Of a stretch of 35,744 nucleotides of DNA, positions 1-35,744 are shown piece by piece. This DNA is from Clostridiales bacterium (GTDB taxonomy: Bacteria; Bacillota; Clostridia; Saccharofermentanales; Saccharofermentanaceae): the NCBI GenBank assembly GCA_017515465.1, contig JAFWFV010000057.1:1-35744 (forward strand), in the 5' to 3' direction. How positions within the stretch are numbered: the first letter of the stretch is position 1; every line of letters begins with the position of its first letter. The notes under the pieces were generated by a model, which did no database searches, was not told where the DNA came from, and was given only the letters and a program-made list of their open reading frames with translations. Both the position numbers and the translations under genes were made by a program.

Positions 1-2
1 AA

Positions 3-110
3 AAAGCAATGGAAGAGTACATTGATTACTACAACAATGAGAGAATCCAGGTTAAATTGAAAGGACTGACCCCTTGCCAGGCAAGAAATCAGTCCTTATA
101 CTCAATTTAA
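3..110 (+). CDS. IS3-family transposase, C-terminal end (partial)
   Basis: The window opens inside a frame that reads EEYIDYYNNERIQ, then LKGLTPCQAR, and stops at 108-110. The YIDYYNNxRIQ...L(K)GLTPxQ(Y/A)R pattern is the standard C-terminus of the DDE transposase (OrfB or fused OrfAB) of IS3-family elements, IS150-like group. It lies downstream of the catalytic core, which would be outside the window. Only the last 35 residues are visible, so activity cannot be judged. The element's right inverted repeat follows at about 113-138. This is a different IS3 copy from the one at the other end of the window, since their terminal residues differ (SLYSI versus REATIC). Confidence 0.85.
   Translation, partial: KAMEEYIDYYNNERIQVKLKGLTPCQARNQSLYSI
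52..110. terminator. Long stem-loop over the transposase 3' codons
   Basis: Nested inverted repeats: TTAAATTGA (52-60) pairs with TCAATTTAA (102-110), AAGGACTGA (61-69) with TCAGTCCTT (89-97), and TTGC (74-77) with GCAA (81-84). The only large interruption is a 4-base bulge on the 3' side. The hairpin lies entirely within the coding end of the transposase. It may stop transcripts entering the IS from the neighbouring chromosome (the minus-strand fucO side), but the flanking T tract is short, so terminator function is an inference. Confidence 0.5.
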
Positions 111-112
111 TT

Positions 113-138
113 CCGTCCAACAAAGTGGGTTCACTTCA
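113..138 (+). repeat. Right terminal inverted repeat of the left IS3 element
   Basis: Read outward-in on the minus strand, the segment begins TGAAGTGAACCC and runs to TTGGAC. This matches the usual IS3-family end layout (TGA, a CCC block, then TTGGAC). The element should end at the CA at 137-138. The other end is outside the window, so the target duplication cannot be checked. Confidence 0.6.
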
Positions 139-180
139 GATACTCCGGGGATCCTTGTTTCATATTGGTTTATCAGGCTC

Positions 181-1326
181 TTACATGAGCTTTCTGTACA
201 GTTCGATCATGTCCTCTGCAGAAGCATCTCTGGGGTTGCCGGGACGGCATGCGTCAGCATATGCCTCATCTGCCAGCTGCTTGAGGTCCTCCTCACGGAT
301 CTTCTCATTCTTTGTGGGAATGCCTACATCTATGGAAAGCTGCCTGACGGCATCGATCGCTGCCTTTCTGTATTCAGCCTGTGACATGGAATCAACGCCT
401 TCAACACCCATTGCCCTGGCGATCTCACGGAATCTCTCACCGGTGTATTCCTGGTTGTATTCCATTACTATCGGCAGGAACATGGCACATGCAACGCCGT
501 GAGGAGTATCGTAGTGAGCACCCAGCGTATGTGCCATGGAATGTGCAATGCCCAGACCAACGTTGGAGAATCCCTGGCCTGCGATATACTGCGCCAGAGC
601 CATCTGCTTGCGTCCCTCTGGATCTCCTGCAACTGACTTGCGGAGATTGGCAGCAATGAGCTTGATCGCTTCGAGATGGAACATATCCGTCATCTCCCAT
701 GCAGCCTTTGTCGTATATCCTTCGATAGCATGCGTCAGAGCATCCATACCCGTTGAAGCACAAAGAGGCGCCGGCATGGACAGCATCATGACAGGATCGA
801 CTATTGCCACCTCGGGGATGTCATGCTCGTCAACACAGACGAACTTTCTCTGATTCTGAACGTCAGTAATGACATAGTTGATGGTAACCTCTGCAGCAGT
901 ACCTGATGTGGTGGGAACAGCGATCGTGGGAACTGCGTGATTCTTTGTGGGGGCAACACCTTCCAGGGATCTTACATCTTCGAACTCAGGGTTGGTGATT
1001 ATAATACCGATCGCCTTGGATGTATCCATGGCAGATCCGCCGCCGACTGCGATTATGGAGTCAGCCTCTGCTGCCTTGAACGCAGCTACGCCGGCCTGAA
1101 CATTCTCGATGGTGGGATTGGGCTTTACTTCGTCAAATAATGTATAGGAAATGCCTGCACCTTCGAGGATATCTGTGATCTTCGCCGTTGTTCCGCACTT
1201 TACAAGTCCCGGATCTGATACGACAAATACCTTTTTAAATCCTCTGGCTGCTGCCAGGTTCGGGATCTCGTTTATCGCTCCCTCGCCATGGTATGACACC
1301 TGATTAAGAACGATTCTGTTAGCCAT
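181..1326 (-). CDS. fucO: Lactaldehyde reductase / 1,2-propanediol oxidoreductase (iron-containing alcohol dehydrogenase)
   Basis: A 381-residue group III iron-dependent alcohol dehydrogenase, the same length as E. coli FucO (382) and collinear with it by eye. FucO reduces L-lactaldehyde to (S)-1,2-propanediol with NADH, the fermentative end of fucose and rhamnose breakdown. Visible features: nucleotide-binding GGGSAMDTSKA near residue 95, the PTTSGTAAEVT segment near 138, and the metal ligands Asp195, His199 (DALTH), His262 and His276 (TPHG), which match FucO positions within one residue. The start is set at 1326 (MANRIVL) because GGAGGT lies 7 bases upstream at 1334-1339. A longer in-frame start at 1365 lacks such a site and adds 13 residues absent from FucO. 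No fucose or rhamnose genes are nearby, so the physiological aldehyde is uncertain. Confidence 0.88.
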   Translation of the reverse strand: MANRIVLNQVSYHGEGAINEIPNLAAARGFKKVFVVSDPGLVKCGTTAKITDILEGAGISYTLFDEVKPNPTIENVQAGVAAFKAAEADSIIAVGGGSAMDTSKAIGIIITNPEFEDVRSLEGVAPTKNHAVPTIAVPTTSGTAAEVTINYVITDVQNQRKFVCVDEHDIPEVAIVDPVMMLSMPAPLCASTGMDALTHAIEGYTTKAAWEMTDMFHLEAIKLIAANLRKSVAGDPEGRKQMALAQYIAGQGFSNVGLGIAHSMAHTLGAHYDTPHGVACAMFLPIVMEYNQEYTGERFREIARAMGVEGVDSMSQAEYRKAAIDAVRQLSIDVGIPTKNEKIREEDLKQLADEAYADACRPGNPRDASAEDMIELYRKLM

Positions 1327-1394
1327 AGACTGTACCTCCGTAAATAGAAATAAGTGGAACCCCACTCCTCTATTTTACTTCCTGCAGAGGGGCA

Positions 1395-1408
1395 TTTGTT
1401 TGAACAAA
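1395..1408. promoter_or_regulatory. TTTGTT-TG-AACAAA palindrome upstream of fucO
   Basis: Perfect 6-base arms with a 2-base centre, in the 103-base gap between the fucO start and the end of the gene behind it. This is where an operator for fucO transcription (minus strand) would sit. A TAAAAT -10-like box lies nearer the gene. The regulator is unknown and a short palindrome can occur by chance. Confidence 0.3.
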
Positions 1409-1429
1409 GTGAAAACTATAATGCTGTGT

Positions 1430-1801
1430 TTACTTTATGTGTTCGACCAGGTTAATAACGACCCCCGCGGGTGAGATCAATATGGCAGATTTCGAGGACG
1501 GTGTATCTGCAGTACTGTCACCGTAGAAGTTCTTAAAACCCTGTTCAGTCAGGATCCTGTAGGCTTCATCAAAATCATCCACGTTCATGCGGATGCCCGT
1601 TAATGATTCAACAGGGAGGGATTCGAACTGTGAGATGTCCAAATTAAACCCGCCTGGTTCCTTCAAACGGATGCCGGTAACATTATGCTCTCCGATGTTT
1701 TCCTTGGTATGGGTCCTCTCGAAACCCAATGCCTCGAACACTGCTGCTGTTGATTCAGCATCCTTTGTGATTATCTGCGGATTAAACGTGGTTATCTTCA
1801 T
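1430..1801 (-). CDS. VOC (glyoxalase/bleomycin-resistance fold) protein
   Basis: A 123-residue single vicinal-oxygen-chelate domain. It opens with the typical first strand and helix (KITTFNPQIITKDAESTAAVFEALGF), has a central GFNLDISQFE strand and a second half with VDDFDEAYRILTEQGF, and ends ISPAGVVINLVEH, the usual C-terminal metal-site strand. The final Glu of LVEH is a likely metal ligand. No substrate can be assigned, because such proteins include lyases, dioxygenases and antibiotic-binding proteins. Its start lies within the last codons of the upstream acetyltransferase gene, with GGAGG about 7 bases before the ATG, so the two are translated from one message. Confidence 0.8.
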   Translation of the reverse strand: MKITTFNPQIITKDAESTAAVFEALGFERTHTKENIGEHNVTGIRLKEPGGFNLDISQFESLPVESLTGIRMNVDDFDEAYRILTEQGFKNFYGDSTADTPSSKSAILISPAGVVINLVEHIK

Positions 1802-2318
1802 GTGAATACCTCCATTCTTTTTTTACTTCATATTGTTCATCGTACATCCTGCCGGCAGGTTCCGTCAAGGATAGATCAAGCCTCATAAACACATCAGCAT
1901 ACGGATTATCGTTATATCTTTCCGTATCAACAAATCCCATTCGCTCATAAAGGCGCCTGGCATCCTCATACTGTGACATGGAATCAAGTAATATCTTTTT
2001 ATACCCGTGCTCACGGGCAAAGGATACCGCTGATGATATCAGCCTGCGGCCATAGCCCCGGCCTCTCAGCTCCCTATCGAGGTACAGGGCCTTGAGTTCT
2101 GCTGTCTCATGATCAAGTTCCTTCAGTGCCACCGTGCCGCAGACACAGGGGCCATCAATAAGGCAGTCGAACATCACGAAATTGCCGGGAATGTCATTAT
2201 AATTACTGTGCCTCCCGGACGGTTCGAACCTCTTTCCCAGTTCTTCAAAACATCTGCCGGTAAAATCGAACAGACTGCCCTTTAATCCATCCGAATAATT
2301 AACGATATCAATGCTCAT
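1782..2318 (-). CDS. GNAT-family N-acetyltransferase
   Basis: A GNAT protein of about 178 residues. The acetyl-CoA binding motif A is visible as ALYLDRELRGRGYGRRLI (R/Q-x-x-G-x-G form), followed by GYKKILLDSMSQYEDARRLYERMGF, the usual motif B helix that positions CoA. The closest general type is the small GNATs that acetylate amines, but the substrate is unknown. The start at 2318 (MSIDIVN) is preferred because its ATG overlaps the stop of the upstream gene as ATGA, a sign of coupled translation. A GTG two codons further up is possible. The gene overlaps the VOC gene by 20 bases at its 3' end. Confidence 0.8.
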   Translation of the reverse strand: MSIDIVNYSDGLKGSLFDFTGRCFEELGKRFEPSGRHSNYNDIPGNFVMFDCLIDGPCVCGTVALKELDHETAELKALYLDRELRGRGYGRRLISSAVSFAREHGYKKILLDSMSQYEDARRLYERMGFVDTERYNDNPYADVFMRLDLSLTEPAGRMYDEQYEVKKEWRYSHEDNHV

Positions 2319-2749
2319 AACCACTGAATGAATGCCTTCTTGTCGCTGCTGTTATAGCCGGCCTTCTCGTAAAAATGAAGAGTATGCGGATCCTTTGATC
2401 CGGTGAGCAGCATCATCTTGTAGCAGTTCTGTCCGGAAGCGATCGACCTGGCATAGTCAAGACACTGTCCTGCAAGTCCTCTGCCGCGGTAATCCCTGTG
2501 GGTCACCACATTCTCGATAAAGGCATAGGGACGGACACCCCGGGTAAGGTTGGGGATTATCACGCATACACATGAAGATACTATCCTGCCGTCTTCCTCC
2601 GCAACGATGATATGGTGATTCGGATCGTTCTTTATCTGTTCCCAGGAAGACATCAGATTCCGGTCCACCTGCGGAATACTGCTCTCATGAAGATGGGTGT
2701 AAAGCTCCAGGAGCTGGCACAACTCATCTTCCCTGATCTCTCTTATCAC
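2315..2749 (-). CDS. GNAT-family N-acetyltransferase
   Basis: A 144-residue GNAT protein with central AEEDGRIVSSCVCVIIPNLTRG, then VVTHRDYRGRGLAGQCLDYA, which is motif A with the R-G-R-G-L-A pyrophosphate loop. It ends TLHFYEKAGY, the usual C-terminal motif. It is the upstream member of two consecutive GNAT genes that overlap by an ATGA junction. The two proteins are not close copies of each other, so this is not a recent duplication. The substrate is unknown. The gene begins 28 bases after the DHH phosphoesterase gene and probably shares its transcript. Confidence 0.8.
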   Translation of the reverse strand: MIREIREDELCQLLELYTHLHESSIPQVDRNLMSSWEQIKNDPNHHIIVAEEDGRIVSSCVCVIIPNLTRGVRPYAFIENVVTHRDYRGRGLAGQCLDYARSIASGQNCYKMMLLTGSKDPHTLHFYEKAGYNSSDKKAFIQWL

Positions 2750-2777
2750 GTTCTCTTCTCCATTTCAACTCATCCCT

Positions 2778-3782
2778 CTAGCAATTAAGACCAAGAGCCT
2801 TGATAAACCTCTCAGTTATGATGTTATTTCTGAACTTTCCGAGTTTGGATACATCATGTGCAGGGATCTTGCCGCCTGCCATATAGGCGTGTCCGCCGCC
2901 GTCTCCAATGCCTTCCAGAGCCTGTGCTGCGAGCGCGCCTGCATCCACATCACGTCTTTCGGATCTTACGGAAAACTTTAGTCCGTCAGGACGTTCGCAA
3001 TAGACCACAGATACCTCGACCTCGATAAGCGAGAGTATGAAATCCGCAACGATCGCCACCATGGCATCGGGACATGAGAAGGGAATGTACGTTATCCCCA
3101 GATAGTCAAAGACCTGGATGTTGTTTATGGCGGCACCGTATGCCTTGAGATCGTCGAACTCTATGCTGTTCACCTCGAGGCATTTGAGCTTGTCTATGTC
3201 CATCAGACGGTTCAGATATGCAAATATGGAGATGTCATCCTCGGTTATGCCGCGGCGGAACTGCAGCGTATCCATCTTGACTCCATACAGGAGCGCAGTG
3301 GCTACGTCACTCGAAGGCGTCAGATCCAGATCCCTGTAGTACTGGGCGATCATGGTGCAGCATGAGCCGAGCATCCTCACATCCTTGTACATATATGTTA
3401 CGTGTGCATTTTCCTCAGTGGTGGGGTGGTGATCTATGGCAGCTATCTCCTGCCCGGGCAGATCAGTGATGTTGCCGGCATGCTTCTGGGAATCGACACA
3501 GATGATATAATCACCCTTCCCCATAACACCTGAGAGATCCTCATCGGAGAACATCTCTATCCCAAACATGTCCAGGATCTTGGCGGCGCTCATCTTGTCG
3601 ATCTCACCATCGTAACAGATGGTGGATGAGATCCCGAAGTTTAGCAGCAGCTGCTGCAGCCCGTATGCCGATCCGATGGCATCCGGATCAGGAATGTTAT
3701 GTGTCTGAATGTAGATCTTGCGGCCCTTGCAGATCTCTATGAGATCCCTGACGTCAGGCCTGTTCAACGACTTATTTTCCAT
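2778..3782 (-). CDS. DHH/DHHA1 phosphoesterase, NrnA/RecJ-like
   Basis: About 334 residues. The DHH domain shows NIPDPDAIGSA (motif I, D-x-D), IICVDSQ (motif II) and AAIDHHPT (motif III, the DHH signature). The DHHA1 part ends with the substrate-binding GGGHAYMAGG. Family members are Mn2+-dependent enzymes that degrade nanoRNA, pAp or cyclic dinucleotide products. The length fits NrnA-type enzymes, but the exact substrate cannot be read from sequence. The start at 3782 (MENKSLN) is chosen because AGGGG sits 9 bases upstream; the in-frame ATG at 3791 directly abuts that AGGGG and has no proper spacing. It lies between the alpha/beta hydrolase and the GNAT genes on the same strand. Confidence 0.8.
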   Translation of the reverse strand: MENKSLNRPDVRDLIEICKGRKIYIQTHNIPDPDAIGSAYGLQQLLLNFGISSTICYDGEIDKMSAAKILDMFGIEMFSDEDLSGVMGKGDYIICVDSQKHAGNITDLPGQEIAAIDHHPTTEENAHVTYMYKDVRMLGSCCTMIAQYYRDLDLTPSSDVATALLYGVKMDTLQFRRGITEDDISIFAYLNRLMDIDKLKCLEVNSIEFDDLKAYGAAINNIQVFDYLGITYIPFSCPDAMVAIVADFILSLIEVEVSVVYCERPDGLKFSVRSERRDVDAGALAAQALEGIGDGGGHAYMAGGKIPAHDVSKLGKFRNNIITERFIKALGLNC

Positions 3783-3846
3783 ATAGCCCATCCCCTAATC
3801 ATCAAAGGTCTGAAAATGTGCCCCCGTTCATTTTACCACATGATCA

Positions 3847-4611
3847 TCAGACAATCTCCATAAACTCATCTATTGCCCTGAGAACGGGAGCAGCGTACTT
3901 CCTGCCTCCGAACAGCCACTGTTCGTGCTGCATGTCGAATTCCCTGATGTCAGGATCCCTGAAATACTTCATATAGCGCTTTTTGTACTTCTCCCCCATC
4001 TTATTGGCATATATGAAGTGTGCCGTTGTACCCTCCACATGGATGCCCTCATCCAGATATGTGATCAGATCGGTATAGTACTCGTTCTTTACTGATTCCG
4101 TGCTGAACTTCGCGAAGGACTCCACAAACTTATATGATGTCTCCTCATCCATCTCAAACAGCTCCTGCAGTTTCTTCCGCGAACGCTGTTTCCTCTTCTC
4201 GCTCTTTGTAAAACCCGTCAAGAGAGGGGTCACCAGCATGGACTGCAGTCTTGCGGCAAGCTTTCCGCTCTGATCCAGATCACTGCTGCCGAATATGCCG
4301 TGATCTATATGCACATTTTCTCTCTGGATGAGCTGCCCTACAAAGCTGCCTCCCAGAGACGAGCCCAAAGCCCCGTCCAGTCTTCCGTTAAAGATCTCTT
4401 TTATGTATCTTTCGATCTTCTCCGTTTCGGTGATCATGTCCGGAAAGACCGAATCCGTTCCGTCAAACCCGTCGTAATTGACGCAGATCAGGTGATAGCG
4501 CTCTTCCAGGTCGTTTATAACACTGTTAAAATTCACCTGCCAGTCACAGCATGTGCCGGGAAGGAGCATCAATGTCTTGCCGTTCATGTTTCCACGCTCT
4601 TCGAATGTCAT
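3847..4611 (-). CDS. Alpha/beta hydrolase
   Basis: About 254 residues of alpha/beta-hydrolase fold. LMLLPGTCCDWQVNF gives the oxyanion-hole strand, and GALGSSLGGSF carries the nucleophile elbow (G-x-S-x-G, Ser85). The C-terminal DMQHEQWLFGG is a plausible site for the catalytic His. No signal peptide, so cytoplasmic. The substrate is unknown. The start is set at the second ATG (4611, MTFEERG) because AAGGGG lies 8 bases before it, whereas the first ATG at 4617 is only 2 bases from it. Directly upstream is an 8-base perfect palindrome just downstream of a TATTAT box, so the gene is probably repressor-controlled. Confidence 0.72.
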   Translation of the reverse strand: MTFEERGNMNGKTLMLLPGTCCDWQVNFNSVINDLEERYHLICVNYDGFDGTDSVFPDMITETEKIERYIKEIFNGRLDGALGSSLGGSFVGQLIQRENVHIDHGIFGSSDLDQSGKLAARLQSMLVTPLLTGFTKSEKRKQRSRKKLQELFEMDEETSYKFVESFAKFSTESVKNEYYTDLITYLDEGIHVEGTTAHFIYANKMGEKYKKRYMKYFRDPDIREFDMQHEQWLFGGRKYAAPVLRAIDEFMEIV

Positions 4612-4629
4612 GTTCATTACCCCTTATAT

Positions 4630-4649
4630 TAGTTAGCCTCTGCTAACTA
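4630..4649. promoter_or_regulatory. TAGTTAGC-CTCT-GCTAACTA operator-like palindrome
   Basis: Perfect 8-base inverted repeat with a 4-base centre. It lies between the hydrolase start (minus strand) and a TATTAT -10-like box at about 4655-4660, the usual place for a repressor site that blocks initiation. MarR- and TetR-type regulators bind sites of this shape, but no such regulator gene is adjacent. It is about 50 bases from the extended -10 of the opposite gene and could affect both. No T tract follows on either strand, which argues against a terminator. Confidence 0.5.
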
Positions 4650-4697
4650 GATGATAATACTTTCTGCGGAGGAAATCAAATCAGGCCCATCCGCAAA

Positions 4698-4706
4698 TGG
4701 TATAAT
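4698..4706 (+). promoter_or_regulatory. Extended -10 promoter (TGGTATAAT) for the YczE-like gene
   Basis: TGG-TATAAT is a consensus extended -10, 31 bases before the GTG start. No good -35 is seen, as expected for extended -10 promoters. Confidence 0.55.
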
Positions 4707-4736
4707 CAGATAATAAGCAGAAAGAGGACCCCGTAA

Positions 4737-5396
4737 GTGATCTCCATCAAGGATCTGCCACACTGGAGCGACATACTGTTCGCAGTCATAGGAACCATCC
4801 TGTGTGGTTTCGGGTGCGGGCTGGCCAACTATGCGGCCCTGGGGATGGATGCCATAGGATCCTTTTACGACGGCCTGAGGAATATACTGGGCTTTGAGAG
4901 CTCACAGATAGGCACAGTATCCTACATCGTCAGTTTTATCCTCTTTGTATTTCTGTTCATCGCCGGAAGGAAATACATACATATAGGCAGCATAATATAT
5001 GTTCTCTTCTATGGCATATTTGCAAATCTGGGAACAATGCTGATGGAAAACATGATCACATCTGATATCATATGGCTGCGTGCCATGATAGGAGTTCTGG
5101 GACTCCTTACGCTCTTCTTCGGACTGGGCATATTCATAACTATCGACATCGGCGTTGATGCATTCACCGGTGTTGTGCTGTGGATATGTGACGTCACTCA
5201 TAAGAAGATGGAGACGGTCAAGATCTTATTCGATCTGACCCTCGCCGTATCCGGAATACTTATGGGTGCGCACATTGGGATCCTTACTGTGATCTCGATC
5301 GCAGCAGGAGGTCCCGTGATCTCCTTCTTTACAAAGAGATTCCAGAAATTCTATTTCAGGCACAAGCTGGGATCGATGAGATCAGACAGTAAATAA
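4737..5396 (+). CDS. YczE/YitT-type integral membrane protein
   Basis: A 219-residue membrane protein with about five hydrophobic segments (near residues 14-32, 60-78, 80-104, 112-135 and 160-190). Family-type features are the early GFGCGLANYAALGMDAIGSF loop with G-x-D, and the second-half repeat ITIDIGVDAFTGVVLW, which mirrors it as in YczE/YyaS/YitT proteins. The function of the family is not established. Translation starts at GTG 4737, with AGAGGA about 8 bases before it. The HAD phosphatase gene begins 29 bases after its stop, so the pair is likely an operon driven by the TATAAT box at 4701. Confidence 0.75.
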   Translation: MISIKDLPHWSDILFAVIGTILCGFGCGLANYAALGMDAIGSFYDGLRNILGFESSQIGTVSYIVSFILFVFLFIAGRKYIHIGSIIYVLFYGIFANLGTMLMENMITSDIIWLRAMIGVLGLLTLFFGLGIFITIDIGVDAFTGVVLWICDVTHKKMETVKILFDLTLAVSGILMGAHIGILTVISIAAGGPVISFFTKRFQKFYFRHKLGSMRSDSK

Positions 5397-5425
5397 ATCG
5401 TTTGATGACAATCGGAGGTATAGAT

Positions 5426-6490
5426 ATGAAAGACAAGAGAAATGCGGTGATCACGGTTTCATTCCTGGTGGTGATCATCATACTGGGAGCCGTTGCCGAT
5501 TGCATGCATCCTGCAGGCGATGCCGGCAATAAGGTCATCAAGTACTGGGCCGAAGACTCAGATGCCATCCATGAGATCATGGATTACGTGGATCTGGTAA
5601 CTGATCCTGCTGATGGAGTTAACTTCATTCCGGAGCAGGACCGTATAGCCGTATTCGACATGGACGGAACCCTTACCTGTGAGACATTCTACACATACTA
5701 CGATACAATGATGTTTATCGAGTATTGCCTCACCGATCATCCTGAGAAAGTATCGGATGACCTCAAGGAAGTTGCTGCCGCCATCGAACCCGGATACAAG
5801 GCTGATGAAGCGCTTGCCAGGAACTTTGCCAGGGCATATGCCGGAATGACGATGAATGAGTTCTACGATTATGCCGTGGAATTCGGGCAAAAATACACGT
5901 CGAGCTTTGACAACATGAGATACATTGACGGATTCTATCTTCCCATGGTGGAACTCGTCAGATACCTGTACGAAAACGGCTTCACGATTTACGTCATAAG
6001 CGGAACCGAGAGAACCACCACCCGCGCGATCATCGCCAATTCCCCCATCAGCAGATACGTTACTCCCGATCACGTTATCGGCACTGACTTTGAGGTCAAG
6101 GTCAGGGGCTATGAGGATGTAAGTTCAAATATGGATTTCAAATATGAGAACGGGGATGATCTCATATTGACGGGAGGATTCATACAGAAGAATCTCAATG
6201 CGAATAAATCCATCTATGTCGAGCGTGAGATCGGTATCCGTCCCGTACTGGCGTTCGGCAACAGCGGAAGCGACACGAGCATGATGAACTACGCCATTGA
6301 CAGCAGGAACCCGTATCCCGCCAGGGCATACATGATAATCGCCGATGACGATGTCCGTGAGTGGGGCACGCAGGACTGGAACGAGAAGTCGGCTGAGTAC
6401 TCAGCGATGGGCTATACCCCCATCTCAATGAGAAACGATTTCGCGCAGATCTACCCTGAAAACATAACCAGGGCAGCAGTACAGGATTGA
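5426..6490 (+). CDS. Membrane-anchored HAD-superfamily phosphatase
   Basis: 354 residues. The N-terminal hydrophobic stretch (about residues 8-25) predicts a membrane anchor or uncleaved signal. VADC is a poor lipobox, so lipidation is doubtful. The HAD motifs follow in order: motif I FDMDGTLT (Asp78, Asp80), motif II VISGT (Ser192), Lys candidates near 255-261, and motif IV FGNSGSD (Asp283). The cap insert after motif I resembles phosphoserine-phosphatase-like HADs, so an extracytoplasmic phosphomonoesterase is likely, with unknown substrate. The start is set at 5426 because GGAGG lies 7 bases upstream; an in-frame TTG at 5402 would add eight residues without a better site. It converges on the permease gene with a 23-base gap. 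Confidence 0.78.
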   Translation: MKDKRNAVITVSFLVVIIILGAVADCMHPAGDAGNKVIKYWAEDSDAIHEIMDYVDLVTDPADGVNFIPEQDRIAVFDMDGTLTCETFYTYYDTMMFIEYCLTDHPEKVSDDLKEVAAAIEPGYKADEALARNFARAYAGMTMNEFYDYAVEFGQKYTSSFDNMRYIDGFYLPMVELVRYLYENGFTIYVISGTERTTTRAIIANSPISRYVTPDHVIGTDFEVKVRGYEDVSSNMDFKYENGDDLILTGGFIQKNLNANKSIYVEREIGIRPVLAFGNSGSDTSMMNYAIDSRNPYPARAYMIIADDDVREWGTQDWNEKSAEYSAMGYTPISMRNDFAQIYPENITRAAVQD

Positions 6491-6513
6491 TCATATCCAT
6501 CATCCGGAATGAT

Positions 6514-9207
6514 TTATTCCACGTTCTTGAGCGCCACGTCCATAGGGATCTTCTTGATCCTCACGTAGTCGATCACCGATACGAATATGTATCCCAGAAG
6601 CAGATAGACAACAGAAAGTATCATGGATCCGGGAGCCATGTAGAAGGCAAAATAGCCGTCCATCTGGAGCATGAATATATGGAATATCCAGATCATCAGG
6701 AAGTATCCTGCGACGAAGCTCACCAGTGCAAACAGTGTCACGACTATTGCTGTCGGTATGATATAGAGTGATCCTATCTCACTGTTCTTAAATCCGAGTA
6801 TCTTTACCATGGAGATGGAATGCTCATTACGATCGATTATGATCTTGGCCAGGAGATAGATCAATGCTGCCGCCAGTACGACGAGTGCATATTTGAATAT
6901 GTCCATGAATCCGCCCATTGAATGCATGAGCTGATTCGTAACTTTCGTGATGTCATCAACAGTGATCACCATTGCTATATCCTGTTCGTCTATGTCTGTT
7001 ATCTCATTCATCGAGAAGTATCCGGAGAACTCGCCCTGCTTCTTGCCGAATACGGAATTGAAGCTGTCATTATCCATGAATGCGGCGATGCCTCCCTCAT
7101 AGTCAACAGTTCCTGCAACGGTAAAATCATATGACTTGTTCTCGTATTCCTCGTGCAGAGTGATCCTGTCACCTGATGAAATACCGAACTTTTCTGCAAA
7201 TGCAGATGAGACATATACCTGTCCTTCCTCCATATCTGCAGGGATGGAGATGTATCTGCTGTCCTTTATTATTCCGTAGACGGTTACACTCTCGTCTCCG
7301 CCGCTGCCCATTCCTGCTCTGAATGAACCTGAATCCTTGGGATAGAGAAGACCTGTGGAACTGAAGCGCTCGGCACTGTCTTCTGATGTCTCTATCACGT
7401 TGCCGTCAGAATCCTTACTGCTCATCAGCATGTACTGGTAATCGGCAAAGACCATATCCGGGGCTTTTTTTCCGTAATTATTAAGAGAATCCGGAAGGCC
7501 GAAGGCAAAGCACATCATCAGCTCGATAAAGATGACTCCGAAGATCAGGACCGCATAGTTCGGCATGTTCTGCAGCAGTATCCTGATCCTGAACCTCTTC
7601 ATGAACGACCATGCAGGTATCCTCCTCGCCTTGGAACGCTTAGACTTTGTAAGGTCATGGCGAAGGAACCTGAGGGGGCTGAGCTGCAGTTTCTTCACGA
7701 TGACGATGAGATTGATGAGGAACATCAGGACGAGAGGTATCACCGTCGTCTTGACCATTGCCGTGGGACTGAATACCAGGTGACATGAAGGCAGGCTGTA
7801 ACTGTTGTAATACAGGAATACGGCCATATTGCGGAAAACGGTATAACCCAGCACATTCCCTATGACAGCGCCTGCCACGGATACTATGAACGGCATGGAC
7901 ATATAATGAACGACCAGTTCCCCCCTGCTGTAACCCGATGCACGGAGAGTTCCTATGACGGACGCTTCCTTATCTATCGTATTGCTGATCGTGATGGCAA
8001 ATATGAATGCGATTACTGCAATGAGTATATAACACAGTATTCCCGTACCCGTTGAATCGCCCTCGATATCCGAAGGGGCAAAATTGCTGGCCTGCCTCAG
8101 GTACTCCGGCAGGTAATCGTCTATCTCGTTATCTTTTACCAGAGTCTGAGTGATCAATGCCTTCAGGAATCTCTCCGACCAGTCAGCCTGTTCTATCTTG
8201 CCGTCAGGCTTGACATCGTATGTGAAAGCATAACTGTAGTGGACTCTCGCCTTCATCTCACCGAAAGCCTCAGGCGTTACCATAGCCACGTCAAAACCGA
8301 AAGCATCGAACATGAGATCCGTATTGGATTCGTGCAGGGTCAGGTAGTTGACATAGGACAGCAATCCGACGATCTCAAATTTCTTTCCGCCTACCGTGAT
8401 ACTGTCTCCTACCGAGACTCCGACATTGTCCGCATGCATCCTGTCGATGGCGATCTCTGTATCTTTTTCCGGAGCTCTGCCTTCGTTGAATGATGCCTTG
8501 TCTATCACATCATCACTTTTGAAGATCCTTACTGTGGCATCTTCCGTTCCGTCGTTATCATTGTCTTCAGATACGTTCCTGTAAAAGTGATCGTAGATGG
8601 TAACGGCAACAGGGGTAAAGTCCTCATCTGCCAGATCGTACTGTTCGGATATCTCATCCCACTTTTCATCCACTGCCTCAATGACTTCGCTGTGAGCTTC
8701 CTCATACGCCTCATTGGAGGCCTCAATGAACTCTTCGGAACTCCTTGCCTGTTCCAGTGCACTTTCAAAGTTTTCTTCGATCGCGGAATCGATCTGGGAT
8801 CTGATCATGTCTTCATCAGTTATGCCATAGGCGTTCATCTGCATTCTGACCTGATCTTCGATCGTCATCCTGACCTGTGATCTGAGTTCTTCTTCTATGG
8901 CATCTGCAACCTTTTCGTCGGCTTTCCTGATGCCTTCGTCAATAAAGTACTGACGGACATCCGCCTTTTCTCCGGTGCTTATAGCCTCTAATAATTCAGG
9001 TGAAGCTTTCCTGGACAGTTCAAAGCTTCCGTCTTCCAGTTTCAGTTCTTCCCTGCCGGAATCTATTGCAGCGAGCATGCTGTCGTGCCCGACATACATG
9101 CCGGATATTACTCCGATCATCACGACCATAAAGATCACGATGACCAGATATTTGTGCCAGTCTGACACAAGCTCCTTGGGGATACGTTTAATAAGAGGAT
9201 TTCTCAT
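6514..9207 (-). CDS. FtsX-type ABC transporter permease with coiled-coil extracytoplasmic domain
   Basis: About 897 residues. TM1 is near residues 22-44. A large outside domain of some 330 residues follows; its first third (about 60-170) is rich in Glu, Ala and Arg with heptad-like spacing (DAIEEELRSQVRMTIEDQVR) and probably a helical hairpin or coiled coil. A first FtsX core of three to four TMs (about 385-500) includes EASVIGTLRASGYSRGE, the cytoplasmic coupling segment. A second outside domain follows, then a C-terminal FtsX core (about 765-885) with SMVKILGFKNSEIGSLY. This two-core plan is that of MacB/LolCE-like exporters with a mechanotransmission role. The start at 9207 (MRNPLIK) has AAGGAGG 6 bases upstream. 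It is co-transcribed with the ATPase and, by position, controlled by the riboswitch upstream. The substrate is unknown. Confidence 0.85.
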   Translation of the reverse strand: MRNPLIKRIPKELVSDWHKYLVIVIFMVVMIGVISGMYVGHDSMLAAIDSGREELKLEDGSFELSRKASPELLEAISTGEKADVRQYFIDEGIRKADEKVADAIEEELRSQVRMTIEDQVRMQMNAYGITDEDMIRSQIDSAIEENFESALEQARSSEEFIEASNEAYEEAHSEVIEAVDEKWDEISEQYDLADEDFTPVAVTIYDHFYRNVSEDNDNDGTEDATVRIFKSDDVIDKASFNEGRAPEKDTEIAIDRMHADNVGVSVGDSITVGGKKFEIVGLLSYVNYLTLHESNTDLMFDAFGFDVAMVTPEAFGEMKARVHYSYAFTYDVKPDGKIEQADWSERFLKALITQTLVKDNEIDDYLPEYLRQASNFAPSDIEGDSTGTGILCYILIAVIAFIFAITISNTIDKEASVIGTLRASGYSRGELVVHYMSMPFIVSVAGAVIGNVLGYTVFRNMAVFLYYNSYSLPSCHLVFSPTAMVKTTVIPLVLMFLINLIVIVKKLQLSPLRFLRHDLTKSKRSKARRIPAWSFMKRFRIRILLQNMPNYAVLIFGVIFIELMMCFAFGLPDSLNNYGKKAPDMVFADYQYMLMSSKDSDGNVIETSEDSAERFSSTGLLYPKDSGSFRAGMGSGGDESVTVYGIIKDSRYISIPADMEEGQVYVSSAFAEKFGISSGDRITLHEEYENKSYDFTVAGTVDYEGGIAAFMDNDSFNSVFGKKQGEFSGYFSMNEITDIDEQDIAMVITVDDITKVTNQLMHSMGGFMDIFKYALVVLAAALIYLLAKIIIDRNEHSISMVKILGFKNSEIGSLYIIPTAIVVTLFALVSFVAGYFLMIWIFHIFMLQMDGYFAFYMAPGSMILSVVYLLLGYIFVSVIDYVRIKKIPMDVALKNVE

Positions 9208-9218
9208 CAGGCGCCTCC

Positions 9219-9926
9219 TTACCAATCGAGCTCAGATGCAGGGATCTTTTTGTCATTGATATCGTTATGACGTACGATGCCGTCTCTCAGTTTGATCACG
9301 TGATCTGCCATGTACTTGATGGCTTCATTGTGCGTGACCATTATGACGGTACTGCCGTATTTGCTGTTACAGTCCTCGATCAAGGCGAGGATCTCCTTGG
9401 ATGTCTTATAGTCCAGAGCACCTGTGGGCTCATCACACATCAGTATGTCAGGGTTCTTTACTACGGCTCTTCCGATGGATACCCTCTGCTGCTGTCCGCC
9501 TGATAACTGGTTGGGATATTTATACTTGTGATCCTGAAGTCCTAATGTTGATATGACTTCCTCAACGTCGAGCGGATCATCGGACAGGTATGCGCCTACT
9601 TCGATATTCTCCTTGACGTTCAGGTTAGGTATCAGGTTATACATCTGGAAGACATACCCGAGATGCTTCCTGCGGTATATGGTAAGCTGCTTCTCGTCCA
9701 TGTCTTCCAGCTTGTCTCCGTTGATGCTCACGAATCCCGAATCAGGCGTATCTATGCCTCCGATTATGTTGAGCAGTGTTGATTTGCCTGACCCTGACGG
9801 GCCGAGAAGTACACAGAACTCACCCTTCTTTACGGTGAAATCAATGCCTCTCAAGACTTCTTGTCTGGCCTCCCCCGATCCGAAACTCTTCTTAAGGTCA
9901 CGGATCTCCAAAAATCTTTCATCCAT
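9219..9926 (-). CDS. ABC transporter ATP-binding protein (MacB/LolD type)
   Basis: A 235-residue nucleotide-binding subunit with Walker A GPSGSGKST, a Q-loop in YVFQMYNLIPNLNVKEN, signature LSGGQQQRVSIGRA, Walker B ILMCDEPTGALD and the switch His in VTHNEAIKYMAD. The IGGIDTPDSG and DEPTGALD wording is typical of the subfamily that partners FtsX-type permeases. The start is set at 9926 (MDERFLEI) because GGGAGGA lies 8 bases upstream; a longer in-frame start at 9977 has none and runs into the leader terminator. The stop is 11 bases before the permease start. The gene is the first behind the yybP-ykoY riboswitch, so Mn2+-dependent expression is predicted. Confidence 0.92.
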   Translation of the reverse strand: MDERFLEIRDLKKSFGSGEARQEVLRGIDFTVKKGEFCVLLGPSGSGKSTLLNIIGGIDTPDSGFVSINGDKLEDMDEKQLTIYRRKHLGYVFQMYNLIPNLNVKENIEVGAYLSDDPLDVEEVISTLGLQDHKYKYPNQLSGGQQQRVSIGRAVVKNPDILMCDEPTGALDYKTSKEILALIEDCNSKYGSTVIMVTHNEAIKYMADHVIKLRDGIVRHNDINDKKIPASELDW

Positions 9927-9974
9927 TGTTACTATCCTCCCGGTAGTGTTTTTATTTACTCCCCGGATCTTTTG

Positions 9975-10014
9975 CAAACAAAAGACCCAAGTACAGCGGA
10001 ACTATACTCGGGTC
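9975..10014 (-). terminator. Leader terminator hairpin of the riboswitch expression platform
   Basis: On the minus strand GACCCGAGTATAG (10014-10002) pairs along 13 positions, two of them G-U, with CTGTACTTGGGTC (9996-9984), closing a 5-base TTCCG loop. TTTTGTTT follows at 9983-9976. It lies between the aptamer and the ATPase start. GTATAG of its 5' arm (10007-10002) can instead pair with CTATGC at 10042-10037, a plausible antiterminator. Confidence 0.85.
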
Positions 10015-10054
10015 ATATTAAGCTATATAACGTCATGCATAGTCCTGATGCTAT

Positions 10055-10142
10055 ACATGAGTCTCGCAATTTAAAACAAGCCAGACGGTTACGTCAGGAT
10101 GTTGACTTGCTACGCCAAAGGCGCTTGCTACTCCCCCATGGG
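10055..10142 (-). promoter_or_regulatory. yybP-ykoY family (Mn2+-sensing) riboswitch aptamer
   Basis: Reading the minus strand, the conserved elements of this family occur in order: GGGGGAGTAGC (about 10136-10126), a GCGCC-TTT-GGCG hairpin, GTCAACATCCTG (10106-10095), a TGACG-TAAC-CGTCT hairpin, and GCGAGAC (10067-10061). CATG on each side (10140-10137 and 10059-10056) can close helix P1. The family is known to bind Mn2+ and usually raises expression of Mn2+ efflux or handling genes. Here it precedes an intrinsic terminator and an ABC ATPase/FtsX permease pair. The hairpin ATGTATAG/CTATGCAT (10058-10051 with 10042-10035) overlaps the 3' strand of P1, so ligand-stabilised P1 would free CTATGC for antitermination. 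That switch logic is inferred. Confidence 0.87.
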
Positions 10143-10155
10143 ATTTACATTGTGT

Positions 10156-10185
10156 AATCTATCACACGTTTTCTGTGCATGTCAA
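10156..10185 (-). promoter_or_regulatory. Promoter for the riboswitch and ABC operon
   Basis: Consensus -35 TTGACA (10185-10180), 18-base spacer, -10 TAGATT (10161-10156). Transcription would begin at about 10149, just before the aptamer. An ATCCAT-TAA-ATGGAT palindrome at 10212-10226 lies upstream of the -35. Apart from the leader and the inverted repeat at 10230-10267, the rest of 9927-10270 shows nothing recognisable. Confidence 0.72.
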
Positions 10186-10229
10186 TGTGACGCAGGATAT
10201 TTCGTCAGATTATCCATTAAATGGATGAC

Positions 10230-10267
10230 GGCGGTTTGAGATTATGTTAGTTATTACTAACGCCGCC
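10230..10267. repeat. Nested inverted repeat after the phosphoribosyltransferase gene
   Basis: GTTAGT-TATT-ACTAAC (10246-10261) lies inside GGCGG (10230-10234) and CCGCC (10263-10267). It starts 4 bases past the stop of the minus-strand phosphoribosyltransferase gene, so it may stabilise the mRNA 3' end or weakly terminate. There is no U tract, so an operator role is equally possible. The core is similar to, but not identical with, the palindrome at 4630-4649. Confidence 0.4.
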
Positions 10268-10270
10268 CCG

Positions 10271-10834
10271 TTAACTTATAGGATTGCCCTGGGGATCGAA
10301 AAGAGGGATCCAGTCCAGGAACTTGATATCCTCTCTGTTATGGGCATCTCCCTCAGCCAGTGCGGCCACCTTGCCGGCAACTATGCCTCCTGCCAGTTCC
10401 ACCAGAGCCTCCATCGCCCTGAGGGATCCTCCGGTCGATATTACATCATCTACGATGAGGATCCTCTTTCCCTTGATCAGGGCCGCATCATCGCTGCCGA
10501 TAAACAGCTTCTGCAGTCCCCTGGTCGTTATCGATTCATCGTCTACCGACAGGGGGTCAGGCATGTAGTTCTTCACCGATTTGCGCGCAACAAAATGCTT
10601 GCGCATTCCTGCCTGCCTCGCCATCTCATGTCCCAGCGGGATCCCCTTTGCCTCTGCGGTCAGGATATAGTCGTATTCAGACGGAGGCACCAGCTTCAGC
10701 ATTTCCCTGGCACATGCCTCGGTGAGCTCGGCATCGCCAAAACAGATGAAAGCGGCAATATAGAGATCATCATTAACCCTGCATATGGGAAGATCTCTGA
10801 CAAGTCCTGCTATGTTAATGGTATATGTCTTCAT
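10271..10834 (-). CDS. Phosphoribosyltransferase (adenine PRTase-like)
   Basis: A 187-residue type I phosphoribosyltransferase. The PRPP-binding signature is ILIVDDVISTGGS at residues 125-137, and an upstream loop AEAKGIPLGHEMARQ resembles the PPi loop region of adenine PRTases. RKSVKNYM corresponds to the flexible-loop position. Such enzymes transfer ribose-5-phosphate from PRPP to a nucleobase. The base is probably a purine, but the exact one cannot be fixed. The ATG follows the stop of the zinc-ribbon gene by 2 bases (TGACCATG), so the two are translated together. Confidence 0.82.
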   Translation of the reverse strand: MKTYTINIAGLVRDLPICRVNDDLYIAAFICFGDAELTEACAREMLKLVPPSEYDYILTAEAKGIPLGHEMARQAGMRKHFVARKSVKNYMPDPLSVDDESITTRGLQKLFIGSDDAALIKGKRILIVDDVISTGGSLRAMEALVELAGGIVAGKVAALAEGDAHNREDIKFLDWIPLFDPQGNPIS

Positions 10835-10836
10835 GG

Positions 10837-11589
10837 TCAGAAACTGAAATATCCTGCTACGATACCGGTCACGGCGATCACGGAAACAAGGACAAATGCC
10901 TTCTTGTTGCCGGTGAGCTTGGTCTCAGCTGCATAACCTTCGTAGAGCACGATAACATAGTAGAGATATGCTGCAGTCGTGATCAGGGAACCAAGTCTGA
11001 GGAACGGGATCGCGCCCAGAATTGTTCCGAGCAGGTCTCTCACGACCCATGCAGGTCCGACTGCCATGGCAGCGATCGCCAGAAGTCTGGAGAAAGACCA
11101 CTTTTCCTTTACGATCAAGCCGGCCAGGAGCATGATCCCCGCACAACCAAATACACGGATGCCGTAGAAGATAACGGGGAAGAAACAATCTGCCAGGATG
11201 GAACCGATATAATCACCAAATGAATATCTGCCATACTTCGCAAAACTGATCAGGTCAGATACGAGCGCAGTGGTTCCGCCTACCAGAGAGCATATAACGA
11301 CTACGATCACTGCCAGCAGGATCGCATTACCCATCTTATCGTACTGCGGGGCGATCGCTGCAGGGCCCGTAACAGGATGGACCGTTGCATCTATCAGGTT
11401 CTTGAAATGCTGTCCGAAGGAAACAGAATCAGGATCCTTCTGAGCCTTTGCCTGTGGCTGTGGCTGGGGAGCAGCCGGCGGCTGCATGATCACAGGTTCA
11501 GGATCAGCAGGCGCTGCAAATGCCTTTCCGCACTCAGCGCAGAATGCAACTCCTTCAGGATTTTCCTTACCGCAATTTGAACAGAACAT
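10837..11589 (-). CDS. Zinc-ribbon membrane protein, Yip1-like
   Basis: 250 residues. The N-terminus is a classic zinc ribbon with Cys3, Cys6, Cys17 and Cys20 (CSNCGKENPEGVAFCAECG). A Pro/Gln/Ala-rich linker (about 25-55) follows, then about five TM segments from residue 88 on, in the layout of Yip1-domain bacterial proteins. The function is unknown. GGAGGG lies about 10 bases before the ATG. A perfect 7-base palindrome sits just upstream in the leader. Confidence 0.78.
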   Translation of the reverse strand: MFCSNCGKENPEGVAFCAECGKAFAAPADPEPVIMQPPAAPQPQPQAKAQKDPDSVSFGQHFKNLIDATVHPVTGPAAIAPQYDKMGNAILLAVIVVVICSLVGGTTALVSDLISFAKYGRYSFGDYIGSILADCFFPVIFYGIRVFGCAGIMLLAGLIVKEKWSFSRLLAIAAMAVGPAWVVRDLLGTILGAIPFLRLGSLITTAAYLYYVIVLYEGYAAETKLTGNKKAFVLVSVIAVTGIVAGYFSF

Positions 11590-11605
11590 GACAGATACCC
11601 CCTCC

Positions 11606-11623
11606 TCAGATCTTCTGATCTGA
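11606..11623. promoter_or_regulatory. TCAGATC-TTCT-GATCTGA palindrome in the leader
   Basis: Perfect 7-base arms with a 4-base centre, immediately upstream of the Shine-Dalgarno of the zinc-ribbon gene. In RNA it forms a hairpin abutting the ribosome site; in DNA it could be an operator. A TGTTAGAAT extended -10-like box lies about 20 bases further upstream. Confidence 0.4.
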
Positions 11624-11676
11624 CTGATATATTATTGATTCTAACACAGATTACCATGGCAACGGCACCTTTACAT

Positions 11677-11698
11677 GAAAATCTGCTGGGAAGCAGAT
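11677..11698 (-). terminator. Terminator after the ECF sigma gene
   Basis: ATCTGCT-TCCC-AGCAGAT (11698-11681 on the minus strand), running into TTTTC. It begins 22 bases after the sigma-factor stop. The U tract is short, so termination is probably partial. Confidence 0.5.
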
Positions 11699-11719
11699 CC
11701 AATTAAGGTAGAAGAGCCT

Positions 11720-12223
11720 TTACCGGGTACCTAACTTTGTTCTCAATTTCTGTCTTGCCCTTGACAACCTCTTTCTAACTGAAGATTCAGAAATATCCAG
11801 CTTGTACGATATTTCTCGTGTCGAGAATCCTTCGTAATAATACAATCGCAAAATCTGTCTCTCCTTTGGATGTAAGAGAGCTAAATCGACTGATTCATCC
11901 TCGTTTTCATACAGTATTGCTTCATCATGAATATTGTCCAATGGAATAAGCGGGTGCCTGATGGAAATACGCCAATAATCATTGCAACGGTTGATCGTTA
12001 CCCGTATAAGCCAATGTTTCAGATGTTCAACCGATTTAAAATGCATCTTTTCATTTGCCTGAAGCAACTTAACTATTACGTCTTGAACAATGTCTTCAGA
12101 ATCAGAATGATTATGAGTTCTGCAGAATGCAATACCGTACAATTCTCCGGTATAAGATAACAATAAGGATCCTAATCCTTTGGAATCATAATTATCTATT
12201 ATCATAACAGTCTCTTCAGGCAT
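11720..12223 (-). CDS. ECF-type RNA polymerase sigma factor
   Basis: A 167-residue group IV sigma factor with only regions 2 and 4. Region 2 shows SEDIVQDVIVKLLQ (core binding, 2.1-2.2) and HLKHWLIRVTINRCNDYWR (2.3-2.4). Region 4 is LHPKERQILRLYYYEGFSTREISYKLDISESSVRKRLSRARQ, read in parts, a standard sigma-4 helix-turn-helix. It lies 20 bases downstream of the solute-binding-like lipoprotein gene and follows the membrane-bound XRE gene, so the three are probably one operon. No classical anti-sigma factor is adjacent. The start at 12223 lacks a clear Shine-Dalgarno; an in-frame ATG six codons later is an alternative, so translational coupling is likely. Confidence 0.88.
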   Translation of the reverse strand: MPEETVMIIDNYDSKGLGSLLLSYTGELYGIAFCRTHNHSDSEDIVQDVIVKLLQANEKMHFKSVEHLKHWLIRVTINRCNDYWRISIRHPLIPLDNIHDEAILYENEDESVDLALLHPKERQILRLYYYEGFSTREISYKLDISESSVRKRLSRARQKLRTKLGTR

Positions 12224-12243
12224 AATGCCATATCATGCTTTCC

Positions 12244-14370
12244 CTAGGAATAGTTCTCGGATGCATAGAGCTGAAGTCTGGAATGAAGGGTGTGAGCGAT
12301 TTCCCGTGTGGATCTGCCCTCGTAGTATGATCCCAGTTCATCTTCGATCATATCAACAACAGCCCAGTCAAAAGCTAGCAGTGTATCCGCACTATGGATG
12401 TTTTCCAAATACAATTCCTTAAGAGTATCGCTGCAATTGGTCGAACTGACGTGCCTCTGAAGCGCCCTTTCATCTACCGGGATCCATTCTGACGATACCA
12501 TTCTCTCCTGAGCACGATATTCAAACATGCATGCAATGAAATCACAACAAGCTTCGATATTGTCAGATCCGGCAGATACTGCAACTAACCCTTTGGGTTC
12601 AACCAGATGTGCAGAACCATTTATCATCGGAATACCAATACATCTTGGCTCTAAATCCATATCTCTGGCAAGCGTCAGATAACTGGTCATAGTAGCAATG
12701 TATGCATGAAACAATGAAACTTCTCCATCCCGAACTTCTTCGGGCGATGTTAATGAGTAATTGGAATTGGGTTCATAGCCGTTTTCAACAGCATAATCCA
12801 GTATATTTTTGATCTCTGCCTCTGACAACATCTCATTATTTGAGTATCTCCAAATAAGGTCGTATCTGATCATAGAATCGACTATCTCCAGTTGAGAGCG
12901 GTCTCCCATTCTCCTGACTCCTGCAGGTAACGACGGCATGTTGTTGTAAGCATATTCATTTTGAGTGTATATATTACTATCACCCCAGTAACCACCGACA
13001 CTATAGCCGGCAAACACCTGATAGACCGAACCATCAGGATTCTTCATCAATGGCAGGATATTGGGACTGATCTTATCTTCATCAAGAATTCCACGTTCAT
13101 CAAGATATGAGGAAATATCAGCAACTACTCCGGATCTTCCCCAGTACTGATAATCGAACTCCCTGCTAAAGTACATATCAGGGGCTGTATCACTCATAAA
13201 CTCCTGCATCAATCTCAGCTGAATATCTAGAAGATCGTGCTCGGAGCTGAATTGGTACTCATCTTCGTATTCCAGTATCCTGACATAGTATTGATCCTGC
13301 ATGCTGTTATACTTCTCAGCTGCATATGCAAGAGCCGGATCACGTTCTGCCCCATATCCTTTGATCACGATTTCTTCTCTGGCAGATATATTCAGGTCAT
13401 CATCTTTTGAAACTATAATGATATCGGGATCTATCTGTTCTGAATAAGAATAAATATACACTATTATTCCGTTATTTAATATCCTGGCTTCCGGATCAAA
13501 AAAAGTTGTCATAGTACTTGGAATTACCGTCATATTGCTCTTTTTTAATACCGGTTTTAGTGAAACAGTCGCAGGATCTACGATATAGAAATAATCACTG
13601 GCATCTGTTCTGATAAATGGCCCGTCATAAAAAGCTGTTGCTCCCGGGTTTATAAAGTCTTTCATGTTAGCAAAGACAGAACATTCCCATGTCTCAGGAT
13701 CGATCTGACAGATCACTTCGCCCTCAAAACAATATGCCAGAAAATAGATCATCCCATTCTGTTCATAGGCTGCAGTATCATTGATCGGAGAATACTCACT
13801 GTGGAAAGAACACCTGCCTGTCTCATTACAATCCTTGTCAAATAATAACGCTCCCCCGTACCCGATCAGGATAAACCCCTTTGAATAAGGAACCATTGTT
13901 GTCAGACCGCATAAGAAATCATCATCAAAATCCGAAGTTTTGATCAGGGTCCCGTCGAAATCGAATTTCCTTATACCATCATCATGCCCGGCGGATATCA
14001 ACCATTGATCATCAATACTGCAAAAGTGACTTGAATCATTACAATCTATATCAAATGTCTTGTTCACTCTTCCTGCGCAGTCAATTATATGAACAGTATC
14101 TCCACTATCATCTTCTGTTCTCCATGGGATCACTAAGCATATCTTATCCTGATATGGGACCGGGTAAGCAGCTAATCTATTGTCTTCATCTCTATAATCT
14201 ATATCAGCCTTCACTGAAGAATAAAAAGTATCTTCTACATTGTTTATGTATGGAAACAGACCAGCCTCATCAAATGATCGAACAGGAATATGCTCCTTAT
14301 CCCCTGCGCAAGCACAGAGGATAAGGATGCATACTATTAATGGTACTGCTATCTTGACGATATTGCGCAT
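12244..14370 (-). CDS. Two-part lipoprotein: N-terminal sensor-like region plus extracellular solute-binding-like domain
   Basis: 708 residues. A signal peptide with lipobox LCAC (Cys21) predicts a surface lipoprotein. Residues of about 40-320 carry repeated strand-rich segments with DG and W/Y patterns (AYPVPYQDKICLVIPW; ISAGHDDGIRKFDFDG), suggesting a propeller-like fold. From about 330 the chain resembles family 1 type ABC solute-binding proteins: AYAAEKYNSMQDQYYVRI, a TAPDMYFSREF strand (the usual APD-hhh motif), and a YQVFAGYSVGGYWGD segment. No permease genes follow, so it is more likely a sensor or ligand-presenting protein than a transporter part. A second gene of this kind is at 23869-26022. 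It lies between XRE and ECF-sigma genes, consistent with a surface input. The Shine-Dalgarno is weak. Confidence 0.72.
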   Translation of the reverse strand: MRNIVKIAVPLIVCILILCACAGDKEHIPVRSFDEAGLFPYINNVEDTFYSSVKADIDYRDEDNRLAAYPVPYQDKICLVIPWRTEDDSGDTVHIIDCAGRVNKTFDIDCNDSSHFCSIDDQWLISAGHDDGIRKFDFDGTLIKTSDFDDDFLCGLTTMVPYSKGFILIGYGGALLFDKDCNETGRCSFHSEYSPINDTAAYEQNGMIYFLAYCFEGEVICQIDPETWECSVFANMKDFINPGATAFYDGPFIRTDASDYFYIVDPATVSLKPVLKKSNMTVIPSTMTTFFDPEARILNNGIIVYIYSYSEQIDPDIIIVSKDDDLNISAREEIVIKGYGAERDPALAYAAEKYNSMQDQYYVRILEYEDEYQFSSEHDLLDIQLRLMQEFMSDTAPDMYFSREFDYQYWGRSGVVADISSYLDERGILDEDKISPNILPLMKNPDGSVYQVFAGYSVGGYWGDSNIYTQNEYAYNNMPSLPAGVRRMGDRSQLEIVDSMIRYDLIWRYSNNEMLSEAEIKNILDYAVENGYEPNSNYSLTSPEEVRDGEVSLFHAYIATMTSYLTLARDMDLEPRCIGIPMINGSAHLVEPKGLVAVSAGSDNIEACCDFIACMFEYRAQERMVSSEWIPVDERALQRHVSSTNCSDTLKELYLENIHSADTLLAFDWAVVDMIEDELGSYYEGRSTREIAHTLHSRLQLYASENYS

Positions 14371-14391
14371 ACAGATAAGGATATGATTCTG

Positions 14392-14991
14392 TTAATCATC
14401 TTTCTTGACTTCAATAGCGGGAACACTGACAGTGTATTCTGCTTGAGGATTTGCCCAATTTATGAAGAACATGAACATAAACAGTATTAAAGTCAACACG
14501 ATAATTGTAATAATGAAGCAACGGACAGCATTTCTGAACCTTCGGTCATAATTATCCTGACTTTGCTTTAACTCTCTTCTGTATTTTTCCTTTAACCTCT
14601 GTTCACCCTGAAGCTGTTCGCTAAACTGTTTCAGGCTTTCTTTTTGCATTTCTATCTGTTCACCCTGTTGTCTAATAGATTTCTCCTGATTTGCTATAGC
14701 AGAATTAAGCTCATTCGAGACAGTTAAATGAAGTTCATCTATCTTTTCTGCGATTACTGATTCTGATTCTCTCAGCGGAACATCAGTGCTCTTTTCATTT
14801 ATGATCACCTTAACAGTGTCAACAGTAGTAGAAAACAAACGGGCAATTTCTTCGATTTCTTCCTCATCAGGAATAACAATGTCATTCTCCCACCGGGATA
14901 CTTTTGTTCTGTCTATGTGTAATTCACTGGCTACTTGAGCCTGAGAATACCCATAGGCAATTCTCAACTTCTTCAGGTGACGTCCGGACAT
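14392..14991 (-). CDS. Membrane-anchored XRE-family regulator
   Basis: 199 residues. The N-terminal helix-turn-helix is clear: LKKLRIAYGYSQAQVASEL, then HIDRTKVSRWENDIVIPDEE, up to about residue 62. A long charged, Gln/Glu-rich coiled coil (about 75-150) follows, then one TM segment near 157-177 (FIITIIVLTLILFMFMFF) and a short outside tail. This puts the DNA-binding domain on the cytoplasmic face, tethered to the membrane. AGGAGG lies 9 bases before the ATG. It is the first gene of a likely operon with the lipoprotein and ECF sigma factor. Confidence 0.85.
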   Translation of the reverse strand: MSGRHLKKLRIAYGYSQAQVASELHIDRTKVSRWENDIVIPDEEEIEEIARLFSTTVDTVKVIINEKSTDVPLRESESVIAEKIDELHLTVSNELNSAIANQEKSIRQQGEQIEMQKESLKQFSEQLQGEQRLKEKYRRELKQSQDNYDRRFRNAVRCFIITIIVLTLILFMFMFFINWANPQAEYTVSVPAIEVKKDD

Positions 14992-15095
14992 GTAAATTTC
15001 ACCTCCTGACAGAAGTGTATCAAGTCAAATATTTTTTTCAATAATATCTGAGAAATTTGCACATGTTCATGAAGGGAGGAATCGCAAAGCCTCGG

Positions 15096-15125
15096 TAAAT
15101 ACAGCGTTTCAGCTTAAATAGTCAA
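15096..15125 (-). promoter_or_regulatory. Promoter for the XRE-lipoprotein-sigma operon
   Basis: -35 TTGACT (15125-15120), 18-base spacer, -10 TATTTA (15101-15096). This leaves a leader of about 100 bases before the XRE start. No ECF-type -35 motif (AAC) was recognised, so sigma autoregulation is not visible here. Confidence 0.5.
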
Positions 15126-15176
15126 CACAAAATAGCACATTGTGAAGAATGGATCTCAGTCAATTTTCAAGAATAA

Positions 15177-15695
15177 TCATTCCCTGCGTCTTGAAACGGC
15201 TTTGCTGATGATCAGGACCAGCACTCTTACTGCAAGGAATACCAGGATGCTGATCAGGATGACCGACACTATCATGTTGATCTCTTTATTATTGTCATTG
15301 CTAACAAATTCCGATCTGCAGTTGTGGATCTTACGGACGGCTCCTATCTGATTCTCGTCGTATTGCAGATACGATAATGGGACATCTCTCGCGATTGCTG
15401 AATGCTGGGCATCGTAGCCTTCATATACCAGTGAGCAGGTGGTTTCATCTGCCCAGATGATATACAGCCTTGAACCGGGGATCGCTGCAGGTTCAAAGTC
15501 ACCGTTTTTATAAAAATCAACAGTAAAACCTGCTTTAATAGTTGCAGGTATCTTACTGTCGCATGAATAATAGACTCCCGGCTTTGGCCCGCTATATAGG
15601 ATGACAGCGCAGATTATGGCAACGACGATGAGAAGCATATAAAAGCCGGCGATCACACCGGTCCTGGTCATGTTTAAATTGTTACGACGTGACAT
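15177..15695 (-). CDS. Two-TM membrane protein of unknown function
   Basis: About 172 residues. TM1 near residues 12-35 (GVIAGFYMLLIVVAIICAVIL), an outside domain of about 100 residues with two or three Cys, and TM2 near 143-165 followed by a basic tail (SKAVSRRRE). I do not recognise the family. The start at 15695 (MSRRNN) is preferred because GGGGGA lies 7 bases upstream. A TATAAT box at 15728-15733, overlapping the end of the hydrolase gene behind it, may be its promoter. Confidence 0.6.
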   Translation of the reverse strand: MSRRNNLNMTRTGVIAGFYMLLIVVAIICAVILYSGPKPGVYYSCDSKIPATIKAGFTVDFYKNGDFEPAAIPGSRLYIIWADETTCSLVYEGYDAQHSAIARDVPLSYLQYDENQIGAVRKIHNCRSEFVSNDNNKEINMIVSVILISILVFLAVRVLVLIISKAVSRRRE

Positions 15696-15738
15696 AACTC
15701 GATCCCCCATATCCCAAACCTGGGGACATTATAGCATA

Positions 15739-16842
15739 TCAGCCTTTGATGTCTGCTTTTTTGATCTCCACGGTGATGACGTCATTGGTGGAGATATCAG
15801 GCTTATCCTTTATCTTTTTGAGATAGGAATCGAAGAATTCCAGATGGCATGAGCACATATTCTCATGGAGCAGATCTGCATCGAGTGAACCGACGATCTT
15901 ACGGGAATCCACCTTGTATTTGAGATCGGAGAATCCCAGGTGCTTCATATCCCTGAAAACGACTTTGTAAACAGTTTTGGTATGGTCGAGATAGACCCGC
16001 GTTACGAGCTTGGAGTTAGTCTCACAGCATATCTGCAGGAAGGGCTTATCCAGTACCATGCCGTCGTAATGGCCTATGGCAATGCCGTCTATGTTTATGC
16101 CGCATGTAAACTCGGGATCAGTCTGGCACAGAGCATATGCAACGATGCCTCCGAAGGAGTGGCCTGTAACGCCTATTCCCTTATCCAGATCGATCATATC
16201 GCTGAGGTTCTCCCTGGCATATTCGACAGATCTCTTTGTATCTTCGACCCAGACATCGATAAGGCTGTTCAGGTATTCACAGTACTTGTTCTGGAACTCA
16301 TCGAACTTTTCTGCCAGTTCCCTGTCGGACTTGTTCATCTTTGTGATCTTGAGGACAGCCCTGGCTCCTCCGAAATAAGGCTTATACGTCTTGAGCAGCA
16401 AGTCCTTGTCTCCATATACACAGGTGCCGTCGTCGAACTCCGTACATCCTGCCTGGTTCGAATGGGAGACACAGATAACGACATATCCCTGAGATGCAAG
16501 TTCTATGCACAGAAAGGAATTGCTTTCTCTATACTCTCCATATCCGTGATTAAAGACTATGAGAGGAAACTTCTCGCCGTATACGGCAGGGGCATCAACA
16601 TAGCACTCGGAAACATTCTCTCCATTGCGTTCGCTCTTTTCGTAATTGAACGACATCAGCATGGAATTATTCAGCCCCCTGACCATCTCCTGGGACATAT
16701 ACTGCTGTTTGGGATAGCCCTTGACTACACCTTTAGGAGCAGGATAATACACACGGGAAGCTACTTTTCTATCCCCGTATACTGTGTAGGTCATGGTTCC
16801 GACCGCATATCTGCCCGTAGGCAAAGGCCCTTTTAGAGACAT
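15739..16842 (-). CDS. Platelet-activating-factor acetylhydrolase-like esterase
   Basis: 367 residues of alpha/beta-hydrolase fold resembling the PAF-acetylhydrolase isoform II family. PLIVFNHGYGEYRE carries the oxyanion-hole HG, IGVTGHSFGGIVAY the nucleophile Ser229, the strand CGINIDGIAIG holds Asp252, and FRDMKHLGFSD holds His301, giving a complete triad in the right order and spacing. There is no signal peptide, so it acts in the cytoplasm. The substrate is unknown. The chain opens TGRYAVGTMTYTVYGDRKVASRVYYP when read in two parts, a beta-hairpin start usual for this family. Confidence 0.75.
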   Translation of the reverse strand: MSLKGPLPTGRYAVGTMTYTVYGDRKVASRVYYPAPKGVVKGYPKQQYMSQEMVRGLNNSMLMSFNYEKSERNGENVSECYVDAPAVYGEKFPLIVFNHGYGEYRESNSFLCIELASQGYVVICVSHSNQAGCTEFDDGTCVYGDKDLLLKTYKPYFGGARAVLKITKMNKSDRELAEKFDEFQNKYCEYLNSLIDVWVEDTKRSVEYARENLSDMIDLDKGIGVTGHSFGGIVAYALCQTDPEFTCGINIDGIAIGHYDGMVLDKPFLQICCETNSKLVTRVYLDHTKTVYKVVFRDMKHLGFSDLKYKVDSRKIVGSLDADLLHENMCSCHLEFFDSYLKKIKDKPDISTNDVITVEIKKADIKG

Positions 16843-16937
16843 TCTCCTCTTTCCTTATTATTAAATATAACTGTTACATTTTAATTTCCCGAGGATATAT
16901 GTCAATAGATACTTATTTTTTGCTGATATATTGCCGC

Positions 16938-18587
16938 TTAGAATCTCACCTCTGAAATGAACTTTCCGTTATCCATCTTTATGTTCAGTCTGTAACCGAG
17001 CATCTTGAGGTTGTTGTCTGCGATCGCCAGTCCGAGGCCGGTCCCGTCCTTCTCTCCGCGTGATTTCTTTCCTTTGACAAAAGGCTCCTTGAGCTTTTCA
17101 ACATCGTCGTATACCATGCCGGTCTCATTTGTTACCGTCAGGGATGCCCCGCTCAATACTGCCTCTGTCTCCGTACCGGGTGTTGAGTACCTGGAGGCAT
17201 TGGTCAGCAGGTTCAGGAGCGATTGCTTGAGAAGTGCCCTGTCAGTCTTCAGAACAGTCTTGCTGCTTATCGTAAGTCTTAATGATACCCCGGCATCCGT
17301 AAACAGAGGTTCCACTTCTCCAGCCAGTTCTTTCAGAAGGGTCTCCACATCAACGTCTGACCTGTCTATCCTGACATTGGAAACATCTTCTGACTTGGAG
17401 AATCTCAGGATATCCCCGATCATCTTATTCATGGTCTCAACATTTTCTATGATCTTGGAGGAATAATAGCTGCGCTTGTCTCCGTCCGGATCCTGGACAA
17501 GGTTTTCAGAATACGCGGATATGGCGGCCAGGGGAGTCTTGAGATCGTGGGCCATGGCATTGGTCGTCTTGCGTCGGTATTCGATCATGTCGTACATGGA
17601 CTTTTCCCTTGAATACCTGACGTATGCTGCAAATGACGTGATCATGCATGTGATGACCATTGCAGATACTGCGGTCAGTATGACCATAGATCCGTATTCC
17701 GAGAAGAATGAAGGTACTTTATATTCTGACATCATGATCGTCTGATGCAGCAGCCCGTTGGTTCCAAACTGATACAGGTTTACCTTCACGTCTTCCCGGG
17801 TAATGTTGTTGATATCGTATCCTGATGAGATGCCCTTATCCCCCATCCTGACGAAATACGGCAGTGCGTCAGGCACTCTCTTCTCATTGAAATATGTATA
17901 GCCGTAGGGCTGTTCTATTTCCTCAGAATACCGGTCTATGACCTCGGCGGAATACCCGTAGTTATCCGGTATTTTTACGACCTCTATACTGACCGGGACA
18001 AACCGGTGATTGCCTCCCTGTATATAGTATTCCTGCAGGCAGAACCTGACATCCGGATATTCCGCTTCACTATAATACTTTCCGCCTGTATACTGATCAA
18101 AACCATCGAGCATCGCCGGATCATCGATCTGATATATGGTATCCGGCTTCGGGAACATGAGGGCCATGAAAGCACTGTCAGAGGAGTCCGCAAATTCCTC
18201 ACCGTTGATATACATCTTGACCGCAACTCCGAACCTGTCATAGAACTCACATAACAGCTTCTTAACATCCGTCCTGGTACGGCTGATATGACGTGTTTCG
18301 ACCGGAGATGTTTGAAATGTCACTCCTCCGCTGCTGTTATCGTCGATGTTGACGATAACATCGTAAGAAGATGATTCAACTTCACTTTTAATGATATTGT
18401 TTGCTCTTTCCAGCATCATTTCGTATGCATGATCAAACTCCGTTTGCTTACCGTTACTGTATCTCTCATCAAATAAGATGTATAACAGCGTCAGTGAAAG
18501 GCAGAGAACAAGGACTGAAACAGAGAGATAACTGATCAGTTTTTTTCTCAGACTTGGTCTGGCCACGCGCTTAGAAGGTGTTTTCAT
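16938..18587 (-). CDS. Sensor histidine kinase
   Basis: About 549 residues. TM1 near 20-40, an outside sensor domain of about 250 residues (45-295), and TM2 near 300-322. The HisKA dimerisation helix has AMAHDLKTPLAAISAY with phospho-acceptor His near 347. The HATPase domain ends with DGTGLGLAIADNN (G2 box). The start at 18587 (MKTPSKR) is preferred because AGGA lies 8 bases upstream; an ATG at 18596 abuts that site. The response regulator stop is 16 bases upstream. The outside domain does not match a named sensor fold by eye. The ligand may relate to the envelope, given the acyltransferase genes across the divergent promoter. Confidence 0.88.
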   Translation of the reverse strand: MKTPSKRVARPSLRKKLISYLSVSVLVLCLSLTLLYILFDERYSNGKQTEFDHAYEMMLERANNIIKSEVESSSYDVIVNIDDNSSGGVTFQTSPVETRHISRTRTDVKKLLCEFYDRFGVAVKMYINGEEFADSSDSAFMALMFPKPDTIYQIDDPAMLDGFDQYTGGKYYSEAEYPDVRFCLQEYYIQGGNHRFVPVSIEVVKIPDNYGYSAEVIDRYSEEIEQPYGYTYFNEKRVPDALPYFVRMGDKGISSGYDINNITREDVKVNLYQFGTNGLLHQTIMMSEYKVPSFFSEYGSMVILTAVSAMVITCMITSFAAYVRYSREKSMYDMIEYRRKTTNAMAHDLKTPLAAISAYSENLVQDPDGDKRSYYSSKIIENVETMNKMIGDILRFSKSEDVSNVRIDRSDVDVETLLKELAGEVEPLFTDAGVSLRLTISSKTVLKTDRALLKQSLLNLLTNASRYSTPGTETEAVLSGASLTVTNETGMVYDDVEKLKEPFVKGKKSRGEKDGTGLGLAIADNNLKMLGYRLNIKMDNGKFISEVRF

Positions 18588-18602
18588 GCTGCTCATCCTG
18601 TT

Positions 18603-19283
18603 TCAGTTATCTACGATCTTATACCCTGTTCCAAATACCGTTTTTATCTGCGACCCGCTCCTGCCCAAGAGTTTCCTGAGGTTCTTGATATGGTTATCAA
18701 CTACCCTGTCGATCCCGTCATAATCACTCTCCCAGACACGGTCGAGCAGCACTCCCCTGGACAATACATCCCCCTTATGATCAAGCAGGCATTTGAGGAG
18801 GAAATATTCCTTGGGTGGCAATTCCACATATTCACCGTCAGACATGACCTGCATCTTGCGGACATCCATGGTGATCCTGCCGCACCTGATCACTTTCTCT
18901 TCGGTCTTTTCCTGTGTCCTGTTCAGTACCGCCAGACATTTGGCATACAGGACCTTGAGCGAGAAGGGTTTTGTAACGTACTCATCGCCGCCCAGTTCGT
19001 AACCGCGGAGTATGTTGTCCTCAGTGCCAAGAGCAGTGAGGAAGATAACGGGTGTGTCTCCCCTGCCCCTTATCGATCTGCAGACGTCAAAACCGGAAAG
19101 TCCAGGGAGCATAATATCCAGGATGATGATATCGTATCTGTTCTTGCTGACCTTATCGACACCCTCGATACCGTCAGATGCCGTATCGATGACAAAATGA
19201 CCGTGACTCTCCCTCTCGAAGAAATCGCACACGGCCTCTCTGATCTGATCAGAATCCTCAACAATGAGCATATGACATTCCAT
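18603..19283 (-). CDS. OmpR/PhoB-family response regulator
   Basis: 226 residues. The receiver domain shows LIVEDSDQ (acid pocket), the phospho-acceptor Asp56 in IIILDIMLPGLSG, a switch Thr/Ser in PVIFLTALG, and Lys in YVTKPFSLK. The C-terminal winged helix carries VELPPKEYFLLKCLLDHKG and VDNHIKNLRKLLG. The start is set at 19283 (MECHMLIV) because GGGAGGGG lies a few bases upstream; a longer in-frame start at 19346 would read through the promoter repeats. It is co-transcribed with the kinase, and three ATTGTAT direct repeats lie upstream. Confidence 0.9.
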   Translation of the reverse strand: MECHMLIVEDSDQIREAVCDFFERESHGHFVIDTASDGIEGVDKVSKNRYDIIILDIMLPGLSGFDVCRSIRGRGDTPVIFLTALGTEDNILRGYELGGDEYVTKPFSLKVLYAKCLAVLNRTQEKTEEKVIRCGRITMDVRKMQVMSDGEYVELPPKEYFLLKCLLDHKGDVLSRGVLLDRVWESDYDGIDRVVDNHIKNLRKLLGRSGSQIKTVFGTGYKIVDN

Positions 19284-19302
19284 AGTACCCCTCCCGGATA
19301 CT

Positions 19303-19333
19303 ATTGTATCAGTTAATTGTATCGAAATTGTAT
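19303..19333. promoter_or_regulatory. Three ATTGTAT direct repeats, likely response-regulator sites
   Basis: ATTGTAT occurs at 19303-19309, 19316-19322 and 19327-19333, starts spaced 13 and 11 bases, all in the same orientation. OmpR/PhoB-type regulators bind direct repeats spaced about one helical turn. They lie in the 135-base divergent gap between the response regulator and the MBOAT gene, so autoregulation and control of the acyltransferase pair are plausible inferences. Confidence 0.5.
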
Positions 19334-19371
19334 TGCATATGATCAATCATGCACTTCAGACCTCTTTCATA

Positions 19372-19380
19372 TGGTATAAT
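19372..19380 (+). promoter_or_regulatory. Extended -10 promoter (TGGTATAAT) for the MBOAT gene
   Basis: TGG-TATAAT, 39 bases before the ATG, with no good -35. It is the same extended -10 string as at 4698-4706. Its lack of a -35 and the nearby ATTGTAT repeats fit an activated promoter. Confidence 0.55.
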
Positions 19381-19418
19381 CCCAACTAACCAAGACTCTC
19401 GGGAGAAATGCACGTCTG

Positions 19419-20858
19419 ATGCTCTTCAACTCACTGGATTATCTGATCTTCTTGCCGGTCGTATTCACACTGTATTGGTTAGTCAAGAAGGAATACAGAT
19501 GGTTGGTCATACTTATTGCCAGCTACTATTTCTATATGTGCAGTGGTCCCGTTTACGGATTGCTGATCCTCGGAATCACATCAGTAACCTACGTCTCGGC
19601 CAGGCTTATCAATAGATCTTCCGGCGTTAAAAAACGCAGACTCATCCTGTCACTGACTGTAGCAGTCTGCATATGCATTCTTGTCTATTTCAAATACATG
19701 GGTTTCTTTGGCGACATCGTCAATTCCGTTTTCTCCCTGACCGGTATCGGCCATGACCTGATCACGCTCAAGATCGTATTGCCGGTAGGCATCTCTTTTT
19801 ACACATTTCAGACCATGAGCTATGTAATAGATGTATACAGAGGATCTGTAGATGCAGAGAAGCACTTTGGGAAATACGCGGCATTTGTATCTTTTTTCCC
19901 TCAGCTTGTTGCAGGCCCCATCGAAAGGTCATCTAATCTGCTTCCGCAGATCAAGTCATCAGCTAATTTTTCATACGATCAGGCGATAAGCGGCGTAAAG
20001 CTGATATTGTGGGGCTATTTCAAGAAACTCCTTATTGCAGATTTCCTGTCTCCATTTGTTCAAAAAGTATACGATGGTCCTTACATCTACGAGGGCTTCG
20101 CTCTTGTATTGGCTACTCTGTTCTTTTCTTTTCAGATCTACTGTGACTTTTCAGGCTATTCGGACATTGCGATAGGAACCGCCCGTCTCTTCGGAATAGA
20201 ACTGATGACAAATTTCAGAAGCCCTTATCTTTCCAAAAGCGTCAAGGAATTCTGGAACAGATGGCATATATCCCTTTCCACATGGTTTAAGGATTATATC
20301 TACATACCTCTTGGGGGTAACAGAGTATCCCGCCCGCGTCACTGTCTGAACCTGATGATCACATTCATAGTAAGCGGGTTATGGCATGGAGCGAACTGGA
20401 CATTTGTGATATGGGGTTTTATTCACGGATTGGCACAGATCATCGAATCGCTGATACACAAAGATGATAATAAAGGCCGGTCAGTACCCTCCGTACTCAG
20501 GATAGCAGGGGTATTTGTCTTTACAACATTTGCCTGGGTCTTCTTTGTGGCACATTCGCTGGAAGACGCCATATATGTTATTACGCACTTTCTCAATGGA
20601 ATAACATCTCCCGTTAACTATATCGTCAATGGTTTTACATCGATCGGATTAGATAATGTTTACTCCGTTGCCGTAATAATTACCGGTCTTGTTTTACTTA
20701 CCGTCTACGACCGTCTGTCGGTCAGAGAAGACATTATCAAGAGAACAGGACACAAGAATCCTGTGATCCAATGGATCGTATGTATCATCATAGGGTTGCT
20801 TATAGTCTTCATTTCTCAGAAAGGAGTACCTGCTGAATTCATCTATTTTCAGTTCTGA
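19419..20858 (+). CDS. MBOAT-family membrane O-acyltransferase (AlgI/DltB-like)
   Basis: 479 residues with about ten to eleven hydrophobic segments. Family hallmarks: the N-terminal FNSLDYLIFLPVVFTLYW, the YFKYMGFF segment, VGISFYTFQTMSYVIDVYRG, FFPQLVAGPIER, QIYCDFSGYSDIAIG, FWNRWHISLSTWFKDYIYIP with His283, and the catalytic SGLWHGANWTF with His323. Such proteins pass acyl groups across the membrane to extracellular polymers (alginate, teichoic acid, peptidoglycan or polysaccharide). The SGNH-like gene begins 5 bases after its stop, as in AlgI/AlgJ-type pairs. The polymer is unknown. A GGGAG lies 12 bases before the ATG, further than usual. Confidence 0.9.
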   Translation: MLFNSLDYLIFLPVVFTLYWLVKKEYRWLVILIASYYFYMCSGPVYGLLILGITSVTYVSARLINRSSGVKKRRLILSLTVAVCICILVYFKYMGFFGDIVNSVFSLTGIGHDLITLKIVLPVGISFYTFQTMSYVIDVYRGSVDAEKHFGKYAAFVSFFPQLVAGPIERSSNLLPQIKSSANFSYDQAISGVKLILWGYFKKLLIADFLSPFVQKVYDGPYIYEGFALVLATLFFSFQIYCDFSGYSDIAIGTARLFGIELMTNFRSPYLSKSVKEFWNRWHISLSTWFKDYIYIPLGGNRVSRPRHCLNLMITFIVSGLWHGANWTFVIWGFIHGLAQIIESLIHKDDNKGRSVPSVLRIAGVFVFTTFAWVFFVAHSLEDAIYVITHFLNGITSPVNYIVNGFTSIGLDNVYSVAVIITGLVLLTVYDRLSVREDIIKRTGHKNPVIQWIVCIIIGLLIVFISQKGVPAEFIYFQF

Positions 20859-20863
20859 TAAAA

Positions 20864-21802
20864 ATGAAAAAGTTTCTTATAAAAGTCCTTTCCTTTACCA
20901 TCATCATCGCGGTCATTACAGCTGTTCTAAACTGCCTGTTCATCAGGCTGGATAAGTCTGATCTCGATTATACTAATAAATACAAAGACATGCCGGAGAC
21001 CATCATGATCTGCAACTTCGGTTCAAGCCACGGACAATACGATTTCAATTACGAAGAGCTCGGGGACAATTGTTTTAATTTTGCCCTGCCCTCGCAGATG
21101 CCGTCATATGACCTGAGATTGTTTGAGTATTACAAAGACCGTTTTGCAGATGGTGCTGTCGCTTTTATCCCCATATCGTATTTCTCCCTGTTCGGTATTG
21201 ATGAGACGCAGGATGACGGATTCATCAAGAAGAACAAGCGTTACTACAGGATCCTTCCTGCCAAGTCTATCAAAGAGTACGATATCAAGACTGATATATA
21301 TGTCCGTTACCTTCCGGCTATAGCAGCAGGGGAAGACTTTTTCAGAACGCTTATTGGCGGATCTGAAGAAGAAAAGGATCTCAGATGGTATACAAATGTC
21401 GTCGGAAAGGATATTTCAGAAGACACCAACACCATGATCAGCAGGCAGATCCTGAATTATGCTCTCAACGAGGAAGGTGAGATCATATTCAACACTGAAG
21501 AGATCGATGCAGTAAAGCAACTGATCGAGGAGTGCCGCAAAAACAATGTAACTCCGATCCTGGTGACCACACCTTTCCTGCATGATTATACCGACAGGAT
21601 CCGTGAGATCGATCCGGAATTCTTTGATGTCTTTCATGATACGGTAAACAGTATCGTTTCCGAAACAGGAGTTGAATACTACGACTACTCATTTGATGAG
21701 AGATTTACAGACAATCGTGAATGGTTCTTTAACTGTGATCATCTGAATAATGTGGGTGCAAGGGAATTTGTCAGGATCCTCATGGATGATTGTTCAAAAT
21801 AA
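20864..21802 (+). CDS. SGNH-like extracytoplasmic partner of the MBOAT acyltransferase
   Basis: 312 residues. The N-terminal TM anchor (about 5-27) places the rest outside. CNFGSSHGQYDF (residues 50-61) holds the nucleophile Ser in a GSSH block, and NCDHLNNVGA carries the paired Asp292-His293, the usual DxxH/DH end of SGNH/DltD/AlgX-type domains. The middle is divergent and the family is not a standard named one by eye. With the MBOAT protein, it probably completes acyl transfer to, or removal from, a surface polymer. It is read from the same transcript (5-base gap). Confidence 0.75.
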   Translation: MKKFLIKVLSFTIIIAVITAVLNCLFIRLDKSDLDYTNKYKDMPETIMICNFGSSHGQYDFNYEELGDNCFNFALPSQMPSYDLRLFEYYKDRFADGAVAFIPISYFSLFGIDETQDDGFIKKNKRYYRILPAKSIKEYDIKTDIYVRYLPAIAAGEDFFRTLIGGSEEEKDLRWYTNVVGKDISEDTNTMISRQILNYALNEEGEIIFNTEEIDAVKQLIEECRKNNVTPILVTTPFLHDYTDRIREIDPEFFDVFHDTVNSIVSETGVEYYDYSFDERFTDNREWFFNCDHLNNVGAREFVRILMDDCSK

Positions 21803-21820
21803 GAAGGCCGGGCCTTCTTA
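21800..21820. terminator. Hairpin between convergent genes, terminator-like
   Basis: TAAGAAGGC-CGG-GCCTTCTTA, 9 perfect pairs, overlapping the stop codon of the SGNH-like gene. On the minus strand it runs into TTATTTTG, so it is the better terminator for the zinc-ribbon/PH gene; on the plus strand no U tract follows. The stretch 21821-21961 shows nothing else recognisable. Confidence 0.6.
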
Positions 21821-21961
21821 TACAGTGGTAATAGAAGATGACGGGATCAGTCTGAAAACAGCTTCTCCATACACTCATGGTATATGGCCAGATCATGTAG
21901 TACTGGAATATAACGCGGCATTGATCATAGCCATGTCCCTAACATCATTCTTTGGGAACTG

Positions 21962-22639
21962 TCAGCTCATCAGCCTGATCTTCGGTCTCGAACTGTTGAT
22001 CTCAAAGCTGTAAAAGCATATGAGGGCTGCTGCCGTTCCCTGGAGATCGAAGTGGGAATTGAATATGCCGATACTGTTGGAATAGCGCTCTCCGAGCTTG
22101 ATGCCGGACAGTCCCATGCCCGATTCAAAGAGCAGATAAGGAACCGATACATGAGAGATCTCCTTGATCTTTTTGCGCTCAATGATCAGAGTGCGTCTGT
22201 CCGTTATGACCACACCTGTCTTGCCGTGAACGAACAGCCCGTCATCGTTGTAGAGAACGACGCGTTCGCCGGGCTCCAGCATGGGCGATATCCTGCTCAT
22301 TATCCCCTTCATCTTTTCCTCGCGGAGACCGGGAGCGGATATCTCGTCGTAATGCATGAGATAATCGCGTATGTACTTCTCTACCTCGGACGAAGAATCG
22401 TAATCGTTCAGTGTCCTGACAAAAGCGGACACCGCAGTCTTAGTTACCGGATCCTCCGAGAGCTTGCCATAATCCCACTCGTATATGAACCAGTCTTTGT
22501 TAACGGGTTCCTTGCCTATCGCTTCCTTTGTTGCATCGTCCATTGCGAATTCAGATCCGCAGTATGGACATATCATTTTCGTTCTGTTGGCTGAGGGCTC
22601 CATCTTGCCGGAGCAGTTAGGGCATTTGTTCAGTTCCAT
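21962..22639 (-). CDS. Zinc-ribbon protein with PH-like domain
   Basis: 225 residues. The N-terminal zinc ribbon has Cys6, Cys9, Cys24 and Cys27 (CPNCSGKM and CPYCGSEF). A helical middle (about 45-115) follows. The C-terminal half (LEPGERVVLYNDDGLFVHG; TGVVITDRRTLIIERKKIKEI) has the strand pattern of bacterial PH-like domains of the YokE/SHOCT-associated type. The function is unknown. The start is set at 22639 (MELNKCP), 9 bases after GGAGA; a longer in-frame start at 22714 would overlap the transglutaminase gene. It begins 4 bases after that gene's stop, so they are co-transcribed. Confidence 0.72.
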   Translation of the reverse strand: MELNKCPNCSGKMEPSANRTKMICPYCGSEFAMDDATKEAIGKEPVNKDWFIYEWDYGKLSEDPVTKTAVSAFVRTLNDYDSSSEVEKYIRDYLMHYDEISAPGLREEKMKGIMSRISPMLEPGERVVLYNDDGLFVHGKTGVVITDRRTLIIERKKIKEISHVSVPYLLFESGMGLSGIKLGERYSNSIGIFNSHFDLQGTAAALICFYSFEINSSRPKIRLMS

Positions 22640-22643
22640 ATCT

Positions 22644-23705
22644 TTATTCTCCGTAATTAAATGTTGATTCCTGATCGAATTCGTCGTAGTAATGTATGAT
22701 CTTGTTGTCTTCATCGAGAGAGATGAATACAGACGGATTTCCGAGATACATATTTCTGTCAGCGGCCGGGAATGAACCGTTCGACCTGGAGGCCCAGAAC
22801 AGAGGAAGGAGCTGCACCGTAAGTCCTTCTACGGGACAACCGGTCTCCGTTCTAATCTCATCATCCATCATGAAGTATTCCAGATGCAGATCATCGGTCT
22901 GGAGTTCATCCTTCAGCGCCCATGTGGGATCGATATGGTAACCCCTGCCGTTTACGAGGGCATATACCCATTCATGGTCCAGATTATCGAATGAACCAAC
23001 CGACAGAGCTTCAACACCGGCCTGGTTTAACAGGAATGCATAAACTCCCGCCAGATCGATGCACTGTCCCTCGTGGTGATAGAACACATGATAGACATAA
23101 CCATCTTCGATATCGCCTATTCCGTCATCAGCATAAGTGTAATTGGTCTCCATATAGTCGTAGAGCTTGATGCATTTCTCATAATCGTTGTCATCCATCT
23201 CGATATAGGAGTTCAGGACATTCTCAACATCGGTCTCGAACTGTTCCTGTCTGGCGACATATTCATCGACAGGGATCTTGTAGTATATATGTCCCACGCC
23301 GTCTTCATAGGAGACCGATCCGTCACCACTGTCTCCTGTGATCATCATGCATGCAGCAGGAATCAGATGAGCCTGCGTTCCTATGTCCATGCACCACTTG
23401 TATGCCTCCTGACTGGAGCACTCAAATGTATCCTCCCCGGCTCTGAGCGCATCGCTGAGATTACAGATCGAATCCCAATAGTCCTGCGGTATATCGCTCA
23501 GCAGGAGCGTGGATGACGGATGAGGATCGTATTCATATAATTGAACTTGTGTCTCCTGCGATACATCAGTCACGGCAGTTTCGTCAGTCTGTGACTCGTA
23601 TGACTGATCAGATATAATACCTGTATCTCCTATAGGATCAGAGCTGTTACACCCTGACATCAAAAGGGCAACTATGAGTATTGCTGCTATCTGTTTTTTG
23701 TGCAT
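22644..23705 (-). CDS. Transglutaminase-like lipoprotein
   Basis: 353 residues. The signal peptide ends in the lipobox LMSGC (Cys19), so it is a surface lipoprotein. An acidic linker (about 20-60) follows. The transglutaminase-like core carries Cys215 (HHEGQCIDLAGVYAFLL), His244 (NLDHEWVYALV) and Asp259 (GYHIDPTW), a complete triad in family order. Bacterial members act as proteases or crosslinkers; the substrate is unknown. The start at 23705 (MHKKQ) has GGGGGT 7 bases upstream, while the ATG at 23711 is only one base away from it. Confidence 0.83.
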   Translation of the reverse strand: MHKKQIAAILIVALLMSGCNSSDPIGDTGIISDQSYESQTDETAVTDVSQETQVQLYEYDPHPSSTLLLSDIPQDYWDSICNLSDALRAGEDTFECSSQEAYKWCMDIGTQAHLIPAACMMITGDSGDGSVSYEDGVGHIYYKIPVDEYVARQEQFETDVENVLNSYIEMDDNDYEKCIKLYDYMETNYTYADDGIGDIEDGYVYHVFYHHEGQCIDLAGVYAFLLNQAGVEALSVGSFDNLDHEWVYALVNGRGYHIDPTWALKDELQTDDLHLEYFMMDDEIRTETGCPVEGLTVQLLPLFWASRSNGSFPAADRNMYLGNPSVFISLDEDNKIIHYYDEFDQESTFNYGE

Positions 23706-23781
23706 GATCATACCCCCGATATACAATTTATTCGGATCTGTTTCTTTTAGAGTACACCATTACTGCTGTATTTTCTTCCTT

Positions 23782-23811
23782 TTGCACCCAATCCTGGAAT
23801 GAGAGTATAAT
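23782..23811 (+). promoter_or_regulatory. Promoter for the second two-part lipoprotein
   Basis: -35 TTGCAC (23782-23787), 18-base spacer, -10 TATAAT (23806-23811), 57 bases before the GTG start. Confidence 0.6.
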
Positions 23812-23868
23812 TACACTTGTACAGCAGTATAGATGATCATTTTACTAAAACTACAGGAGGTAGCAGGA

Positions 23869-26022
23869 GTGAACAGGAGATCTGCCGCAGTTGTGTTGTG
23901 TTTTTCTATCTTATCGTCTTCCATCATGTCCTGCTCAGATACATACGAACCCGTATATAAAGAGATATCCTACGTTGAGAACGGAGCCTGGTGGGACGAC
24001 GAGATCATCACTCCTGACATAAGTGGGATCGAAGACCTCAGATTATTCAATATAATTGAAGCCTGCCCTGATTCTTTTGTAGCAGAAGTCCACTGTAACA
24101 ATTTTACTAAACCCTATCTCCTGGCCAGTTACGGTATGGACGGTACTTTTAACGGGATCATAGATCCGTCACCGTACGGGAACGTACAGGACGTGTTCAG
24201 ATCTGATACAGATAAAGAGTATTATGTCCTGGTATCAGGAAGTATTGAAGGATCAGACAGTATAACCAATCTGATATACCGTGCAGACTTTGAAACAGGT
24301 GTACTTACCGATCCTGAAGAGATCAGACTGCCATCACAGACTAAGACTTTCTCCGGTATCAGTAATGTGATCCGGAACGGAGATACAACTATCTATTCAT
24401 ACAGTCAGTACGACTTGGGTGCTGACGGCAGGCAGTCCATCGTCATTGATGACGGCAGCGGAGATATAGCTGAATATGAGCCTGATTTTATTCCCGGAGC
24501 TGATCAGTATTATGTCATGAACCTGATGACATATGGCGGGGACATCGTCGCTGAGATAAATGTATCTATTGGCGACGAGAACCTGGGATACATAATGAGA
24601 CTGGATCCGTCAACAATGAAGGTTACAACGCTGGAACTGTCTGACGGCTTCATGAACGGCGTGGTCATAGACGGTCAGGGGGTATTCTATTCAACATACG
24701 ATCCGGATCAAATGTGTGGCGGCAACGTGATCTACAGATATGACCCAGCTTCGGATGAGATAAGCGAATACCTGGATCTGAACGATACATACATCAATAA
24801 CGAGTTCGGTATGTCTGCCAATTACCGTGTCATATCCGCTGCAGATGACCAGCTGATACTCTCAACAGAACTAAGCGGCATCAGCTGGGGAAACGGAGAT
24901 CCGGTCCTCATGATACTCACCAGATCTGATCACGATCCTAATGAAGGCAAAAAAGTGATCGAATTGGGTTATCTCTCCTCTCAGCCGTACAATATCTGTT
25001 CTGCCGTCAATCAGTTCAACAGACAAAGTGATGAGTTCTATATCGTACCGACCGACAGATACCTGAACAAGCCGGATGATCTGGTAGAAGATATCAAAGG
25101 CGGAACTGGGCCTGACATGCTGATAATGGATTCCGGCTATGCCATGCTCAACAACGGGAAATATCTCACGGACGTCAGCAGCATGACAGGATCACAGGAC
25201 ATGATATATAGAGTCCCGGTGGGGGTGATCTACGACGGACTGATCGTCAGGACTTCCCTGCTTGCAGATCCCGGCAGACCCGGTGTCACGTTCGACGAAT
25301 ATAGGGATCTCACAATTGACGCCAACAACGGTATAAACGCACTTGGCAGCGATAACATTGATGTCTTTAACAAGCTGTTCAGGTTCTCTTCACCTGAGTT
25401 CTTCAATGAAGATGGACGATTATCACTGGATAACGAAGAGTTCAGGGCATTGTGCGAATATATACGTGACATGAGCATACCCACAGGCAATCCCCTGGGC
25501 ATGGAACCTGTAAGCGATCTGTCCTGGAAAGGCTATTCAGGCTTCTTTATGTATGCGGGCAAGTATGCTGAAGAATATTCGATCGTGGGGTACCCTTCCA
25601 TGGATGGCAATACTCCTGAACAGATGGATGTGGTTGGCATAGCTATAACGGCTTGCAGCCCGTCACAGGACGCATGCCGCAGTTTTATAGAGATGGTATC
25701 CGCCCCTGAGGTACAGAACCGGATCAGCAGTAATGATCCCTATTCCGTTGATGCCATGAGGATCAGAGCAGAGATCGTGACAGAGGAACAGAACAGGTTC
25801 AACAGACAAAGCACTGTGTCAGACAACGGCAACTGGGAAAACAAGATCGATCATTTCATGGATGAGATATCAGATGCACAATATGCACGGGACGTTGACA
25901 GCTCAGTACTGACCATACTCGACGAGGAGATCCAGCCCTATCTGGCCGGTCAGTGTGACATAGACGAAGTTATCCGTGTCTCTGAGAACAGGATCAATCT
26001 GATGCTGGCCGAGCGCGGATGA
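23869..26022 (+). CDS. Two-part lipoprotein with solute-binding-like C-terminal half
   Basis: 717 residues from GTG 23869, which follows AGGAGG by 8 bases. The signal peptide ends SIMSC, an acceptable lipobox (Cys about 24). Residues of about 50-355 are strand-rich with D-G turns (GDGSGDIAEYEP-type segments; YVMNLMTYGGDIVAEINVSI), suggesting a propeller. From about 360 the chain reads as a solute-binding-like domain: CSAVNQFNRQSDEFYIVP, GGTGPDMLIMDSG (the GPDMLI strand), and a C-terminal ACSPSQDACRSFIEMVSAPEVQ helix typical of family 1 SBPs. It has the same plan as the lipoprotein at 12244-14370 but is only distantly similar. No permease genes follow. A shortened relative of this gene lies just downstream at 26245-26447. 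Confidence 0.72.
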   Translation: MNRRSAAVVLCFSILSSSIMSCSDTYEPVYKEISYVENGAWWDDEIITPDISGIEDLRLFNIIEACPDSFVAEVHCNNFTKPYLLASYGMDGTFNGIIDPSPYGNVQDVFRSDTDKEYYVLVSGSIEGSDSITNLIYRADFETGVLTDPEEIRLPSQTKTFSGISNVIRNGDTTIYSYSQYDLGADGRQSIVIDDGSGDIAEYEPDFIPGADQYYVMNLMTYGGDIVAEINVSIGDENLGYIMRLDPSTMKVTTLELSDGFMNGVVIDGQGVFYSTYDPDQMCGGNVIYRYDPASDEISEYLDLNDTYINNEFGMSANYRVISAADDQLILSTELSGISWGNGDPVLMILTRSDHDPNEGKKVIELGYLSSQPYNICSAVNQFNRQSDEFYIVPTDRYLNKPDDLVEDIKGGTGPDMLIMDSGYAMLNNGKYLTDVSSMTGSQDMIYRVPVGVIYDGLIVRTSLLADPGRPGVTFDEYRDLTIDANNGINALGSDNIDVFNKLFRFSSPEFFNEDGRLSLDNEEFRALCEYIRDMSIPTGNPLGMEPVSDLSWKGYSGFFMYAGKYAEEYSIVGYPSMDGNTPEQMDVVGIAITACSPSQDACRSFIEMVSAPEVQNRISSNDPYSVDAMRIRAEIVTEEQNRFNRQSTVSDNGNWENKIDHFMDEISDAQYARDVDSSVLTILDEEIQPYLAGQCDIDEVIRVSENRINLMLAERG

Positions 26023-26023
26023 G

Positions 26024-26122
26024 TCACACAAAGAGGTGCAGTCTCAGCCCCTTGATGACCAGGGGGTGATGATCGCGCATCTTCCATTCGATCAGGCTGT
26101 TCCAAATAGTTCTCGTGAGCAT
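26024..26122 (-). pseudogene. 5' fragment of a DUF4143-type AAA ATPase gene
   Basis: The 32-codon frame from ATG 26122 has GGAGG 6 bases upstream and reads RTIWNSLIEWK, then HHPLVIKGLRL, before a stop at 26024. DUF4143/AAA_14-type ATPases begin in this way (a W-K segment, then PL(I/V)(L/I)KG-x-RQVGKT), so the gene is cut off just where the P-loop would start. It overlaps nothing but abuts the stop of the lipoprotein gene. A promoter, TTGAAA (26173-26168), 18 bases, TATAAT (26149-26144), is still present. The assignment rests on a short match, so moderate confidence. Confidence 0.5.
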
Positions 26123-26157
26123 GTTCTGCCTCCTTCAGCAAACATTATACATGCCAA

Positions 26158-26243
26158 AATTGTCATTTTTCAAAAGTTAATACATGGCATTTTTGTCATT
26201 TTTCAAAGGTTCAGAACGTAATAATTGTCATTTTTACAAGGTT
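26158..26243. repeat. Three direct repeats of (A/T)(A/T)TTGTCATTTTT(C)AAAxGTT
   Basis: Copies at 26158-26178, 26191-26211 and 26223-26243, each 21 bases, start-to-start 33 and 32 bases (about three helical turns), differing at a few positions. The first copy contains the -35 of the promoter for the ATPase fragment. Two readings fit: tandem regulator sites for that gene, or the multiple terminal repeats found at the ends of IS21-type elements (TGTCATTTTT-like), left behind after loss of the element. No IS21 genes are present in the window. Confidence 0.65.
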
Positions 26244-26244
26244 A

Positions 26245-26447
26245 CGGCGGATGATTCAATAACAGAAAATCTGCCGCCTGCCCAGTCTTTTCCTGCAAAA
26301 ACCTATTGTAACAATGTTACTAATCCATTTATTCCGGCATGTTACGGCATGCAGCTCGGTTCAGTGCCCATGCCACAGCTTCATAGAGATGAAGTCATCC
26401 AGCTTGCAGAGAACAGGACCAATCTGATTCCGGCTGAGAGGAAGTGA
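26245..26447 (+). pseudogene. Internally deleted remnant of the two-part lipoprotein gene
   Basis: Two blocks match the intact gene upstream. QSFPAKTYCNNVTNPF and then ACYGM align with DSFVAEVHCNNFTKPY and ASYGM (about residues 72-92 of the intact protein). The end, RDEVIQLAENRTNLIPAERK, aligns with the intact C-terminus IDEVIRVSENRINLMLAERG. DNA similarity is visible as well, for example tgtaacaat and gagaacagga in both. About 590 codons between the blocks are missing, and there is no signal peptide or ribosome site, so it is a decayed tandem copy. Its stop is 9 bases from the helicase gene end. Confidence 0.75.
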
Positions 26448-26456
26448 AAGACTCTT

Positions 26457-29240
26457 TTAATCCTTACTGCTTATTTTTCTTATTTTCTGAACCTTTTTCA
26501 AAAGACACATATTCACGATCAGATTATCTGGTTTATCATGATTGATGTTGTTGTTAGCTTTTTCCAACCTTTTTTTATCAACACTTTTCTTAAGCAGTCC
26601 ATATCCGCCTTCGACTGTCTTGTCATATATTTGACTGATTATCTCATCAGCGGGATAGTTTTGAAGGGCCTTCAAGGTCAATCCCAGATCTTTCAGATTA
26701 TCATTAAGGAATCTTCTGCCTTTCACTTCATTCCTCTCATAGTTGTAAATACCAACTAGTATACGTTTCATTTTACCCCTCAAAAAGGACTTATCACGAG
26801 GAATGTTTGTAGAACCGAAGGAATCCTTAAGAGCATATAATACCCCACTAGTTTCATAGGGAATCTTATATGTTGTAATCTTCAAGCGCGAGTTAGCCGA
26901 TTTCCCTTCCTGCTTACGTTCAACTGTATTGGGAATAAAGCGTGCCCTTTCCAAACCAAACAATGTGTAGTGAGTTGATAATATGTTCCCATATGAATGA
27001 TTGACTCTATCCTTTGAAATCAACTTATACGCCAGACTGATATATGACAGATCCATATAGAAAACCCTTTCCCTCATCCATTCAAATTCGTCAAACAGCG
27101 GAAAAGAAGTATCAATATGGCTTTCCATATCATGATCATACAACCTTATTTGTCTGATATTCCCATATTCATCAGTTTCATAATCGTTATATATATATGC
27201 GGCTGATATCTTCTTTATAGATTCTTTGATCCAATTATCGAGCTTTTCATTTTTACTTGGTAGATTACTGTTCAATCCTAAAAGCAATCTTGTTACAGTA
27301 CTTATTATTGCTTGGTCATCCGATATATGGTTTACCGTACAAGTATAAAGAGCATTGAAAACAACAAAATCAAAAAAGTTTAGTCTCCCGTCCGGCATTT
27401 CTATTCTATAGCTGATCCCATTAATGACAACGTTGTCGTAATACTTCTTCCCTGTAGTGTTAAAGATACTTGTATCACTACAGTAACTATATAGTTCTTG
27501 AGAATTATTAACAACAATCCATGGCATAGTCATGCCTTTTATGAATATAGATCTCATATTGATCTTTATCTGATCATTAAAAAGAACCCTGATCATTGAT
27601 TTTGTTTTATTGATGGATAGATCTTCCGCATCACTTTTTGAACTATCAGAAATCAGGATCTTGTCTAATTTGTCTTCTATTGTCTTGGCGTCCAGATCTA
27701 ATAATTCTTTCAAACTAATAGTATTATCAGGCTCAGACTGAGTATTTCTTTCTTCATCACTCTTAATGATCCACTCCCAAAGCGAAAGGTAATCCCACAG
27801 CTTGATACGATTGACAACGGTTACATAATTTTCGTTTATTTTTTCTTGATCAGCTGCCTGTTTTAAGAATTGATTAAGCATTTTTAATGAACCATCACGT
27901 GAGTATAAACAACGGCAATTGATCCCAAATGCGTTATTGCTACGGATACGTCCCGCTTCCTGTAAATAGTAGTTCCAGGATTCAGGCATCCCTACCATAA
28001 CTACTTCCTGGATACTACTAATGTCTACGCCCATTGCAAGCGCTTTTGTTGCCAGAACCTTAGTTTCTCTAAGATTCGTAGATACTCTTGCTTTACTCTC
28101 AGGATTTTTTAGTATTTCCAGTATCTTTTCCTTGTCTCTGGATTCAAGATCACCTCTGAATGTTAGCATATAGATGGTTTTATTCTCTTCTTCTATACTT
28201 CCCGTCCTTTCCTCGTATACGGTTGCATCGACATTGATGCGGGCATAACTACCGTTCATTAGAATAGATTTGTCTATTTTCGCATTTCTGCTTCCATAAT
28301 ATTCTCCATGTTGATCATCAATTACAATTTGTTTCAACTTTAGTCGGTTGTCTTCACTTTTCTCGGGATCACTATTTGCATTTATTCTCTCGCCGGCATT
28401 TACTATCATTGATTTAAATCTATTAATATCCTTGTATTCATTGAAGAAAAAAATACTGATCCTTTGTCTTGTAAAGTCAAACAGAAGTTTATTTAGGAGA
28501 TCCTGAGATTTACTATTATATCTTTCAACAATAGATCCTCTTTTGGTTTTATTGTCGATTCTGATGACATCTTTATCCTCAATCCCAAGGAGTAGTTTAT
28601 AGAGATCAAGCTGGACATTTGTTAAAGTAGCCGTAAGAGACAGTATTCTTAGTTTTTCGTTAGTATTTCGGACCATATCAATAAAGGTAGGAATGAACAT
28701 ATACTCTCTTCTGAAGGTTGATCCCCAGTCAAACATGGTGTGAGCCTCATCTATTACGATCATCTGAATCTTTACTTCTTTTTCTTGTGCAATTTTCAAT
28801 ATCTTAAGGGAGTTCTCAAACAGTTCTTCCGGAGACACGTATACAATAGAATACTTTATACTAAATCTATTAATGAAGTCATTGACACTACATGCCTTAG
28901 ATTTTTCATAACACAAATTGAAAGACTGGATCTGATCTTTGATAATAGCCATCAACGGTTCAATAACAATTACTATTCCATCTTTTTTATTATGTGCAGC
29001 AAAGTATCTGTACAAAGATGATTTGCCCATTCCCGTTGGTAGTAATCCCAATGTATTACTACCTTCCTCCAGGATCTTAACCATGACAGGACGCTGGTAA
29101 TTGTCCCATCTTTCCTGATCCCATTTTACCTTTTTGTCATCTCGCCAAGAATCATTTTCCGTTATTGCCTTGTGTTCAAGGTCATCCTTAAGCAAACGGC
29201 AGATCTCTGACAATTGTTCTTCTATAGTATTGTGATCCAT
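26457..29240 (-). CDS. RecQ-like superfamily 2 helicase with long unrecognised C-terminal half
   Basis: 927 residues. An N-terminal region is followed by the SF2 core: RWDNYQRPVMVKIL (Q-motif-like position), Walker A GLLPTGMGKSS (68-75), the DEAH box VIDEAHTMFDWG (164-167), motif III LSLTATLT (201-205), motif V ATKALAMGVDI (397-407) and motif VI YLQEAGRIRSN (427-433). The fixed DEAH-hxxWG and Q-E-x-G-R pattern is that of RecQ-type DNA helicases. An extra stretch of about 90 residues interrupts the second RecA lobe (about 265-360). Residues of about 450-927 show no zinc-binding or HRDC signature that I can see. It starts 7 bases after the stop of the RNA polymerase gene, so the two form one operon. 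Base composition is AT-rich compared with flanking genes (17 GC of 60 in the line at 27181), a sign of transfer. Confidence 0.85.
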   Translation of the reverse strand: MDHNTIEEQLSEICRLLKDDLEHKAITENDSWRDDKKVKWDQERWDNYQRPVMVKILEEGSNTLGLLPTGMGKSSLYRYFAAHNKKDGIVIVIEPLMAIIKDQIQSFNLCYEKSKACSVNDFINRFSIKYSIVYVSPEELFENSLKILKIAQEKEVKIQMIVIDEAHTMFDWGSTFRREYMFIPTFIDMVRNTNEKLRILSLTATLTNVQLDLYKLLLGIEDKDVIRIDNKTKRGSIVERYNSKSQDLLNKLLFDFTRQRISIFFFNEYKDINRFKSMIVNAGERINANSDPEKSEDNRLKLKQIVIDDQHGEYYGSRNAKIDKSILMNGSYARINVDATVYEERTGSIEEENKTIYMLTFRGDLESRDKEKILEILKNPESKARVSTNLRETKVLATKALAMGVDISSIQEVVMVGMPESWNYYLQEAGRIRSNNAFGINCRCLYSRDGSLKMLNQFLKQAADQEKINENYVTVVNRIKLWDYLSLWEWIIKSDEERNTQSEPDNTISLKELLDLDAKTIEDKLDKILISDSSKSDAEDLSINKTKSMIRVLFNDQIKINMRSIFIKGMTMPWIVVNNSQELYSYCSDTSIFNTTGKKYYDNVVINGISYRIEMPDGRLNFFDFVVFNALYTCTVNHISDDQAIISTVTRLLLGLNSNLPSKNEKLDNWIKESIKKISAAYIYNDYETDEYGNIRQIRLYDHDMESHIDTSFPLFDEFEWMRERVFYMDLSYISLAYKLISKDRVNHSYGNILSTHYTLFGLERARFIPNTVERKQEGKSANSRLKITTYKIPYETSGVLYALKDSFGSTNIPRDKSFLRGKMKRILVGIYNYERNEVKGRRFLNDNLKDLGLTLKALQNYPADEIISQIYDKTVEGGYGLLKKSVDKKRLEKANNNINHDKPDNLIVNMCLLKKVQKIRKISSKD

Positions 29241-29247
29241 AATTTAA

Positions 29248-31995
29248 TTACCGTTCATAATTCGTAAATCCATTAAAATAATTCGGATTATCATTATCAC
29301 TAAATAAACTTCGCACACTAATATTATCTACGAATTTCTTTTTTTTATTGTTATTTCCAATACCTCCATATGCACACTCATCTATTAAATACCCTCTTAT
29401 TTTTGTACTAAGTGGGGAGTGGGGCAAACCATTCACTCTAGATTCATTAAAAATACTATCAAAGTAAGAATTCTTAATGCCACCGAGATCCAGGATATTT
29501 TCATATGTTTCCTTTATATGATTACTGTCTGTTTCTTCTCTCCAGCATTTCATCAGATCATCTCTTAGACACTTAAATACTTTCTTCGCCTTAGAAGGAT
29601 TATGCTTGATCTGCAATAATGCCTGAGTGTTTGGATAAGTTAATTCCAGAACAGCCTTAGGGCATTTTCCTCTAAAACCTCTCATTAGTTGCTGGGAATA
29701 CCGTCCCGCTATACCAACTGCTGCTTTTATTGCAGTTGCGATCTGAACATTAACTCTATCATCATCACTTGCCTTTCCTTCAAAGTACGTCTGGTAAGAT
29801 TTTATATCACCTTTCTTTGCACCACTATTGATGATTTTTTCGAATGATCTTATTACAGCTTCGTCATCCTTGAGATCAATCATTGCATTTTCCAGGAAAT
29901 AGTCATCGGCAAATGATTGCGATAAATATACATCAATGTCCTGACTCTTCAAATCACCAGGTTTAAGAAAAGGATTGCTGTCCTTTTGATGATAGTATGA
30001 TGCTATATCCATTCCAGTATTAATGATCAACACTTTGGCTTCTTTCCCATCATCAAAGATATTGTTGTCACCAGTAATAGCAAATAATTCTATGGCCTCT
30101 TTATGCGCTTTGATTGCATCTAATTCTTCCCTGTTGCGTAACAACAGTTTCAGATCATCTGTTGATGGAACAGAGCTGTCGTTTACGGTTTTTAGAGCAT
30201 CATCAACTGCTTTTTGACGTTTATTCAACAGTTCTTCAATATTGCTTCCCCCTGCCTCAGAACAATTGCTGTAAATCTTCACAACCGCTACAGTATCACC
30301 ATCAAAATCACCGTCAAAGCTTTTTGCAACAACGGGATTGATGGCCACTCCGGTAAGATCGCTATCGATTCTTGACACTTTCATATATCTGACATTTGAA
30401 TCTCGAAGCACAGGATCACGCCACAAAAGGACATAATCATCTTCCATGATTTTTAGTTTGTCGGCGATTTGCTCACTAACAGCTACAGACCCGATGCCAA
30501 GTCTGGGATCAGGCGTCCAAATTGCCGTTGCCGAATTCTTTACTGCATGTGTCATTAACATGCTCTTAAATAAATTTTCTTTTTTGTACGTCAAATGTGG
30601 CACCTTAATATCATCAGTGTTATCATCCTGATCATTACCGGATTTCTGATTGTCTATCTTGACTTCGCTGGTATATGAAACGTCATATAAATATCTCTTT
30701 TTGAGAGTGTTCCTGATCATTTCGTATTCGTCGTTGATCTTTTTTTCATCATCTGACTTAAGTATTCGCCGATAATGCTCGGTTATATCATCCTCCACAG
30801 TTCTGCCGGTATCATCAACAAACCCGGGACGAAGATGAAGTGGAATAAAAGTAATATTAACGGGTTTATTCACTGTGGGATAATACGAATAACAAATTGG
30901 TGCATCAAAGTGAAGGACTGCATCTGATAGAACATCTATTATCTCTTCATTTATATCTATTTTCAACTTATCTTCCTCAGAATCATCAAATTCGTATCCT
31001 CTTTCGATGATAGTTTTTTTTATGACGGATAATATCTCCTTTGCCGTGAAAGCATCTACCTTTCTTCTTCTAATCTTACTTGTCTCGATTGATACTTGTA
31101 ATTGCTTTTCTTTCCTATTAATCAAAACATAACTAATACTAATATCTAATAAATAATTAAATGCAGTCTCATAACTCGTATTACAATAAACAGAATTAAG
31201 GATATAGATGGCATCGGCAGTATCGATCATAGCTCTTTCGCCACTCCCATAAAAATACTTCAACATATTCTCAGCATCCTTTGAGCATAGAGCCCAAGAC
31301 AACTGAGGAGAGGCTTTACGGGATCTATTATTAACATAATCCTCCTCTGTGTAGATCTTCGTCTTCTTGTCAGCAAATTGACGTGTAATAATGTACTGGG
31401 CTTCACCTATTATCTGCCCTATTTCTACATCATCATCTTTGAGAACATGGGGGGTAGACATCAACTCCCTTGCTGTAGCACCGTTAAATCTTGAGAGACC
31501 GGAATACGGTGAAGCAATTACATCTAATCCGGGATTATATTTGAAGACTTTATGAAGTTTGAATAGAGGATCTTCCTCATTTATCTCCTTGTCCGGATCA
31601 ACTATTATAGAAATGACTCCTTTATTCCCTCCACGATCCAGCATCTTATCACCGATCTTAAGAGGACGTAATTGTCCTGGATTCATTGCATCAGGAACTT
31701 TATGATCATTAGCGAATCTTTTAGAAACAACAAATCCATCTTCCATGTTCCATCCGCCACAAGTCATAAGTGCAGTTTGAACAGGTTCCGTAATGCTATA
31801 GGCACGCATCAGATTGGAAAACACCATCTGGTTCCTGTCGAATGGATTATATTTTGAATAAGCTTTCAAAAATTCGTGCCCGAAAATAGGGGTTCTGGCT
31901 TTTTGCTTGTCATTTGTCGGAATTATATATCCATCTGTGTCAACCTTGGCCCCTTCTGCAAGGTATCTTACTATTCCCTGTTTATTTCCTGATGT
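29248..31995 (-). CDS. Single-chain two-barrel DNA-dependent RNA polymerase (YonO-like), 5'-truncated
   Basis: The formal start is TTG 31869 (873 residues, used for numbering), but it has no ribosome site, and good coding reads on for 42 more codons to 31995. Beta-like parts: upstream KQGIVRYLAEGAKVDTDGYI resembles the stretch after TPEG in RpoB; FDRNQMVFSNLMRAYSITEP (10-29) matches RpoB DANRALMGxNMQRQAVP; GGWNMEDGFVVSKR gives E43 D44; KIGDKMLDRGGNKGVIS gives both active-site lysines, K75 and K83. Beta'-like parts: LLWRDPVLRDSNVRY (481-495) matches NRAPTLHR; SFDGDFDGDTVAV holds the Mg2+-binding D521, D523, D525; SGAKKGDIKSYQ (682-693) resembles the bridge helix; IATAIKAAVGIAGRYSQQL (710-728) resembles the trigger-loop region. 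Only 31 residues separate the ED and GDKM motifs, far fewer than in RpoB, so this is a minimal enzyme rather than fused core subunits. It is co-transcribed with the helicase. Confidence 0.88.
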   Translation of the reverse strand, partial: TSGNKQGIVRYLAEGAKVDTDGYIIPTNDKQKARTPIFGHEFLKAYSKYNPFDRNQMVFSNLMRAYSITEPVQTALMTCGGWNMEDGFVVSKRFANDHKVPDAMNPGQLRPLKIGDKMLDRGGNKGVISIIVDPDKEINEEDPLFKLHKVFKYNPGLDVIASPYSGLSRFNGATARELMSTPHVLKDDDVEIGQIIGEAQYIITRQFADKKTKIYTEEDYVNNRSRKASPQLSWALCSKDAENMLKYFYGSGERAMIDTADAIYILNSVYCNTSYETAFNYLLDISISYVLINRKEKQLQVSIETSKIRRRKVDAFTAKEILSVIKKTIIERGYEFDDSEEDKLKIDINEEIIDVLSDAVLHFDAPICYSYYPTVNKPVNITFIPLHLRPGFVDDTGRTVEDDITEHYRRILKSDDEKKINDEYEMIRNTLKKRYLYDVSYTSEVKIDNQKSGNDQDDNTDDIKVPHLTYKKENLFKSMLMTHAVKNSATAIWTPDPRLGIGSVAVSEQIADKLKIMEDDYVLLWRDPVLRDSNVRYMKVSRIDSDLTGVAINPVVAKSFDGDFDGDTVAVVKIYSNCSEAGGSNIEELLNKRQKAVDDALKTVNDSSVPSTDDLKLLLRNREELDAIKAHKEAIELFAITGDNNIFDDGKEAKVLIINTGMDIASYYHQKDSNPFLKPGDLKSQDIDVYLSQSFADDYFLENAMIDLKDDEAVIRSFEKIINSGAKKGDIKSYQTYFEGKASDDDRVNVQIATAIKAAVGIAGRYSQQLMRGFRGKCPKAVLELTYPNTQALLQIKHNPSKAKKVFKCLRDDLMKCWREETDSNHIKETYENILDLGGIKNSYFDSIFNESRVNGLPHSPLSTKIRGYLIDECAYGGIGNNNKKKKFVDNISVRSLFSDNDNPNYFNGFTNYER

Positions 31996-31998
31996 CTA
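31985..31998. other. Head-to-head junction of two truncated genes
   Basis: On the minus strand the polymerase frame is open until a TAG at 31998-31996. On the plus strand the AAA+ frame is open from the same point (PDVYDTICDL). There is no spacer, promoter or ribosome site for either. Base composition also changes here, AT-rich to the left and near 47% GC to the right. This marks a rearrangement breakpoint or an assembly join. Confidence 0.7.
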
Positions 31999-32017
31999 CG
32001 ACACCATATGTGATCTG

Positions 32018-34606
32018 ATGAAGACAAATTTCGCTGCAAAAGCCTGCCAGGCAGCGCCGGATGAGATCACTATGCATCAGTTCCAGGAAATGTTTCTGGA
32101 AGGCAAAAGACACGAGAACGTTCAAGGATCGGTTGCCAGGGTCGTAGACTCTTCGAGGCTCTGGACATACTACCTGAATCCTGATGAAGAGAAGACCCTT
32201 CCGTTTACAATGGAAGAACTGATCGCATCTGAAGATGTTCCCGTTCTCGATATCTACGACAAGAGCTTCTCTGATGAACTTGTCAACATAACGGAACACC
32301 GCCTCAGTGCCTGTGATAATGTAAACCTTATTCATTACATTATATCAGGCAACAGCCGTCAGGCAGAGTTCCAGCTGGCTAATGCTCTCGTTGGCACGCT
32401 GGTCAACTCCAACCGTCTGAGCAGCAGACGTATCGTTTATCTCAGCGATCTGTCTCCCAAGATATACTCGAAGAATCACTACTTTGAGACTATCATTGAG
32501 AATAACTATGGCGGAACCGTAGTTATCGATCTGACCGAAAAATTCGGTGATTCAGCTTCAGAATACCTTACCGCATGCAGATACCTCAATAATCTGTTCA
32601 AGAAGCACTGCAACAAGTGTCTGTTCATCTTTACCTATGATATAAATGCTACAGGCTATTCCTACTATCTCCTTCCTGAGATCAGGAAGTTTGTACTCAC
32701 ATTGCCTCTCAAGGAAGGAGAGGGCAACAGACGTGCAGCTTCAGCATATTTGAAGACACTTATCAGGAATTCTGAATATGCAAAGTTCGTAAAACATACA
32801 AATGAGTATATGAAGCTGTTCGAAGGCTCTCATTTTTCCCAGACAGATGTTCTGGATGCTTTCGAGAAGTTCGGCCCCTGGTGCATGAACAAGATGTTGA
32901 ATGATATCTATGATTTTGACATCTCTGACGAGTTCTCCCTTGACAGGGAAAACGACGCGGAATCAGCATCCAAGCTCCTGGACGGTCTCATAGGTCTGGA
33001 TATCGTCAAGAAACAGATAGCAAGTATCATTGCATCTGACATTGTCGAGAAAGAGCGCCGCAAACATGGTGACGATTATCAGTCGATATCGTCACACATG
33101 ATCTTTGCAGGCAATCCCGGATCAGCCAAGACCACAGTTGCAAAGCTCTTTGCCGGCATCGCAAAGCAGAAGAATATCCTCAAGAGCGGCGTGTTCGTTG
33201 AGCGCAGCGGAACAGACCTGAATGGTCCTTTCTGCGTTCCTGCCATCAGGGAAGCCTTCATAGCTGCACGTGGCGGCGTTCTGTTCATAGACGAAGCCTA
33301 TGCCATTGAGCTCCGTGATGCGGTAACTACACTTCTCCAGGAAATAGAAAACCAGAGAGATAATGTTATCGTTATCCTTGCCGGCTACAGTGACAGGATG
33401 CATGCATTCCTGGAACGTAATGAAGGCCTCAAGAGCAGGATACCTCACTGGGTTGATTTTCCTGACTATTCAACAGCCGAGCTGACAGAGATCTTCAAAT
33501 ACATGATGGACAGACGCGGCATGAAGGCTGACGATGATGCCATCAAGTCAGCAAGTCAGATATTCGACAGGGTCAGGATCCTCGAGAACTTCGGTAACGG
33601 CAGGTATGTCCGTAACCTGATCGACCGTGCGGTCCTCAACCAGTCTTCAAGATTGATGTCATCCTATGAATGTGCTGACAGCATTCCTACAAGTGAACTC
33701 TACAGGATCACGGCAGATGACATCAGCAGTCTCCACGAAGGCTTGAAGGAAGCCAGAGAGCCCGGTGCTGCCAAGAAAGAGCTCGATTCCATGATCGGCC
33801 TTGCATCAGCTAAGGAAGTCATCAACAAGGCTATTGCCAAGTTTAAGCTCGACAAGATGTGCATGGACAAGGGCATACCCAGGACCAGAGGCGCAATGCA
33901 TATGGTCTTTACCGGCAATCCCGGAACTGCAAAGACAACTGTTGCCAGGCTGTGTGCAGAGATACTGAGTGATGAGAAGATCCTCTCTACAGGCAGCTTT
34001 GTCGAGGTCGGCAGAGCAGATCTGGTCGGTGACCATGTTGGTGCCACAGCCAGGATCGTCAAGAAGAAGTTCCGCGAAGCACAGGGCGGTGTACTGTTCA
34101 TTGATGAAGCATACTCACTTTGTGACCATTATGAAGGCAGCTTTGGTGATGAAGCCATCAACACCATCGTTCAGGAAATGGAAAACCACCGTGAAGATGT
34201 TGTTGTCATCTTTGCAGGATATCCTCAGCCCATGAAGGACTTCCTGGAACGCAACCCCGGAATGAGATCAAGGATCGCATTCTATGTTGACTTTGAAGAC
34301 TATACTACTGATGAACTCTGTCAGATCACTCAGCTGATGCTCTCCAGAAAGCAGATGTCCATAACTGATCAGGCTATGGACAAGCTCCGCAGCAACTATG
34401 ATTCCGCACGTGTCAGCAATGACTACGGCAACGGCAGATATGTCAGAAAGCTTCTGGAAGAAGCAGAGATGAATCAGGCCAGAAGGATCATCGGGCTGCC
34501 TCTCGATGAACAGACAACAGAAGTCATTACGACTATTGATGCCTCTGACATTCCTGAATTCACTACAACAAAGAAGACAACTTACAAAATGGGCTTTGCA
34601 AGTTGA
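32018..34606 (+). CDS. Double AAA+ ATPase of the CbxX/CfxQ (SpoVK-like) family, probably 5'-truncated
   Basis: 862 residues from the first in-frame ATG. Residues 1-310 form an unrecognised N-terminal region with strand-helix alternation (RRIVYLSDLSPKIY; GGTVVIDLTEKF), perhaps a degenerate nucleotide-binding fold. Two CbxX-type AAA+ modules follow. Module 1 has FAGNPGSAKTTVAK, GVLFIDEAYA and RNEGLKSRIPHWVDF (arginine finger). Module 2 has FTGNPGTAKTTVAR, GVLFIDEAYS and RNPGMRSRIAFYVDF. Both Walker A and B boxes are intact. Family members remodel protein partners. The open frame reaches back to the junction near 31988 and has no ribosome site at 32018, so the true start was probably lost; the further upstream frame to 31907 is antisense to the polymerase gene and should not be trusted. 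A strong terminator follows. Confidence 0.82.
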   Translation: MKTNFAAKACQAAPDEITMHQFQEMFLEGKRHENVQGSVARVVDSSRLWTYYLNPDEEKTLPFTMEELIASEDVPVLDIYDKSFSDELVNITEHRLSACDNVNLIHYIISGNSRQAEFQLANALVGTLVNSNRLSSRRIVYLSDLSPKIYSKNHYFETIIENNYGGTVVIDLTEKFGDSASEYLTACRYLNNLFKKHCNKCLFIFTYDINATGYSYYLLPEIRKFVLTLPLKEGEGNRRAASAYLKTLIRNSEYAKFVKHTNEYMKLFEGSHFSQTDVLDAFEKFGPWCMNKMLNDIYDFDISDEFSLDRENDAESASKLLDGLIGLDIVKKQIASIIASDIVEKERRKHGDDYQSISSHMIFAGNPGSAKTTVAKLFAGIAKQKNILKSGVFVERSGTDLNGPFCVPAIREAFIAARGGVLFIDEAYAIELRDAVTTLLQEIENQRDNVIVILAGYSDRMHAFLERNEGLKSRIPHWVDFPDYSTAELTEIFKYMMDRRGMKADDDAIKSASQIFDRVRILENFGNGRYVRNLIDRAVLNQSSRLMSSYECADSIPTSELYRITADDISSLHEGLKEAREPGAAKKELDSMIGLASAKEVINKAIAKFKLDKMCMDKGIPRTRGAMHMVFTGNPGTAKTTVARLCAEILSDEKILSTGSFVEVGRADLVGDHVGATARIVKKKFREAQGGVLFIDEAYSLCDHYEGSFGDEAINTIVQEMENHREDVVVIFAGYPQPMKDFLERNPGMRSRIAFYVDFEDYTTDELCQITQLMLSRKQMSITDQAMDKLRSNYDSARVSNDYGNGRYVRKLLEEAEMNQARRIIGLPLDEQTTEVITTIDASDIPEFTTTKKTTYKMGFAS

Positions 34607-34624
34607 TTATAATTCAATGAAATC

Positions 34625-34662
34625 ATGTGGGGGTGCCCGAACAGCGGCACCCCCGCATTTTT
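34625..34662 (+). terminator. Strong intrinsic terminator after the AAA+ gene
   Basis: GGGGGTGCC (34629-34637) pairs perfectly with GGCACCCCC (34646-34654). The stem extends to ATGT/GCAT with one G-U pair, and a T5 tract is at 34658-34662. It separates the AAA+ gene from the GIY-YIG gene. Confidence 0.92.
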
Positions 34663-34709
34663 CATATACCCGCCCAAACAAATAACTATAATCTATAGGA
34701 GGTTTAACC

Positions 34710-35576
34710 ATGATTACACTTAACGATCTTTTCAACCTTAATGACCTTGATGAATACACTATCTGTCTGAACAACGACATCGAAGAAGATGTCTGTTCCC
34801 TGCTAGATCCAAATGAGACTCCCGAGAGAAAGGCCAGTCTGACCAAATATATCTCATGGAAGAAGTCCAATGGCATAAACAGGCACTTCAGGAAAATAGA
34901 TACTCCCAAGTGTCTGCAATTTCTGAGGATCAGAGGAACTGCCGATAAATGGCTGTTCCTGGGAGCATTTAAGTGCATGGGGTTCCATACTGACGGACAG
35001 GGAAATGAGATCTACGATCTGGAACGCATCTCAGATCATGAAAACTTCTCTGAACGTCTTATCGTCACTTATTGTAAGTCCAGCGGCGACAAGCAGGCCA
35101 AGCTCAACTGGGACAGATATCTGAGCATGGAGGTATGTGAGATCATGCCGGACATCTTTACCAGATCTTACAGACCCTTTCCGGGATACGACAGTATCAG
35201 ATTGTCATTCCCAGAGATGAAGCGTATCTTCAATACTCCTTACAGGAATTGGCAGGATGCGCTTTCTGTGATCAACGGCATCTATGTCATTGCTGATTCG
35301 AATACCGGTAAGTTATATGTCGGAAGTACATATGGCACCGACGGCTTATGGAACAGGTGGAAGTGTTACGTCAACACAAATGGCCACGGTGGTGATAAGG
35401 ACCTCAAGGCTCTTACCGATGCAGATCCTGATTATGCTGATAAGTATTTCCGGTTTACACTGATCGAATACTTCTTCAACATCAAAAATGGTCAGGATAA
35501 CAAAGAAGTTATCAAACGCGAGAGCTTCTGGAAGGAAGCCTTGCTTGCCAGATCTGCCGGTTATAACAATAACTGA
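34710..35576 (+). CDS. GIY-YIG nuclease-domain protein
   Basis: 288 residues from ATG 34710, with AGGAGG about 7 bases upstream. Residues 1-180 are an unrecognised, mainly helical region. The C-terminal GIY-YIG module shows NGIYVIADSNTGKLYVGSTYG (189-209, given in parts: GIY at 190-192, YVG at 203-205), the catalytic Arg216 in LWNRWKCY, His226, and the metal-binding Glu271 in IKRESFWKEAL. All key residues are present, so it should cut DNA. The plan (unknown N-terminal domain plus GIY-YIG) occurs in restriction-like and homing enzymes. No methylase is in the window. A terminator before it means it has its own promoter or relies on readthrough. Confidence 0.82.
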   Translation: MITLNDLFNLNDLDEYTICLNNDIEEDVCSLLDPNETPERKASLTKYISWKKSNGINRHFRKIDTPKCLQFLRIRGTADKWLFLGAFKCMGFHTDGQGNEIYDLERISDHENFSERLIVTYCKSSGDKQAKLNWDRYLSMEVCEIMPDIFTRSYRPFPGYDSIRLSFPEMKRIFNTPYRNWQDALSVINGIYVIADSNTGKLYVGSTYGTDGLWNRWKCYVNTNGHGGDKDLKALTDADPDYADKYFRFTLIEYFFNIKNGQDNKEVIKRESFWKEALLARSAGYNNN

Positions 35577-35603
35577 CAGTTACACTAAACCCAACGGGCA
35601 TCA

Positions 35604-35629
35604 TGATATGTACCCAGAATCCTGGACAC
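35604..35629 (-). repeat. Terminal inverted repeat of the right IS3 element
   Basis: Begins TGATATGTACCC and runs to CTGGACAC, the same TGA/CCC/(T)GGAC layout as the end at 113-138 but not the same sequence. It is the 3' (transposase-distal) end of an element that continues beyond the window. Confidence 0.6.
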
Positions 35630-35648
35630 ATAAATAATTGATTAAGTT

Positions 35649-35744
35649 TTAACAGATGGTTGCTTCCCTGTAAAGAGCAGGAGGCAACCATTCTGTTTTT
35701 GCCTGAATTCGTTTGTTGTTGTAATAATCTATGTACTTTGTTAC
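35649..35744 (-). CDS. IS3-family transposase, C-terminal end (partial)
   Basis: The minus-strand frame enters from outside the window as TKYIDYYNNKRIQAK, then WLPPALYREATIC, and stops at 35649-35651. The YIDYYNNKRIQ...P(V/A)xYR pattern is the C-terminus of an IS3-family (IS150-like) DDE transposase. Only 31 residues are visible. It is oriented so that its 3' end faces the GIY-YIG gene. Confidence 0.85.
   Translation of the reverse strand, partial: VTKYIDYYNNKRIQAKTEWLPPALYREATIC
35652..35700 (+). terminator. Terminator-like stem-loop inside the right transposase 3' codons
   Basis: ATGGTTGCTTCC (35656-35667) pairs with GGAGGCAACCAT (35680-35691) with a single G-U, and AACAGA/TCTGTT extends it past a one-base bulge. 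T5 follows at 35696-35700 on the plus strand. It would end plus-strand transcripts from the GIY-YIG gene and shield the IS from antisense reading. Confidence 0.75.

Follow-up and report, generated by a model that had tools for sequence, protein, structure and literature searches.

In the window, which is the whole 35,744-nucleotide stretch of DNA that was analysed, a single-chain two-barrel RNA polymerase gene that has lost its 5' end is likely to stand directly before a RecQ-like helicase gene. This copy of the polymerase is probably inactive; for its intact relatives the prediction is DNA-templated RNA synthesis that needs no sigma factor.

A single-chain two-barrel RNA polymerase frame

The polymerase lies on the minus strand as an open frame of 915 codons (29248..31995) that is directly preceded by a TAG. 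Position 31995 is not a start codon, ATG, GTG and TTG are all absent upstream of 31869, and the first possible start is a TTG at 31869, ahead of which no clear ribosome-binding site was seen; the database entry for the window polymerase (P0001, 832 aa) begins at residue 84. The motifs, all on the minus strand and numbered on the 915-codon frame, are of two types. The beta-type motifs are an ED pair at residues 85-86 (31738..31743), which matches ED 813-814 of E. coli beta by motif, and the catalytic lysine motif GDKMLDRGGNKGV at residues 115-127 (31615..31653). The beta'-type motifs are LRP...YRRIL at residues 384-412 (30760..30846), which is the hhalign counterpart of beta' LPPDLRP-DGGR-DLNDLYRRVI; RDPVLR at residues 526-531 (30403..30420); and the catalytic DFDGD at residues 563-567 (30295..30309), which shows no variation across 30 aligned sequences. 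SGAKKG at residues 724-729 (29809..29826) is bridge-helix-like, the bridge helix and trigger loop having been compared by eye, and its K727 is invariant in the 30-sequence alignment. Numbered instead from the TTG as a chain of 873 aa, the motifs fall where the original prediction had placed them, with ED at 43-44, GDKM and GNKGV with K75 and K83, RDPVLR, DFDGD at 521-525, and SGAKKG. The chain passes the curated Pfam cut-offs for RNA_pol_Rpb2_6 (2.8e-6) and RNA_pol_Rpb1_2 (4.5e-6), with the beta-type domain at 66-91 and the beta'-type domain at 474-536 of the 873 aa, and the motifs, judged by their sequence, are far beyond what chance would give.

A search of 5.8 billion proteins, with candidates limited to 0.55-1.75 times the query length, gave 14 matches, namely the window polymerase itself and 13 relatives (best E 5.7e-204), and two wider protein searches gave 504 and 562 matches, the best 120 of each being listed. 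The names among the matches listed are mostly 'hypothetical protein', with a few 'DNA-directed RNA polymerase'. For the motif count, 251 relatives were taken and the window entry P0001 was left out. The catalytic DxDGD is present in 249 of these 251, the two that lack it (P0010 and P0014) stopping short of that region, and DK..GNKG is present in 243. Across the 30-sequence alignment D563, D565 and D567 are invariant, and K117, N124 and K125 are at least 90% conserved.

The family profile matches both cellular beta (94.5%) and beta' (97.4%) by hhalign, and outside the barrels it shares the counterparts LRP/DLNDLYRR, GK..F and NRAP with the cellular enzyme. Structure models match beta and beta' chains and contain both barrels in the fold; QDE-1, YonO and P23-45 chains are not among the fold matches listed for these models. 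A profile search and a structure prediction had been proposed as checks of the claim that one chain carries both catalytic barrels, and the claim is borne out by the Pfam matches, the alignment, the beta and beta' profile matches and the models alike. The family shares the catalytic motifs of both barrels with cellular RNA polymerase, but the latter has beta and beta' as two chains with a flap insert, whereas the window polymerase and its aligned relatives each consist of one chain. In cellular enzymes, the flap on which sigma docks is part of the insert that separates ED from GDK. The spacing from ED to GDK is 30-47 residues in the 23 family rows, out of 30, in which it was measurable, compared with 252 in E. 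coli beta. This widespread family thus fuses beta-like and beta'-like cores in one chain without the flap insert, and because this insert is missing, the sequences are consistent with no requirement for host sigma. Intact relatives are mostly 1.2-2.5 thousand residues long, with a long N-terminal extension of no known fold, and the members of the family are predicted from their motifs to be DNA-templated RNA polymerases.

Truncation of the polymerase and AAA genes

The compact spacing of the window polymerase had been taken as the mark of a minimal enzyme, and this reading is rejected. The nearest intact relative of known location is a protein of 1393 aa from Saccharofermentans sp. RUI031 (genome G051, locus L021), a member of the same genus, and the window polymerase aligns to it only from residue 629, with about 630 N-terminal residues absent; the alignment to P0002 (1338 aa) begins at P0002 residue 484. 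The window frame opens mid-motif, within a conserved FDP-AT-(S)G-NQG-VRYL stretch, and retains the 3' two thirds of a gene for an undivided polymerase. On the plus strand, a divergent double-AAA gene of the SpoVK/CbbX type (31907..34606) has true homology only from 31991: all 8 of the 8 aligned homologues extend upstream of where the window homology starts, and the match to L012, whose start codon was checked, runs from L012 residue 74 at window position 31991. The two divergent genes therefore lose their 5' parts at one junction (31991..31995), where AAA homology begins at 31991 and polymerase homology stops at the TAG before 31995. The alignment to the intact relative and the AAA gene cut at the same place together indicate that the compactness is truncation. 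Folded as a single strand, the junction shows no unusual structure (z -0.65).

The missing N-terminal stretch of the polymerase includes residues that are invariant across 23 sequences and contains the start of the beta-like fold (structure model residues 395-630); an hhalign comparison of the N-terminal part with beta gave no confident match. By eye, the start motif FDP-AT-NQG was likened to beta CPIETPEGPNIG.

These losses bear on whether the window could encode a working short enzyme, started at TTG 31869 or at a later ATG, for which the two barrels alone suffice. The frame does keep the catalytic residues of both barrels and the whole beta'-like part, and YonO works with few conserved domains according to passages of one report (PMC5467207). 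However, the invariant residues and the modelled fold start lie in the lost stretch, and no start codon precedes 31869. Eleven of the 13 relatives are 939-1501 aa, and the other two, of 670 and 791 aa, each span only one side of the enzyme and do not look like forms that are short by design. A working short enzyme is therefore very improbable.

The junction itself is either a deletion or an assembly misjoin. Were it a misjoin, the AAA gene would be whole in the real genome, as would a polymerase of about 1.4 thousand residues, and some features fit: the genome is a draft of 68 contigs that is 93% complete, the two genes break off no more than about 5 bp apart, which is what a misjoin would produce, and the remaining polymerase codons are undamaged, with no stop or frameshift. 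However, at the sensitivity used, searches of the 2.24-Mb draft recovered neither the lost polymerase part (sought with P0002 and P0006) nor the lost AAA N-terminus. One contig of G051 carries the polymerase and, divergent from it at a distance of 48 kb, an AAA homologue (68% identical), so that a single deletion could produce the window junction, although the presence of a second G051 AAA homologue (66% identity) on a different contig weakens this argument. The window polymerase also forms the longest branch within its clade of eight (1.11 versus 0.087-0.61), as expected under decay. A misjoin is on these grounds considered rather unlikely, and the window copy, read as a truncated gene, is probably a relic.

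Distribution and phylogeny

True members of the family were found in 2 of 148 relatives, 2 of 115 genomes in the family and 2 of 188 genomes in the order, sets that overlap with one another and with a class sample, in which the only one of 391 is the window itself. The GC content is 0.37 for the polymerase and 0.35 for the adjoining helicase, against 0.47-0.49 for the flanks. This rarity in the order and the low GC uphold the placement of the gene in an accessory region, and the window polymerase is supported as an accessory, patchy gene. No tRNAs were found in the window, and an Rfam search gave no match. A larger family tally of 38 of 115 at E 1e-3 was rejected, as 36 of these are weak matches around DxDGD in frames of 683-1353 aa; these 36 are read from their sequences as probable housekeeping beta', and in each of the 6 such genomes that were opened (L107-L112) an NADFDGD frame has an adjoining rpoB-type frame.

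Assigned by record title, the 42 loci among genome contigs comprise 33 from Actinomycetota, 5 from Lachnospiraceae, 2 from Oscillospiraceae, 1 from another member of Clostridia and 1 from Saccharofermentans; the Lumbricidophila locus, which we take to be actinomycetotal, is counted with the first. Thirteen of 72,556 plasmids carry the family (5 of Staphylococcus, 5 of Lactococcus, and 1 each of Streptomyces, Gordonia and Rhodococcus). In the phylogenetic tree, the window polymerase and P0002-P0008 form a clade of eight (support 100/100) that is separate from the conjugation types, and the genomic context is known for two of the eight. L095, L096, L049 and P0013 sit on very long branches and their placement is uncertain.

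Relation to YonO and other two-barrel polymerases

YonO of phage SPbeta is a single chain with both barrels and the aspartate triad, and 'YonO-like' enzymes are present in Firmicutes, according to passages of PMC5467207. The family resembles it in being a single chain with two barrels and no flap, and the original prediction had named YonO as a fellow member of the superfamily. Kinship to YonO in particular is not supported, since the family profile aligns with beta and beta' but not with the one YonO fragment tried: the annotation of phi3T splits yonO in two, and hhalign of the profile against a single sequence, a 625-aa fragment, gave a probability of 0.1%. YonO is a well-studied phage late-gene polymerase of about 100 kDa, as opposed to the 1.2-2.5 thousand residues of most intact family members. 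An origin of the window gene as a YonO-type phage polymerase in a prophage remnant is further opposed by the scarcity of the family in phages, with one weak match among 50,697 phage records and two weak loci with a family alignment in viral contigs, and by the window itself, where no phage gene was detected by Pfam among 17 proteins scanned. This origin is extremely improbable.

Single-subunit two-barrel RNA polymerases occur in 'many phages and linear cytoplasmic plasmids of fungi' in the wording of passages of one study (PMC7281927), and passages of another group 23 two-barrel families in two clades (PMC10770324). The same passages describe the P23-45 tail-tape RNA polymerase as a single-chain two-barrel enzyme that acts during DNA entry into the cell (PMC10770324); unlike the present family, it is a phage virion protein. 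Weak matches to 8h2n (E 0.0027) and Thermus phage G20c (5e-3) are both confined to the region around DxDGD. The NCgl1702-like polymerases are, by description only and in passages on them, also single-chain two-barrel enzymes of bacterial mobile elements that lack the SBHM flap insert. NCgl1702 is presumably a Corynebacterium glutamicum gene name. In a control search, Corynebacterium glutamicum was found to have a MobL relaxase, like two elements of the polymerase family. The two families, likened by description only, are likely to be identical; the passages on NCgl1702-like polymerases describe neither the branch paired with RecQ nor its context. A literature search, with subscription papers mostly outside its reach, turned up no work on polymerases of MobL-type conjugative elements or on bacterial polymerase-RecQ pairs, and none on the present family apart from the line that names NCgl1702.

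Conjugation clusters

Fifty sequences were scanned, from which L009 (the same place as L021) and the viral L063 and L064, which were not matched by polymerase queries, were omitted to leave 47 loci. A VirD4/TraG-type coupling protein is encoded in 40 of these 47 loci within the stretch of sequence covered (L056 being counted on a weak match of 59 bits), including plasmids of Streptomyces, Gordonia and Staphylococcus; the Streptomyces example matches Pfam T4SS-DNA_transf at 5e-20. The seven without it are the window, L021, L046, L049, L058, L060 and the Lactococcus plasmid L096, with little upstream sequence available in L046, L049, L058 and L060. No coupling protein was found within the 35.7 kb of the window and no MobL in the window genome. 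The usual gene order in actinobacteria is AAA, c2, coupling protein, polymerase and c3. A MobL relaxase lies upstream of the polymerase in Lachnospiraceae A4 (PF18555 4.2e-37) and on the Streptomyces NBC_01454 plasmid, while the flanks of the other loci are mostly too short to reach the MobL position.

Several further features of these loci were observed. At L051 8069-15362 and L057 7442-18032, together with the genes upstream, the conjugation-type polymerases are flanked by three conserved genes, c2 (~700 aa), c3 (~600 aa) and c38 (~840 aa), whose scanned examples have no or weak Pfam matches. The AAA_2 ATPase of a Streptomyces cluster (L051 1-1500) contains a LAGLIDADG domain, possibly an intein. 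In the Lachnospiraceae locus L056, the polymerase occupies two ORFs of 700 and 1622 aa (1062 and 3122 onwards), which represent a split, intron-bearing or broken copy. Two Oscillospiraceae loci (L061 from 5963 and L062 from 3992 onwards) encode a TraG-type protein and a protein of about 2,800 aa that is weakly similar to the polymerase family and is perhaps, on sequence similarity, a more distant branch.

The RecQ-like helicase

A long RecQ-like SF2 helicase of 927 aa (26457..29240, minus strand) follows the polymerase stop at a distance of 7 nt. Such a helicase is directly downstream of the polymerase in both mapped loci of the window branch (the window and L021) and in none of the 45 other loci (E 1e-5, short contigs included); in G051 it overlaps the polymerase by ORF limits. 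The window and G051 helicases are 27% identical and align over most of their length. Across the order, 6 of 188 genomes have a helicase match, and the two long ones are exactly those of the two polymerase carriers, the other four being frames of 637-712 aa. No helicase match was found in the viral contigs scanned.

Two side observations concern the surrounding sequence. A 63-nt stretch from the end of a solute-binding-protein gene (25951-26013) recurs 425 nt downstream at 26376-26438 with 73% identity, and between the two copies lie three repeats spaced by 33 nt (26157-26245); this repeat region may mark the left boundary of the AT-rich patch. Beyond the AAA gene, a GIY-YIG protein (34710-35576, plus strand) has a full-length match to PADLOC UzuA (6.6e-55) and is, by that similarity, a candidate defence protein.

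The pairing could be taken to mean that the intact polymerase and helicase together form an anti-phage or anti-plasmid defence system. The helicase scores with PADLOC PsyrT (1.9e-28) and DpdF (9.2e-28) as well as with RecQ (1.2e-27), the pair is patchy and AT-rich, and the UzuA-scoring gene is near. However, the polymerase has no match among the PADLOC models, and the presence of a RecQ-like helicase is by itself little evidence. Neither a nuclease nor a toxin was seen as a partner in the pair, and both the AAA gene and the change in GC separate the UzuA-like gene from it. A defence system is accordingly a doubtful reading of the pair.

Discussion

RNA synthesis, sigma independence, the type of template and the partnership with the helicase are what we infer for the intact enzymes. 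Their template would be single-stranded or locally opened DNA. On conjugative elements the enzyme may copy the strand being transferred or genes of the element itself, with transfer itself supplying the single strand. In the branch paired with RecQ, DNA would be opened by the helicase, which would pass a strand to the polymerase, as with QDE-3 and QDE-1 in Neurospora, and a helicase opening DNA beside a polymerase without promoter-reading parts would be the simplest working model for this branch. QDE-1 copies single-stranded but not double-stranded DNA, and its interaction with RPA requires the RecQ helicase QDE-3, according to passages of PMC2950127. The likeness lies in a single-chain two-barrel polymerase accompanied by a RecQ helicase, and on the bacterial side the partnership is suggested by gene adjacency only; QDE-1 is a eukaryotic RNAi enzyme, unlike the bacterial family. 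Any role in silencing or in element maintenance would be a guess.

A broader scheme can be offered tentatively and is, taken as a whole, improbable. Conjugative elements of Actinomycetota and Bacillota would carry their own giant polymerase beside the coupling protein as a standard transfer part, transcribing the incoming strand at once without host sigma. In Saccharofermentans, the chromosome would have acquired the polymerase along with a RecQ helicase, the two forming a bacterial counterpart of QDE-1 and QDE-3 that makes RNA copies of exposed single-stranded DNA.

The window copy is not to be taken for a minimal enzyme, and what makes the finding interesting is the family and the two settings in which it occurs. 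The intact relatives, mostly in conjugation clusters, would on the present prediction form a second transcription machinery that has been little studied. A central question in conjugation is how newly transferred single-stranded DNA first has its genes expressed, and a conserved element-encoded polymerase beside the coupling protein would make this question directly testable. The RecQ-paired branch, in turn, would give a bacterial setting for the helicase-fed, single-strand-copying polymerase of fungal silencing.
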